From positions 1 to 53,582 of IMG/VR virus record IMGVR_UViG_3300036770_002010: 53,582 nt of DNA; one strand, 5' to 3'. Positions within the stretch are counted from its first letter, which is position 1. Each line of letters opens with the position of its first letter. Below, one piece after another: positions 1 to 53,582 of this stretch. The position numbers and the translations under genes were made by a program. This stretch comes from a virus. The notes beneath the pieces were generated by a model that worked only from the letters and a program-made list of their open reading frames with translations, ran no database searches and was not told the origin of the DNA.

Positions 1-293
1 TTTTTTATTATCTTTTTTCTTAGTATTCTTATTTCTCCCATTCCTGAATGAAAATAATATGTATAACCATTTAATAAGTATAATAATATATGTTTGAAAT
101 ATGATAAAATTATTTTCTTCCATTCAGAATAAGTTAATGAATAATCATGTTTACTATCATCCTCAATACTTACATAAGGTAAACATGTAGCACACTTTCT
201 TTTCTTATAAGGATATTCCTTATAAAAATGTAGAAGTGTCATCTTCTCATTACTATCTGTATAAATCTTATCGTATTTCTGAGTTTCTGTCAT
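1..293 (-). CDS. Hypothetical phage protein, 3' end cut by window edge
   Basis: An open frame on the minus strand starts at the ATG ending at 293, overlaps the end of the upstream gene by 26 bases and stays open to base 1, giving at least 97 residues. The protein has one CxxC pair (KCATC) near residue 34, a hydrophobic stretch around residues 60-75, and near the cut end the string SGMGEIRI followed by basic residues. No domain is recognised with certainty. It is the last gene seen in the leftward operon. The real end lies outside the window. Confidence 0.65.
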   Translation of the reverse strand, partial: MTETQKYDKIYTDSNEKMTLLHFYKEYPYKKRKCATCLPYVSIEDDSKHDYSLTYSEWKKIILSYFKHILLYLLNGYTYYFHSGMGEIRILRKKIIK

Positions 294-918
294 CGCTGTC
301 ATCATCTTTTCTAGCTAGTGGTAATTGTAATAGTGTAGCCATTATCTGCATTATTCCAGTAACTTCATTTTGTCCAATACCACTTTCTATTTCATAAATA
401 TCATTACAATCTTCTTGTGATTGTATGTCTTGCCAATCTAATATATTCTCCCATATACCATCAACATAAATACACTTTAAAGTTTTACTTCTCCATAAGT
501 ATAAGTATTGATTAATAATTGAGTATCTTAATGCTTCTCCTTTTATTGGGTCTAGTGAATCTGATTTTAGTTGATACTGTTCTATCATTCCTAATAATCT
601 TCCATCTAATAACTTAACTTGCATAGCATCTCTATATCTACCTATTAATGGTCTAGGTATTTTATATTTACTTCTTAATACTTTACAACTATTATCAGGA
701 ATACAAGAACAATCTTCAGCTTTAACTAATTCTAATTCTATACAGAATCTATGACTAGACCAACTTGATATAAATGATTTACCTTTAATATTATTACCTA
801 ATACTGTAGCTCTAGCTTGTACAACTAATGACCATAAATAACTATCAGTATATTTACTGTCGTCTGTTATTTCTTTAATAGTTACACGAATAGTAGATAA
901 TAATTCAGCTATTTTCAT
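268..918 (-). CDS. Conserved-looking phage protein, possible connector or tail protein
   Basis: The 216-residue frame begins MKIAELLSTIRVTIKEI. Its stop codon lies inside the next gene, and its start overlaps the end of the nuclease gene by 4 bases (ATGA-type coupling). It has a mixed helix/strand composition, an acidic tail (KDDDSDD) and no signal peptide or membrane segment. The opening, which predicts regularly spaced positions for a short structural protein, resembles small head-tail or tail adaptors, but no family is recognised. Its place at the end of the structural operon fits a virion or late function. Confidence 0.7.
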   Translation of the reverse strand: MKIAELLSTIRVTIKEITDDSKYTDSYLWSLVVQARATVLGNNIKGKSFISSWSSHRFCIELELVKAEDCSCIPDNSCKVLRSKYKIPRPLIGRYRDAMQVKLLDGRLLGMIEQYQLKSDSLDPIKGEALRYSIINQYLYLWRSKTLKCIYVDGIWENILDWQDIQSQEDCNDIYEIESGIGQNEVTGIMQIMATLLQLPLARKDDDSDDRNSEIR

Positions 919-1727
919 AATATCATTTTTACTAAATCCTGTGATTCAGGAATATTAATTAATTCAAATCCATCAGGTTTAATCCATACTATAATCATAC
1001 TACCAATAGTAATGTCTAAGTATTTCTCTATACAATGCTTATACATATTTAGTTGTAGTGTATATTTATTGTAGTTACAATCACTTAAAAACTCTAGTGG
1101 TGGCATGAATGTTTGGAATCTATTAAAATATTTTATCTCTTTATCTGTTTTATAATCTAGTATAACATACTTACTATTTATAGTATCATAAAAGAATCCA
1201 TCTAATTGTCCAGCAATTCTACTATCAAAATCTGCTACTACCCATTCTAGTTTTATGGGTATGTATTGGGATGATAACACTTTGATAATATTATCCAGAA
1301 CTTCAATCCTGTCGTGTGTGTCATACTTGTTATTCCAAGCATTCTCCAAATACTTATGATACTTCGTTCCTTTTGTTTTACTTGTATCAGAACCAGCTTT
1401 CCAGCTTTCGACCATTGTGTTGATATCAACGTTTAAATCTTTATAGTGTACTAATTGGGAATCAAGTAAGTAAAATCCTTTAGGAACATTATTACTCTTA
1501 TCAGTTTTAATTTGTAGTCCTTGATTCTGAAGTACTTTATACTTAGCCCAGTATTCTTCATTAAAGTCATGTTGATATTTTTTAATTACTGATGTTACAC
1601 TTGTAAATAGTTCTGTATCATTATTATAATAACTATGTGTATCATCATAATAAGTAATACTCTTGAACATGTTTAGTTGTTCAATGTTAAGTTTGTTTCC
1701 AGTTGTTCTTCCTGTCAAGTTTAGCAT
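915..1727 (-). CDS. PD-(D/E)XK superfamily nuclease
   Basis: The 270-residue protein carries the Cas4/RecB-type nuclease signature: GTKYHKYLE near residue 120 (motif with conserved Glu), GQLDGFF near 173 (the catalytic Asp), YVILDYKTDK near 187 (the D/E-x-K strand) and QLNMYKHCIE near 225 (the Q-x3-Y helix). These proteins are Mg-dependent DNA exo- or endonucleases. In related phages such genes act in recombination, end processing or host DNA breakdown. It sits among late minus-strand genes and overlaps its downstream neighbour by 4 bases. The start is the ATG ending at 1727; about 85 bases separate it from the surface-protein gene upstream. Confidence 0.85.
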   Translation of the reverse strand: MLNLTGRTTGNKLNIEQLNMFKSITYYDDTHSYYNNDTELFTSVTSVIKKYQHDFNEEYWAKYKVLQNQGLQIKTDKSNNVPKGFYLLDSQLVHYKDLNVDINTMVESWKAGSDTSKTKGTKYHKYLENAWNNKYDTHDRIEVLDNIIKVLSSQYIPIKLEWVVADFDSRIAGQLDGFFYDTINSKYVILDYKTDKEIKYFNRFQTFMPPLEFLSDCNYNKYTLQLNMYKHCIEKYLDITIGSMIIVWIKPDGFELINIPESQDLVKMIL

Positions 1728-1811
1728 ATCTTAGTTTTCAGCTAGTTCAAATTTTCTTTTGTGCAATCGTGTGTTAAGTCATTTAGCTTTTCTATCATTA
1801 TTTTATTTTTA

Positions 1812-4586
1812 TTAACAACTTCCTATACAAGGAGTTGTAGTATCAGCATTATCTATTGTACCAACATTAGTTGTTAAATTATATTTTATAACTCCTACTC
1901 TATAAGCATTATTACTAAGAGGTGCTGTAGTGCTACTTACTTTTGGTCCTTGAACTGTAGAACCTGATGATTTTATTTCTAATGTATTTGTAGCTGTAGG
2001 GTTAGTAAATGTATAATGTGTAGGTAATACATTATTATCAAATGTTGGTTGTACAATAGTACCACTTTTCCATAATGTTACGTTTAGTTTTACAGGATTT
2101 GTACCAACTGTAGTATACCACCATGCTCTACAATCTATTGTTATTTCATTTTCAGCTGGATAAGATGCTGTAAAATTATTTAAATTTATTAATACAGCTT
2201 CAAATCCAGTTCCTTGATTATCACAAGCATGTTTTAATATATAATTACTTCCTGAAGCTAAAGGATAAATTCCATTTGTAGAATAATTAGAACTACTACA
2301 ATAATTAGCTCCATATCCTATATATTCTACTGTAGTATCTTGACCTATATCTGGAGTTACTATTCTAGTTCTTGTATCTAAATCTTGACCATCTGTAAAT
2401 TCATATTGTACCATTAAATAATCAGCATCAAATGTAAATCTATTTACTGATACGTATATTTGAGGATTATTCATTGTAATAGAAGCTGTTAATGTTGATG
2501 TTAATAATACAACAACTTCTTGTATTTTAGTTATAGTAGCTGCAACAGTTACAGATGCTGTTAATGTAGAAGATAATAATTTTGGTGTTTTATTATAAGT
2601 TCCAGTAATAGAATTAGTACAATCATTTAATTCAGCTGGTATAATAGCTTGTACAGAAGTATAATCAGTTTTAACTGTACCATTTTCATTTGTTAAATCA
2701 ATAGTAGTAAATAAGACATCACCAATTATTGAATCAATAACATTATTTGTTATAGTTAGTGTTCCAACTGGAGATATAACATTTACATTTACATATCTTA
2801 TTAATGCTAATTGTGATGCTGTAAATCCTGCTGTTGTTATTTTAACTTTACGAGTATTACTTGTATCGTATGTTACATCTACATTACTAATACTTAAACT
2901 AATATAATTAATCGAAGTAGTTACAGACTTAGTTGAAGAATCTACAGGATTAGTAACAGTATATGTAAAGTTATATATTCCAGGATTTACTATAGTAATT
3001 TGATTACTTGTTATAGTAAGTCCACTTGTTGTAGTCCATGTTCCTCCAGTTGTATAACTATTAGACAATAATAAATTAAATAAGTTATAAGAAGTTAATG
3101 TATTACATGTATCTAATGGAATAGCTACTCCAGGACTTAATATTGTATAAGTTATTGTAAAACTATTACCTACTTTACCATATTCATTTACTGGTTTTAA
3201 TGTTAATACTTGAGGAGTAGCAGAATAACTTATAGGAGTATAAGTTACATTATTTGTATTAGTAGATACTGTATTAATAGTAGGAGTAGATACTATTTCA
3301 AACTTAGATATAGTAGTATTTCCTGTAACTGTTGTAATTGATGTATCACCAAAAAATATAGTTTTAGTTATGTTACTTACAACTGGTAATACAGATAATA
3401 CAGAATTTATATTTAATGTATATTCGTCTGAATATATATCGCATTCATTTTTAACTTTCCATTTAATAGGAATATTCCCTACTGTTGCTGTACTTTTTGT
3501 ATAAGTAATTGTTTTAGTAGCTATATTAAATGTGGCTACACCTTTGTCTGTAATAGTTAATGTAGTAGCATTAGTAAGTATTTGTCCAGCATTAGCAACA
3601 AAAGTAAATGTATTATAATCAATATAATCTGTTGCAAAATCAATTATGTTTGTTATAGTTGGTAATGAATTATCAAAAGTTATTGTTTTACTATTATTAG
3701 TATAATTATTTAATATAAATCCAGTAGCACAATCAGGTTTAATTGTACAAGTACCTAATTTAGTTACTGTAACATTAAATGTATTACTTGGTACATTCTT
3801 ATCATTAGTTACTGTTATTGGTAACACAACACTTGTAGTATTAAATTCAGGAATAGTTATTTCGTAAGAATTATTACTAAGACTTCTTTGTGTTGCTCCA
3901 GTATAAGTTATAACTAATGGATTATTAACTAAATTACCACATCCTGAATTAGTTAATGTTATTATAAACTTTCTTACATTTCCACTATTTAATGGAAAAC
4001 ATTGTGCTGTTACTGATTGATTAGCTACAAATGGTTCACAAGTTAAAGTATAATAATTTACCGCATCACTTATACATCCATTAGCATCTTTAACTTTTAC
4101 TCTTATTCCTTGAGGATTTTTATATCCTGGAGGTAATATATTAGCAGGATTATGATTCCATGTTAATGATAACTGATTCTGTGGATGAAATCCTGTATTA
4201 GGTTCATTACTAGAAAATTGAGATTCTAAACCATATATCCAATTATATAAATATGGTGGATTACCTCCAGTTACTATAGCATTGAAAGATAAATTATTAG
4301 CATCAGGTTGTTCTATATTTACATCTAAACTATTGCATTCATTTACTAAAGTATCTGTAAAAGTATTAGAACATCCTTTATCATTAGTAACAAGTACAGT
4401 AATTGTATTTCCAGTAAAACAATCTAAGTCAGTAATATAATAGGTAACATATATCTTTATAGTAGTTCCATTGAAACTTCCACTCGCATTATTTATTGTA
4501 ATGCAAGATTTATTAGATGTAATATTGTAATTAATTACATTAGAATCTAATAATGTAATAGTATATGTCCTATTTATTGTAATCAT
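1812..4586 (-). CDS. Large Ig-like/beta-sandwich repeat protein, probable virion surface or adhesion protein
   Basis: The 924-residue protein is rich in Thr, Asn, Ser and Val with few charges. It is built of repeated beta-sandwich-like units: HYR/PKD-like segments with paired cysteines (for example DLDCFTGNTITV and KGCSNTFTD), a CARDB-like segment near residues 200-290, and further Ig-like repeats. No signal peptide is visible, so it is unlikely to be a host-type secreted protein and is better read as a fibre or decoration protein. Its start overlaps the stop of the upstream gene by one base. The N-terminus (MITINRTYTITLLD) has no obvious virion-attachment motif. Confidence 0.75.
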   Translation of the reverse strand: MITINRTYTITLLDSNVINYNITSNKSCITINNASGSFNGTTIKIYVTYYITDLDCFTGNTITVLVTNDKGCSNTFTDTLVNECNSLDVNIEQPDANNLSFNAIVTGGNPPYLYNWIYGLESQFSSNEPNTGFHPQNQLSLTWNHNPANILPPGYKNPQGIRVKVKDANGCISDAVNYYTLTCEPFVANQSVTAQCFPLNSGNVRKFIITLTNSGCGNLVNNPLVITYTGATQRSLSNNSYEITIPEFNTTSVVLPITVTNDKNVPSNTFNVTVTKLGTCTIKPDCATGFILNNYTNNSKTITFDNSLPTITNIIDFATDYIDYNTFTFVANAGQILTNATTLTITDKGVATFNIATKTITYTKSTATVGNIPIKWKVKNECDIYSDEYTLNINSVLSVLPVVSNITKTIFFGDTSITTVTGNTTISKFEIVSTPTINTVSTNTNNVTYTPISYSATPQVLTLKPVNEYGKVGNSFTITYTILSPGVAIPLDTCNTLTSYNLFNLLLSNSYTTGGTWTTTSGLTITSNQITIVNPGIYNFTYTVTNPVDSSTKSVTTSINYISLSISNVDVTYDTSNTRKVKITTAGFTASQLALIRYVNVNVISPVGTLTITNNVIDSIIGDVLFTTIDLTNENGTVKTDYTSVQAIIPAELNDCTNSITGTYNKTPKLLSSTLTASVTVAATITKIQEVVVLLTSTLTASITMNNPQIYVSVNRFTFDADYLMVQYEFTDGQDLDTRTRIVTPDIGQDTTVEYIGYGANYCSSSNYSTNGIYPLASGSNYILKHACDNQGTGFEAVLINLNNFTASYPAENEITIDCRAWWYTTVGTNPVKLNVTLWKSGTIVQPTFDNNVLPTHYTFTNPTATNTLEIKSSGSTVQGPKVSSTTAPLSNNAYRVGVIKYNLTTNVGTIDNADTTTPCIGSC

Positions 4587-4990
4587 TATGCTACTGTAAG
4601 TGTTATAGAATTAGCGTCAAACCTAACAGTATCTCCAGCACCTATAGTTACAGGACTTGATGATACTGTACCATAGTAAATCATACTACCACTTGTATTA
4701 GCAGTCCATATTGCAAAACCTACTATAGTACAAGCTCCAGCATTAGTAGTTAACTCAATTAAATTATTTCTTACAACATCATTTGTAGCTGTAAAACTTG
4801 TAGCTGTAGTTAATGATTTTCTTCCAGCACTTCCAGTTAATGTTTGATATACTGAAGTACCTCCAGTACCATCTTCTGCAGGAAGTGTTGAATACACATC
4901 TAAAAATACTGTAGTTAATTGAGTAGGTGCTGCGCCTCCAGCTAACCATGTAGCTATTAAACTTTCTGTATAGTTTGATAAATTTGCCAT
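4586..4990 (-). CDS. Small beta-rich phage tail or fibre-associated protein
   Basis: The 134-residue protein is small, Thr/Ser/Gly-rich and beta-strand-like. It begins MANLSNYTESLIATWLAGG and ends with a pattern (SGSMIYYGTVSSSPVTIG, then DTVRFDANSITLTVA) seen in small phage tail-fibre or baseplate-type proteins from several phage groups. There is no signal peptide or membrane segment. It is translationally coupled to the Ig-like protein downstream by a one-base overlap and is 5 bases from the 93-residue gene upstream. The assignment rests on pattern and neighbourhood, not on a diagnostic motif. Confidence 0.7.
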   Translation of the reverse strand: MANLSNYTESLIATWLAGGAAPTQLTTVFLDVYSTLPAEDGTGGTSVYQTLTGSAGRKSLTTATSFTATNDVVRNNLIELTTNAGACTIVGFAIWTANTSGSMIYYGTVSSSPVTIGAGDTVRFDANSITLTVA

Positions 4991-4995
4991 TTTGT

Positions 4996-5277
4996 TTATG
5001 TTTTAGTTATTGCAGCTATTGTATTTACTGTTGTTAACAATGCTGATTTAAGTTTAACAATATTGTTATCAGGATTCTTAGTTATAACACTTGTAAATTG
5101 TCCACAAGTTAATTCTATACCTAATTCATCTCCTTCATTACAAGATTCCATTGGTTCTATACATGCAGTTGGCATCTTAGACAAAGCTAATGCTAGTAAA
5201 TCATTATTATCAATTATACAATCAATACCATAACGATATCTATCTGCCAAACTTTTAACAAAACTCGCAATCTCCAT
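4996..5277 (-). CDS. Hypothetical protein (93 residues)
   Basis: Begins MEIASFVKSLADRYRYGIDC and contains four cysteines in the first two thirds. No family recognised. It overlaps the upstream gene by 23 bases and lies in the same tightly packed tail-region operon, which supports its being real. Its role is probably virion-related by position only. Confidence 0.6.
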   Translation of the reverse strand: MEIASFVKSLADRYRYGIDCIIDNNDLLALALSKMPTACIEPMESCNEGDELGIELTCGQFTSVITKNPDNNIVKLKSALLTTVNTIAAITKT

Positions 5278-5662
5278 AATCCATTGAGTTATATAAAACT
5301 TTTAAATCTTCACAATCTACACATTTATCAGCAGCTGTAACTAATACAAAGTATGTAGTAGCTAACTGTTGATTATAGTTTGATGCAAGTTGTTTAGCAA
5401 CTTTGCAACCTGTTTCTTCATTCTTAAACAAACATCCTTTATCTAATGTTGTAACACTATTTAATACTCTTTTTAATACTACAGAGTGAACTCCTTCTGC
5501 TAGAGTAATAGTATAGTCATAATAACTATTTGTAATACTACCATTAACAACAGCTACAGGATTAGCATCATTAATACTAATAGTATAAACTCCTGATGCA
5601 GGATTAAATAACGTAGAAGTAATTCTTAATGCTGTATTATTACTTACTAATTCTAATTTCAT
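5255..5662 (-). CDS. Hypothetical protein with C-terminal cysteine cluster (135 residues)
   Basis: The N-terminal half is beta-strand-like (VYTISINDANPVAVV). The C-terminal third holds six cysteines, including DKCVDCEDL and a terminal CEFC, which could bind a metal. The start overlaps the holin stop by 4 bases and its end overlaps the 93-residue gene. No family is recognised. The pairing with the next small gene, also cysteine-containing, suggests the two work together. Confidence 0.65.
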   Translation of the reverse strand: MKLELVSNNTALRITSTLFNPASGVYTISINDANPVAVVNGSITNSYYDYTITLAEGVHSVVLKRVLNSVTTLDKGCLFKNEETGCKVAKQLASNYNQQLATTYFVLVTAADKCVDCEDLKVLYNSMDYGDCEFC

Positions 5663-6105
5663 TTTCTTAGTATTAATCTTGTTAATCTTTCACCAACATA
5701 TCCCCATAAGTCTACACCAGTTACAGTTTCTATGTTCTCAAAGATACTCTTTATTTCAGTTAATGCAACAACTCCAGCTACCATATACGTTAACGGTATA
5801 GGCAACGAGAATACTCTTATAAATAATTCTGATATAAGTATGCCTAACATATATAGTACATACTTCTTTACACTCTGACGATAGCCTGATGATTCAATAG
5901 CTTCACCTCTATGTTTTGCAGCCATTCTTCCAGTATATAAATCTACTAGAACTATAACTAATGTAAAAGATAGAAATGTAGCTACTGACATTATAAAGCT
6001 ACTTATCCAACTAAACATAGTAAATATTACTCCTATCCAGTAGTCCTCTGTTACAAATTTCTCTACGTTGTAACGTACAATTTCTTTTGATGTTTGTTCT
6101 TTCAT
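5659..6105 (-). CDS. Holin, phage_holin_4 family
   Basis: The 148-residue membrane protein has hydrophobic segments around residues 25-55, 85-100 and 108-122. After the second half of the long hydrophobic region it has the motif VDLYTGRMAAKHRGE, followed by SSGYRQSVKKYVLYML. This is the signature arrangement of the toxin-secretion/phage-lysis holin family (Pfam Phage_holin_4), which is common in Bacteroidota phages. Holins accumulate in the inner membrane and time lysis. It overlaps both neighbours by 4 bases, so it is expressed with the late genes. The matching peptidoglycan amidase is 21 kb upstream in the same direction. Confidence 0.85.
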   Translation of the reverse strand: MKEQTSKEIVRYNVEKFVTEDYWIGVIFTMFSWISSFIMSVATFLSFTLVIVLVDLYTGRMAAKHRGEAIESSGYRQSVKKYVLYMLGILISELFIRVFSLPIPLTYMVAGVVALTEIKSIFENIETVTGVDLWGYVGERLTRLILRK

Positions 6106-7190
6106 GTTGATGTTAGTTTTCCGCCTTCATATCTTCTTGAGAATTTACGATGAATCATTGTAGCCATCTTTAAAAATCTAGTTGGTCCATACACCATACT
6201 AATTTGGTCTTTAATGTTCATCGTCATCATAGTCAGCTTCCGCTTTACATCGTTGTGTAGATTACTACGTTCTTGTTTTATTGCTTGGTATAATTGATAA
6301 CCATTAGCTTCACCCATTAGTCCTCTTTCATACCAATGTTTTTCTTCTACATATTTAGCTAAGTAATGCCATATAACTTCAGGTTCTGAAGGAATAAGAT
6401 ATTCACCACTAGCATCTTTTAATGGAGTATAATAGTGTACTAGAATAGTACCTGTATCAAAATTAAATGTTCCTATGTTTCCAGTTATTTGTACAGAAGC
6501 ATCACATTCTCTACATAGATAATCTATTGTTTGATTAGTAAGTATATTAACTTTTTGATTAGGAACAAATGTATTATTAGTATAAGTAGTTTGTATTCCT
6601 AATGGATTATCATACATTAATCCTGTACTTGATGTTGCAGTATCTTGAGGAACTACAGTAGATTGGAAAGAAACGATAGTGAGTACTGGAGGAGGTAAAG
6701 CATTATAATAATCATTAGCAATAGTGAGAGTATTAGTAGCACTATTAATAGTATAATACTCTGGACTATCAGGCGATAGTTGTCCACTAAAATATACAAA
6801 AGTCGTACTACCAGCTTGTAACACATCTGTTTTATTCCATATAACACTTTGAGTAGGATTTGTATATTCCTGAACATAAGGCATTAGTGTTGTATCTTTC
6901 GTAAACTCTAATAAGTTATTTCCTGTAAAGTATGTACTTCTTGAATAGTCATACATAACTTGATTTAAATCATTAGCTACTTCTATTCCTATTATTTTAT
7001 CTTTAGTTGCTGGTAATTGTGCTTTATAGTTTTTTATTTCTACTATATCAAAGTCTTTAACTTTCTGTAGTGTTGGATAGTTAAGTAAATTCCATGCTTG
7101 TAATGCCCATGATAATAATTGGTCATCATCAGATTCTGCGTATCTAACAACACTACTCATATAATTAAAAACTGATGATAATGGTTTCAT
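6102..7190 (-). CDS. Phage structural protein, possible tail or connector component
   Basis: The 362-residue soluble protein has no signal peptide. The first 60 residues are helical (LSWALQAWNLLNYPTLQKV), a beta-rich middle follows, and the C-terminus is basic and helical with a run of Met and Lys. The gene lies directly upstream of the holin in the operon. No named family is recognised. Size, position between fibre genes and lysis genes, and the mixed fold fit a tail or baseplate protein, but this is inference from context. Confidence 0.7.
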   Translation of the reverse strand: MKPLSSVFNYMSSVVRYAESDDDQLLSWALQAWNLLNYPTLQKVKDFDIVEIKNYKAQLPATKDKIIGIEVANDLNQVMYDYSRSTYFTGNNLLEFTKDTTLMPYVQEYTNPTQSVIWNKTDVLQAGSTTFVYFSGQLSPDSPEYYTINSATNTLTIANDYYNALPPPVLTIVSFQSTVVPQDTATSSTGLMYDNPLGIQTTYTNNTFVPNQKVNILTNQTIDYLCRECDASVQITGNIGTFNFDTGTILVHYYTPLKDASGEYLIPSEPEVIWHYLAKYVEEKHWYERGLMGEANGYQLYQAIKQERSNLHNDVKRKLTMMTMNIKDQISMVYGPTRFLKMATMIHRKFSRRYEGGKLTST

Positions 7191-7208
7191 ATTTTTAGTT
7201 TTAAATTT

Positions 7209-7233
7209 GGGAGAAGTTTCACCTACTTCTCCC
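7209..7233 (-). terminator. Strong hairpin between two late genes
   Basis: GGGAGAAGT and ACTTCTCCC form a perfect 9-bp stem with a 7-base loop. No uridine run follows in the minus direction, so it may act as an RNA processing or stability element rather than a full terminator. Confidence 0.5.
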
Positions 7234-7280
7234 GATGGTTTAGCCTAAGGTAGCGATTCCTGCTGCAACAAACCTATTCT

Positions 7281-7904
7281 TTATTGTTTTATCAATGTTA
7301 TATTTCTATTTAATGTAGTATAAGCATTTTCAGTAAGTTTAAATAACTCATATTGTTTATCACCAATAACAACGAATAGTTGATTCTCTAGTGTAGCTAA
7401 TATTACATTATCTTTTACTGTATATTCCTTATCTTTATTAGGAGTGAATGTTAATGTGTTATTATCTATTGTAACAACTCCTGGAGTAATTTTTTCATCT
7501 ATAGCTATAATCCAATTTCCTATAAGTTTATTTCCATACTTAGCATTAGTTTCAGTCCATATTGTTTTACCAGTAACTTTCTCAAACATTTGTGCATACA
7601 GAGCCATAGCATTATCTGAAGTATTCTTTAGTATAATAGGAATAGCTGCTTGTGATAACTTGTTTGATTCTTGTTCAATTTGTGTCATGAATGTATTTGC
7701 AGTAACAGTACTATCTCCAATAACATCTTTAGTTACATTAGATGATTCATCAGAATAGTTTGTAATTCTTGTAACAAAATAAGTTCCTTTATTAGGATTC
7801 TTTGTTACATAAATAGTGTCTTTCACAACTTGCTTTTGTGCATTAGTAATAATTGATAGCAATAAGAATGCTGCTATAATTAAACCTCTTAATAGTAATA
7901 ACAT
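7281..7904 (-). CDS. Secreted protein with signal peptide, paralogue of the next gene upstream
   Basis: The 207-residue protein has a hydrophobic N-terminal segment (residues 3-21) ending in TNA|QKQVVKDT, a Sec signal peptide of the Bacteroidota type. The mature part starts KDTIYV and ends with VTIDNNTLTFTPN and LNRNITLIKQ. The same landmarks, in the same order, occur in the protein from 8006-8602, so the two are paralogues. The gene has its own promoter-like element 20 bases upstream. Function unknown. The export signal predicts a periplasmic or outer-surface location in the infected cell rather than a capsid part. Confidence 0.75.
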   Translation of the reverse strand: MLLLLRGLIIAAFLLLSIITNAQKQVVKDTIYVTKNPNKGTYFVTRITNYSDESSNVTKDVIGDSTVTANTFMTQIEQESNKLSQAAIPIILKNTSDNAMALYAQMFEKVTGKTIWTETNAKYGNKLIGNWIIAIDEKITPGVVTIDNNTLTFTPNKDKEYTVKDNVILATLENQLFVVIGDKQYELFKLTENAYTTLNRNITLIKQ

Positions 7905-7924
7905 AATTTTAGTTTTTTTAGTTA

Positions 7925-7955
7925 CAAATATAATACAATTCTTTTAGTAATACAA
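7925..7955 (-). promoter_or_regulatory. Bacteroidota-type promoter upstream of the secreted protein gene
   Basis: On the minus strand TATATTTG (plus 7925-7932) is preceded at 20 bases by TTG (plus 7953-7955). This matches the Bacteroidota -7 TAnnTTTG and -33 TTG elements. The start codon ends at 7904, about 20 bases downstream. Confidence 0.6.
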
Positions 7956-8005
7956 TAAAACACCTTCGTAGCCAAGTTTTAAAATGTTGTAGATAACTGC
8001 TTTCA

Positions 8006-8602
8006 TTATTCAAGTTTTATAAGCCTAACATCTCCATCCACAGTTGCAAACTTGCCATCCGCATATTTATACAAGTCGTATTTTACGGAGTTAAAATTAA
8101 AGGATATTTGATTGGTGAATGTAGATAATAGCAAGTTGGTTGAAATAGTGTACACTTTGCCATTATCAGGATTAAAAATTAAACGCTTGTTATTGTTTAA
8201 CTGAATAACTCCATCAATGATTTCACCGTTAAAATTCAATTTCCAATCTCCCAAAAACTTTGCCGTGTCTCTTTGTGCCGTGGTAAAATAAACTGGCTTA
8301 CCGCTTATTTGCTGATGCAAATCGTTGTAATAATTAATTCTTTGTACTGTTTTGCCTTTTGTAATTAAAGGCTTTGCATGAATAGCCAAAGTGTTGCTTT
8401 GCCTTTCAGCATCGGTAACAAGGTTGTTGATTGCCGTTGCAGAATCGCCCAATATTTGCTTTGAACCTGTAACAGTGCTATCAGACAAAGTCGTTTGCTG
8501 AATGATGTAATAAATGTTGCCTTGCTTTTGGATGTACACGGTGTCTTTGACAACATCTTGCGCAAAGGAAAACAAGGGAAGGAATAAAAATAAGTATCTC
8601 AT
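8006..8602 (-). CDS. Secreted protein with signal peptide, paralogue of 7281-7904
   Basis: The start is set at the ATG ending at 8602 (MRYLFLFLPLFSFAQ), because an upstream TTG would put 12 charged residues before the signal peptide. The protein then has 198 residues, cleavage is expected after SFA, and the mature part starts QDVVKDTVYIQ. It shares with the next gene downstream the KDT-Y opening, a GDSA/GDST element and the closing LIK. Its codon use is visibly less AT-biased than that of its paralogue, suggesting a different recent source. The gene abuts the S74 fibre gene. Function unknown; probably exported. Confidence 0.75.
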   Translation of the reverse strand: MRYLFLFLPLFSFAQDVVKDTVYIQKQGNIYYIIQQTTLSDSTVTGSKQILGDSATAINNLVTDAERQSNTLAIHAKPLITKGKTVQRINYYNDLHQQISGKPVYFTTAQRDTAKFLGDWKLNFNGEIIDGVIQLNNNKRLIFNPDNGKVYTISTNLLLSTFTNQISFNFNSVKYDLYKYADGKFATVDGDVRLIKLE

Positions 8603-8603
8603 T

Positions 8604-9626
8604 TTATTTATTTTCAAGGTTAATAATTCTTTGTTCAAGGGATTTGATGAGGGCTTGTTGCTCTTGTATGGCTTTGGTAAGGATAGGAATAATGGCTTGA
8701 TAATTTACAGACATTGATTCCTCAAAACTTACAACTTCTGGTAAAATTGTACCAATATCTTGTGCAATAAAACCAAGTTGTTTACTACCATTACTTTTAT
8801 ATATGTATTCAACAGGCTGCAATTTTAAAACATCATTTAATCCATATTTTAAATTAAAAATATCATCTTTTAAATTATAATCAGAACGTGTTATATATGC
8901 CGCTGCACTAACATTTCCATTAACGTATAAAGAATCTTTTACTTGTAAAAGATAATTTCCATAAGTTGAAGTATTGCCAACCCATAATTGACCACCTGCT
9001 CTAATTGATAATCTTTGAGTAAAAGCTAATCTTCCATCGGTAACTTCAAAAAACAAAAAGTTACCACTGTTAACTTGAAAATCCCAATCTTTATCTGGTA
9101 TATCTGTTTCCTGCATAATAAAACTAGGATTGCCAGCATTTATAAATATACCTCCGTTTGTTAATATAGACCCAGTAGAGTGTAATGATTGAGATGGACT
9201 TGCTGTGCCAATACCAAGATAACTTATTGCATTATTCCAATGTAAATTTGTAGGAGTTAAAACACCACTTGTTCCATTTCCAACCATTACTTTGTTTGCG
9301 TTTAAAGTCGTTGCATTTGTGCCCCCATTCGCCACAGGCAAAACACCCGTTAATCCTGATGAAATAGAACCAACGCCTGCCATACTCCAAACATTTGTTG
9401 CACGGTTGTAGTTGTAAAATCTATGATTAACCGTATCAAGAATAATATACGCACTTGTATCACTTGAAGGTGTAATTATACCTGTGTCGGCAAGTACGCC
9501 ACGATAAATCAGCCCATCGGCAGTTGTTTGTTCACCAAGCGTTATTTTTTGGTTGCCATTGATTGGATACTGTGCCCATGCAAGGCAAGGCAACAAGGCA
9601 AGGGCAAGGGAAAGGAGTTGTTTCAT
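8604..9626 (-). CDS. Tail fibre-type protein with signal peptide and C-terminal S74 chaperone domain
   Basis: The start is set at the ATG ending at 9626, which begins MKQLLSLALALLPCLAWA|QYP, a clear signal peptide; a start 16 codons earlier would hide it. The 340-residue protein carries a fibre pattern (GVLPVANGGTNATTLNA), a region with LGIGTASPSQ, and a C-terminal intramolecular chaperone of the endosialidase/Peptidase S74 type: SDYNLKDDI, then LQPVEYIYK, then LGFIAQDIGTILPEVV, and a terminal coiled coil. S74 domains trimerise fibres and then cut themselves off. After its signal it shares QTT-DGLI-RG with the giant fibre upstream. Codon use is less AT-rich than in most of the window. Confidence 0.85.
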   Translation of the reverse strand: MKQLLSLALALLPCLAWAQYPINGNQKITLGEQTTADGLIYRGVLADTGIITPSSDTSAYIILDTVNHRFYNYNRATNVWSMAGVGSISSGLTGVLPVANGGTNATTLNANKVMVGNGTSGVLTPTNLHWNNAISYLGIGTASPSQSLHSTGSILTNGGIFINAGNPSFIMQETDIPDKDWDFQVNSGNFLFFEVTDGRLAFTQRLSIRAGGQLWVGNTSTYGNYLLQVKDSLYVNGNVSAAAYITRSDYNLKDDIFNLKYGLNDVLKLQPVEYIYKSNGSKQLGFIAQDIGTILPEVVSFEESMSVNYQAIIPILTKAIQEQQALIKSLEQRIINLENK

Positions 9627-9643
9627 GTTTATGTTTTTAGTTT

Positions 9644-12600
9644 TTAATTTCCGCTTCTCTGCATAATTATCCAATTTGTACCATCACTAACAAGCGTTAC
9701 TGCTTTATTATTTGTTGGATTTAATATCGCTGTACCTGCACTGCCAGTAGGAGGCGATGTAAAAGGAATCACATTTGAAGAAAATGAAATTATTTGTCCT
9801 GTACCTGTTTGGCGAATATGTAGCTCTTTGCCAGGATACGTTGATGCATTGGGAAGGGTTAATGTTGTTAAAACATTTGTATTTACATCTAGCCATGTAG
9901 TATTTACACTTACCGTAAAATTTGAAGAAGTAGTATTTGTATACGTTCTTTCCAACCACGGAGTATTAATACGCCCACCAAATGTACCTACAGAATTAAC
10001 GTTTAATTCCCCATTTACGTCAAGCGTTTTTGTTGGTGAAGCTGTGCCAATACCTACTTTGTTTTCCGAGGCATCCATAAAAATCATATTGACATTAGTA
10101 CCACTTGATACTCTGAAATCATATTGAGCGGATGAGCTGCCAAATACTGTTGCACCTTCAACTGTTAAACTTGAGCCAAGAGTTGCTGCGCCTGTGGCAT
10201 TGAGAGTGCCGTTTACGTCTAACTTGTAAGAAGGTACTGTTTGATTAATTCCGACATTACCTGTAAAAGGCTCTATGCGCATTTTTTCAGAATCTGTACT
10301 TCCATCTATAAATCTAAATGCTCTACGAGGTTGTTCAGAATACCCAAACCAATAAAAATCCATAGTTTCTGTTGCAGATAAAGAATTAAATACTATACCA
10401 AAATCTTCTGATGGATAATTATTGTATGGTTGTATTCTAAAATTATCTGATTCCCATGCACTATATCCTCCAATCATTCCAAAACTTCCCGTTGTTCCTA
10501 TTAACCCTCCCGTTAATGTCCCACCTGTTAATGGTAAATAACTTGTACCATCTACAGTTCCATCTGCTTTAAGGAATTGTGAAGATGTACCACCAGATTT
10601 AATAAAACTATTTGCAGTAATATTACTTGTTACGCCAAGTGTGCCATTCATATTTATATTTCCAAATTCATTTATCGTCATAGCAGTTGTAGGAACTTCT
10701 GTATTATAAGATGTTTGAAAGTTAATCCTACCTCTCCATGTTCCTATCGTTCCAACACTACCAATATTCAAATCTATATATGGACTAACATTAGCTGTTT
10801 TTAAATATCTGGTAAAATTACCAGTATATTGAGATAATGAACCAATAGATATACTGTCCAATACACTTAATTTACCTGTCAAAGTTCCCCCTGTTAATGG
10901 TAAATATGATGATAAAGAGGAACTTGTAATATAACCAGCTCCATTAGTAATTTGATTATTATTAGTAGGAATAGTTATTACTCCATTTATATTATCATAA
11001 TTTCCACTTCCAGCAGCAAAACTTAAATCTGTTCTACGAATATAACCATTTGGATTTGTACTATTATATGGAGTGTAACCTAAAGCTGTAGTTACATTTG
11101 AACTTGTAAGACTTAATGTACCACCTAGAGTAAGATTACCAGAATTAGTTACTGAACCAGTTAAAGTTAATCCACTAACTGTTCCTGTACCACCTACACT
11201 TGTTACTGTTCCAACGCTTATATTTCCTGAGCCTAATAAGCTATTTGAATTTACCGTCTTGATATTTGTTCCAGATACCAAGGTATTTTGCTTTGTATTG
11301 AATCTTGAGGTAAGATTTAATTGAGATGTATCAGCATCTCGAAAGTAAGGTGTAAGCATTGAAGCGGTGTCAAATCTTGTAACTAATAAATTAGTATCGG
11401 CAAGTAATGTAGATGAATTAATAGATAATCCATTACCTAAAGTAAATTTACCAACAGAATTAACACCTCCAGTTAAATCTATTCCAAGAATAGCTGTGGG
11501 AATTGGACTTGTATTATTTAAATAAAATAAAGAATCTGCTGTTAATCTGTGTTTAAAAACTTTATTACCACTAAATAATTGTGCTGTTGTATTTACAATT
11601 CCTGATTGAACATCAGAAGCGGATAATATTGATAATGTTCTATTTGCGCTTAAATTTCCACCTCCCTGTAATGGAGATGTGGTATTTATAGTTATTGTAC
11701 TATTAGCAGGTGTAAATCCTAAAGCATTTTGTTTGTTATTAAATGTAGTCCAATCAGTTGATGTTAATACACCTCTATTAGTAGAACTTGCATTTGGAAT
11801 ATTAAGTGTAATTACTGGAGTTGTTGTTCCAGTTGCAACTGATGAACTTACATCAGTTCCAGTAGTAGTTAATGTTAAAGCAGCTACCGATGTAACTGTT
11901 CCAGTATTTGCTGTAGCTCCTGATGCTATTCCATCTAACTTAGCTTTATCTGCTGAACTCATTACTCCAGCTAAACTTGTTGTAGCTACATTTAAAGTTG
12001 CAGTTGTTCCTGTAGAACTTGTTATAGGTACAGTTGTAGTTGTTCTACTACCTTGTGCAAGATTTGTAGGAACATTAACTTGTGCTCCAGCAGCAATACC
12101 ATCTAATTTTGTTTTATCAGCAGCTGACATACTACCAGCAACTGATGTTGTTGCAGCTTGTAATCCTATTGTTATAGCTGAACTACCATTATAACTTGTT
12201 CCTGTTAATGGTGATGATATAGTAAGTGTATTAAGATTATTACCAAGTGTAACTCCTGATATAGTTGATGCTGCAAGTTTTGATACAGCTATTGCAGCAC
12301 TTGCATTTATATCAGCATTTACAATAACTCCAGTAGTTATAGAAGTAGCATTACCTATTGATGTAACATCTCCAGTAAGATTAGCATTAGTTGTAACTGT
12401 TGCAGCATTACCAGTAGTATTTTGATTCCATATTGGAACTGTACCTGTTAATCCTGAATAAGCTACATTAGTAGCAGTTGCAGCATTACCACTAATATTA
12501 CCAATAATTGTATTACTAAATGTTTGAGTTCCAGTAAACGTTTGAGCTGCATCATTACGAGCTATACTAAAATCTGTTCCAGGAGTTGTTACTAATATTT

Positions 12601-15600
12601 GTCCTGAAACATTAGTAGCATTTGTAGTTTTAAATTTAAATATTTCATTAGAGTTAAGATAATTCAATACGTTAGTAGTATTTGTAGAATTAGTTGATGA
12701 TGTAGCATTACCAAGAAAGTTACTAGCTGTAATATTTCCAGCACTAAAATTACCACTTGCATCTCTATATACTATTGTACTTGGTGTATTACTATTTGTA
12801 GCAGTTGATGTTACAGTAAATGTTGCAGCAGTAGATTGATTTGCAGTAAATGTTTGACTACCAGTTAATCCATTTCCAGATACAGCCATTGTTAAAGTTC
12901 CATTATTTACAGTAGGAATTGTATTAGATGATGCTGATGTTACTCTACCTTTAGCATCTACTGTTACTGTTGCAGCAGTATATGTATTAGCTGTAACTCC
13001 ACTATTAGCTAAAGTACCAACAGCTGTAACATTAGTAGAACCATTAAATGATGGACTAGTATAAGTTAAATCTCCAGTAATAGCTATAGTTCTACCTGTA
13101 GCTAATGTAGTAGCTGTATTAGCATTACCATTAAGACTGGCAGTTATTGTTCCAGCACTAAAGTTTCCCGAAGCATCTCTTGAAACAATAGTATTTCCTG
13201 TATTACTATTTGTAGCTGTAGTTGCTGAATTAGATATTTTACCAGCTGTTGTTATAGTATTTAGTTTATCATTAGATATGCTTCCAGCTAACATAGTATT
13301 TGTTACTTTATTAGCACCTATAGTTGTTGTTATACTATTTGTACCACTACCAGTTACATCACCTTGTAATGTAATTATACCACCACTACCAGCTAATGCT
13401 ACAATATTATCTATAGCTATTATTGTAATGTTATCATCTAATTTATAACTTCCAGTTGCTAGTGTTACAATGCTATCATTTGTAATTGTATATTGACTTT
13501 CTGATTTTAATAATTGTCCATTTCTATATACTTGTGTAAAATATGGTAATAGTTTTTTACTACCTTGTTGCCATGTTAATACATTAGTATTTATACCAAG
13601 AAAATCTTGTCTTAATAATGTAGCTGTATCTCCAGAGTTAATTATATTATCAGCTACTTTTAATGTATCATTTGAAAATGATAATCCATTTCCTATTTTT
13701 ATATCTGTTAAATCATTAGCATTATTAGCACCTACAAGTTTATCTGGAGTTAAGTTATTAACTAAACTATCAACTCTTATTGTTCCAGCAACTTGTAACG
13801 CTTGTTCTGGTGTCATAGTAAGAATACCAACTCTATTAGTTTCACCATTAAGATACATCAAAGCAGTAGTATCTGTTTGTAATACCATATTTCTATTAGT
13901 AGATTTAATTGATACAGTACCATTATTATTCATTAATTCAAGATTAGTAGAATTAGTATTACTATTTATTTTTACTGCATCACTAATATTAGTATTAATT
14001 AATAATTTTCCTGTAACAGTAGCTGAATCAATAGTAACAACATTATTAAATGTTTTATTACCATTAATATCTATTTGATTAGAATAAGTATTTACATACT
14101 TAGATAACATATTAGCAGTATCAGATAAATTTAATTTAGTAGATAGTCTTGAATTAAGATTTAATAATGTTGTATCATTTGTTCTAAAATATGGTAATAA
14201 CATATTAGTTGTATCAGCATATTTTACACGAAGGTCTATTCTATTAGATAATGATATTGTATCTAACTTTCTAAGATAAGGATTTAACATACTAGCTGTA
14301 TCACTAATTAATAATGTAGCTGTAGTATCTCTCCATAAGTTTTCTGATAGATTGTAATATATAGATGCTTTATCTACTGGAGTTGTTATTCTAACATCAT
14401 GTAATTCATCAAACTCAAATCCATTCTGTATCTTTACAAATATAGAACCATTATTTTGTTGTTGTCTAATACATATACCTATAGTTACCATGTGTAACGG
14501 TGCTATTGGTTTAACTGATGTAAGTTGTCCTGGAGTATTAGATAAATATACAGTAAGACCTTCAGTAAAAGCATTAGTATTAATTCCACTTAATAATCCA
14601 AATGTTATAATATAACCATGACTACCATTAGGAATTGAATCTGTTTCTACAATACCAAATGTTTTAGAACTTGCTTGTTCTGTATTAGATGATGCTAATT
14701 CTACTAACTTATTATCACCAGTAGAACCTGAACTATATACAGCTTGACCTTTATACATAGTAACTCCAGACATATTCTTTACATAAGCTATTTGCTTTTG
14801 TTGAGTTTCTAATATTACAGCTGAATCTATATTAATAGAATCTCCTATAATATTAATACCAAATCCTTCTGTTAATGGTATTATATTTATTGTATCTTTA
14901 TTTGTTACTACATCTACATTAGTTTGATAATTAACATAGATAGTATCTAATTTAGTATTTATTCTATTAGACAATGATATAGTATCTGCTTCTCTTAAAT
15001 AAGGAGCTAACATATCAGTAGTATCTGAAATGTTTAGTTTTGTATTAAATCTATTTGTAAGATTTAATAAACTTGTATCCGCATCTCTAAAATAAGGAGT
15101 AAGCATATCTAAAGTATCGGATATATTAAATTTTAAATCTATTCTATTGGAAAGTGATACTGTATCTGAAGCATTTAACTTAGTATCTATTCTATTACTT
15201 AAAGTTATAGTATCTGAAGTATTTAGTTTTAAATCTATTCTGTTTGATAAAGTTATAGTATCTGATTGAGTAAATATAATACTTGTATCTACATTAATAC
15301 TATCGCCTATAATATTTATACCATAACCTTCTGTTAATGGTGTAAATGCAGCTATTGAATCTCTTATTAATAGATTAACACTATCTATCACACTATTATA
15401 TAATGTATCAATATTCATAACTTTACCTCCAGATATAGTTACTATTCCAGCAGTTGTAGCAAATGTTATATCTTGTAATTCATTTGTACTATCTCTATCA
15501 GGATATCTATTATCTAGTATTACAGTATCTATATTTACACTATCACCTATTATATTAATTGCATAACCATCAGTTAAAGAACTACCTATATTTATAGTAT

Positions 15601-16201
15601 CTTTATTTTCTATCATAGTAACTACATCTTTAAACTTAACATATATAGTATCAAGTTTAGTAGCTAATTTATTATTGATTGTTATTATATTATTCGCATT
15701 AGTTGTTATCCTATTGGATAAAATTGTTGTATCACTTATATTAAGTTTTAAATCAATTCTATTAGATAAACTAATAGTATCAGCTTTCTTCATATAAGGA
15801 GTTAACATTGTTGCAGTATCACTAATATTAAGTTTTAGTGCAAATCTGTTTATTAAGTTTAATGATGTTGTATCACTATCTCTAAAATAAGGAAGTAACA
15901 TAGCTGTAGTATCTGATATTTTCAGATATACATTTAATGTTGTAGTATCAAATTGTGGTGAAGGATATATTTGAATCCATCCATCTTTATAAAATTTTAA
16001 TGTATTTCTTACTGTATCTAAATAGAAATAAGCATTATTAACATTACTTGGTATGTAATTAGGTACTTCTAAATTACCTCTAAATATTAAACCATCACCA
16101 GTAGTTTGTACTCCTAGTTTTTGTTTATTGCTAAAAGTAGGATATTGTGCTAAAGCTACTATTGGTAATAATAGTAATGATAATAATAATATTCTTTTCA
16201 T
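9644..16201 (-). CDS. Giant tail fibre-type protein with signal peptide
   Basis: The 2185-residue protein begins MKRILLLSLLLLPIVALA|QYP, a Sec signal peptide, followed by LGVQTTGDGLIFRGN. The first 650 residues hold many repeats of about 30 residues built on SDT--ML-PY-R-ADT-SL-NRI-LKLN, predicting an extended fibrous stem. The middle is a Thr/Ser/Gly/Asn-rich fibre with two copies of MS-ADK-KLDGIA-GA, a motif widespread in phage fibres. The C-terminus has GIGTASPTKTLDVNGE repeats and ends TLPNASTYPGKELHIRQ, then SDGTNWIIMQ, a common fibre tip. It is likely the host-recognition fibre or an exported surface protein. Base composition changes inside the gene at about 10.3-10.7 kb. Confidence 0.85.
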   Translation of the reverse strand: MKRILLLSLLLLPIVALAQYPTFSNKQKLGVQTTGDGLIFRGNLEVPNYIPSNVNNAYFYLDTVRNTLKFYKDGWIQIYPSPQFDTTTLNVYLKISDTTAMLLPYFRDSDTTSLNLINRFALKLNISDTATMLTPYMKKADTISLSNRIDLKLNISDTTILSNRITTNANNIITINNKLATKLDTIYVKFKDVVTMIENKDTINIGSSLTDGYAINIIGDSVNIDTVILDNRYPDRDSTNELQDITFATTAGIVTISGGKVMNIDTLYNSVIDSVNLLIRDSIAAFTPLTEGYGINIIGDSINVDTSIIFTQSDTITLSNRIDLKLNTSDTITLSNRIDTKLNASDTVSLSNRIDLKFNISDTLDMLTPYFRDADTSLLNLTNRFNTKLNISDTTDMLAPYLREADTISLSNRINTKLDTIYVNYQTNVDVVTNKDTINIIPLTEGFGINIIGDSINIDSAVILETQQKQIAYVKNMSGVTMYKGQAVYSSGSTGDNKLVELASSNTEQASSKTFGIVETDSIPNGSHGYIITFGLLSGINTNAFTEGLTVYLSNTPGQLTSVKPIAPLHMVTIGICIRQQQNNGSIFVKIQNGFEFDELHDVRITTPVDKASIYYNLSENLWRDTTATLLISDTASMLNPYLRKLDTISLSNRIDLRVKYADTTNMLLPYFRTNDTTLLNLNSRLSTKLNLSDTANMLSKYVNTYSNQIDINGNKTFNNVVTIDSATVTGKLLINTNISDAVKINSNTNSTNLELMNNNGTVSIKSTNRNMVLQTDTTALMYLNGETNRVGILTMTPEQALQVAGTIRVDSLVNNLTPDKLVGANNANDLTDIKIGNGLSFSNDTLKVADNIINSGDTATLLRQDFLGINTNVLTWQQGSKKLLPYFTQVYRNGQLLKSESQYTITNDSIVTLATGSYKLDDNITIIAIDNIVALAGSGGIITLQGDVTGSGTNSITTTIGANKVTNTMLAGSISNDKLNTITTAGKISNSATTATNSNTGNTIVSRDASGNFSAGTITASLNGNANTATTLATGRTIAITGDLTYTSPSFNGSTNVTAVGTLANSGVTANTYTAATVTVDAKGRVTSASSNTIPTVNNGTLTMAVSGNGLTGSQTFTANQSTAATFTVTSTATNSNTPSTIVYRDASGNFSAGNITASNFLGNATSSTNSTNTTNVLNYLNSNEIFKFKTTNATNVSGQILVTTPGTDFSIARNDAAQTFTGTQTFSNTIIGNISGNAATATNVAYSGLTGTVPIWNQNTTGNAATVTTNANLTGDVTSIGNATSITTGVIVNADINASAAIAVSKLAASTISGVTLGNNLNTLTISSPLTGTSYNGSSAITIGLQAATTSVAGSMSAADKTKLDGIAAGAQVNVPTNLAQGSRTTTTVPITSSTGTTATLNVATTSLAGVMSSADKAKLDGIASGATANTGTVTSVAALTLTTTGTDVSSSVATGTTTPVITLNIPNASSTNRGVLTSTDWTTFNNKQNALGFTPANSTITINTTSPLQGGGNLSANRTLSILSASDVQSGIVNTTAQLFSGNKVFKHRLTADSLFYLNNTSPIPTAILGIDLTGGVNSVGKFTLGNGLSINSSTLLADTNLLVTRFDTASMLTPYFRDADTSQLNLTSRFNTKQNTLVSGTNIKTVNSNSLLGSGNISVGTVTSVGGTGTVSGLTLTGSVTNSGNLTLGGTLSLTSSNVTTALGYTPYNSTNPNGYIRRTDLSFAAGSGNYDNINGVITIPTNNNQITNGAGYITSSSLSSYLPLTGGTLTGKLSVLDSISIGSLSQYTGNFTRYLKTANVSPYIDLNIGSVGTIGTWRGRINFQTSYNTEVPTTAMTINEFGNINMNGTLGVTSNITANSFIKSGGTSSQFLKADGTVDGTSYLPLTGGTLTGGLIGTTGSFGMIGGYSAWESDNFRIQPYNNYPSEDFGIVFNSLSATETMDFYWFGYSEQPRRAFRFIDGSTDSEKMRIEPFTGNVGINQTVPSYKLDVNGTLNATGAATLGSSLTVEGATVFGSSSAQYDFRVSSGTNVNMIFMDASENKVGIGTASPTKTLDVNGELNVNSVGTFGGRINTPWLERTYTNTTSSNFTVSVNTTWLDVNTNVLTTLTLPNASTYPGKELHIRQTGTGQIISFSSNVIPFTSPPTGSAGTAILNPTNNKAVTLVSDGTNWIIMQRSGN

Positions 16202-16213
16202 TCTTTATTATTT

Positions 16214-16247
16214 TAAAAAAGCTGGTAGTAACTTAATACTACCAGCT
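16214..16247 (-). terminator. Rho-independent terminator after the 564-residue structural gene
   Basis: On the minus strand AGCTGGTAGTA and TACTACCAGCT form a perfect 11-bp stem with a 6-base loop, followed by six T. It separates the head/neck gene block from the fibre block, so fibre expression may need readthrough or a separate promoter. Confidence 0.85.
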
Positions 16248-16264
16248 ATCTATTTATTCATTGA

Positions 16265-17959
16265 TTACGATGCAGTTACTGTAACTTTTTTGAAAGTGGT
16301 ATAACCGTTAAATATAATTCTCATAAAATATTCACCAGCATCAGCAGTAGCTATTGGTACAGTATGTGTAAAACTTGTTGCACTAGGAGTACTCATTGTA
16401 ACAACAGGAGTTACTACTCCAGTAGTTGAAATGTAAGATACATCAGCAGCAAGTAATCCTGTAAAATTTACACCAGTAACATTTTGTGTAGTAGCAGCTC
16501 CTACAACACTATTAGTTGTATTTACACTAGTAATACTAGGTTTAAGTTCTAATACAAAAGGATTAGTTGAACTTGCAGTACCACCTTGATTATCATAAAC
16601 TTTATAACCTGGAGTTAATGAAGGCAACCATGCACCAAAAAAAGTATTTAATGCAGTAATTAATGTAGCATTACCAGGAGTAACAACAATACCAGCATCA
16701 GCTTTTGGAGTATTAAATGTAGATTCAGTAAGAATCCAAATACGAGTTTGGTGATGAATTGAATCGTCATACTTCTCATCTTTGTTATACAAATCAAGAA
16801 TGTATGCAATATAACTCTTAGTTTCATCAATGTAAGATGGAGTTTTGATTAACTCATCAGCAAATCCTGTTAGTTGGTGATTACCATATTGTGCATAAGC
16901 TCTTTCATCAAATGCAATCTTAAATAATCTACCACTACCTCCTGGTTCAATAGCTGAAGATACAGTAGTTACATTGTAACTTGTAAATCCACCAACAGTA
17001 ACATCAATAGTAGGTTTGATTGCATAGATATCATCATAAGCTACAGCTGTATCATGGTCTAAAGCTACAAGTAAAATACCATCAATATCTCCACCATTTA
17101 CAGTATCTACATTAACATTAATAATTTCAGCTAATGGATAAGCAGCAGTACCAGTAACAACTAATTTCTTTTGAATAAAATTGTGTAATGTTTGTACCAT
17201 TCCAGCAGTTGCTTTAATAGACAAAGTACCATTAGTACTATTCATTACGTTAATAGAATCACCAACTGCAATTCCTGCAATAGCAGTTCCAGTTCCAGTT
17301 CCATCTAAGTTAATACCTAATGCAATAACATGTTTCTTAGCAGCAATGTTAGCCCATTGTGGTTGAAGTGTATTCAACTTAGATTGAGCATTGATTCTAC
17401 CAATTAATTTAGCTAATACATAAGATTTCTTTTCAGCATCGTTAGAACCAACTAATGTAGTAGGAGTATCATAGCTAGTAATTAATTTGTCAATGTTATT
17501 ACCATAATCCCTATCTTTACGAACAGAACGGAATAATACATTAACAGCATACTTTTGTGTTACTGTAGCAGTTGAAGCAACTGGAGTAGATACTCCATCA
17601 ATGTAAACAGCTGAATTAGATTGTACTGGAGTTAAACTTGCAGTTACAGATTGTACTGAATGACTTGCATCAATCGTTGGAGTTTCTAAAAATGGTTTAA
17701 CTTCTCCAATATGCCATCCGTAGTTCTTACTAAAATCAGCAGATGTTGGTGTACCAGCAAGTAATTTAATTGCAGGAACTTGAGATATAGTATTTGAACC
17801 TGTAACAAAAGTGTTATCAGAAACATCTAAAATACCTAACTGACCATCTGTAAGATTGATTGCATTATCTGTAAATAATGCAGAACCATCTGTAGCCAGA
17901 GTAGTACTGTTTTTTGCCACAAGAAAATATTCTTGATACGGCTTGTGAGTTCTTTTCAT
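16265..17959 (-). CDS. Probable major tail or second major virion protein with C-terminal Ig-like domain
   Basis: The 564-residue soluble protein begins MKRTHKPYQEYFLVAKNS. The body is mixed alpha/beta with no membrane segment. The last 90 residues (from KPSITSVNTTN) look like an IPT/TIG or Ig-like domain (NVTGVNFTGL, then FMRIIFNGYTTFKKVTV), an add-on common in major capsid and tail-tube proteins. It is the last gene before a strong terminator, after capsid and connector genes, a usual place for an abundant tail protein. Tail tube, sheath or head-decoration roles are all possible. I do not recognise the core domain. Confidence 0.7.
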   Translation of the reverse strand: MKRTHKPYQEYFLVAKNSTTLATDGSALFTDNAINLTDGQLGILDVSDNTFVTGSNTISQVPAIKLLAGTPTSADFSKNYGWHIGEVKPFLETPTIDASHSVQSVTASLTPVQSNSAVYIDGVSTPVASTATVTQKYAVNVLFRSVRKDRDYGNNIDKLITSYDTPTTLVGSNDAEKKSYVLAKLIGRINAQSKLNTLQPQWANIAAKKHVIALGINLDGTGTGTAIAGIAVGDSINVMNSTNGTLSIKATAGMVQTLHNFIQKKLVVTGTAAYPLAEIINVNVDTVNGGDIDGILLVALDHDTAVAYDDIYAIKPTIDVTVGGFTSYNVTTVSSAIEPGGSGRLFKIAFDERAYAQYGNHQLTGFADELIKTPSYIDETKSYIAYILDLYNKDEKYDDSIHHQTRIWILTESTFNTPKADAGIVVTPGNATLITALNTFFGAWLPSLTPGYKVYDNQGGTASSTNPFVLELKPSITSVNTTNSVVGAATTQNVTGVNFTGLLAADVSYISTTGVVTPVVTMSTPSATSFTHTVPIATADAGEYFMRIIFNGYTTFKKVTVTAS

Positions 17960-17960
17960 A

Positions 17961-18689
17961 TTATGTTAAATTTATGAGTTTATCGGTTTGAATGTTTTTA
18001 GTATTGCCATCACTAAATCTTCTTGCTAATTCTTGTACAGCAATACTAACTATTATATCTACATATTCTTCAGGAAGGTCACAGTCTTGTTTTAATTGTA
18101 ATGGAGGATTAGCTGCATTTCTATTTTCAAGACTTGGATAAGTTCCTTTACATACTTTAGATGGTTTTCTTATATAAGTTAATTCTAACTTACTAGGACT
18201 TAATTCATCTTCAGCATATAAATACAATCTATTATTCCTAATTGTTCCTATAATGTATTGAAATCTTTTGGATGTTCTTCTATGAAATGAACGTCTTGCA
18301 GTTGCTAAATCTCCGTGTTGTTCTATGTTCACATCGTAAGCTATATCACATCCATTTTCAAAAACTCTAGCACTACGATAAGACCTATAGTCTTTAGGAA
18401 ATTCATAATAGAATACCTTATCATCTAATAGTGTTAACTCTTGTTTAGGAAATTCTGGATATGATACAACTAACGTGTGTAACATATCAATTCTTTGTTG
18501 AGTAACCTCAAAACCTATATTAAAATTCTTAGGATTTCTACCATGTATAAATATCTCCAAATACTCAAATATAGCAGTATTTAATACTTCATCCTTTTCA
18601 ACATCAGTAAGATACTTTTGGTGATTATTAGATAACTTATTATAACCTTGTTCCAATTTGAAATGGAGAAAATCTATATTTATCGGCAT
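17961..18689 (-). CDS. Putative head-tail connector/neck protein
   Basis: The 242-residue protein begins MPINIDFLHFKLEQGYNK. The N-terminal third is helical, the middle is strand-rich (ELTLLDDKVFYYEFPKDYRS) and the C-terminal part is helical (EYVDIIVSIAVQELARRF). This arrangement, with a predicted loop-rich middle, is usual for connector or tail-completion proteins. It overlaps the upstream gene by 10 bases and is 1 base from the 564-residue gene. The call rests on order relative to portal and capsid genes. Confidence 0.65.
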   Translation of the reverse strand: MPINIDFLHFKLEQGYNKLSNNHQKYLTDVEKDEVLNTAIFEYLEIFIHGRNPKNFNIGFEVTQQRIDMLHTLVVSYPEFPKQELTLLDDKVFYYEFPKDYRSYRSARVFENGCDIAYDVNIEQHGDLATARRSFHRRTSKRFQYIIGTIRNNRLYLYAEDELSPSKLELTYIRKPSKVCKGTYPSLENRNAANPPLQLKQDCDLPEEYVDIIVSIAVQELARRFSDGNTKNIQTDKLINLT

Positions 18690-19774
18690 TTAATTCCTTT
18701 TTGTTTTAATTCACTTAATAGTTTGTGATATACATTATCATCAGTTAAATCAGGGTCATAAGCTTCCATTTCTTGATACAACATATTCTCAATTTTTGTT
18801 TTAGATGCTCCTAAGTTATACAGATTTTCAATTCCTTTTTGACTTCTCCAAAAGTGTTTTCCTCCTGTAATATAGAAGATTCCAGTATTGATAGCTTGTT
18901 GAATCATGTAACGAATGTAAACTTTATCCTTATCTTTCAATAGTAAATCGTATTGTTCTAAGAACTGCATGATTCGTTCATCTTGAGTTCCTTTAGATAC
19001 TTTACGTTGTTCCCAAATGTGATTCTTTAAAGACATTTCTACTAGAGAATCAGATGCTTCTCCAGTAACTAAATCCATAACTACAGACATTTGGTATCTA
19101 GTAAACATATCATAGTTAGCAAACAATAATCCTAACTTTGTAAGTCCATCCATAACAATATCAATCTTCTTATTAGCTTCCTTAATAGCTTCTTCTTCTT
19201 CAGCAATATAGAACTCGTGAATGTTCTCATTTACTTGATTCTTATCTAAAGCTATTTTTGGATGATTTTTAAGAAGTTGAATAGCTAATCTACCTCTTGA
19301 TGTATCAGAAGAAAACACATTAGTTCCTTCTTGTAGCCATATCTTGAATTGTTCTAATTCTGATTGATTGTTAAGTCTATCAGCAATCTTTACATCATTC
19401 ATGATTTGACTCATCATTGGAGTATTTGTTGTAGAAGTATAAGTTCCAGCAGACATATCATCCATTATTTCATACAACATCTGTAGTGTTATCTGTTTCT
19501 GTTTAGTTACACTATCAAAATTAGAGAACCAGTTGCTACCAAAATTAATTTGGTCTTTTGATAACTCATAGTATGGATTGTCAATCAATTCATCTAATCC
19601 TGTTAACAACTGGTTTCCATTTCTAACAAAACTAAAAGGTATAGATATTCCTTTAGACCTAGTTCTTCCCATCGAAATAGTAGTTCCATCATCACGCTTA
19701 TACTCGTAAGTATGTCTTCCTTGCGCTGATGTACGTGGTACGTGAACCACGTAGATTTTTTGTCCTTTAATCAT
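18680..19774 (-). CDS. Unknown virion-region protein (364 residues)
   Basis: The first 60 residues are basic and strand-like (HTYEYKRDDGTTISMG). The rest is mainly alpha-helical with long charged helices (IAEEEEAIKEANKKID). No catalytic motif or membrane segment is seen. It follows the major capsid gene by 26 bases and overlaps the next gene by 10. Likely part of the head-to-tail region by position. No family recognised. Confidence 0.65.
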   Translation of the reverse strand: MIKGQKIYVVHVPRTSAQGRHTYEYKRDDGTTISMGRTRSKGISIPFSFVRNGNQLLTGLDELIDNPYYELSKDQINFGSNWFSNFDSVTKQKQITLQMLYEIMDDMSAGTYTSTTNTPMMSQIMNDVKIADRLNNQSELEQFKIWLQEGTNVFSSDTSRGRLAIQLLKNHPKIALDKNQVNENIHEFYIAEEEEAIKEANKKIDIVMDGLTKLGLLFANYDMFTRYQMSVVMDLVTGEASDSLVEMSLKNHIWEQRKVSKGTQDERIMQFLEQYDLLLKDKDKVYIRYMIQQAINTGIFYITGGKHFWRSQKGIENLYNLGASKTKIENMLYQEMEAYDPDLTDDNVYHKLLSELKQKGIKCR

Positions 19775-19800
19775 AGGCTTTAATAATTGTTTTTATTTGT

Positions 19801-21408
19801 TTACGATACATAACCTGGAACCCACTCAATACGACCTACCGCACTAGTATCCCAAATATTTAATGAACCACTCATTTCTCTGTAAATACTTAATGTTTTA
19901 CCAAACTTGTAAGCATTAGAACCATCTTTAACAATACCATTCTTAAAGTCAATAGCGTTAGCTACAGAGAAATAGTAGTCAATATTGTCTTCCATTACCA
20001 TACAAATGTTATTACCATTAGAGTTTTCAGCAGCATTTTCAGTTTGTCCAAACTCTAGGATATCAATTTGAAATGATTCTAGTGGTAAGTAAGAACCTGG
20101 TGCTTTCTCTTTGTATAATGTATCATCATCTTTAGATGGGTCATACATAATAGTTACATCAATACCCATTGGTAACTTGATACGAGTAAACTGAAATCCC
20201 CATTCTTTCTCATACTTATGTACTCCAGTAGGTTCAGCATTATCTCTTAAAGCAAATCCTGGCTCTAGTGTCTGGAATACAGATGCTTGTTGTGCAATAA
20301 GTGTTGACAAGTAACTAATAGCTCCAGTACCACCAACTAACATAGGTTTGCGATTCATAAATCCTCTCCTACGATATAGTACTTGATGTAAGAAATCATA
20401 TAAGTTATTTAGTGTAAAGTTACCTCCATGTGGCATATATTGTCCATCACGAACTAACTGTCTCCAGCCTGGTGCAGTTTTCTTTACTCTCTTAGAATCT
20501 TGGTCAGTATCAATTTGTAATCTACCAAATTCACACATCATTTCTCTATCCATCTCAGTACGCTCTAACAATCTTTCTTCAGCTTTAGTAATAAACATAC
20601 CTTTCTGAATAATCTCATTAGTGTTTTTATTCTTCAAACTAGCTTGATAGATATGTCCACGAGAGAATGCGTCACGATACTTTTTACCATCATGGTCATC
20701 ATAAGTTCCAGTATTAGATTTACCAGACTTACTAGCTGATAATTCCATACGAATAAACCTATCTGTAAAAGATACTTCGTTAGCATATTGACCTACAACA
20801 CCACGAAGTTTCATTTGACTTGAGTATTGGTCAGTACCATATTTAGTATTTTCTTCATTAGTTACACGAGTAGATACACGAGTAATTACTTGTCCAGGTT
20901 TTAACCATTCTACAGGAATCCAGCTATTAGGATTACCATCCTGAATCTTAACTTCATATCTAAATGAATGAGTTCCAAGTGGTTCTGGTCCAGATATAAT
21001 CTCCAACAATGGAGCATTATCAGATGCAGTCTTTAATACTACTGGAGCTTTCAACCAATTACGGTCTAATGCAATAGCAAAAGTAGTATTACCTTTTCCA
21101 GGATTAGCATTTTCAGATACTAACAATTCAGTAACACGAAAATCTACATCAGCATCACCAATGACAGACCAAGCATACTCATTACGACCACCAGGAATTA
21201 CACAATAATTACCTTGAGCCATAGTTAAATAGTTCCAACGCTTGTTAGTTAAACCTAAATTAGTTGAACTAGAAAACAAACGTGCAGTCATAACACCAAA
21301 GTCATAAGGTTGGTCATCTCTAAACAATGCACTATGAGATACACTATCGAAGAAGTTACCACCGAATCCTTTGTATTCTGTTACTTTAAGAGCGGTTTTT
21401 CTTTCCAT
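19801..21408 (-). CDS. Major capsid protein (probable)
   Basis: The 535-residue protein begins MERKTALKVTEYKGFGGNFF, has no signal or membrane segment and follows the scaffold-like gene by 12 bases. This is the canonical portal-scaffold-capsid order. It has a long acidic/aromatic body, a basic helix (FLHQVLYRRRGFMNRKPMLV) that fits the spine-helix region of HK97-like capsids, and a regular C-terminal domain ending SAVGRIEWVPGYVS. No separate head protease gene is evident nearby. The identification is by order, size and lack of alternatives; a structure prediction would settle it. Confidence 0.75.
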   Translation of the reverse strand: MERKTALKVTEYKGFGGNFFDSVSHSALFRDDQPYDFGVMTARLFSSSTNLGLTNKRWNYLTMAQGNYCVIPGGRNEYAWSVIGDADVDFRVTELLVSENANPGKGNTTFAIALDRNWLKAPVVLKTASDNAPLLEIISGPEPLGTHSFRYEVKIQDGNPNSWIPVEWLKPGQVITRVSTRVTNEENTKYGTDQYSSQMKLRGVVGQYANEVSFTDRFIRMELSASKSGKSNTGTYDDHDGKKYRDAFSRGHIYQASLKNKNTNEIIQKGMFITKAEERLLERTEMDREMMCEFGRLQIDTDQDSKRVKKTAPGWRQLVRDGQYMPHGGNFTLNNLYDFLHQVLYRRRGFMNRKPMLVGGTGAISYLSTLIAQQASVFQTLEPGFALRDNAEPTGVHKYEKEWGFQFTRIKLPMGIDVTIMYDPSKDDDTLYKEKAPGSYLPLESFQIDILEFGQTENAAENSNGNNICMVMEDNIDYYFSVANAIDFKNGIVKDGSNAYKFGKTLSIYREMSGSLNIWDTSAVGRIEWVPGYVS

Positions 21409-21420
21409 TTTATTATTATT

Positions 21421-22416
21421 TTATATAAGTTCTAATTCTGATAAATCTACTTTAGGATTTCCACCTCTTGATGATTTGTTATTAGCTAGTGATGAGCTAG
21501 ACCAATATTTCTCTACAGTATCTTTAACTCCTTTTACTGAAGGACTAAATGCTGATTTTTTGTATCTATCTAAGTTTATATCTTCACCATCATAATTAGC
21601 TAAGAAGTCTACTAATTTTACTAATGCTTTAGGATTCTCAAACAGATGTTCCATTCTAGTCTTAAAGTTACCACTTGTAAACTCATGAGCAATTACTTGC
21701 TTATGGTCATCTCTCCAATTAGTACTGTTTAATACTTGTCCAAAGTTTTGTACAAATACTTCTTGTTGTTGTTGTTCAACTTGTTCTTGTTGTCTAATTT
21801 GTTCAAGTTGACCATCCATTTCTTGTTGTCTAGCTTGTTCATCTTTTCTAAACTGTCTTATTGATTCTTTAGCTAATTGATTTCTATCTTTTAAGTAATC
21901 AATTCTATCTTCAATTTCTTCATCATCAAGACCTTCAGCTTTTAATGAGTTAGTAAGATAGTTCTCAGCTAAATCATTATCATTCTGTAAATCCTGTTCA
22001 GTAAATGAAGGTGGTTGATATTGCATTAAAAAACTAGCTACCTCTTCAGGAGTTACATCATCCTTGAGTGTAGCATATTCAATAATAGGTTGTAAGAAAG
22101 GTGGAAAGTTTTGTATAGCACTTACTAGTGATACTTGAGCTTGTTTATCTAAAGCTTCTTTTAATGAATCAAATGTACCATCAAACTCATGGTCGATAGT
22201 AATAAAATTATTATCCTTGTAATAATTAAAAGCTGCAACAGCATTTTCATCCGTATCAACATTATCTGATAATTCATCTTCAGAATCATCATCAGGACTA
22301 GCATCCTCATCTTCTTCAGGAATCTCATCATTGACTACTTTATCATCAATAACTTCATCCTCTTGTTCTTCAAAGTCAAAATCTAACTCTGGTAGAAAAT
22401 CATCTCCTATTTCCAT
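21421..22416 (-). CDS. Capsid scaffolding protein (probable)
   Basis: Start set at the ATG ending at 22416 (MEIGDDFLPELDFDF); an in-frame TTG two codons upstream is less likely. The 331-residue product is very acidic in its first 70 residues. It has a Gln/Glu-rich coiled-coil from about 190 to 225 (DGQLEQIRQQEQVEQQQQ) and a basic patch near the C-terminus (LDRYKKSAF). An acidic, coiled, low-complexity protein between portal and capsid genes is typical of a scaffold whose C-terminus contacts the shell. Confidence 0.75.
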   Translation of the reverse strand: MEIGDDFLPELDFDFEEQEDEVIDDKVVNDEIPEEDEDASPDDDSEDELSDNVDTDENAVAAFNYYKDNNFITIDHEFDGTFDSLKEALDKQAQVSLVSAIQNFPPFLQPIIEYATLKDDVTPEEVASFLMQYQPPSFTEQDLQNDNDLAENYLTNSLKAEGLDDEEIEDRIDYLKDRNQLAKESIRQFRKDEQARQQEMDGQLEQIRQQEQVEQQQQEVFVQNFGQVLNSTNWRDDHKQVIAHEFTSGNFKTRMEHLFENPKALVKLVDFLANYDGEDINLDRYKKSAFSPSVKGVKDTVEKYWSSSSLANNKSSRGGNPKVDLSELELI

Positions 22417-22448
22417 AAGCAAATATATTTTATGTTTATCAATTAATT

Positions 22449-24983
22449 TTATTTAGATGACTTAGTATTCTCTTTTTTAGAAATTCTTGCAATTCTTTCT
22501 TTAGTAGCAATATCTTTCTCTTTAATATCTAACTCTCTATCTTTTTGACTTAATCCTCTCATAGCTTTATAAGCCTCAATATGGTCTGGAACTCCATCTT
22601 TATCTTGGTTCAAATCATCAGTAAACTTATAGACATCCATAGCTTTTATTTCAGCATCTAATTGTTTAGTTAAAGTGATTTGTTCTAGCTTATTATTATG
22701 CTCTTGTTGTTTCATTTGTGCTTGAGCTTGTAATTGTTGCTCTTGCATTTGTTGTTGTACTTGTTGTTGCTGCTGCATTCTTTGTTCTTGTTCTCTAGCT
22801 GCTGCTGCAATCATCTTATGTACTTTTTCAGGACTATCACCTCTAGTCATTGCCATAACTAATTCTGATATTCTTTCAGCTCCTTCTCCAGCATTTTGTG
22901 CTAATGGTTGTATCATTTGTGTCATCATTTGACGATACCTTTCATTATAATCACCATCATGAATAAAGATTCCTAAATCTTCATGATTTAATAATTCTGG
23001 TTTTATTCTTATAGTCTTTTTCATTCCATCACTAGTAACATAGTTTAAGAATGTTTCTGTTTTTTCTGGATTGTTTTCAAAGAATCTACGATAGTAATTA
23101 GTAAACTGTGTAACATATTCATTTACTGTTTCTTTTATTACTAATTGATGTAGTCTAAAGTATTCTTCAGCCATAGTATATGACTGTGCTATAGCTTGTT
23201 GATTATCAGATACATTAGAACTTGGAGAATAAATACCTTCAGCTTGTGGTGGTACTAACATTTGCATTCCCATTTCTCTATCTATCAAATCTAACAACTG
23301 TTGCATATTAACTATCTCACCAATAGAACCAGCTTGTTCAGCTGTTACTGCTGTAGTTCTTTGATTGTTTGGTAGTCCTGATGTAGTAGCTGTTGGGTCA
23401 TAGTAACTATCTCCTAGTGTACGTCTTAAGTATCTCCATACTTTTAGTTTATCAGCACCTTCGTATAATGGATTACCATTTTCATCCATAGCTAGATAAT
23501 CAGGAATCTGACTAGCATCAATATTCTTTATATAACCTTCGTATTTAGCTAACTCTCTATTCTGTAAGTCTTTAACAAATGTATATTGTAATAGTGATGG
23601 TAATGCTCTTTCTACTAATGATATTGATTCAGCATTTAATCCTGAAAATATTCTACCTTTACAAGATAACTCAAAATCATAAGGATTATCAATAGATAAC
23701 GGTTGATTAGGAACTTCTCTCATATCAGTAAATATATCATAACCATATCTAGTTATCTCATATCTTCTAGGTATATACATCTTTTCAGCATATACTACAT
23801 TACCAAATTCATCTATCCATTCATATCTTTTAGCTTTTTGATTATATCTATTGATAATAAATGTAGTAGCTGCATCTTCAGGAATAGGATATTTACTATC
23901 TACAACTTCAGTAACTACTTCATTGTATTCATTAAACATAGTAAGAAATATAACTTCTCTATAAGCCTTAAACTCTAAATAAGTTTTCCATATTAATTGA
24001 TTAGCTCTATATCTTCTATCTCCAGATGTTCCTGTTGATTGTCCTATGTATCTATTGTCATGAAACCTAGATTCCATTCCTTCTTCTACACTAAGATAAT
24101 TATATTGAGATTTAGCTTTACCTCCAGTAACATCCCAAGAGCTATTAGGAGTTAAATAATTAGATGAAGTATAACCTCGTAGTCTTTCAAGTACATCATC
24201 TTCTACTTTACCTTCTAATTCATCAATAGCTTCTGTAACTGTAATTGGCGTTCTATACCACCAATAATCTCCTTTCTCTATTCTTTCTTCATTACTATTC
24301 TTATGAAAACCACAATGGAGTGTATTTAATACCATTGGATGTGGTTGTCCATTCTTTTCTATAACTACCATAAAACATCTATCTACTGCAAGTACATGTT
24401 TAAATGATAATGACTTTAATGACTTAATATCAAACTTTACTTTAAAGTATTCTACAACATCATTATAGAATATTTCCATTTCACTCTTAAAATTCTTTAC
24501 ATCTATATCTTCAGGTTTAGGCATAGTACGCATAGATTCTTCAATCTGTTCTGCATTAGCACCTCCAGCTTCCAGTTGTGCTTGAAATATCATTAACTCT
24601 TGATTGATTGCTGCTTCTAATACTTTCTTGAGTTCTTCATCTTTTGCAGCATTATCTCTATCAGATAATAATAATACATCAAAGTTATCACCTCTTTTAA
24701 GCATTTGCCCAACGAGATACATAAACTTAGGATATAATCTATTATAGATAACTATCTCTCTATCTTGTTCAAATGGCAACTTGAACATATCTCCTTCAGG
24801 ATTACATAACTCATATAATTGTCTGAACAATACACTACCATCATTATTAAGAATAGCATAGATAAGTCTATACTTCTCATAAGATTCCATATTGGTATTA
24901 TTAAAAGGTACGATAGTATTCATTACGCTTTTATACCAATCTTCTGATTTATTTTTTTCTCTTAAGTTGAATACCGCTTCCAT
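22449..24983 (-). CDS. Portal protein
   Basis: The 844-residue protein lies directly after the large terminase, overlapping it by 22 bases, and before scaffold and capsid genes. It has the expected length for a large portal, an N-terminal alpha/beta body (VIYNRLYPKFMYLVGQMLKRG), a stem/wing region around residues 480-620, and a Gln-rich coiled-coil tail from about 735 (EQRMQQQQQVQQQMQEQ) ending in a basic segment. Portals form the 12-mer through which DNA is packaged and ejected. Gene order is the strongest evidence. Confidence 0.85.
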   Translation of the reverse strand: MEAVFNLREKNKSEDWYKSVMNTIVPFNNTNMESYEKYRLIYAILNNDGSVLFRQLYELCNPEGDMFKLPFEQDREIVIYNRLYPKFMYLVGQMLKRGDNFDVLLLSDRDNAAKDEELKKVLEAAINQELMIFQAQLEAGGANAEQIEESMRTMPKPEDIDVKNFKSEMEIFYNDVVEYFKVKFDIKSLKSLSFKHVLAVDRCFMVVIEKNGQPHPMVLNTLHCGFHKNSNEERIEKGDYWWYRTPITVTEAIDELEGKVEDDVLERLRGYTSSNYLTPNSSWDVTGGKAKSQYNYLSVEEGMESRFHDNRYIGQSTGTSGDRRYRANQLIWKTYLEFKAYREVIFLTMFNEYNEVVTEVVDSKYPIPEDAATTFIINRYNQKAKRYEWIDEFGNVVYAEKMYIPRRYEITRYGYDIFTDMREVPNQPLSIDNPYDFELSCKGRIFSGLNAESISLVERALPSLLQYTFVKDLQNRELAKYEGYIKNIDASQIPDYLAMDENGNPLYEGADKLKVWRYLRRTLGDSYYDPTATTSGLPNNQRTTAVTAEQAGSIGEIVNMQQLLDLIDREMGMQMLVPPQAEGIYSPSSNVSDNQQAIAQSYTMAEEYFRLHQLVIKETVNEYVTQFTNYYRRFFENNPEKTETFLNYVTSDGMKKTIRIKPELLNHEDLGIFIHDGDYNERYRQMMTQMIQPLAQNAGEGAERISELVMAMTRGDSPEKVHKMIAAAAREQEQRMQQQQQVQQQMQEQQLQAQAQMKQQEHNNKLEQITLTKQLDAEIKAMDVYKFTDDLNQDKDGVPDHIEAYKAMRGLSQKDRELDIKEKDIATKERIARISKKENTKSSK

Positions 24984-27283
24984 CTATTATTTATATGATT
25001 ACGTATTGTCTGCAATGCTACAGTTTTCGATTTATTCATCATTCTATGATTCTGTTCACCGATAGCTAATGTTATTCCTAACAACGCTGAAACACCATCA
25101 AAGTTTCCCTTTAGTGTATAACTCTTTATTTGCCTAACGGTAAATATACATGGTATTCTTTCTAAGTTAGAATACTCTATCCCATTAATTTCTTTTTTTT
25201 CTAAAAGCCAATCTCTTAAAGCATCTATTAATGATATCTTTGCTAGACTATTTCCTACTATATATCCAGTTTGACTTACAGTTCTTGAATAGATAAATTG
25301 ACCTTGTTCAAATTGTGGTCTAAGACATAATAAATCAGCTTTCTTTTTCTTTAGAAAATAAGCTCTAAGTCTATCTCCTCTATTAGCTTCATACCATAAG
25401 TTTCTAACTGGATTACCATATAATGCTATTCCCATCTCTAGTATCTCATTATATCTATCTATACCATCTAAGTTTTTACCTATGTATGTAGCTGCTATAT
25501 CATTTCCTGGAAGTCCATATACTTCATACTTAGGATTAACAATATAATATGCAGCACCTAATGAACCACCTTTATCCATCTCATCTGATATATATGGGTC
25601 GTGTAGTACAATAATAGCATCATTAGGAATAACACCATTTATCTTTAATTTATCAGGACTTATATACATCATAAATTCACCACCTAATTCATCTCCAGCT
25701 TTAATTGGAAAGTCATAAATTGGTTTACCATTTGTTTTAATCTGATAATTAACTCCATATTGTGCAGCACTATCCCAATATAATTCTATAGCTGAACCTA
25801 ATGTTTGATAAACATTATCATGTATTAATGCTCTTTCTCTTTCTTCAGCTTCTTTTATAGGCATTAATGAACCACCTTCTGATAACCACATATCTGTGAT
25901 TTTTAATGGATAGTTCATTCTTTGTCTTATTAATACTTTAGGGTCTGTAGATTTAGATGCTTTCTTTTCTTCTTGTTGATAGAATGCTATAGCTTTAGGT
26001 ATATCTGTATTACCATTTATATCTTTAAATCTCTTATCTGTAATGTATGCTGGTAAAAATAAACATTGGTCTTGTTCTCCATATCTAAACTTTAAGCAAT
26101 TATAATCTTCAGGATGTGTGAATATCTTCATAGCATCATGTAGAGTTTCTATATTACCTGAAGTTCCAATTCCCCATTGTACACCAAACTGTTCACCATC
26201 TGTTTTAACTACTGCTGTATTTGATAACCATGCTTCTATGAATAATTCCATTAATCCTATCTCCTCATATACTATAAGATTTCTTCTACCACCAGCTCCT
26301 GATTGTCCACCATCTCTTTTATTAGTAGAATATACATTATGATATAGTGTAGAACCAGTTCCTATTTCTTTCCATTCATTCTTAATCTTTACTGGAGTAG
26401 TATTACGCCACGGATTATCTTTGTTATTAGCACTAATATGTCCAGTCATTCTTTTCCAAAATGGACATGGTTCATATTCATCATCTCCAGGTTTACCCCA
26501 TACTCCAAACTCATGATTTAATGCTAACTCATCTAATGATGCTTCTATCTTTTCAGCTAGTTCACTAGACTTATCTTTTCTTCCTGAACCTAAATCTATT
26601 TCAGCTTTTAATTCCCTTCTAGTATCTCCAGGTTTATAATACTTTTCTCCATCGAATATTAATTCAAATAGAATACACATTAGTGCAGCAGTATATGATT
26701 TACCACCACCTCGAGAACCAAGTATAACAAAGTTCTTAGCATCATTATAATATAATGGTCTGCCTAATGGTTTATCGTGTAATTGAAATAGATAATCTCT
26801 AGGATGTATGAATTCTTTTAATAATCCTTTCTTATTAAATAGTGTAATCTTTTCTTCTAATACTATATGATAAGCATCAGGATTTAATACTTTAAAATTA
26901 CAAGTATATTCATCATCATCTTCAAATCCTGAAAACCCTTGTGCTTCAAGATAATAGTAAGCAATATGCCATTCTATATCTCTAATACTAGGTTTAAGTT
27001 TTAATCTAGCTTTTGTTTTCTTATCAGTTTCTACAATAGTACAGTAGTTACCATAGAATCCTAATCTTCCAGGCACATATCTATATTGACCAAACTGTGG
27101 ATACCAAATGCCTTCTATACATTTAGACCTAATAGTTTGCCAAAATAGATTATAACGAGGGTCATCAGGATGATATCTTTCAGGTTTAAATTGATTGAGT
27201 ATTCCTTCTAAGTCCTCTATTCTAATCCATTGGAAATCCCACTCACTATTGCAAGTAGTTACTTTAGCTACTACTTCTGACAT
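24962..27283 (-). CDS. terL: Terminase large subunit
   Basis: The 773-residue protein has the packaging-ATPase Walker A near residue 190 (LGSRGGGKSYTAA), a Walker B near 330 (RNLIVYEEIGLME, hydrophobic strand then EE), and a C-terminal nuclease region starting around residue 555 with an acidic strand (AIIVLHDPYISDEMDKGG) and further acidic residues. The N-terminal extension of about 180 residues is long for the family. TerL powers DNA translocation into the prohead and makes the terminal cut. It overlaps the amidase gene by 20 bases and the portal gene by 22. Confidence 0.92.
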   Translation of the reverse strand: MSEVVAKVTTCNSEWDFQWIRIEDLEGILNQFKPERYHPDDPRYNLFWQTIRSKCIEGIWYPQFGQYRYVPGRLGFYGNYCTIVETDKKTKARLKLKPSIRDIEWHIAYYYLEAQGFSGFEDDDEYTCNFKVLNPDAYHIVLEEKITLFNKKGLLKEFIHPRDYLFQLHDKPLGRPLYYNDAKNFVILGSRGGGKSYTAALMCILFELIFDGEKYYKPGDTRRELKAEIDLGSGRKDKSSELAEKIEASLDELALNHEFGVWGKPGDDEYEPCPFWKRMTGHISANNKDNPWRNTTPVKIKNEWKEIGTGSTLYHNVYSTNKRDGGQSGAGGRRNLIVYEEIGLMELFIEAWLSNTAVVKTDGEQFGVQWGIGTSGNIETLHDAMKIFTHPEDYNCLKFRYGEQDQCLFLPAYITDKRFKDINGNTDIPKAIAFYQQEEKKASKSTDPKVLIRQRMNYPLKITDMWLSEGGSLMPIKEAEERERALIHDNVYQTLGSAIELYWDSAAQYGVNYQIKTNGKPIYDFPIKAGDELGGEFMMYISPDKLKINGVIPNDAIIVLHDPYISDEMDKGGSLGAAYYIVNPKYEVYGLPGNDIAATYIGKNLDGIDRYNEILEMGIALYGNPVRNLWYEANRGDRLRAYFLKKKKADLLCLRPQFEQGQFIYSRTVSQTGYIVGNSLAKISLIDALRDWLLEKKEINGIEYSNLERIPCIFTVRQIKSYTLKGNFDGVSALLGITLAIGEQNHRMMNKSKTVALQTIRNHINNRWKRYST

Positions 27284-27806
27284 ATTCTTTAAATGTTATC
27301 CATGACCAATCAAAGTATTGCATTTCAACGTAATTAGGTTGATACATAATTGGACAATCTTTAGCTGTTATATCATAGTGTCTATATACATTATCTATAG
27401 TCAACTTGTGTCTTGCTAATAATACATTAATAAGATATTTAGTATTCTTTAGTGTAGCTGCATAATTACTATTTGTATTAACACACATTTCTATACCAAT
27501 AAAATAGTTATTAGCACTATCTCCAGCTGGAACTAATTGTCTTCTAATAGGTAGATTAGCACGTCTAGGTTTGTCACCTACATGCCATGCTACTTCATTA
27601 TCAGGAATCATTTGTATAATATTCTTATCATCTACTACATAATGACAACTAGCTTGTACTGTAGTATGTCCGAAGTATTTTAAATGTGATTCTGCTCCAG
27701 CTGTAGGTTTTACATTAGCAGTCCAATGTACTATAATACCTTTCAACTCTTTTAACTTTCTTCCTGGTCTATTATTATTTACCAGTTTAACTTGTATCTC
27801 TACCAT
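27264..27806 (-). CDS. N-acetylmuramoyl-L-alanine amidase (endolysin)
   Basis: The 180-residue single-domain protein matches the Amidase_2/PGRP zinc amidase fold. It has GIIVHWTA with ligand His27, ASCHYVVDD near 55, VAWHVGD near 75 and YRHYDITAKDCP with His143 and Cys151 as the other ligands. Lys149 in this motif is the usual catalytic-site residue. The enzyme cuts the lactyl-alanine bond of peptidoglycan. It lacks a signal peptide, so it needs the holin at 5659-6105 for access. It sits between TerL and a small gene, overlapping both. Confidence 0.9.
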   Translation of the reverse strand: MVEIQVKLVNNNRPGRKLKELKGIIVHWTANVKPTAGAESHLKYFGHTTVQASCHYVVDDKNIIQMIPDNEVAWHVGDKPRRANLPIRRQLVPAGDSANNYFIGIEMCVNTNSNYAATLKNTKYLINVLLARHKLTIDNVYRHYDITAKDCPIMYQPNYVEMQYFDWSWITFKEYVRSSS

Positions 27807-28387
27807 AAGTCTCCTTTTTCAGATTTAGTTAGTTTAGAACCACCTTTAGCTCTTGCTGATTGTTTATCTTTAATAAACTCTTCTTCTATCTTTTGATACT
27901 TTTGATATATAGATAGAGAATCTTTCTGTAACATATTTATCTGTGTTGCAGTACCTTTTATTACTATAGTCTTATCTCCAAGAAACTCTGTAGTATCTAA
28001 AGTTAATTCAGTATCAGCTATTAGTTTAGCTCTTTTTCTTAATTGATTCTTTTCTTCTGCATAAGCTCTTTGTACAGCAGTCATACATTCTAATGGATAA
28101 GCCTCTAAGCATTTAACAAAGTCTGGATTATCCCAATCTAAGTCTTTAACAAAAGTTTCTGATAACATTTTCTTTCGTTCTTCAAATGCCATTCTATAGA
28201 ATATATTATCATGTTCATCAGGGTCACACATAAAAAATACAGTCCACATTTGTCGTGATGAGAAATCTTTATCTTTAGACTTATCTTTATCATACAACAA
28301 ATGAAATGGATAATATATCTTAAACTGTGGATTTACTTCCCAGAAGTTAGTAGCTTGGTCTAGTATTCTATAGTTTATCTTAATCAT
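27800..28387 (-). CDS. Hypothetical protein next to terminase, possible small terminase subunit
   Basis: The 195-residue, highly charged, mainly helical protein (YQKIEEEFIKDKQSARAKGG near the C-terminus) overlaps the amidase gene by 7 bases. A strand-rich stretch (KTIVIKGTATQINM) interrupts the helices at about residue 140. A position upstream of TerL and a helical composition are compatible with a small terminase, but no helix-turn-helix is clear. Function is unproven. Confidence 0.6.
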   Translation of the reverse strand: MIKINYRILDQATNFWEVNPQFKIYYPFHLLYDKDKSKDKDFSSRQMWTVFFMCDPDEHDNIFYRMAFEERKKMLSETFVKDLDWDNPDFVKCLEAYPLECMTAVQRAYAEEKNQLRKRAKLIADTELTLDTTEFLGDKTIVIKGTATQINMLQKDSLSIYQKYQKIEEEFIKDKQSARAKGGSKLTKSEKGDLW

Positions 28388-28644
28388 CTTGTTACTCTTG
28401 CTTTAACAATATATTCCTTAGTATTAATCTTTAATAGTACGAATCTATCAAAGAAATTATCATCAGGATTCTTTACTTTACCAACACTCATATTTAGTGT
28501 TACAGTATTATCTTTAAAACTAGTTGATAAACATCCACAAGATACTTCTGTATGTTCTACTGGTTCATCAACAGTTATAGTTGTTGTGGCTACACTATTC
28601 TCTTTGTGTTCACCTAAATTAATCTCCAACATATATTTCATCAA
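28384..28644 (-). CDS. Hypothetical small protein (86 residues)
   Basis: Strand-rich protein (VATTTITVDEPVEHTEV) with a CGC pair. The ATG ending at 28632 (MLEINLGEH) is an alternative start, since both sites lie within the overlap with the upstream gene. No family recognised. Confidence 0.5.
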   Translation of the reverse strand: MMKYMLEINLGEHKENSVATTTITVDEPVEHTEVSCGCLSTSFKDNTVTLNMSVGKVKNPDDNFFDRFVLLKINTKEYIVKARVTR

Positions 28645-28990
28645 GTTTTAGTCTGAATAAACAACGTTTTACACTCGCAGATATTTCACTCATTACATTC
28701 TTAATAGCTTCATCTTTCTCTGTAGCTATAGCTGATTTAAGCATATTATTTAAACCTCTGAAATAAGTAATTACATCATCTGATGGAGGAATATCTAAAG
28801 ACTTAGGTTGTACAATATTAAACGTATCCATCATGTATATTTCTACTAGCGTATCTACTAGAGGTTCTATTTCACTATAATAAGACGATAGTGCTTCATG
28901 AGTTCCTATTCTTCTAATAGTCCAATGTTTATACTTAGCGTATATTAAACTCTGTACTATTGTTGCTACTATTTTACTAAAATTTTCCAT
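28619..28990 (-). CDS. Hypothetical helical protein (123 residues)
   Basis: Mainly helical protein beginning MENFSKIVATIVQSLIYAKY. It has no membrane segment of full length and no known motif. It overlaps the genes on both sides by 14-26 bases within the operon. Confidence 0.6.
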   Translation of the reverse strand: MENFSKIVATIVQSLIYAKYKHWTIRRIGTHEALSSYYSEIEPLVDTLVEIYMMDTFNIVQPKSLDIPPSDDVITYFRGLNNMLKSAIATEKDEAIKNVMSEISASVKRCLFRLKLDEIYVGD

Positions 28991-29210
28991 TAGGACATTT
29001 TTTATTAGTTAATACCATTTCATCAAAATCACAACCACATACTAAACAGTAACCCTTTTCAAAGCATGGTTTACACCTTCTAGCTTTTTCTAATGGGTGC
29101 ATTTCAGTCATCAACCAAAGAGAGAGTTTGGCTTTCACAATGAAAACCAAACCCTTGAATAAATCTTTAGGATGCCTTATCAGATACTTTCTCACTAAAC
29201 TTAATTTCAA
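28977..29210 (-). CDS. Small cysteine-rich putative zinc-binding protein
   Basis: The 77-residue basic protein has RCKPCFEKGYCLVCGCDFDE, giving CxxC-x6-CxxC plus one more cysteine, and a later Cys near the end. This fits a small zinc ribbon. The N-terminus contains a basic amphipathic stretch (FIVKAKLSLWLMTEM). Partner and role unknown. Confidence 0.6.
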   Translation of the reverse strand: MKLSLVRKYLIRHPKDLFKGLVFIVKAKLSLWLMTEMHPLEKARRCKPCFEKGYCLVCGCDFDEMVLTNKKCPNGKF

Positions 29211-29463
29211 GACCGATAGTTTTTAATACCATTTTAAGAATCATTCCAAACATTCCTGAAGGTAAACCAATTTGTAATTCTTTACCTTCACACTCTACAA
29301 AACTTTCATCTGCTTTGTTATAAACAAACTGAATAAGTTTTATAGCAGTACTGTAATTAAGTACAATCTTACCATCGGTAGTAATGTACTTGTCTCCAAG
29401 TTCAGTCATGAATTCACCCACGTTAACGGTGTGACATCCAGCTTTAGCAACAAATTTAGGCAT
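29167..29463 (-). CDS. Hypothetical protein (98 residues)
   Basis: Begins MPKFVAKAGCHTVNVGEFMT and has a C-terminal hydrophobic helix (GMFGMILKMVLKTIGLEI). It overlaps the zinc-binding gene by 44 bases, unusually long for this operon, so both frames evolve under mutual constraint. Function unknown. Confidence 0.55.
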   Translation of the reverse strand: MPKFVAKAGCHTVNVGEFMTELGDKYITTDGKIVLNYSTAIKLIQFVYNKADESFVECEGKELQIGLPSGMFGMILKMVLKTIGLEIKFSEKVSDKAS

Positions 29464-29465
29464 AA

Positions 29466-30107
29466 CTATGATTTTTTAATGATTAAAGTAACATCGTTGA
29501 TTGGGTCTACAGCTAAATAGCCAAAGTGTTTATTACTAATATCTGTTGGTGCTTCAAAATCATACCAATCAGATAGAGTAAATCCATGAGCTAAATGAGC
29601 TGGAGTATCTACTGAAGGTTTTTCAGCTAATACACATCTTCTATTTATCTCTACTATATCTCCAGCTTTAATATGTGTAACGTGTTCAGGAACTGCTACT
29701 ACTACACACTTTCTTGAAAATGCCCACGGTGAATCTATGGTTTGTCTAATACCAATACCATTCTGTGTCATTTCCTTCATTGGAATCTTTGGAGCAATAA
29801 TTAATCCTGATTTAGTTCTAGTTGCTTCGATATGATAAGCTCTTACTACAGCAATATGTACTGGAGTGATACTCTTATAATCTTCATCTAGTGTAGTAAT
29901 ATTACTATTATAATCCTTAATGAGTTGCTCTGTTTTATCCCAATGGTCAGTAACTCTTGCTAAATCAAAATTCTCTTTACCAATTTCTGATGATTCACCA
30001 CCTACTCCAGTAAATAGAATCTTTCTATTAGGGTCTGGAAAATTAGCAGCTGCAAATTCAGCTACATTGACACTCATTGCAGGTCTGTCATTCCTCTTCT
30101 TTGTCAT
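29466..30107 (-). CDS. Hypothetical protein with possible GroES-like beta-barrel
   Basis: The 213-residue protein has a C-terminal two-thirds that reads like a co-chaperonin barrel. There is a TKSGLIIAP segment, then VVVAVPEHVTHIKAGDIVEI (compare the GroES pattern of a mobile-loop region, then VLAVG and VKVGDIV), and a closing GYLAVDPINDVTLIIKK. The N-terminal 70 residues are unrelated. T4 gp31 sets a precedent for phage GroES substitutes used in capsid folding. I regard this as a suggestion from pattern only; a capsid decoration protein is an alternative. Confidence 0.5.
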   Translation of the reverse strand: MTKKRNDRPAMSVNVAEFAAANFPDPNRKILFTGVGGESSEIGKENFDLARVTDHWDKTEQLIKDYNSNITTLDEDYKSITPVHIAVVRAYHIEATRTKSGLIIAPKIPMKEMTQNGIGIRQTIDSPWAFSRKCVVVAVPEHVTHIKAGDIVEINRRCVLAEKPSVDTPAHLAHGFTLSDWYDFEAPTDISNKHFGYLAVDPINDVTLIIKKS

Positions 30108-30381
30108 AATACTTTTTTATAATGTTATTAATATATTCTAATTCTTTACTTTCTGGTCTGTGTATCTCTAACTTTTTACGTTTAGCTAATAGTTTCCTAT
30201 CTTTTAAGTTAAACTTACCAAGCCATTCTAGTAGTACATATTTAGTATTCTCTAGTGGATTTCGTAGTATATGTTTCAGCTTTAGTTCAAAGTCTTGAAT
30301 AACAAACTTTACTACAGCTTTACTTTTACCACAATCATTAGCTACCATTGAATATATATCACTTTTACTACTTGGAAGCAT
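30088..30381 (-). CDS. HU/IHF-like DNA-binding protein, short form
   Basis: The 97-residue protein has the two-helix N-terminal layout of HU/IHF (SDIYSMVANDCGKSKAVVKF) and then a strand with VLLEWLGKFNLKDRKL, corresponding to the conserved V-L-GFG-F- element. The long beta arm that wraps DNA is missing and is replaced by a basic segment (KRKKLEIHRP). HU/IHF-like subunits are common in crAss-like and other Bacteroidota phages and may help with packaging or genome compaction. It overlaps the genes on both sides. Confidence 0.6.
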   Translation of the reverse strand: MLPSSKSDIYSMVANDCGKSKAVVKFVIQDFELKLKHILRNPLENTKYVLLEWLGKFNLKDRKLLAKRKKLEIHRPESKELEYINNIIKKYYDKEEE

Positions 30382-30763
30382 AGTTATTTATATGGAATGA
30401 AAATACAAATTGTACATCTTCTTGATTAGTTACAAAGGTATGAAACTTTATTAACTTATCACTTAAAAACCCATAACTATCTACTAAGTTTAATGACATC
30501 AATTCTTTCTTGACTTGAGTAAGTCTTGGTGCTTTCATTCTTAAGTCTTGCATAATATCTACAGAGTAAGGTTTAGCAAAGTAATTTCTAGTAGGGTCTT
30601 GAGCCATTATATAAGATATAGTTTCTAATGCTCTATCTCCAAACTTGAAATTCTTTCTAAGACTAAGTAACTTAAAATAAGTTTCCCAAAAATTCATTTT
30701 AGTTACTCCTTGTGTTGATAATGCTTCTTTTCCAACTTTTCCAGTTAGCAAATTTACTTCCAT
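30368..30763 (-). CDS. Hypothetical protein, possible winged-helix
   Basis: The 131-residue protein has a helix-turn-helix-like central part (DIMQDLRMKAPRLTQVKKEL) followed by strands, a layout compatible with a winged-helix DNA-binding fold. No family certainty. Overlaps the genes on both sides. Confidence 0.55.
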   Translation of the reverse strand: MEVNLLTGKVGKEALSTQGVTKMNFWETYFKLLSLRKNFKFGDRALETISYIMAQDPTRNYFAKPYSVDIMQDLRMKAPRLTQVKKELMSLNLVDSYGFLSDKLIKFHTFVTNQEDVQFVFSFHINNYASK

Positions 30764-31380
30764 TTTATTATTTGTATTCCAGCTGTTAACGATATTGTTT
30801 TGCTTATCATATTATACTGCATACCTAATACATGATTATGTTTAGTTTTATACATTAATCCTAAACCATAATCTCTATTAGCATAAATAGTTCCTGTAAA
30901 TAACAAACTACTCTCTGGAGTAGCTATCTTTACATATTCTATTGTTCTTTCAGGATTTACTACAACAGTATTAGTGAACATACTCTGTATCTCTAAGGTA
31001 TCTAATTTAATACCTCTTTTAGTTCCCATGTAATAACCTCTTACATTTAGTGTATCAAATATAGATACACTTCCTTGTCTGCTACTTAATAAATAAGTTC
31101 TTAATCTATCATCTACTACTATTGTAGTATCATTATCTTCTATTATACTATCTACTTGTACTATAGTATTTACTAACTTTCCAGGTTTATATTTATTTAT
31201 AACAGATACTTTATTTTGTACTACAGCACAAGTATCTTTAAATACAGTAATGTATTCTTTTTTTATTTTAGTATCAGTAACAAATTCAATACCTAATCCT
31301 TTGTTATCGAATATAGTAAAGTAAATTGTTCCTAATATTAATCCAATGACTATTCCTAGTCCGTATTTCATTATTTCCAT
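30754..31380 (-). CDS. Membrane-anchored hypothetical protein, possible spanin-like
   Basis: The 208-residue protein has an N-terminal membrane anchor (residues 7-26, GLGIVIGLILGTIYFTIFD), then a periplasmic-looking region with Val-rich strands and a final beta-rich domain (YGLGLMYKTKHNHVLG). A single N-terminal anchor with a large external domain suits an envelope role, perhaps in lysis. There is no lipobox. The start could be the ATG ending at 31371 (MKYGLG). Confidence 0.6.
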   Translation of the reverse strand: MEIMKYGLGIVIGLILGTIYFTIFDNKGLGIEFVTDTKIKKEYITVFKDTCAVVQNKVSVINKYKPGKLVNTIVQVDSIIEDNDTTIVVDDRLRTYLLSSRQGSVSIFDTLNVRGYYMGTKRGIKLDTLEIQSMFTNTVVVNPERTIEYVKIATPESSLLFTGTIYANRDYGLGLMYKTKHNHVLGMQYNMISKTISLTAGIQIIKWK

Positions 31381-31382
31381 AA

Positions 31383-33014
31383 TTATAGTTTATTTAACGA
31401 AGGTAATAACTTTCCACCATATTTAAATTTATTGTTACTATCTTTTTTATTCATAGTACTAGTAGCTGCTCCTGCTGCTATAGCTGCTGGTGGAAGAACT
31501 GTTTTCATACTACCATATACAGTACCAGTATTATTATAATACCCAACAGCTTTACCAGATTTAACAAAGTTTTCCCAAACATCTTTAGAACCTGTTCTAA
31601 TTATTTTACCAGAATCGTCTTTTATAGTTGTTGTTTGAGAATTAAATCCTGGTTTTACTCTACCTAAATCTAATAATTTAAGATAATCGTTTATTGATTC
31701 ATAAGTTCTTGTTCCTCGTCTACCTGAACTATCACCAAAAACTCCACTCAATGAATTGCCCATATTTAATCCTGGAATATTTTTATAATAATCTTCATCA
31801 GAAATATCTTCTACTTTACCTTTAAATTTACCAGGAATAATTTTTGTATTAAAATAACTTAAACCTTTAGGTGAATTAAAAGTAATTCTACCACTTTCAT
31901 CAATTCCTGTAACTGTGTAAGGAACTCCTGATGTATTTTTTTTAGCTATTATTTCATTTAATTTTGGTAAATTATCATTAAAAGTTTTTACGTAATCTTC
32001 TTTACTTATGTTTTCTATTCCTGATGTAGTTCTATTTACATTTAAATCCGATGCTATAAAATCTACTTTACCATTAGGTTTTAATACTATTTTTTCAAAA
32101 TCTTTATCTGGTAAATTCTTTATTAATTCTTTAGTTTCATTATCTACTCTATTTAAAACACCTTCTCTAGTAAATCCTGATCTACTATATACATTTGTTA
32201 CATTAGGTAATTGTACTTGTGAAGGTGTTCTTCTTTCATTCATTTCTATAATTTCTCTTCTAAAAGATTCAAGAAGGTCTTCATCTCTTTGATTTTTATT
32301 ATCAATAATATTTTCTAATGAAGTTTCAGATTGTCTTCTTAAATTTTCAATTTCTAAATCATTTTCTGCAAATCTTCTTGTAAGTTTATTTTGTACTTTT
32401 TGATTTTTAAAGTCCGTTATTTTAATTGCTTGTTGAGTTGTAATTCCAGGTTGTTGTGTTAAGCTTCTTAAGTCATTTATACTAAAACCTTCTAAACTTC
32501 TTGGCATTGAAAATTTTGGTATTGATGTAGATACTTTATTTGCTATTTTACGTGAATTAGATATTATTTTATTACCAACTTTAACACCAATTCCAGCACC
32601 AATTAAATTAGTTGGGTCTGCTACTATATCAGCTGCAAGACCTAAAGTATTTTTTAATCTACCATCAGGTAATTTACTATTAGCTACAACTTCACCTGGA
32701 GTATTATATTTATTATTAGTTAATCCTCTAGTCATCATTCTTTGTGGTTCAGACATTAATGTTGACGCTGCTGAATATAATTTATCACCAGGAGTTGATT
32801 CTTGATTTATACCCATAATTAATCTATCTTTTAATGATAGATTTCTAGTACTACCAGCATAATCATAACTACCATCACTCTTTCTAACAACACCATAATC
32901 TTTTCCATCACTAGCTTTTGCTATAAGTACATTTGGATTAGTACTACTTTTTCTTACTTGATTACTATCAAATGTAAGTTTACCAAGTCTTTGAGTATTA
33001 GGAAGTATTTTCAT
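31383..33014 (-). CDS. Putative virion protein with shared terminal tags (543 residues)
   Basis: The N-terminus LPNTQRLGKLTFDSN and the C-terminus KYGGKLLPSLNKL match those of the next gene (33017-34312) while the middle differs. It has Arg/Glu-rich helices around residues 210-270 and a Gly/Ala-rich near-terminal segment (LPPAAIAAGAATSTM). No signal peptide. The pattern fits a protein carried inside the capsid or ejected with DNA, targeted by common terminal sequences. Function unknown. Confidence 0.65.
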   Translation of the reverse strand: MKILPNTQRLGKLTFDSNQVRKSSTNPNVLIAKASDGKDYGVVRKSDGSYDYAGSTRNLSLKDRLIMGINQESTPGDKLYSAASTLMSEPQRMMTRGLTNNKYNTPGEVVANSKLPDGRLKNTLGLAADIVADPTNLIGAGIGVKVGNKIISNSRKIANKVSTSIPKFSMPRSLEGFSINDLRSLTQQPGITTQQAIKITDFKNQKVQNKLTRRFAENDLEIENLRRQSETSLENIIDNKNQRDEDLLESFRREIIEMNERRTPSQVQLPNVTNVYSRSGFTREGVLNRVDNETKELIKNLPDKDFEKIVLKPNGKVDFIASDLNVNRTTSGIENISKEDYVKTFNDNLPKLNEIIAKKNTSGVPYTVTGIDESGRITFNSPKGLSYFNTKIIPGKFKGKVEDISDEDYYKNIPGLNMGNSLSGVFGDSSGRRGTRTYESINDYLKLLDLGRVKPGFNSQTTTIKDDSGKIIRTGSKDVWENFVKSGKAVGYYNNTGTVYGSMKTVLPPAAIAAGAATSTMNKKDSNNKFKYGGKLLPSLNKL

Positions 33015-33016
33015 AG

Positions 33017-34312
33017 TTATAGTTTATTTAATGAAGGTAATAGTTTACCTCCATACATTTTCTTATTTTTACTTTGATGTTCTAATAAAGCTTGTTTAGT
33101 TTCATCCCCAAGTATTCCATCAAACCCACCTTCTTTTTTCATAGATTTTGGTAAATTATATCCTCTATTGTTTAATTCTCTTTGTAAAGCTAATGTATCA
33201 AAATTCTTTTTATCAGGATTTAATTTAGAAAGTTCATCATCAGAATAATGCATTTTGTCAAGTTGAGACCTTATATATCCTTTATCTTTTCCATAATCTT
33301 TTATATATATTCTATCGTATATTTCAAAAGGTTTACCAAAATCTACAGGACTTAAATCCCATTTATCATAATAAGATAAATAAGTACCTTTTTTATCTTT
33401 TCCAACTGATACTGTAAAATCACCCATTACACCTTTATTAACTTCACTATCTTTTAAAAGATATTCAGTTCCTAATGGTATATTTGTATTTTTCCATTCA
33501 CCTAAAGTACTATTTACATAAGATATTATTCCATCTTTAAACCCTTCATCATTTTTAAAAGAATAATAATTTACATCTTTGTTTGTAGAAATAGATGGTC
33601 TATAATCTGATATTTTAAAAGTATTATTTTTTTGAGGAATACCTGTATATAATTTAAAAGCATCAAATCTATTATTAATTTGTTTAGTAATATTTTTTTT
33701 ATCCTCAGAACGTTGAAATCCTCCTTTATTATCATAATGACTTCTATCTGATTCTTTATTATTAAATACACCAGCACTTAAAGTTCTACCTATCATATTA
33801 CGATAACTAACAGGAAATAAATTTTTAGAAAGATTTTTATTTAAAGAACTTCTATTTTGCAACTGTTCATTAGTAAGACCAGTTTCTCTTAATTGTTGTT
33901 CAGGCGTTCCTGCATAATTAGTATTATATCTTGTACCTTTATATATAAATTCTTTTTCTCCATTATTTCTTGCACTATTAAAAGCTTCTCCTCTTGTTTT
34001 AAGATTAGATAAATCTTCTACACCCCAGTTTTTAGGATTTAAATTAAGTTCGTTTAATTTATTTACTACTGAACTATATAAAGTAGGTTCTTTTTTAGAA
34101 TTACTTTCTACTTTAGGAGTTTTATCATTAGGGTCATAAAATCTATAACTACCATCTGAGTTTCTTATAACTTGTTTGTAATCATCTGTTAGTAATATTT
34201 TATCCTTACTCTTAGATTGTTGTTGATACAATGAAGATACTGGAAATGTTTTATTAGAATCAAATGAATAGTTTCCTATCTTTTGAATATTAGGTATTAA
34301 GTTATTTTTCAT
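33017..34312 (-). CDS. Putative virion protein with peptidoglycan-binding domain and shared terminal tags
   Basis: The 431-residue protein begins MKNNLIPNIQKIGNYSFDSN and ends MYGGKLLPSLNKL, the same tags as the 543-residue neighbour. Residues about 370-415 read LQRELNNRGYNLP and then GILGDETKQALLEHQ, the PG_binding_1 pattern (hydrophobic-LN-GY, DG-LG--T--A---HQ). The middle is soluble and Lys/Asp/Tyr-rich. A cell-wall-binding module in a probable ejected or tail-tip protein would help wall penetration. It is 2 bases from the 543-residue gene and 2 from the 64-residue gene. Confidence 0.7.
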   Translation of the reverse strand: MKNNLIPNIQKIGNYSFDSNKTFPVSSLYQQQSKSKDKILLTDDYKQVIRNSDGSYRFYDPNDKTPKVESNSKKEPTLYSSVVNKLNELNLNPKNWGVEDLSNLKTRGEAFNSARNNGEKEFIYKGTRYNTNYAGTPEQQLRETGLTNEQLQNRSSLNKNLSKNLFPVSYRNMIGRTLSAGVFNNKESDRSHYDNKGGFQRSEDKKNITKQINNRFDAFKLYTGIPQKNNTFKISDYRPSISTNKDVNYYSFKNDEGFKDGIISYVNSTLGEWKNTNIPLGTEYLLKDSEVNKGVMGDFTVSVGKDKKGTYLSYYDKWDLSPVDFGKPFEIYDRIYIKDYGKDKGYIRSQLDKMHYSDDELSKLNPDKKNFDTLALQRELNNRGYNLPKSMKKEGGFDGILGDETKQALLEHQSKNKKMYGGKLLPSLNKL

Positions 34313-34314
34313 AA

Positions 34315-34509
34315 TTAACAGTTTTTCATTTTACCACCATATTTCATTTTATTCATATCAGGAAGCATTCCACCCATCATTTTACTATTAGCTTTAATCT
34401 TTCTTTCTTGCTTTAACATTTCTGCTGTAGGTTTCTTAGGTGTAGCTCCAGTTCTTTTATTCTCTGCTGCTTTATTTCTTATATTCTTCCAAAGTGAGTT
34501 CTTTTCCAT
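34315..34509 (-). CDS. Small basic protein with the GGK/LP terminal motif
   Basis: The 64-residue, lysine-rich protein begins MEKNSLWKNIRNKAAENKR. Near its end it has GGMLPDMNKMKYGGKMKNC, a rearranged form of the YGGKLLPSLNKL tag on the two genes downstream. The shared motif and adjacency suggest a common destination in the virion. No known family. Confidence 0.65.
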   Translation of the reverse strand: MEKNSLWKNIRNKAAENKRTGATPKKPTAEMLKQERKIKANSKMMGGMLPDMNKMKYGGKMKNC

Positions 34510-34511
34510 AG

Positions 34512-34739
34512 TTATTGTATTTTATCTTTTATAAATTCATCAAACTTATCTTCAGGTACTGTATAAACAATTCCATCTATAGTAACCTCATAGTAGTCTT
34601 TAGGTCTTTTAGCATTAGCAATTAAATCATCTTTACCACCCACTCCATATTTCTCAAATTCTTCATGACTTAATAATATTACTTTATCTCCATAAGGTAT
34701 CTCATATAAATTTACTTTCTTTATATTACTTATATCCAT
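34512..34739 (-). CDS. Hypothetical protein (75 residues), first gene of the late operon
   Basis: Start set at the ATG ending at 34739 (MDISNIKKVNLYEIP). An upstream ATG would add a hydrophobic leader inside the structured RNA and is less likely. The protein is acidic with the segment EEFEKYGVGGKDDLI and the strand pair YEVTIDGIVYTVP. Function unknown. Confidence 0.6.
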   Translation of the reverse strand: MDISNIKKVNLYEIPYGDKVILLSHEEFEKYGVGGKDDLIANAKRPKDYYEVTIDGIVYTVPEDKFDEFIKDKIQ

Positions 34740-35180
34740 AATTAAGTCTTTAGTAGGTATAACAAGGGCAAAACATATTATAATACAGTCAATCATAATA
34801 ATTAGTTTAAAACCTCAAACATCTATATAACAATCAAGCTCACATATTTATATGTGAGTGCCTGAAAGGCATACAAAGCCCATTACAACTTTTTTGTTGT
34901 TTTGAGGTTATTTTGATTTTTAAAAGTTATCTAAGTTTTTCACTGGCGGTCTGACTTTCGTTTTACCAAAGAGATTAAATCTCAATTCCTCCGTTTTCCC
35001 TTACCATGAAAATTCTCACCAAGATGGCAGGAGGATACCCTTAAAACTATTAATAACTTTCTTAAACCTAATGAAGTCCTTCGCTTATGTATTGGCTATC
35101 TACTCCAATCTGCTCTTTAGTCGTGTTAATGCTTTGTGACACTACAACTTAGGATTCTTGGTATCCTTAAAGAGGTTAGA
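34740..35180 (-). ncRNA. Long structured 5' leader of the late operon
   Basis: About 440 bases separate the likely transcription start from the first late ORF, and no credible ORF fills them. On the minus strand there are pairs CTCTTTA/TAAAGAG enclosing AGGAT/ATCCT, an ATTGG/CCAAT hairpin, TCCTCC/GGAGGA, GAGAT/ATCTC, and finally AACCTCAAA/TTTGAGGTT closing over ACAAC/GTTGT, TGCCT/AGGCA and CTCACATAT/ATATGTGAG. That last domain is a four-way junction. Likely a regulatory leader or a processed small RNA. Confidence 0.6.
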
Positions 35181-35185
35181 TATTG

Positions 35186-35215
35186 CAAATATAAACTAAA
35201 AAAACCACAAAGCAA
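35186..35215 (-). promoter_or_regulatory. Main late-operon promoter, Bacteroidota type
   Basis: On the minus strand TATATTTG (plus 35186-35193) is preceded at 19 bases by TTG (plus 35213-35215), matching the Bacteroidota -33/-7 consensus. It points into the structured leader and the leftward operon, so the host sigma factor could drive it. Confidence 0.65.
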
Positions 35216-35224
35216 GTGATTATG

Positions 35225-35386
35225 TTAGTTTAATGAAAAATTATTTAAGTTGCCTATGTCAGTAATTAACTTAACTGTATCAAAATCAATGTCATAGTCT
35301 AAAAGAAACTCAAATATTTCATTGATATTTTTTGCATGAAATTTTAATGGTTGTTCTTTACCATTTAATATTATAGCATACTTCAT
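35225..35386 (-). CDS. Hypothetical small protein (53 residues)
   Basis: Start at the ATG ending at 35386 (MKYAIILNGKEQPLKF); an earlier TTG would run back through the promoter-like site. The protein has a central acidic helix (NEIFEFLLDYDIDFD) and no known domain. A TATATTTG element lies just upstream at plus 35400-35407. The late promoter starts 10 bases beyond its stop, so it is transcribed separately from the late operon. Confidence 0.5.
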   Translation of the reverse strand: MKYAIILNGKEQPLKFHAKNINEIFEFLLDYDIDFDTVKLITDIGNLNNFSLN

Positions 35387-35399
35387 AACTTTTTTCTTG

Positions 35400-35407
35400 C
35401 AAATATA
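35400..35407 (-). promoter_or_regulatory. TATATTTG element upstream of the 53-residue gene
   Basis: A perfect Bacteroidota -7 motif lies 14 bases from the start codon on the minus strand. No clear TTG is seen at -33. The stretch 35408-35630 next to it holds a C6 run, an AT repeat and no gene that I trust. Confidence 0.4.
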
Positions 35408-35630
35408 CACATATATATATATGTACCCCCCGTGTTTTTTAAAAAAAATTAGAGTTGTAAAAGTAGTTTGTTTGTGAGCTGTAGTTAGAAATAAAAAATA
35501 ATGTGTTTACAAGCATCTATATCACAACCCCCACCAACATTTTCAAATTCTTCTACCCCGTCAAAGAATCTAGTGGCAATTGGTGATTGTGGTTGGCTGT
35601 TGTTACTACATAAACTGTAGAATAAAATAG

Positions 35631-35664
35631 ACTTATGTACAGGATATTTCATCTTGAACCAAAA
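35631..35664 (+). promoter_or_regulatory. Early cassette upstream element, copy 1
   Basis: ACTTATGTACAGGATATTTC followed by ATCTTGAACCAAAA. It is the first of six near-identical elements placed just before small plus-strand genes and most probably contains an early promoter plus the start of the leader. Confidence 0.6.
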
Positions 35665-35674
35665 CATTAACATT

Positions 35675-35896
35675 ATGAATATTCAAGCAGAAGATTTATT
35701 TGATTCAATTGAGGTATCACGAGGAGTGATACAAAGAATGATTAAATCTATTGATAACCCAAATAGGGATTTATCAATAGATTGTTACACATCTCAAATA
35801 AGAATTGAACTACACAGAATTGGTGTACTTCAGAATCAAATTATGAGAATATTAGAAACAACAGAACTCCGAGCGCAAGCTGGTGGAGTTATGTAG
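35675..35896 (+). CDS. Small helical early protein (73 residues), cassette 1
   Basis: Start chosen at the ATG at 35675 because it sits 10 bases after the shared ACCAAAA leader; an in-frame TTG at 35654 lies inside the upstream element. The protein is helical and slightly basic in the middle (MNIQAEDLFDSIEVSRG, later RIELHRIGVLQNQIMRI). It has its own upstream element and terminator, so it is a one-gene unit. Function unknown; small early phage proteins of this kind often alter host processes. Confidence 0.65.
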   Translation: MNIQAEDLFDSIEVSRGVIQRMIKSIDNPNRDLSIDCYTSQIRIELHRIGVLQNQIMRILETTELRAQAGGVM

Positions 35897-35901
35897 TAAA
35901 C

Positions 35902-35940
35902 AAGTAGCACATTACATTAGTAGTGTGTTACTTCTCTTTT
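35902..35940 (+). terminator. Terminator of cassette 1
   Basis: AAGTAGCACA pairs with TGTGTTACTT (10 bp with one G-U), 12-base loop, followed by a T-rich tail. Confidence 0.7.
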
Positions 35941-35985
35941 TATACGTTGTATAAAACTATTAGTATAACTAATGTAATGCAATAG

Positions 35986-36020
35986 ACTTATATAATGGAT
36001 ATTTCATTTTGAATCAAAAC
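35986..36020 (+). promoter_or_regulatory. Early cassette upstream element, copy 2
   Basis: ACTTATATAATGGATATTTC followed by ATTTTGAATCAAAA, the clearest form of the repeated element, with a TATAAT core. Confidence 0.6.
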
Positions 36021-36029
36021 CTTTTTATT

Positions 36030-36158
36030 ATGAAAGAATATTTTATGGGTTCTTTTGGAAAAGAACAAAGAAAACTTTTCAATCTTAAAAGATTGAAATC
36101 AAATCCTTTAATCGTTGCTCAAATCATGGATTTAGCAACTAGAAAAGGATGGAAGTAA
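36030..36158 (+). CDS. Very small basic protein (42 residues), cassette 2
   Basis: Begins MKEYFMGSFGKEQRKLFNLK and ends LATRKGWK. It is framed by the second copy of the upstream element and a GC-containing hairpin terminator, which is the main reason to accept such a short gene. It has many Lys/Arg and a central helix. Possibly binds nucleic acid or a host protein. Function unknown. Confidence 0.6.
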   Translation: MKEYFMGSFGKEQRKLFNLKRLKSNPLIVAQIMDLATRKGWK

Positions 36159-36165
36159 AAGAAAT

Positions 36166-36200
36166 AGAGTAGTAGCAATAGTTACTACTCTTTCTTTTTT
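36166..36200 (+). terminator. Terminator of cassette 2
   Basis: AGAGTAGTA pairs with TACTACTCT, 8-base loop, followed by TTCTTTTTTT. Confidence 0.8.
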
Positions 36201-36226
36201 TAAAGTAAGTGTATATATATTACACA

Positions 36227-36261
36227 AACTAATGTAATGGATATTTTATCTTGAACCAAAA
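36227..36261 (+). promoter_or_regulatory. Early cassette upstream element, copy 3
   Basis: AACTAATGTAATGGATATTT followed by TATCTTGAACCAAAA. The 5' part differs from the other copies, while the ATGGATATTT and TTGAACCAAAA parts are kept. Confidence 0.55.
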
Positions 36262-36269
36262 TTAATATT

Positions 36270-36461
36270 ATGTTTTCACAAGAAGAATTTGGAGAATTAC
36301 TAGTGTTAGCACTAGAAAAAGCGTATGATGATTTAATATCATTACCAAAGAATGAGAAATATTATAATACAAAATTGTATAATACTATTCTCACTCGTTA
36401 TGAAAAAACAGTAGAAATTTGTAATTTCTATGTTGAACATTCAGATGATTTAATATGGTAA
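36270..36461 (+). CDS. Small early protein (63 residues), cassette 3
   Basis: An acidic, helical protein (MFSQEEFGELLVLALEKAYD) with many Tyr and Asn residues in the middle. It has its own upstream element and a terminator with GAAA tetraloop. No known family. Confidence 0.65.
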   Translation: MFSQEEFGELLVLALEKAYDDLISLPKNEKYYNTKLYNTILTRYEKTVEICNFYVEHSDDLIW

Positions 36462-36467
36462 TAAAAT

Positions 36468-36499
36468 AAGAGTAATAGAAATATTACTCTTCTTTTTTT
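36468..36499 (+). terminator. Terminator of cassette 3 with GAAA tetraloop
   Basis: AAGAGTAATA pairs with TATTACTCTT around a GAAA loop, followed by CTTTTTTTC. Confidence 0.85.
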
Positions 36500-36517
36500 C
36501 ATACTATATATTCATAT

Positions 36518-36550
36518 ACTTATATAATGGATATTTCTTTTTGAATCAAA
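36518..36550 (+). promoter_or_regulatory. Early cassette upstream element, copy 4
   Basis: ACTTATATAATGGATATTTC followed by TTTTTGAATCAAA. The start codon is 25 bases further on, more than in copies 1-3. Confidence 0.6.
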
Positions 36551-36575
36551 TGTTTAATCTTAAAAAATAATTACA

Positions 36576-36824
36576 ATGAATTTAAAAAAAGATTTTGGAA
36601 CTGTTTATTTAGAAACAAGTATCAAAAAAGGAGAATTTGATTATTATAAAGCCATTAAATCTTTAATGGATAATAATGGTTATAATACTGCATCTTGTGA
36701 TATTTGTTCAGTAGAAACAGAATGGAATAATGAAGAAGTTGATATAAAATTCAAATTTGTTCATTATTCTGTATCAACTATGAGTACAGAACCTTTCTTT
36801 AAAGTTAAGTTTAAAGAAGCGTAG
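36576..36824 (+). CDS. Small early protein (82 residues), cassette 4
   Basis: An acidic alpha/beta protein with CDIC near residue 41, then strands (VDIKFKFVHYSVSTM). The opening MNLKKDFGTVYLETS predicts a short helix and strand. It is framed by its own element and terminator. Function unknown. Confidence 0.65.
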   Translation: MNLKKDFGTVYLETSIKKGEFDYYKAIKSLMDNNGYNTASCDICSVETEWNNEEVDIKFKFVHYSVSTMSTEPFFKVKFKEA

Positions 36825-36830
36825 TAAAAT

Positions 36831-36860
36831 AGAGTAGTAGAAATACTACTCTTATTTTTT
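36831..36860 (+). terminator. Terminator of cassette 4 with GAAA tetraloop
   Basis: AGAGTAGTA pairs with TACTACTCT around GAAA, followed by TATTTTTT. Confidence 0.85.
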
Positions 36861-36881
36861 ATACTACACAACTATATATAT

Positions 36882-36908
36882 ACTTATATAATGGATATTT
36901 CTATTTGA
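36882..36908 (+). promoter_or_regulatory. Early cassette upstream element, copy 5
   Basis: ACTTATATAATGGATATTTC followed by TATTTGA. The CAAAA leader is displaced to about 20 bases later. Confidence 0.6.
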
Positions 36909-36937
36909 TATTAATTTTTAATCTTAAATCAAAATTT

Positions 36938-37189
36938 ATGGAAATTATTTGTATTTACAAAACAAATAATAATTGTATTGCATTCATTGCACCTTTTTAT
37001 GAAGGTGATGATATACATGAATGTGAAATAGTTTTATCAAACTCTTTAAAAGATAGATTAGAAAATCATAAAAGATTAATGGAATGGGATACAGACCTTA
37101 ATCCATTAGAATTTAATGATTATGAAAAAGCTCATAAATACGCATTTAGTATCGCTTTTAAAGGTCTTGATTATGATGAATATCATTGA
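36938..37189 (+). CDS. Small early protein (83 residues), cassette 5
   Basis: Start at the ATG at 36938 (MEIICIYKTNNNCIAFI); the upstream in-frame TTG lies in the promoter-like element. The protein is acidic, with a strand-rich first half, then DRLENHKRLMEWDTDLNP and a C-terminal YAFSIAFKGLDYDEYH. No known family. Confidence 0.65.
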   Translation: MEIICIYKTNNNCIAFIAPFYEGDDIHECEIVLSNSLKDRLENHKRLMEWDTDLNPLEFNDYEKAHKYAFSIAFKGLDYDEYH

Positions 37190-37198
37190 ATAAAAACA

Positions 37199-37229
37199 AG
37201 AGTAGTAGTAATACTACTCTACTTTTATA
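37199..37229 (+). terminator. Terminator of cassette 5 with GTAA tetraloop
   Basis: AGAGTAGTA pairs with TACTACTCT around GTAA (a GNRA loop), followed by ACTTTTA. Confidence 0.8.
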
Positions 37230-37279
37230 CTTCGTATAAAACTATTACTATAACTAATGTTAATGTAATTAATAGATGC

Positions 37280-37310
37280 ACTTATATAAAGGATATTCCC
37301 TTTTGTTATA
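37280..37310 (+). promoter_or_regulatory. Early cassette upstream element, copy 6
   Basis: ACTTATATAAAGGATATTCC followed by CTTTTGTTATA. The most diverged copy, 34 bases before the start codon. Confidence 0.5.
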
Positions 37311-37343
37311 GTTTTTTTGTTTTACTTTTAAAAACTTTTAAAG

Positions 37344-37820
37344 ATGGCTTTAGGCACTAAATCCACTACAAAGACTCCTGCTAACGCAGTTGAGTCTGTG
37401 AAGAACATCAATAATATCATCCATTTCATGGCTGAGATTACTGACATTCGTGAATGCAATAATCCAGAACTTCAAGAAGTTGTGGATGATATTGCATACT
37501 ACAAGTCATCTTCTGGTTCACTCTACCTATGGGCAGAGTGTACTCGCGAAGATGGTTTGTCTCAGTCAGCCATGTTGTTCCAAAATGTCTTATTCGACAA
37601 AAATGGTAAACAACGTTACGAAGTTGGCTCTGTCGTGCCAATCGATGCCGTTGTTACCAGCAATTCTGCCAAAGAAGATTCTCTGCTTTGGAAAATTGCA
37701 CCTCCAGGTGTTGCACCCAAAGTATCGTTAGACAAATTGTCTTCCGATTCTAAATGGGTACAAGCTGTACGTTCTGGCTCTATCAAGCCTTACGTACCAC
37801 CTGGATTGAAACTTAAATAG
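37344..37820 (+). CDS. Early protein with atypical codon use (158 residues), cassette 6
   Basis: Begins MALGTKSTTKTPANAVESVK. A strand-rich central part (SGSLYLWAECTRED, then RYEVGSVVPIDAVV) could be an OB-like barrel, and the C-terminus KPYVPPGLKLK is basic. Codons are clearly richer in C and G at third positions than in neighbouring genes, as expected for high expression tuned to the host or for a recent transfer. Largest gene of the cassette array. A single-strand-binding role is possible but not shown. Confidence 0.65.
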   Translation: MALGTKSTTKTPANAVESVKNINNIIHFMAEITDIRECNNPELQEVVDDIAYYKSSSGSLYLWAECTREDGLSQSAMLFQNVLFDKNGKQRYEVGSVVPIDAVVTSNSAKEDSLLWKIAPPGVAPKVSLDKLSSDSKWVQAVRSGSIKPYVPPGLKLK

Positions 37821-37833
37821 TTTCAATAGAGTT

Positions 37834-37866
37834 AAGAGAGTTAGCAATAACTCTCTTCTCTCTTTT
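37834..37866 (+). terminator. Terminator of cassette 6 with GCAA tetraloop
   Basis: AAGAGAGTTA pairs with TAACTCTCTT around GCAA, followed by CTCTCTTTTT. Confidence 0.85.
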
Positions 37867-38215
37867 TCAACTATTTTAGTTGATTAGATACTGGGAACTA
37901 ATGCGCGGAGCTAATGCCCGACTGTCGCTGTTACACTTTTACTTTCTTTGTTACACTTTTGCGTTTTACTGTCTAACTATTTGTAGTTAAAATGTTGATA
38001 GTGAATGAGTTGAGTGTGTGAATGGGAGTGATTACTCATCAAACACCCATTTTCAACTCATTTCGCTATTGATACCATTTGTTATATCTTGATAATACTA
38101 TTTAGTGTTAATGTAAAATATTTGATTAAAACCTAATTTACGAAGACAAGTATTGCAGCTTGTATGTATTAAATTAGGCATCAAATAAAAAAACTTAATA
38201 ACTTTCCAAGTTGTC
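37867..38215 (+). other. Non-coding stretch with strong secondary structure
   Basis: No credible ORF. ATAGTGAATGAGTTGA (37998-38014) pairs with TCAACTCATTTCGCTAT (38053-38069), enclosing ATGGG/CCCAT and GAGT/ACTC hairpins. Further on CCTAATTTA (38132-38140) pairs with TAAATTAGG (38170-38178) around ACAAG/CTTGT. The first 120 bases hold two copies of GTTACACTTTT. Probably one or two small RNAs or a long leader. Confidence 0.5.
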
Positions 38216-38314
38216 GAGGACACCAGTTTCTTTGATAAATACTATTGTAAAGACCGTAATTGGAACGACTTTAGTTTAATTGTTGCAACGACAGTTTATC
38301 AAAGTTTTAGGTGT
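38190..38314 (+). ncRNA. Repeated structured leader RNA, copy 1
   Basis: An A-rich tract and short hairpin are followed by the conserved block GAGGACACCAGTTTCTTT (38216-38233). CTTTGATAAA (38230-38239) then pairs perfectly with TTTATCAAAG (38295-38304), followed by the conserved TTTTAGGTGT. The next start codon is 26 bases downstream. Copies 2 and 3 have different closing-stem sequences that still pair. Confidence 0.65.
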
Positions 38315-38339
38315 AAAACACAAATCAAAATCAATTAAT

Positions 38340-38705
38340 ATGAAAAATTTATTATGGTGTGCAAATCACCAACCATTACAAGAACAACTTGATTCATTAA
38401 ATGAAATGGGTAATGTTATCTTTTTAAAAGATATATATCCTGATATTATGAATCAATTGAGTAACACTCCACCAAGTAGAAGTGAATGTAGGATTTTAGC
38501 TGGTACTATTTCAGTTATTGCTGAAGAGTTAGATGCTAAGATTGTACAGTTAGGTGGTAGTCCATTATTCTTAGTAATGGCAAGTCCTATTATTGGTAGT
38601 GGTAGAATGATATTCGCTGATTCAGATAGAATATCAGAAGATATACCACAACCAGATGGTAGTGTTAAAAAGATTTCAACTTTTAAACATAAAGGTTGGT
38701 CTTAG
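38340..38705 (+). CDS. Putative Csx20-like ring nuclease (possible anti-type III CRISPR protein)
   Basis: Start at the ATG at 38340; an upstream in-frame TTG lies in the structured RNA. The 121-residue protein begins MKNLLWCANHQPLQEQLDSL. It has an LKDIYPDIMNQLSNTPP segment, then KIVQLGGSPLFLVMAS, and ends DGSVKKISTFKHKGW. From memory, Csx20 ring nucleases show the same order: a start like LLLFNH-LT-EQ, a LP--LQ-LW--IPP segment, D-VLVQGD-GATYLMV, and an end like DG-V----FKHVRFR. Ring nucleases degrade the cyclic oligoadenylate alarm of type III CRISPR. Family membership is inferred by eye and the binding residues are not proven. Confidence 0.45.
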   Translation: MKNLLWCANHQPLQEQLDSLNEMGNVIFLKDIYPDIMNQLSNTPPSRSECRILAGTISVIAEELDAKIVQLGGSPLFLVMASPIIGSGRMIFADSDRISEDIPQPDGSVKKISTFKHKGWS

Positions 38706-38712
38706 TATTACA

Positions 38713-38738
38713 GTAGAGTGGTAGTAATATCACTCTAC
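38713..38738 (+). terminator. Hairpin after the putative ring nuclease gene
   Basis: GTAGAGTG pairs perfectly with CACTCTAC, 10-base loop, 7 bases after the stop codon. No clear T run follows, so it may stabilise or process the RNA. Confidence 0.5.
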
Positions 38739-38756
38739 GATTGTTAATTAATAATA

Positions 38757-39015
38757 TGATATGAAAACATTTAAGACAGAGCTGAAAACTCTTTAAACTT
38801 ATTCTAAGTGATTTAGAAATCACGTATGTCCTGACTTTAACTACAGAGTAATTAACTGTGGGAATGGACTCTAACTTTAATGTATCATTCTAGTTTCACA
38901 AGGACTGGCAGTTGTAATAATATTCTCCCATCGTGGTAAGAACAGAGAACTATACTATGTGAGTATAGAATAAAATAATTTCATTGTATTGAAATACATC
39001 TATTACAACTGAATA
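38757..39015 (+). ncRNA. Structured non-coding RNA candidate
   Basis: About 260 bases without an ORF. GTGATTT/AAATCAC forms a perfect hairpin, GAATG pairs with CATTC, and CAGTTGTAATA pairs perfectly over 11 bp with TATTACAACTG, enclosing CTATACT/AGTATAG and a TTTCA/TGAAA hairpin. It ends just before copy 2 of the repeated leader RNA. Confidence 0.5.
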
Positions 39016-39023
39016 CAGAGTGA

Positions 39024-39206
39024 ATAAAAAAAATCTCATTTGAGGACACTAGTTTCTTTTACTTATGTTTAATTAGAGTAATTAAAATTATTTAGTTTAA
39101 AGCTTAGAGTATTACATCAACCTAGGATAAGATGTAATATGCTCAAAACCGCAACTTACTAAATAACTCTTGAATTAAACCGAACAAATTGTAAAAGTTT
39201 TATAGT
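39024..39206 (+). ncRNA. Repeated structured leader RNA, copy 2
   Basis: Conserved block GAGGACACTAGTTTCTTT starts at 39042. Nested stems follow: CTTTTAC/GTAAAAG (39056/39191), GTTTAATT/AATTAAAC (39067/39173), TATTTAGT/ACTAAATA (39089/39158) and GAGTATTACATC/GATGTAATATGCTC (39107/39131). The conserved AAAGTTTTA and TGT come next, 32 bases before the start codon at 39238. The stems differ in sequence from copies 1 and 3. Confidence 0.7.
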
Positions 39207-39237
39207 GTATTTTTATTATTAACCAAAACCTAAATAT

Positions 39238-39432
39238 ATGAATAACAGAACAAAGATTACTAATGATAAATTCTCTATAAGAATTTGTCAAATAGCTTCT
39301 AATTATGGATTTAAGAATATTGGTAGTTTCCATAAATTCTTAAAGCAATGTAGTCCTAATGCTAAATTAGGATTAGAAATGGGTCACATAAGAGTGGCTA
39401 ATATCCTCAAAGAAGTTGAGGAATGTTTTTAA
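39238..39432 (+). CDS. Hypothetical small basic protein (64 residues)
   Basis: Begins MNNRTKITNDKFSIRICQIA and contains a helix-turn-helix-like layout (YGFKNIGSFHKFLKQCSPN), ending in an acidic helix (NILKEVEECF). It is preceded by the structured leader copy 2 and followed directly by copy 3, so it is an isolated unit. Function unknown. Confidence 0.6.
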   Translation: MNNRTKITNDKFSIRICQIASNYGFKNIGSFHKFLKQCSPNAKLGLEMGHIRVANILKEVEECF

Positions 39433-39620
39433 ATAAAAAACTCAATAACAATCAAAGTTATTGGAGACATTAGTTTCTTTATAATACATTAAGACGAAGT
39501 TAGTATGATAGACGAAATCACAATTAAGTGCTACAGTTTAGTAAAAATATCATATAACTAGTGCGTAAGCATTGGGTTAAGCAGTTAAGTAAAAATTAAT
39601 GTATTGTAAAGTTTTAAATG
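39431..39620 (+). ncRNA. Repeated structured leader RNA, copy 3
   Basis: After an AATAAC/GTTATT hairpin comes GGAGACATTAGTTTCTTT. CTTTATAATACATTAA (39477-39492) pairs over 16 bp (one G-U) with TTAATGTATTGTAAAG (39596-39611), and AGTTA-TATGATA pairs with TATCATATAACT inside. CAC/GTG and TGC-GTAA-GCA hairpins follow, then the conserved AAAGTTTTA. The next start codon is at 39657. Confidence 0.7.
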
Positions 39621-39656
39621 TCTTATTTTATACTAAATAAAAACCTATATATATAT

Positions 39657-39851
39657 ATGACAGATAAAGTTTGGGGATTAAAATCTAGTGCTATAACATC
39701 TAAGAATGATATAGCATATCATGGTTCTACTATTAAAGTAGAACATACTTGTATTAGAGGAAAACTATTTACTTACTATCAATTAGTTGATAATAATTGG
39801 ATAGAAATTACTGAAGAAGAACTTAGAGTATTATTAAACCAAAACTTATAA
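39657..39851 (+). CDS. Hypothetical small protein (64 residues)
   Basis: Start chosen at 39657 (MTDKVWGLKSSAITSKND) because it has the same spacing after an AAAAACCTA leader as its neighbour. The ATG at 39618 lies in the conserved end of the structured RNA. The protein is strand-rich in its middle (KVEHTCIRGKLFTYY) with an acidic helix at the end, like a small SH3-type fold, but no family is recognised. Confidence 0.6.
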   Translation: MTDKVWGLKSSAITSKNDIAYHGSTIKVEHTCIRGKLFTYYQLVDNNWIEITEEELRVLLNQNL

Positions 39852-39855
39852 TATT

Positions 39856-40095
39856 ATGACAAAAGAAAAGATTTACTGGAAAATGCGTAATGGTAATTTA
39901 ATAGACATAGATGATATGGATATTGAACACTTACGCAATACGCTAAAACTTGTGTTAAGAAATAGAGAAACAGTTATTAAAAGAATTGTTGAAGCTAAAT
40001 CTAAACGTAAGTTTAAATTACAAGGGGATATGGCTAATGAGTTTAACAAAAGCCAATATGAGAATGACGAATACGATGAATCATTAATGCACTAA
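39856..40095 (+). CDS. Hypothetical charged protein (79 residues)
   Basis: Highly charged helical protein (IEHLRNTLKLVLRNRETVIK, then EAKSKRKFKLQG) with an acidic C-terminus. It is 4 bases after its upstream neighbour and 2 before the lysin-like gene, forming a small operon with them. Function unknown. Confidence 0.6.
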   Translation: MTKEKIYWKMRNGNLIDIDDMDIEHLRNTLKLVLRNRETVIKRIVEAKSKRKFKLQGDMANEFNKSQYENDEYDESLMH

Positions 40096-40097
40096 TT

Positions 40098-40907
40098 ATG
40101 AGAAAGAAAGTAATTGATTATGTACCAGAAAATAAGAGTTTACCTCTTATAGTTGGTATATTAACAGTTACTGCTTTCATTCTAGGAGTTAAGTATTCTA
40201 ATAATGGAATGTACTATGAACAATCAGTAGTACCAGAGACTAAGTTTTTCACTATATTTGAAACTAAAATTGATACAGTTTTTGTAGAGAAAAAAGTTAC
40301 AGAAGCAGTTATTAATGAAGATGCTTATGGTGATAGAAATTATGGTCACAGTATTAGAGGACTTAACTTAAAAGAGTTAAGGCAGAAACTAACAAACATG
40401 GGATTTAAACACTTAAATAATATAGATTTATTTAAGATGCGTAGAATATGGTTGTTATACAACTATGATGATATGCTAATGAATGTCCATGTACTTACTG
40501 ATTTTCCTGTTAGTATGATTTATAGCTTCTTTATTATAGAAGCTACTACAGCAGGAATAGAAACTGACTTATGGCGATTACATGCTAATGCTGGAGGTGT
40601 TAAAGCACTCAAAGGTCATAATCATGTAACGTATCGTACTCGAGAGGTGATTAGAGGTAGAAACAAATACATCAAAGCTAAATTCTTTAGTAGTAAGAGT
40701 ACTAAAGATGGCATTAAATTGTGGTCTGGAGTATTAAACTCTGATAGATACAAGAAATGCAAAATATATGATGTCAAACCTCCACAACTTTACAAGAAAA
40801 TCTGTAAGTGTATCTACAAGAGTGGATATCATACAGATACAGACTACGAATTTAGAGCTTCACTAATGTCAGAATATTGGGACTTAAAGAAACATTTACC
40901 TGAATGA
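40098..40907 (+). CDS. Membrane-anchored glucosaminidase-type lysin (probable)
   Basis: The 269-residue protein has an N-terminal membrane segment (residues 16-33, LPLIVGILTVTAFILGV) and a C-terminal lysozyme-like domain. That domain has FPVSMIYSFFIIEATTAGIE near 134-153 (the first Glu, in IEA, is the expected catalytic position), TDLWRLHANAGGVKAL, a short F-S--S--DG-KLWSGVLNSDRY block and YK. This fits the FlgJ/glucosaminidase fold acting on N-acetylglucosaminyl bonds. Anchoring would place it on the outer face of the inner membrane. It is apart from the other lysis genes and may act early. Overlaps the RadC-like gene by 4 bases. Confidence 0.65.
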   Translation: MRKKVIDYVPENKSLPLIVGILTVTAFILGVKYSNNGMYYEQSVVPETKFFTIFETKIDTVFVEKKVTEAVINEDAYGDRNYGHSIRGLNLKELRQKLTNMGFKHLNNIDLFKMRRIWLLYNYDDMLMNVHVLTDFPVSMIYSFFIIEATTAGIETDLWRLHANAGGVKALKGHNHVTYRTREVIRGRNKYIKAKFFSSKSTKDGIKLWSGVLNSDRYKKCKIYDVKPPQLYKKICKCIYKSGYHTDTDYEFRASLMSEYWDLKKHLPE

Positions 40908-41362
40908 AATCAGAAATGTTTAAAGTAAATGTAGTATCTTTATGTTATAAGCAGAAATACGATACTACAGATTATCCAATAATCAATAACAGTAAAACAG
41001 CAGCTGATATATTCTTTGAATCATGGGATAAAGATACTATAGCACTTGAAGAACAACTAAAAGTGTTATATCTTAATCGTAGAAATCAAGTTATTGGCTT
41101 ATATACTGTTAGCGTTGGTGGAGTTGCGGGAACTGTTGTGTGCAATAAGAAAATACTTGCATGTGGACTTAAAATAGTTGCATCGGGAATGATTATTGCA
41201 CACAATCATCCTTCAGGAAATAAACAACTATCAGAACAAGATAGAATAATTACTAAAAGTTTAAAAGAATGTGGTAAAATAATGGATATAAAATTATTAG
41301 ACCATATTATTTTGTTACCTAATGGTAATTTTGTATCTTTCGCTGATAATGCGGAATTTTAG
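40904..41362 (+). CDS. RadC-like JAB/MPN domain protein
   Basis: The 152-residue protein has the JAB metalloprotease-fold signature: acidic Glu49-Glu50, AHNHPSGN with His100 and His102, and Asp113 in LSEQD. This is the RadC family form without its N-terminal helix-hairpin-helix domain. RadC proteins in phages and mobile elements often sit with anti-restriction or recombination genes, and their biochemical role is not settled. The motif residues are all present, so it is likely to bind zinc. Ends 28 bases before a perfect 10-bp hairpin. Confidence 0.85.
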   Translation: MKSEMFKVNVVSLCYKQKYDTTDYPIINNSKTAADIFFESWDKDTIALEEQLKVLYLNRRNQVIGLYTVSVGGVAGTVVCNKKILACGLKIVASGMIIAHNHPSGNKQLSEQDRIITKSLKECGKIMDIKLLDHIILLPNGNFVSFADNAEF

Positions 41363-41389
41363 ATTTGTTATGATTACAATTAATTATGG

Positions 41390-41416
41390 TTAGGGTAAGT
41401 TAAGTGCTTACCCTAA
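41390..41416 (+). terminator. Perfect 10-bp hairpin after the RadC-like gene
   Basis: TTAGGGTAAG pairs with CTTACCCTAA around a 7-base loop. The following TGTTTAAA is only weakly T-rich. A terminator or processing site. Confidence 0.65.
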
Positions 41417-41434
41417 TGTTTAAACCACTAAATT

Positions 41435-41701
41435 ATGCTAAAAAGTAAAAAAGAAATAGAAAATTACGAAGAAAAAGCAAAATTTCTTCAAGAAAATGGT
41501 TGGGAAACTTGGTACAATGATGATAATTGGATAAAAACAGAATGGCTCGAACAAGATAAATCTGTCGATAGAATGGGAGATTCAACAGATAGAATTTATG
41601 CATGGTTAATGAAAAAACAAAATCAAGAAACACCATTAGAAAACAAAGAGGTATTTAATGCGTTAAAAATATATGAATCTTTAAAAAATTTAGAACTTTA
41701 A
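41435..41701 (+). CDS. Hypothetical acidic protein (88 residues)
   Basis: Begins MLKSKKEIENYEEKAKFLQE and is rich in charged residues and Trp (WETWYNDDNWIKTEWL). Two helical ends flank an aromatic centre. No known family. It is 10 bases before a 28-residue zinc-ribbon gene. Confidence 0.65.
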   Translation: MLKSKKEIENYEEKAKFLQENGWETWYNDDNWIKTEWLEQDKSVDRMGDSTDRIYAWLMKKQNQETPLENKEVFNALKIYESLKNLEL

Positions 41702-41711
41702 AACTCAAACA

Positions 41712-41798
41712 ATGAAATGTCCAAAATGTGGTTCTAATGATTATTATTTTGATGGTTTATGTTTTGTATGCACTGAATGTGGTTATTATACAAAATAA
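41712..41798 (+). CDS. Zinc-ribbon microprotein (28 residues)
   Basis: MKCPKCGSNDYYFDGLCF, then VCTECGYYTK. Two CxxC knuckles 14 residues apart make a textbook zinc ribbon, about the smallest fold of its kind. The start is an ATG 10 bases after the preceding stop with the common CAA-A context. Such ribbons usually contact nucleic acid or RNA polymerase. It ends 8 bases before the first tRNA-like element, so it may be co-transcribed with it. Confidence 0.6.
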   Translation: MKCPKCGSNDYYFDGLCFVCTECGYYTK

Positions 41799-41806
41799 AA
41801 CAATCT

Positions 41807-41927
41807 AGCAAGGTGGCGGAATTGGTAGACGCTATTATCTGAAAGGCTGAATGCGAGTAACTTCGATGTTACATAGACCTTGGTAGGTAGGAACAGCCAC
41901 ATGTGAGTTCGAATCTCACTCTTGCTA
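41807..41927 (+). tRNA. tRNA-Leu-like element with disrupted anticodon domain
   Basis: The acceptor stem AGCAAGG/TCTTGCT with discriminator A, a leucine-type D arm (GCGGAATTGGTAGACGC) and a T arm (GTGAG-TTCGAAT-CTCAC) are all intact. The 70 bases between D and T arms contain no normal 5-bp/7-base anticodon arm. Instead there are GGCTG/CAGCC enclosing GTAAC-TTCGAT-GTTAC and ACCT/AGGT. At 121 bases it is about 35 longer than a normal tRNA-Leu. It could be an intron-containing tRNA, a pseudo-tRNA or a dedicated tRNA-like RNA. I cannot assign a decoding specificity. Confidence 0.55.
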
Positions 41928-42005
41928 CTTTACAAAAGGCAGACGTTAAACTAGAGTGAAATAGATGGTGGTTATATTTCTAAAGTCTGTATTGTACCAC
42001 TAAAT

Positions 42006-42127
42006 AGTCAAGTAGCTCAGTGGGTTAGAGCAACTGGTGACGACGGTTCGAGTCCGTTCCATACGAAAGTATGAGGTGTGTAGGGTATCAAGCGAGTGTG
42101 TCATAGGTTCGAATCCTATCTTGACTA
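42006..42127 (+). tRNA. tRNA-like element with inserted second T-arm-like hairpin
   Basis: Acceptor AGTCAAG/CTTGACT with discriminator A, a normal D arm (GCTC-AGTGGGTTA-GAGC) and a normal T arm (ATAGG-TTCGAAT-CCTAT) are present. Between them are about 70 bases instead of about 22. ACTGG and CGAGT could form a mismatched anticodon stem enclosing GACGG-TTCGAGT-CCGTT (T-arm-like) and CATAC-GAAA-GTATG. Length 122 bases. No clean anticodon loop is seen. The spacer 41928-42005 before it has a CAGAC/GTCTG pair and no gene. Confidence 0.55.
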
Positions 42128-42286
42128 TCTTACTGATTAATCATCAGATAGTATGCCCAATATGAGAGAAAACAGAGTGATTACTGTATGGGAACGTACA
42201 TTGACGTATAGGAAGAACGTCAGAGGATGTCACCTCGACCTCGTTAGGACGAAATGACTATTCCTAACCTAGAAATAGGGACAGCC
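42128..42286 (+). other. Structured non-coding stretch after the tRNA-like elements
   Basis: No ORF. It contains GACGT/ACGTC, GAGG/CCTC and CCTA-GAAA-TAGG hairpins in series and is richer in G and C than its surroundings. Probably a further small RNA or processed spacer. Confidence 0.4.
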
Positions 42287-42330
42287 ATAACACTTGTAAG
42301 TTGGATAAATTAGAGTGTTATTTTATTATT
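42287..42330 (+). terminator. Terminator closing the tRNA-like region
   Basis: ATAACACT (42287-42294) pairs perfectly with AGTGTTAT (42314-42321), followed by TTTATTATT. Confidence 0.6.
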
Positions 42331-42350
42331 AATCATTAAACAATATTCAG

Positions 42351-42632
42351 ATGTTACAAAAAGTTATTATTTCTTTAGTTATCCTATTTAGTTTATCAGT
42401 TAATGTTCACTATTATCTTAAAGAAAGAGATAGAGAAATAGAATTAACAAATTACACAGATTATAATGTATTATCCGACAAGAATGGACAAGTAATGGGA
42501 TTACTACAACTACAAACAGTTGCAGAACCTGTAGTAGGAGACAGTATCATTATATTTACTGAAGATAAAGAATACTATCTTACAGTAAATGATATGAAAG
42601 TGTTTAATAATTTATTAGTAGGCAACGAGTAG
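42351..42632 (+). CDS. Small membrane-anchored protein (93 residues)
   Basis: The N-terminal hydrophobic segment (residues 4-20, KVIISLVILFSLSVNVH) is a signal anchor or uncleaved signal peptide. The rest is acidic and strand-rich (GDSIIIFTEDKEYYLTV), likely in the periplasm. It is followed within 8 bases by a tRNA-like minihelix and a terminator in the same transcript. Function unknown. Confidence 0.65.
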   Translation: MLQKVIISLVILFSLSVNVHYYLKERDREIELTNYTDYNVLSDKNGQVMGLLQLQTVAEPVVGDSIIIFTEDKEYYLTVNDMKVFNNLLVGNE

Positions 42633-42640
42633 TATTTATT

Positions 42641-42680
42641 AGAGAGAATGGTTAATTCAAGTTCGATTCTTGACTCTCTA
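42641..42680 (+). ncRNA. Minimal tRNA-like minihelix
   Basis: AGAGAG (42641-42646) pairs with CTCTCT (42674-42679) with a following A. A complete T arm, TCAAG-TTCGATT-CTTGA, is stacked directly on the 3' strand as in tRNA. A 10-base linker (AATGGTTAAT) with a D-loop-like GGTTAA replaces the D and anticodon arms. At 40 bases it cannot decode. It could act as an RNase P or RNase Z signal in the 3' UTR. Confidence 0.55.
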
Positions 42681-42703
42681 CAATTCATAAGGTTTTGGTT
42701 TTC

Positions 42704-42740
42704 AGAAAGGGTAAATGTAAAAGTTTACTCTTTCTTTTTT
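42704..42740 (+). terminator. Strong terminator after the minihelix
   Basis: AGAAAGGGTAAA pairs with TTTACTCTTTCT (one G-T), followed by six T. Confidence 0.85.
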
Positions 42741-42776
42741 ATATACCAAAACAAAGAGTAACCAAAATCAGTTATT

Positions 42777-43058
42777 ATGAAAGCATGGACTTTAGAACAG
42801 GAAGCTGTAATTCTTCAAACAGTAAAAGAGTATCCTAATGTATGGGAAGCACTTGATAAAAGCGCTTTGATACTAAATAGAACTCCTGCAGCAGTAAGAA
42901 ATCGTTATTATAATCATCTTAGACGAGCTAGAGTTACTAGAAAATCTCAAGAGAAATGTATAGTAATTGACAAAAATACTGTATCATCTTACAAGAAGGA
43001 ATATAAACAGCAGGAAGATGTGACGATTATAATTCTACACATCAGAGGAAAGAGATAG
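42777..43058 (+). CDS. Myb/SANT-like DNA-binding protein
   Basis: The 93-residue basic protein begins MKAWTLEQEAVILQTVKEYP and continues WEALDKSALILNRTPAAVRN, then RYYNHLRR. This is a three-helix Myb/SANT-type unit with the spaced aromatic residues and a recognition helix rich in Thr, Arg and Asn. Phage proteins of this type bind DNA and often regulate transcription. The C-terminal 30 residues are basic and unstructured. It has its own leader (ACCAAAA) after a strong terminator and precedes the replication block, so it may control the middle genes. Confidence 0.75.
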   Translation: MKAWTLEQEAVILQTVKEYPNVWEALDKSALILNRTPAAVRNRYYNHLRRARVTRKSQEKCIVIDKNTVSSYKKEYKQQEDVTIIILHIRGKR

Positions 43059-43083
43059 ATGTAGTGCGTTTTTAGTGTGTACA

Positions 43084-43115
43084 AGGGAGTAACTGAAATA
43101 TGTTGCTCCTTTCAT
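43084..43115 (+). terminator. Terminator after the Myb-like gene
   Basis: AGGGAGTAAC pairs with GTTGCTCCTT (10 bp with two G-U pairs), followed by TTCATTATT, a weak T tail. Confidence 0.6.
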
Positions 43116-43146
43116 TATTAATTACTATATTGCATCAAAAAAAGTC

Positions 43147-43302
43147 ATGAAGAAAATTATTTGTACCGCTTGTGATGGTACTGGCAGTATTAAGACACAT
43201 ACGAAGGTGATAGTATGTCCACAATGTGAGGGAGTTGGTTTAGAAATACAAGCTAAACCTAAGTTCAAGAGTAAATTACAGAAACCAAAGAAAGATGAGT
43301 AG
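43147..43302 (+). CDS. DnaJ-type zinc-finger microprotein (51 residues)
   Basis: MKKIICTACDGTGSIKTH, then VCPQCEGVGLEI: two CxxCxGxG motifs, the zinc-binding repeat of the DnaJ cysteine-rich domain, with a basic tail (KSKLQKPKKDE). The stop overlaps the DNA polymerase start by 8 bases, so the two are co-translated. A polymerase partner or a small chaperone-like role is possible; neither is shown. Confidence 0.65.
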   Translation: MKKIICTACDGTGSIKTHTKVIVCPQCEGVGLEIQAKPKFKSKLQKPKKDE

Positions 43303-45136
43303 AAAAGTTTATGTTTATGATTTAGAAACTCTTCCAGATTTATTTACTGCTACATTTTTAGATAGAGATTCTGATGAAACAGTAGTTTTTCACTCAAATC
43401 AAGATGATTATATTAAGAATATGCTTTCATTCCTAAACACAAGAGTTCAAGGATTGATAGGATATAATTGTATAGCATTTGATGGACAAATCATTCAAGA
43501 TATATATCTCGGTATATGCAAAACTCCAAGAGAGATATGGCATAGAGCTGATTTCCATATTAAGAATGAGAGAAATCACTATTATACTCTATTTATTAAA
43601 CATTTAGATTTGTATCTTGTAAATCATTACAACAACAAGAATAGAAGAACAAGTCTAAAGTGGTGTGAGTTTGGAATGAGAATGATTAATATTGAAGATA
43701 TGCCTGTAACAACAGATGTAAATGCAATATTAAGCTATAATCTAAATGACTGTATAGCAACAAAGAAATTGTACCAGCTATGCAAACCTCAAATAGAGTT
43801 ACGAAAAGAGTTAACAGTTAGTTATGGTATAGATTTTATGAACTCATCTGATTCTAGTATAGGTTCTGAGTTATTGTTAGAGTTATTTTGTAAGTTTACT
43901 GGTAATAATAAAAGAAGTATTAGTAAGTTACGAACTCCAAGACATCGTATTGAGATTAAAGACATTATATTTCCATACATTGCATTTGAATGCAAGGAAT
44001 TTAACGAAGCATTGAATATATTTAAGGAAGGTTATGTAATTCCTGGTAATGATACACCATTATTTGATGTAAATTACAATAACATTAAATATACTTTTGC
44101 TGCTGGTGGTATTCATGGTTCAATATTAAAGACTACAATCAAAGCTGATGATGATTATATCATTATGGATTGTGATGTAGCATCAATGTATCCTAGTATA
44201 ATGATTAGTAATAATTTATATCCTGAACATCTTGATGAATCTTTTATCAATATACTACGAGATAACATAGTAAGTGTTAGATTGTTAGAGAAAAAGAAAC
44301 CAAAGAAAGAACAGAATAAAGTTATCATTGATGGATATAAATTAGCCGCCAACGCTACTTTTGGAAAAACGATGGACCAATATTCATGGATGTATGACCC
44401 AATAGTTACGTTTACAGTTACTATTAATGGACAGTTAATGTTAGCTATGTTAGTTGAAAGACTAAGTGCTATTAGTACAATCATTCAAGCTAATACAGAT
44501 GGTGTTACTGTTAAGTTGCATCGTAGTGCAATAGATGAATATTACAGAATATGTAAAGAGTGGGAAGCATTAACTAAGTTAGAGTTAGAGTATGTAGAAT
44601 ACAAATCTTTCTTTATTAGAGATGTCAATAACTATATATCAGTAACTACTAATGATGATGTTAAGTATAAAGGTACATTTGAATACAAGAATATACCACT
44701 ACACAAAAACTCATCACAATCTATTGTACCTATGGCTGTAAGTCAATACTTAATTCATGGAATACCAGTAGAAGAAACTATTACTAAACATACAGATATA
44801 TTTGATTTCTGTATTGGAGTAAGAGCTAAATCTAATTCATGGTATGAATTGAGAGGTGTTAAGTCTAGGTATATTCATGATAGAAAACTATCTAAAACTG
44901 TAAGATTCTTTATATCTACTAATGGTAGTGTAATGATGAAACATTATAGTGATGGTAAAGTAGCTCATGTAAATGCACCATTAAGAAGTGGCAATAAATT
45001 CAAATACAGATTAGTTACTATTTTCAATCATTATTATGATAGCGATGACTATAAGATTGATTATAGTTATTACATTCATGAGTGTAAAAAGTTAATACAA
45101 TCTGTATCAGTAAGTAGTGAATTAACATTATTTTAA
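43295..45136 (+). CDS. Family B DNA polymerase
   Basis: The 613-residue polymerase is short for the family. The exonuclease domain is intact: VYVYDLETLPD with Asp9 and Glu11 (Exo I), GYNCIAFDGQ (Exo II) and YNLNDCIATK (Exo III). The polymerase domain shows DVASMYPSIMISNNLYPE (motif A, catalytic Asp), KLAANATFGK (motif B, Lys and the Tyr-Gly position replaced by Phe-Gly) and QANTDGVTV (motif C, here NTDG instead of the usual DTD). It replicates the phage genome. No obvious terminal-protein gene is nearby, and the enzyme may be primed by the DnaG-like primase at 50871. Confidence 0.92.
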   Translation: MSRKVYVYDLETLPDLFTATFLDRDSDETVVFHSNQDDYIKNMLSFLNTRVQGLIGYNCIAFDGQIIQDIYLGICKTPREIWHRADFHIKNERNHYYTLFIKHLDLYLVNHYNNKNRRTSLKWCEFGMRMINIEDMPVTTDVNAILSYNLNDCIATKKLYQLCKPQIELRKELTVSYGIDFMNSSDSSIGSELLLELFCKFTGNNKRSISKLRTPRHRIEIKDIIFPYIAFECKEFNEALNIFKEGYVIPGNDTPLFDVNYNNIKYTFAAGGIHGSILKTTIKADDDYIIMDCDVASMYPSIMISNNLYPEHLDESFINILRDNIVSVRLLEKKKPKKEQNKVIIDGYKLAANATFGKTMDQYSWMYDPIVTFTVTINGQLMLAMLVERLSAISTIIQANTDGVTVKLHRSAIDEYYRICKEWEALTKLELEYVEYKSFFIRDVNNYISVTTNDDVKYKGTFEYKNIPLHKNSSQSIVPMAVSQYLIHGIPVEETITKHTDIFDFCIGVRAKSNSWYELRGVKSRYIHDRKLSKTVRFFISTNGSVMMKHYSDGKVAHVNAPLRSGNKFKYRLVTIFNHYYDSDDYKIDYSYYIHECKKLIQSVSVSSELTLF

Positions 45137-45149
45137 ACAAACAAAACGA

Positions 45150-45308
45150 ATGGCAGAAAAAACTAGGTATGAGATGAAAGATGCTCAAACAACAACTCGC
45201 ATCATTATTACTACAGACACAGTAGATGATGCTGTATTGCGACTGAAGGAATTAGGTATTACTATTGACCCTCAGTTGTTAAAGATTAGTAAATTTGGTA
45301 AAAACTAA
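45150..45308 (+). CDS. Small hypothetical protein (52 residues)
   Basis: A short gene between the polymerase and the 150-residue gene. It begins MAEKTRYEMKDAQTTTRIII and continues VDDAVLRLKELGITIDPQLL. Its ATG has the AACGA-ATG context 13 bases after the polymerase stop. The predicted strand-helix arrangement, with a repeated hydrophobic pattern, could form a small dimer. The short distance to its neighbours and same direction support it. Function unknown. Confidence 0.6.
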   Translation: MAEKTRYEMKDAQTTTRIIITTDTVDDAVLRLKELGITIDPQLLKISKFGKN

Positions 45309-45312
45309 AAAC

Positions 45313-45765
45313 ATGAAAGAACTAAAAGATTATTTTGTATCTCATTCACAAGCTGAAAGTCTTAAAGAGTTAGGATTTAAAGATGAATGCTTAGCATGGT
45401 ACAGAGAGAATGGTGATTTTAATACCAATCTAGCTTACAGAAACATTTCTACAGGTGCGCCATTAATTGCTCAAGCGTATGATTGGTTATATGCTGAAAT
45501 AGGTACACTTAGTAGTAGTATAGATGATGGTATTGAGAAACTTAGATTACTAAAAAAGAAAATACAGTTTACTATTAATCTAACATTTGAAGTCTATCAA
45601 GCTGATAAAACTTATGAAGATGGTGAATATCTAATCATTAAAGAAGATGATAATTATCCTATATCAGTTATCATAGCTTATGGACAAATTTGTATGAATA
45701 ATGGTATTAGTTTTGATGATGAAGATATTGCTTATATCTCACCTTCATTTGAAGTATTCAGATGA
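45313..45765 (+). CDS. Hypothetical protein (150 residues) upstream of SF2 helicase
   Basis: Start at the ATG at 45313 (MKELKDYFVSHSQAESL), 4 bases after the 52-residue gene. An upstream TTG would overlap that gene. The protein is acidic, helical in its first half with LKELGFKDECLAWYR, then strand-rich with acidic loops. Ends in a 4-base overlap with the helicase gene, suggesting joint expression and perhaps a shared job. No family recognised. Confidence 0.65.
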   Translation: MKELKDYFVSHSQAESLKELGFKDECLAWYRENGDFNTNLAYRNISTGAPLIAQAYDWLYAEIGTLSSSIDDGIEKLRLLKKKIQFTINLTFEVYQADKTYEDGEYLIIKEDDNYPISVIIAYGQICMNNGISFDDEDIAYISPSFEVFR

Positions 45766-47150
45766 ATAGATTAGAGAAACTAAATTCTCTGCAACAGGAG
45801 TTTTTAATGATATGGAAAGAACATAACTACTGTGGTACAATGCTTGTAGCTACAGGATTTGGTAAATCTTTTCTATCATTAAAAGCTATCTTGTTGTTAT
45901 TAGAGGATGGTAAAATCAACAAAGGAGATACAGTATGGATATTAGCAGAAACTACAGCTCGTAAACATACTTACTGGACTGATGAACTACCAAAGTTCAA
46001 AGAGATTACAGGAAGCGATATCTTATCATTGGTTGATTTTCAGTTTCATTGCTATCAATCAAAGCCTAAAGGAACTCCTAAATTCATTATCTATGATGAA
46101 GTAGAAGAATGTATTAGTGATAAGTATCAAGAAGTATTAAAGATAGATTGCTATAAGTTAGGTCTATCAGCTACAGTTCCTGAAGTACTATCTGTATATC
46201 GTAATAGGATTCCTGAAGGTTTAATGAATAAGATTAAACAAGCAGATAAATTTACTAGAGATAAGATAATTACAGACTTTATCAACAAAGGACAATTACT
46301 AGAGATATACTGTCCTATTATTGTAGAATATGATATTGACCAAGGAATAGCTGATAATATATTATCACCCTACGAAACATGGGTAATAGACCATAGACTA
46401 GATAATACGAATAAGTATCTACCTTTGTTCAAGAAAACTCCACGATTAGTTACAGAACAAGAATACTATAATGTACGTAGTACTATGATTAAGAATCCTA
46501 GACATCCTGTTATACTCAAGAAAGCAATGAGTAAACAGTTAGTATCATTATTGTATGACTTGCGTAGTAAGAAAGTAATAGCTAGACAGTTATTAAATAC
46601 AGTTAGAGAATCTACAACTCGAGGAATGGTATGTAGTGTACAACTAGACCCTATTCGTAGTCTTGTAGATGAAATAGCTGAAGATACTATTAAGTATTAT
46701 GTAACTCCTAATGGTGGTAGCAAAGAATTAATTACAGATACTGATAAAGTTAAAGAGATATTATGTAGTGGTAGAAAACTACTAAAAACAGGTGATTATT
46801 TGGGTGGTAATCTCGAAGTTGTTAAACGAAGTGTCGAAGATATCCTAGTTGATCCCCCGCAAATCTTAGGAACATCTAAGAAACTTAAACGAGGGGTTAC
46901 TATCCCAAATCTTCACCATTTACTAATGTTTTCTTATTATACTAGCTATCATCATCTAATGCAATACATTGGTAGGATAGTTAGATATGAAGAAGGAAAA
47001 GTAGGTAAAGTATTTATCTTTAGAACTATGAATACTTACGAGGAAAACTGGTTTGATAAGATGAATAAAATCTATGACAAAAATCTTAATCAGATAGATG
47101 AAATAGATTTAAGAATTAAAGGATATATATCATCATCAAATTTTAAGTAA
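45762..47150 (+). CDS. Superfamily 2 DNA helicase
   Basis: The 462-residue protein has SF2 motifs in order: LVATGFGKS (motif I, Lys35), IYDEVEE near 110 (motif II, DE-x-x form), GLSATVP (motif III), GTSKKLKRGVTIPN near 370 (motif V) and QYIGRIVRYEEGK (motif VI, with arginine fingers). It is a lean two-RecA-domain enzyme without large accessory domains. It likely unwinds DNA or remodels forks, a role filled by SNF2/UvsW-like helicases in related phages. It overlaps the next gene by a single base. Confidence 0.88.
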   Translation: MNRLEKLNSLQQEFLMIWKEHNYCGTMLVATGFGKSFLSLKAILLLLEDGKINKGDTVWILAETTARKHTYWTDELPKFKEITGSDILSLVDFQFHCYQSKPKGTPKFIIYDEVEECISDKYQEVLKIDCYKLGLSATVPEVLSVYRNRIPEGLMNKIKQADKFTRDKIITDFINKGQLLEIYCPIIVEYDIDQGIADNILSPYETWVIDHRLDNTNKYLPLFKKTPRLVTEQEYYNVRSTMIKNPRHPVILKKAMSKQLVSLLYDLRSKKVIARQLLNTVRESTTRGMVCSVQLDPIRSLVDEIAEDTIKYYVTPNGGSKELITDTDKVKEILCSGRKLLKTGDYLGGNLEVVKRSVEDILVDPPQILGTSKKLKRGVTIPNLHHLLMFSYYTSYHHLMQYIGRIVRYEEGKVGKVFIFRTMNTYEENWFDKMNKIYDKNLNQIDEIDLRIKGYISSSNFK

Positions 47151-47701
47151 TGGTTAACCAACAATTTAATATAGCAGATGTTGATGATAAACTAGTGATG
47201 TTGTTACTCTTTTGTATAGAGAATAATATTAATCTGTTTAAATACTGTGGAATAAGTTCAGAAAAAGAAATTATTGTTACAGATGAATTAGAAATATTAC
47301 GTATCTTTAAACTCTGGTCTGATAAAAAATTAATATATTTATCTCCAGATGGTACATGGCAACTCAATGTAACTACTATACAAGATAATGTTCCTGATAA
47401 AGACTTAATAACTAGTATCAGAGAATATTGGTCTGCAAAACATATTGGTATAGCTGGTAAATCCTCTAACAATAATGATGTAAGACGTGCATTGGAGTTA
47501 TTTAATGATAGTACAGTAGTATCATGGAGTGATAAAGAGATTATTACAGCTTGTAAGAAATATGTAGATATGTGTATGGCTACTAATAGATTCTTAAAAG
47601 ATTGTGATAATTTTATCTATGATAATACTGGTAAATCTATGCTATTAACTATGCTAGAAGATAGTACAACCTCTAAAGAAGAATACGATAATGTTATTTA
47701 A
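47150..47701 (+). CDS. Hypothetical protein between helicases (183 residues)
   Basis: Begins MVNQQFNIADVDDKLVMLLL and has no Walker motif. It is mainly helical with an acidic C-terminus (DSTTSKEEYDNVI). A position between the SF2 and DnaB-like helicases, with overlaps at both ends, suggests a replication accessory such as a helicase loader, but no sequence hallmark supports a specific role. Confidence 0.6.
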   Translation: MVNQQFNIADVDDKLVMLLLFCIENNINLFKYCGISSEKEIIVTDELEILRIFKLWSDKKLIYLSPDGTWQLNVTTIQDNVPDKDLITSIREYWSAKHIGIAGKSSNNNDVRRALELFNDSTVVSWSDKEIITACKKYVDMCMATNRFLKDCDNFIYDNTGKSMLLTMLEDSTTSKEEYDNVI

Positions 47702-48788
47702 ACAACTAGCGGATAAGATAATCCGAAATCAAAAGTTTATTGGTGATGGTGGAGTAAACTTTCTACCACTATATCCCATATTTCCTAGATTAAAATCATT
47801 TCTTCCAGGATTTATTCGTGGAGACCAAGTCTTAATTACAGGTGGTACTGGTGCTGGTAAATCAAGATTAGGATTCTTTATTGCATCTTATCTACTATCG
47901 TTGTCACAAACTATTCCTAATATTAAGATTAAAATCTTCTACAATAGCTTAGAAGAACCTGTAGAAAAGTTTAAAGCTATGTTTGTTATCAATTACTTAA
48001 GAGAGAAACATAACATTAGACTATCCTACTACGAAATAATGGGTTACTGGGATAAACAGTTTCCTACAGAATATCACCCCTACATCATCGAAGCTGCTGA
48101 TTATTTTACAAACACTATAGAACCATATTTTGAAGTAGTACAAATACCTCATCCTACTGGATTCTATAAGTTAGTAAGAGATTTCTTAGTAAAGAATGGT
48201 ACATATTACTTTAATGGTACTCCAGCAAATCAAGGTGAAATGTGGGATGAGTATAGAGCTAATGACCCTAATCAATGGGTTATTACTTTCTCAGACCATA
48301 TTGGTAATTACTTGAATGAATCTGGTAAATCGTGGTATGAAACACTAGAACACTTTAGTGCACAGTACACTAGACAACGATTAGGTCTTAAATGTGGTGT
48401 TGTATCATTCTTTGTGCAGCAACAAGTACCTTCAAAAGAGGCTCTTGAAGTTAACATCAAAGGTAAAACAATTATTGACAAACTAAAACCAAGTATAGAT
48501 GGATTAAACAAGATTAAAACAACTTCACAAGATGCTACGATTATCTTAGGATTATTCTATCCGTTTAAATGGAGAGACCATATTCCAGCAGCAATGTATT
48601 TAGGATATGACTTAAAGTTATGGAAGAATAATTTACGTACACTAATTCTACTTAAAAGTCGAGAAGGTATTCTTGATGATTTAGAAATGGCTGTACTATT
48701 CGATGGTAGTCGTAATTACTTTGCACATTTGGATAAAGACGATATGGATAGTAATGAAAAACTTTTAAAACAAGTAACCAATGTTTGA
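47691..48788 (+). CDS. DnaB-like replicative helicase
   Basis: The 365-residue RecA-fold ATPase has Walker A ITGGTGAGKSR (residues 49-59), a following strand with FYNSLEEP (the H1a position, here SLEEP), a later FSDHIGN (Walker B-like, Asp) and an SFFVQQQVPSK strand with the H3 glutamines. The usual N-terminal domain of DnaB is missing, as in other phage forms. It likely forms the hexameric ring that opens the fork, working with the primase at 50871. Overlaps both neighbours by 8-11 bases. Confidence 0.8.
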   Translation: MLFKQLADKIIRNQKFIGDGGVNFLPLYPIFPRLKSFLPGFIRGDQVLITGGTGAGKSRLGFFIASYLLSLSQTIPNIKIKIFYNSLEEPVEKFKAMFVINYLREKHNIRLSYYEIMGYWDKQFPTEYHPYIIEAADYFTNTIEPYFEVVQIPHPTGFYKLVRDFLVKNGTYYFNGTPANQGEMWDEYRANDPNQWVITFSDHIGNYLNESGKSWYETLEHFSAQYTRQRLGLKCGVVSFFVQQQVPSKEALEVNIKGKTIIDKLKPSIDGLNKIKTTSQDATIILGLFYPFKWRDHIPAAMYLGYDLKLWKNNLRTLILLKSREGILDDLEMAVLFDGSRNYFAHLDKDDMDSNEKLLKQVTNV

Positions 48789-49542
48789 CATTGTAGAACC
48801 AACAGATGAACAACTAACCAGTTTGTTACTGTATGGATTACCAAAAACTGGTAAATCTACTATACTCGCTGATTTGACTATTAAAGAACCTAATTCGTTA
48901 GTCATTAGTACTGACCCAAAAGGTTATCATTTCTTAAAAGCTAGAGTAAAACAAGTAGATGATTACAAAGAGTTCAATAAATTATTGGATGAATTGGCTG
49001 ATGCTAAACTTAAATACCTTATTATCGATACTGTAACACAGCTAGATATATGGTCTGAGATTGTAGGCACTTATGTGTACATGAAAAGTGTACAAGGTAA
49101 ATCATTTAATCGTGATGGTAAAGGTAATCCTATACTATATGGTGATGATGGATTTACTAGTGTATATAACTTAGCTAATGGTGCTGGTTATCAATACTCG
49201 AGAGAAGTAATGATGGAATGGTTTAGAAAGTTTCAGAAGATAGCAGAAAGAGTAATACTTGTAGCTCATGTTAAAGACAAAAGAGTAGAATCTAAGTTGC
49301 AAGACATAGTTGATGTAGCTGATATCAATCTTACTGGTAAAGTTAAATCTATATGGTCATCTGTTGTAGATGGTATTGGATTTGTTTATCGTGATAAAGA
49401 AGAATGCTATATTAGTTTTGAAGCTAAACAAGATGTTATTGCTGGTTGTAGATTAGCTAGACTATCTAATCAGAATGTTATGATTTCTGATAACAAAAGT
49501 TTCCATTGGGATAAAATTTATTCAGACATTAAAATTAAATAA
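48781..49542 (+). CDS. Sak4-like RecA-fold ATPase (putative single-strand annealing protein)
   Basis: The 253-residue ATPase begins with LLLYGLPKTGKST (Walker A, Lys25). It then has KYLIIDTVTQLDIW (Walker B near residue 80) and ILVAHVKDKRVE near 160, where the usual Sak4 strand and motif lie. This layout is that of the Sak4/RAD51-like phage ATPases that pair DNA strands with the help of a single-strand-binding protein. It precedes two genes that may encode that partner. The nucleotide-binding residues all appear intact. Confidence 0.75.
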   Translation: MFDIVEPTDEQLTSLLLYGLPKTGKSTILADLTIKEPNSLVISTDPKGYHFLKARVKQVDDYKEFNKLLDELADAKLKYLIIDTVTQLDIWSEIVGTYVYMKSVQGKSFNRDGKGNPILYGDDGFTSVYNLANGAGYQYSREVMMEWFRKFQKIAERVILVAHVKDKRVESKLQDIVDVADINLTGKVKSIWSSVVDGIGFVYRDKEECYISFEAKQDVIAGCRLARLSNQNVMISDNKSFHWDKIYSDIKIK

Positions 49543-49544
49543 GT

Positions 49545-50075
49545 ATGATTACATTTTCTAATTTCACATTAGAAGGCAAAACTAGAGTAAAAACTGTATC
49601 TAAAGAGAAGTATCCTGATACTCCAGTTATTACTAGATTAGCTATTGAAAGTGGACAGCGTTCTGCTTCTATTCATTTTAATACTAAAGCTCAAGAGTTA
49701 ATTGGTGTTGAAATACCTACACAAGTGGTTATCATTGATAACAATGGTACATTTCTTATTGCTGCATTTGACAAAGTTAAGGAAGTAAATCCTGAACTAG
49801 CTCAAGCATTTGAAACTAGAAAGATGGTTTATCGTTTAGGAATGAATGGTAAAGTATCTTCTAAAGCTATTCATGCAGCATTAAAAGATAATGAGTACAA
49901 GTTAGTAGTAGAGAATGAAGCAGAAGGTATCTTTAGAATGGAAGTATTACAACAAGATTATACTCCAGCAATAGAAACAGAACTAGAAACTCTATCAAGT
50001 ACTCCAACTAATGTAGTTATAGAAGAACCTATTTTTGAACCAGCTAATAATGTAGAAGCTTATGATGAATTTTGA
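49545..50075 (+). CDS. Putative single-strand DNA-binding or replication accessory protein
   Basis: The 176-residue protein has a strand-rich body (PTQVVIIDNNGTFLIAAF) and an acidic tail ending NNVEAYDEF. Short acidic tails ending in an aromatic residue are typical of single-strand-binding proteins and mediate partner contact. The gene follows the Sak4-like ATPase by 2 bases. The fold is not identifiable by eye, so the call is tentative. Confidence 0.5.
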   Translation: MITFSNFTLEGKTRVKTVSKEKYPDTPVITRLAIESGQRSASIHFNTKAQELIGVEIPTQVVIIDNNGTFLIAAFDKVKEVNPELAQAFETRKMVYRLGMNGKVSSKAIHAALKDNEYKLVVENEAEGIFRMEVLQQDYTPAIETELETLSSTPTNVVIEEPIFEPANNVEAYDEF

Positions 50076-50814
50076 AGGTAACATGGGTGTCGAAGAGAAA
50101 GCCCTATTTACAGGTTTAGCACTATGCAAACCTACATCAGTGAAACTGTCTGATAATGGTGAATCTCTATGGATTCCATTCAAGTTTCAAGATGGTGATT
50201 TTCTAGTTGGTGTAACAGTTAAAGATGAAGTTGTAGTATCAAGTACTGGAAGTCATCTTTATATGTCAACTAAGGGAGATTGGCGTTCATTCTATATCAA
50301 AGATGAAGCCAGTATGTTTGAAATCAAAAACTCTAATGGTAGAGAGTGGTCATTCTTTACTAAAGAGAATGAACCAGTTAAAGCTAGAATTGGTGAGATT
50401 GATTGGTATGAGTTCTTACGTCAGCTATTGTCTTATCAGTCTAATCAAGAGACATTCTTGAAAGATATGAAAGCTAATAAGCTAGACTTTGATTCAGTAT
50501 TAAAAGGTAAATCTGATTTTACATCATTGATTGACCATGTTAATGCTAATAACTGTCATATTGTATTACCTCTAGTAGTTAGAGAAAAAGCTGATGGTAC
50601 TCTAGCACAGAGTTCACTATTCAGATATATCTATCGCTCGGAAGTAAACAATGGTAATCTTATTGTTCCACAGAAAGCTATTACTGCATTCCAACGTCAA
50701 GTAGAGAATGCTGAGAAAGCTGGTAACAAGATTACTAACAGTTTCTTTAGTATTAAATACCAAGAATACACTCCGTTGCAATCAACAGAAACAACTGACG
50801 CACCTGATTGGTAA
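50062..50814 (+). CDS. Replication-block protein with acidic-aromatic tail (250 residues)
   Basis: Start taken at 50062 (MMNFEGNMGVEEKALFTG), overlapping the preceding gene by 14 bases; 50083 (MGVEEKALFTG) is an alternative. The body is strand-rich (ESLWIPFKFQDGDFLVGVTV) with a helical middle and ends TETTDAPDW, again an acidic tail with a terminal aromatic. This makes it a candidate single-strand-binding protein. It is the last gene before a strong terminator. Confidence 0.55.
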   Translation: MMNFEGNMGVEEKALFTGLALCKPTSVKLSDNGESLWIPFKFQDGDFLVGVTVKDEVVVSSTGSHLYMSTKGDWRSFYIKDEASMFEIKNSNGREWSFFTKENEPVKARIGEIDWYEFLRQLLSYQSNQETFLKDMKANKLDFDSVLKGKSDFTSLIDHVNANNCHIVLPLVVREKADGTLAQSSLFRYIYRSEVNNGNLIVPQKAITAFQRQVENAEKAGNKITNSFFSIKYQEYTPLQSTETTDAPDW

Positions 50815-50825
50815 ACTTATTCACT

Positions 50826-50857
50826 AGAAAGCGTTACATTGTGTGACGCTTTCTTTT
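50826..50857 (+). terminator. Terminator inside the replication block
   Basis: AGAAAGCGTTACA pairs with TGTGACGCTTTCT (12 of 13 bases), short ATTG loop region, followed by TTTT. Confidence 0.85.
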
Positions 50858-50870
50858 ATAAATTCCAATT

Positions 50871-51836
50871 ATGAAACTCAATGGTATTGTAGCATCTGAA
50901 AGTTACGATGTTTACAGCAAAATAGACCAAATGAAAGTATGGCAGTCACTATTAGGTACAACTGTTACACTTAATACAAGAATGGTTAATACACTAAGAC
51001 ATGATACTACACCTGGTTGTTGGTTATATGAGTATGATAATGTTATATTATTAGCTGATTTTGCTGATGCTAGATTTCATGGTATAACATGTGTAACTGC
51101 TGTAATGATTAAATATCATTGCGATTATACTAGAGCATTAGAAATAATCAAACAAGATTTTAGTTATACAAACCAAAAGTTTAAACTATCTAATAAGATA
51201 ACTAAAGACTTTACGTTTCAACTATCATTTACCAAAGGTTCATGGAATCAACATCATAAAGATTATTGGTCTAAGTATGGCATATCTAAATCACAACTAG
51301 AGTTAGAAAACTGTTACGCTGTAAGTTCTTATTCGTTTAATACACATTCATGTCCAGATTTCTTACAGAAAGTAAAAGTTTATGATGAAACTACAGCTAT
51401 TGTTGTAGATAATAAGATTAAGATATACAAACCTAATAGTCAGTTTAAATTCCTAAGCAACTTTACCGAGAATACTATCGGTGGTACAAACAAGATTACA
51501 GATACTGTTATCATTACTAAATCAGCTAAAGATTATATGGTACTCGATAACTTAGGTTATAGTGGTAGATTCATACATTCAGAGACTTCTAATCCTGATT
51601 TATTACCATTCATGAAATACAATAAAGTCTATGTGTTGATGGATAATGATACTACAGGTCTTAATGCTTGTAAAAGATTATCTTCTAACAATCACTTTAT
51701 AGGTATATCTATTCCTGAAGGATATCCAAAAGATATATCTGATTTCTATAAAACGTATGGTCACACAGAAACAAGACACCTCATACGTCAACTCATACCC
51801 AAAAGTAGTTCACAATTCTTACTATCCACTATTTGA
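50871..51836 (+). CDS. DnaG-like primase with Toprim domain
   Basis: The 321-residue primase has an N-terminal region with FHGITCVTAVM and TRALEIIKQDF that resembles the CHC2-primase fold with the zinc cysteines absent. The Toprim domain follows: TVIITKSAKDYMVLDNLG (the Glu of Toprim is replaced by Lys-Ser, as in many phage primases) and KVYVLMDNDTTGLNACKRL, with the conserved DND metal site. It makes RNA primers for the DNA polymerase. The start follows a strong terminator by 14 bases, and its end overlaps the UDG-like gene by 80. Confidence 0.8.
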   Translation: MKLNGIVASESYDVYSKIDQMKVWQSLLGTTVTLNTRMVNTLRHDTTPGCWLYEYDNVILLADFADARFHGITCVTAVMIKYHCDYTRALEIIKQDFSYTNQKFKLSNKITKDFTFQLSFTKGSWNQHHKDYWSKYGISKSQLELENCYAVSSYSFNTHSCPDFLQKVKVYDETTAIVVDNKIKIYKPNSQFKFLSNFTENTIGGTNKITDTVIITKSAKDYMVLDNLGYSGRFIHSETSNPDLLPFMKYNKVYVLMDNDTTGLNACKRLSSNNHFIGISIPEGYPKDISDFYKTYGHTETRHLIRQLIPKSSSQFLLSTI

Positions 51837-52410
51837 TAAAGTAGATTTAAAACCTATAAAGAATAGTGTAAATAGAACAATGTATTATCCTGATGCAAAG
51901 GATATATTTAGAGCATTAAACCACTCCATCTATGATGTTAGAGTGGTTTTTATGTTTCTATCTCCATATCAGAATAATTATGCTAATGGATTAGCTACTT
52001 CAAGTATGATTATGACACCAACTCTTTCTGTCATAGAACAGAGTTTACAAGAATATCTTGATGATTACTCATTTAGTCTAAAGAAAGACTTACTACATTG
52101 GGAAGCACAAGGTATATTACTACTAAATACAGCATTAACAGTTCCAAAAAATGGTTCTCCAGTAGCACATGTTAAACTATGGAAACCATTTACTACAGCA
52201 TTAGTAAAATACTTAGATGATACTGTAAGACCATTATTTGTATTCTTTGGTAATGAAGCTCAAAGTTTCTATCCATTAGTACACAATGGTTTATGTACTA
52301 TTCATCCAGTTGCTAAGAAGTATAATCCTGATTTAGAAATCAATACTTCAATATGGAAAGCTGTTGATGCTCATTGTTTACATCAAAATAATGAGAAGAT
52401 ACAATGGTAA
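51757..52410 (+). CDS. Uracil-DNA glycosylase-fold protein with altered active site
   Basis: The 217-residue protein aligns with family 1 UDG. YYPDAKDIFRALN and DVRVVF match the strand before motif A, ILLLNTALTV and LWKPFT match the middle region, and LFVFFGNEA and TIHPVAKKY match the later motifs. Motif A, normally GQDPYH, is FLSPYQ here: Ser69 replaces the catalytic Asp and Gln72 the His. HPSPLS is changed to HPVA. The fold is kept but the chemistry probably is not. Start at 51757 (MVTQKQ) retains the N-terminal UDG part, at the cost of an 80-base overlap with the primase. Confidence 0.75.
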   Translation: MVTQKQDTSYVNSYPKVVHNSYYPLFDKVDLKPIKNSVNRTMYYPDAKDIFRALNHSIYDVRVVFMFLSPYQNNYANGLATSSMIMTPTLSVIEQSLQEYLDDYSFSLKKDLLHWEAQGILLLNTALTVPKNGSPVAHVKLWKPFTTALVKYLDDTVRPLFVFFGNEAQSFYPLVHNGLCTIHPVAKKYNPDLEINTSIWKAVDAHCLHQNNEKIQW

Positions 52411-52598
52411 CTTTTAAAGAATCATTTTCTTATGGCTGCATGAGATATAACAACAAAATGATAGTTAATAATACGTTAGGAACTGTATGTAAACTTATGT
52501 TTGAAGAAACTAATACTTACATACATACAGATGCAAGTGTATTATATATACTATCAACAACAACAAATCCTTTTTTATTTACTTTTAAAACAATTTAA
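52404..52598 (+). CDS. Hypothetical small protein (64 residues)
   Basis: Overlaps the UDG-like gene by 7 bases. Begins MVTFKESFSYGCMRYNNKM and ends in a hydrophobic LFTFKTI. Strand-rich and compact, with two cysteines. No family recognised. Confidence 0.55.
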   Translation: MVTFKESFSYGCMRYNNKMIVNNTLGTVCKLMFEETNTYIHTDASVLYILSTTTNPFLFTFKTI

Positions 52599-52603
52599 CA
52601 CAG

Positions 52604-53173
52604 ATGAAAATCTTAATCACTTCCACATTGTCTAACAATGTAACTATTCACGAATTTAATGGTAAGAAAATTGCTGACTTACGTGAATATCTTAAAGAGA
52701 ATAATCTCTTTGAAGATGGTATGGCTATTAATGGTAATACTGATTTGAGTGACCCTAACAATGATATACCTGATAACTTGAAGGTTGTTACTGTAACTCC
52801 AGCTAAATCTAGTGCTGCTACTATTGATTTTACTACAATGAGCTACAATGATTTGAAGAAAATGGCTAAGGAATACAGGGTTGCAGCTGTAGAGAATGAT
52901 GATGAAACATTACTAGAGATTATTCATAGCAAGTACATGAGTGTACCAAAGAATGATTTAATCGTAATGCTTACTAGAGCTTATGAATACTTAAATCCTG
53001 CTACTGCTACAGCATTGGTATCTGATGACCAAGTGTCTAAACTAAGTGAAGTTATCAATCAGTTGGAAGATAGAGTGTTCGAGATAGAATACAGTTTACA
53101 GTTATTGACTGATGTGAATAAGTTAAGATTCTTAAACAGATTGAAGAAAGACTATCCACATTTGGTGAAGTAA
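52604..53173 (+). CDS. Hypothetical protein (189 residues) in the replication region
   Basis: The N-terminus is strand-like and resembles a ubiquitin-like opening (MKILITSTLSNNVTIHEF). The middle has MSYNDLKKMAKEYRV, similar to a SAP or Rho-N-type helix pair. The C-terminus is a coiled coil (SEVINQLEDRVFEIEYSL). Possibly a replication or transcription partner. It is followed by a terminator. Function not identified. Confidence 0.65.
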   Translation: MKILITSTLSNNVTIHEFNGKKIADLREYLKENNLFEDGMAINGNTDLSDPNNDIPDNLKVVTVTPAKSSAATIDFTTMSYNDLKKMAKEYRVAAVENDDETLLEIIHSKYMSVPKNDLIVMLTRAYEYLNPATATALVSDDQVSKLSEVINQLEDRVFEIEYSLQLLTDVNKLRFLNRLKKDYPHLVK

Positions 53174-53186
53174 TTATTTAATGATG

Positions 53187-53214
53187 GGGAGTAGTGTAAA
53201 AGCTACTCCCTTTT
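53187..53214 (+). terminator. Terminator before the last gene
   Basis: GGGAGTAG pairs perfectly with CTACTCCC around an 8-base loop, followed by TTTT. Confidence 0.85.
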
Positions 53215-53226
53215 AAACTATTAATT

Positions 53227-53582
53227 ATGATTACTAAAGATGAAGTAATATCTCATAAAGATTTTGCATTACTAGAAGAATACTTAGATTCTATGTATCC
53301 TGATAGATATGAATTTAAAGAGACTGAATTACTTATTTATTATCCTGAAGTAACTATTAAGAATCTTACAGGTGATACTTATACTATCTATGATGTTTTT
53401 ATTCATTATGGTTATAATGAGAAAATGTTTTCTTTTACTAAGTTACACTATACAGTATCAGATTATGTAAATCAATCAATGACTACATTTACACATTCAC
53501 ATTTAGCTAAAGATAGAATAGCGTTTAAAACAAATGGTTATTGTTATGGTAAACTTAATATATTTTATGACTTTAATGATAT
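53227..53582 (+). CDS. Hypothetical protein, 3' end cut by window edge
   Basis: Open frame of at least 118 residues from the ATG at 53227 (MITKDEVISHKDFALLEEYL) to the window end. It is aromatic- and acid-rich, with THSHLAKDRIAFKTNGY near residue 91 in which His-x-His could bind a metal. It follows a terminator by 12 bases, so it should have its own promoter. No family recognised. The full protein lies beyond the window. Confidence 0.65.
   Translation, partial: MITKDEVISHKDFALLEEYLDSMYPDRYEFKETELLIYYPEVTIKNLTGDTYTIYDVFIHYGYNEKMFSFTKLHYTVSDYVNQSMTTFTHSHLAKDRIAFKTNGYCYGKLNIFYDFND

Follow-up and report, generated by a model that had tools for sequence, protein, structure and literature searches.

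The window, ie the whole 53,582-nucleotide stretch of viral DNA that was analysed (IMG/VR record IMGVR_UViG_3300036770_002010), carries three copies of a structured RNA, type I, which belongs to a family whose fold is kept by selection and which we could not find described in Rfam or in the open-licence literature. From 5' to 3' the element comprises an A-tract, a hairpin at the 5' end (P0), the lower stem P1, an internal loop rich in U (AGUUU on its 5' side and UUUUA on its 3' side), the upper stem P2, an apical part that varies and, in most members, an AAAAC tail to which GUUUU is complementary. Strong sequence conservation across phages is seen at the ends of the element (A6, the loop UUYCCAAG, AGUUUC, GUUUUA and UAAAAC), while only P2 and its apical part, of 8 to 200 nt, vary freely. 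P0 can be exchanged for another hairpin (L018, L108) or may bear a variable extension of its own (AAAAAACUCAAUAUAAAAUAUCC...GGAUUUCCAAGAUGUUGAG). The tail is missing in L019 and in window copies 2 and 3, all three of which keep the 5' A-tract. The original prediction was of a three-copy repeat with complementary stems, and every block and stem that it named was located in its place; P1, P0, the tract of six to eight A residues and the U-rich loop between P1 and P2 were added here. Its view that the fold rather than the sequence is selected was half right, since selection on the fold is confirmed but the ends are strongly conserved in sequence across phages.

All three copies lie on the + strand and show the shared plan on minimum-energy folding of each copy alone, with shuffle z-scores of -2.2, -3.3 and -5.7 for copies 1, 2 and 3, respectively. 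Copy 1 (38187-38319), identified by sequence, fold, the covariance model and an interior identical to that of L020, consists of the A-tract (38187-38193), P0 (38194-38218), P1 (38220-38224/38310-38314), the U-rich loop (38225-38229/38305-38309), P2 (from 38230/38304) and the tail AAAAC (38315-38319). Copy 2 (39026-39208) was identified by its fold, the covariance model and an interior that is the same as in L040. It has an A-tract at 39026-39033, P0 at 39035-39044, P1 at 39046-39051/39203-39208 and P2 at 39056-39062/39191-39197; its internal loop is 4x5, the first A of the loop being paired. In copy 3 (39435-39622), recognised by its fold, the covariance model and a fully compensated P1, the corresponding parts are at 39435-39440 (A-tract), 39441-39466 (P0), 39466-39471/39617-39622 (P1) and 39477-39492/39596-39611 (P2). 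P1 is completely compensated across the three copies, as ACACC/GGUGU, ACACUA/UAGUGU and GACAUU/AAUGUC in copies 1, 2 and 3. Each is followed by a small open reading frame on the same strand: 121 codons after copy 1 (38340-38705, no family match), 64 after copy 2 (39238-39432, no significant family match) and 64 after copy 3 (39657-39851 from the ATG at 39657, no family match). A second in-frame ATG for the last of these is at 39618, within the RNA element, and copy 3 itself begins directly after the stop codon of the preceding ORF.

Several other features of the window were noted in passing. A noncoding region of 365 nt (37821-38186), with repeated GTTACACTTTT, separates a 158-aa ORF from copy 1 and contains a long inverted repeat at about 38010-38065. 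At 36163-37325 (+) small genes are divided by a repeated, terminator-like hairpin with a T-run (AGAGTAGTAGAAATACTACTCT), which is followed by a repeated, promoter-like TATAATGGATATT block; these separators contrast with the RNA-separated genes at 38.2-39.9 kb. Two tRNA-like RNAs of about 122 nt (41807-41927 and 42006-42127, +) have acceptor, D and T arms and a long abnormal anticodon region. They are tRNAs by Rfam and not by ARAGORN, similar sequences are present in L014, and they may be mimics of tRNA or tRNAs that carry inserts.

A covariance model was trained on a set from which the window and three near relatives had been left out, and its E-values are rough. It ranked the three window copies first, with E-values of 2e-20, 3e-4 and 2e-5 for copies 1, 2 and 3; the scores were 97.5 bits for copy 1 and 33.4 and 28.2 bits for the other two, against 11.1 bits for the next match. 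The three copies are therefore not due to chance. In copies 2 and 3 the model aligned the 5' half correctly and misplaced the 3' half, because P1 and the interiors have diverged. Searches of IMG/VR found the 3' block AAGTTTTAGGTGTAAAAYRC in at least 119 stretches, both blocks together in 19 (chance expectation far below one, by a rough estimate) and the 5' block alone in 43, among them L038, which lacks the 3' block and looks like a chance hit. The pattern of P0 plus loop, with P1 left free, gave 108 matches, of which a few are chance occurrences without any fold. Altogether 110 distinct elements fold. These counts are lower bounds, and many of the rows are related and hence are not independent events.

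The 110-element set had been accepted by pairing and was therefore not used as evidence of pairing. Instead, 86 elements were re-selected by means of anchors outside the tested pairs. Pairs 2, 3, 4 and 5 of P2 are formed in 86, 86, 82 and 77 of these, using all Watson-Crick combinations, compared with means of 71, 43, 35 and 44 when partners were shuffled. A MAFFT alignment of 51 sequences gave 92.4% paired cells (85.0% shuffled) and 76 doubly changed cells (24 shuffled), and versions of the structure that were slid along this alignment were all far worse than the true register. P1 varies as A-T/G-C/G-T at one pair and once as C-G/A-T at another. In P0 one pair occurs as U-G, U-A and C-G, a weaker signal than that of P2.

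Rfam 15 (4227 families) yielded nothing credible on the elements at gathering or permissive thresholds, the only matches being the two to tRNA elsewhere, and the suggestion that the RNA falls in no described class is upheld. It was to have been given up had there been no homologues, no covariation or an Rfam hit; homologues and covariation beyond the three window copies were found and an Rfam hit was not. The open-licence literature yielded no paper dealing with noncoding or structured RNA of crAss-like phages. Noncoding and intergenic elements go unmentioned in the 2021 survey of crAss-like genomes (PMC7886860), and the main text of a survey of structured RNAs in the gut names no crAss phage, though its supplement may hold an automatic prediction (PMC8040213).

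Carriers of type I come from gut and water. They include the named gut crAss-like genomes cr6_1, cr128_1, cr60_1, cr109_1, cr118_1, cr114_1, cr53_1, cr115_1, cr113_1, cr10_1 and cr272_1, together with unannotated gut phage records in the phage collection, where no annotated feature lies beneath the matches. Those whose taxonomy was looked up are Suoliviridae, apart from cr128_1, which is assigned to Steigviridae. A crAss-type terminase was detected in 28 of 29 carrier records tested, as well as in crAss001 and phi14:2. The large terminase subunit of the window is closest to that of phi14:2 among the matches listed, the others being all from crAss-like phages or gut phage records. Judged by these genes, the carriers, including the 53.6 kb window record, are crAss-like phages. 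The terminase gene contains 4-14 in-frame TAG codons in cr6_1, cr60_1, G015, G018, G020, G021, G025 and G026, which is consistent with TAG recoding. No credible match to type I was obtained in the cultured phages crAss001, crAss002, DAC17 and phi14:2, and none in plasmids. Five exact-block hits in bacterial species genomes, searched with one sequence variant, all lacked the 3' block and were judged to be chance. As far as the collections were searched (bacterial genomes with the one variant), type I is a phage family.

In whole-record searches most genomes have a single type I copy. Two identical copies in G001 proved to be the two ends of one contig, accompanied by one diverged neighbour. In 27 of 28 genomes (G009 is the exception) the terminase is encoded on the other strand and the element lies 3 to 25 kb upstream of it; measured as circular distance, the median over all 28 is 8.7 kb. 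Type I is therefore close to where the divergent arm begins, opposite the arm of the structural genes. The prediction that it precedes small genes is supported. That arm is probably the early one, as judged from crAss001 and phi14:2 (PMC8375218). In the gut crAss-like phages L059, L061-L063, L205 and L206 the stretch around the element, about 0.5 to 2.2 kb in length, has no annotated genes and seems to contain additional hairpins.

An ORF of at least 25 codons (TAG allowed as sense) begins within 62 nt of 79 of 103 elements and does not in the remaining 24. With a stricter ORF rule the figure was 61 of 99; as a control, random positions, coding sequence included, gave 14%. Most of the ORFs are unrelated to each other, and no conservation is visible upstream of the element among unrelated loci. 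A terminator-like hairpin occurs within 110 nt downstream in only 3 of 109 elements, so that transcripts probably run on; a strong intrinsic terminator is directly 3' of the element in L180 and L094. A conserved upstream SSB-like gene was considered and dropped, being found in some gut phages only and unsupported for the whole set, with a label that is itself a guess from sequence. A small protein, YWKMRNGxLIxVDDMDxxHLRNxLK, recurs in the window (39856-40095, +) and in L012, L014, L018, L019 and L042, at up to about 1.2 kb beyond the element.

The original prediction had named a riboswitch-like switch among its suggestions, and this the neighbouring genes do not support, as they are unrelated, have no common function and seldom follow a terminator-like hairpin. 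A ligand- or temperature-sensing switch, for example one in which P1 alternates with the local hairpin GUUUUA-GGUG-UAAAAC, would agree with the conserved sequence of the internal loop, and the alternative hairpin can form in nearly all tail-bearing copies. That hairpin is worth only -3.2 kcal/mol, whereas the complete P0/P1/P2 fold reaches -20.3 in L033, and window copies 2 and 3, like L019, cannot form the hairpin. A bistable 3' hairpin was accordingly rejected as energetically weak and not universal, and we regard sensing of either kind as highly unlikely.

Twelve pairs of elements have interiors that are 78-100% identical. Ten of the twelve have flanks that, on both sides, are no more alike than background (51-57%, against a background mean of 53% and a maximum of 59%); copy 1 and L020 form one pair with identical interiors and background-level flanks. 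Near-identical interiors between unrelated flanks indicate that type I is exchanged as a cassette, moving between phages as a unit and keeping its position on the arm. The simplest route would be recombination through the conserved ends. The PeSL cassettes of T4-type phages are mobile regulatory modules composed of an early promoter and a simple stem-loop. Like them, type I is a short intergenic module before unrelated, variable small genes, is common to genomes with different flanks and, in being exchanged between phages, allows gene shuffling; it differs in being a multi-helix covarying RNA and in belonging to another phage group. Clear exchange between genomes, a conserved position, a usual single copy and the shape of an inverted repeat with conserved ends and a variable middle might also be expected of a DNA-level element misread as RNA, either a replication origin or a recombination site like integron attC. 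This is very improbable: the orientation is consistent with the arm in 27 of 28 genomes, and this strand makes use of G-U pairs (20 of 50 at one pair of P1, and 55 U-G cells in P0) where the opposite strand would have A-C mismatches.

Tentatively, and with somewhat less than even confidence, we take type I to be an exchangeable structured intercistronic leader among early accessory genes, its mechanism being inferred. The element would be transcribed together with its operon, among the accessory genes of the arm that lies opposite to the structural one. The RNA would fold to a compact core, with P0 beside P1, the U-rich internal loop and P2 with its free apical part, and an unstructured A-rich stretch would run from the core to the next AUG. 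The core could then isolate and protect the start of whichever small gene follows, through a stable or processed 5' end, and could keep the A-rich region where ribosomes enter free of pairing with upstream sequence. Shine-Dalgarno pairing is of little importance in Bacteroidota. Protection that is indifferent to the gene would allow one module to serve unrelated genes and to pass between phages by recombination in the conserved ends. Covariation, the ORF close behind most elements, the unrelatedness of these ORFs, the fixed strand and arm, the ten exchanged interiors and the rarity of downstream terminators all favour a leader, as does the way in which the three copies and the type II RNA described below punctuate a run of small genes in the window. 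Several points count against it. Most genomes have one copy although such arms hold many small genes, short ORF spacing is common in compact phage genomes regardless of the element, and a generic leader leaves the sequence-conserved loops across diverse phages unexplained; the 24 elements with no ORF start within 62 nt and the terminators behind L180 and L094 also fit poorly. In T7, RNase III processing sites of the R1.1 type lie between early genes. Type I is like them in having a long stem with an internal loop in a leader between early genes, and differs in its loops and tail conserved in sequence across diverse phages, its apical part on P2 of 8 to 200 nt and the extra P0.

We only slightly prefer a leader to a stand-alone or processed noncoding RNA, acting in trans or as a scaffold, for which the downstream gene would be incidental. 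Such an RNA, a serious possibility if one we would not bet on, would have a hypervariable apical payload and a conserved terminal domain to which a factor of the host or the phage binds. It would account for the usual single copy in a fixed place in the genome, exchange as a unit, the lack of a link to any gene family, the terminators behind L180 and L094 and the long stretches without annotated genes around the element in gut phages. It is harder to reconcile with the 106 of 109 elements that have no terminator-like hairpin directly behind them, with upstream sequence that is not visibly conserved among unrelated loci, with the ORF start within 62 nt of most elements and with window copy 3, which starts right behind a stop codon.

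Triple-helix stability elements of the ENE and MALAT1 type are described in eukaryotes and their viruses. The order of parts in most type I elements, ie stem, U-rich strand, stem, U-rich strand, stem and A-rich tract, resembles theirs. The stand-alone RNA might thus have its 3' end sealed by a similar triple helix (AGUUU/UUUUA with the AAAAC tail or the 5' A-tract) and carry a variable apical payload acting on the host or its defences, making it a widespread trans-acting RNA of crAss-like phages. We consider this improbable. The loop is not uniformly U, the tail has only four A residues and three members lack it; the 5' U-run varies (U3 or U5) with the 3' strand and tail unchanged, and length compensation between U-run and A-tail in type I found no support. 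Y RNAs, the partners of Ro60/TROVE, also have a conserved terminal stem and internal loop with a variable distal part, and one of the early genes of crAss001 codes for a TROVE protein (PMC8375218). Identity with Y RNA was rejected: PF05731 (TROVE) was found in none of 20 carrier genomes, crAss001 has no type I match, and Rfam gave no match.

A second class of covarying RNA, type II, immediately precedes copy 2 (38881-39017, +; fold z = -2.6 for 38878-39024). Its parts are an outer stem UGUAU/AUACA (38881-38885/39013-39017), a hairpin (38889-38908) and, at 38909-39011, a long stem CAGUUGUAAU/AUUACAACUG that encloses a variable interior. The same plan is found at other loci, with outer stem UGCAC/GUGCA, hairpin CUCACUUCCCAAGGGUGAG and the long stem CAGUUGUAAU/AUUACAACUG around a variable interior; besides the window these include L028 (4735-4877), L082 and L086. 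The outer stem is completely paired in 78 of 84 cases, in forms including UGCAC/GUGCA, UGUAC/GUACA, UGUAU/AUACA and UGCAU/AUGCA, and a 25-base block of type II is present in 97 IMG/VR stretches. Type II also precedes several other type I elements, sometimes more than once per locus. Both types have a hairpin loop of the CUUYCCAAG type, which may point to a common binding factor.

In many human gut viromes crAss-like phages predominate, and little is known of how their early program is run. Type I, a conserved family positioned close to where one arm begins and absent from Rfam, is carried by at least 10 named crAss-like genomes from the gut and by many from water, and offers a marker of that program and a handle on it. 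Types I and II together suggest that crAss-like phages separate their accessory genes with exchangeable structured RNAs.
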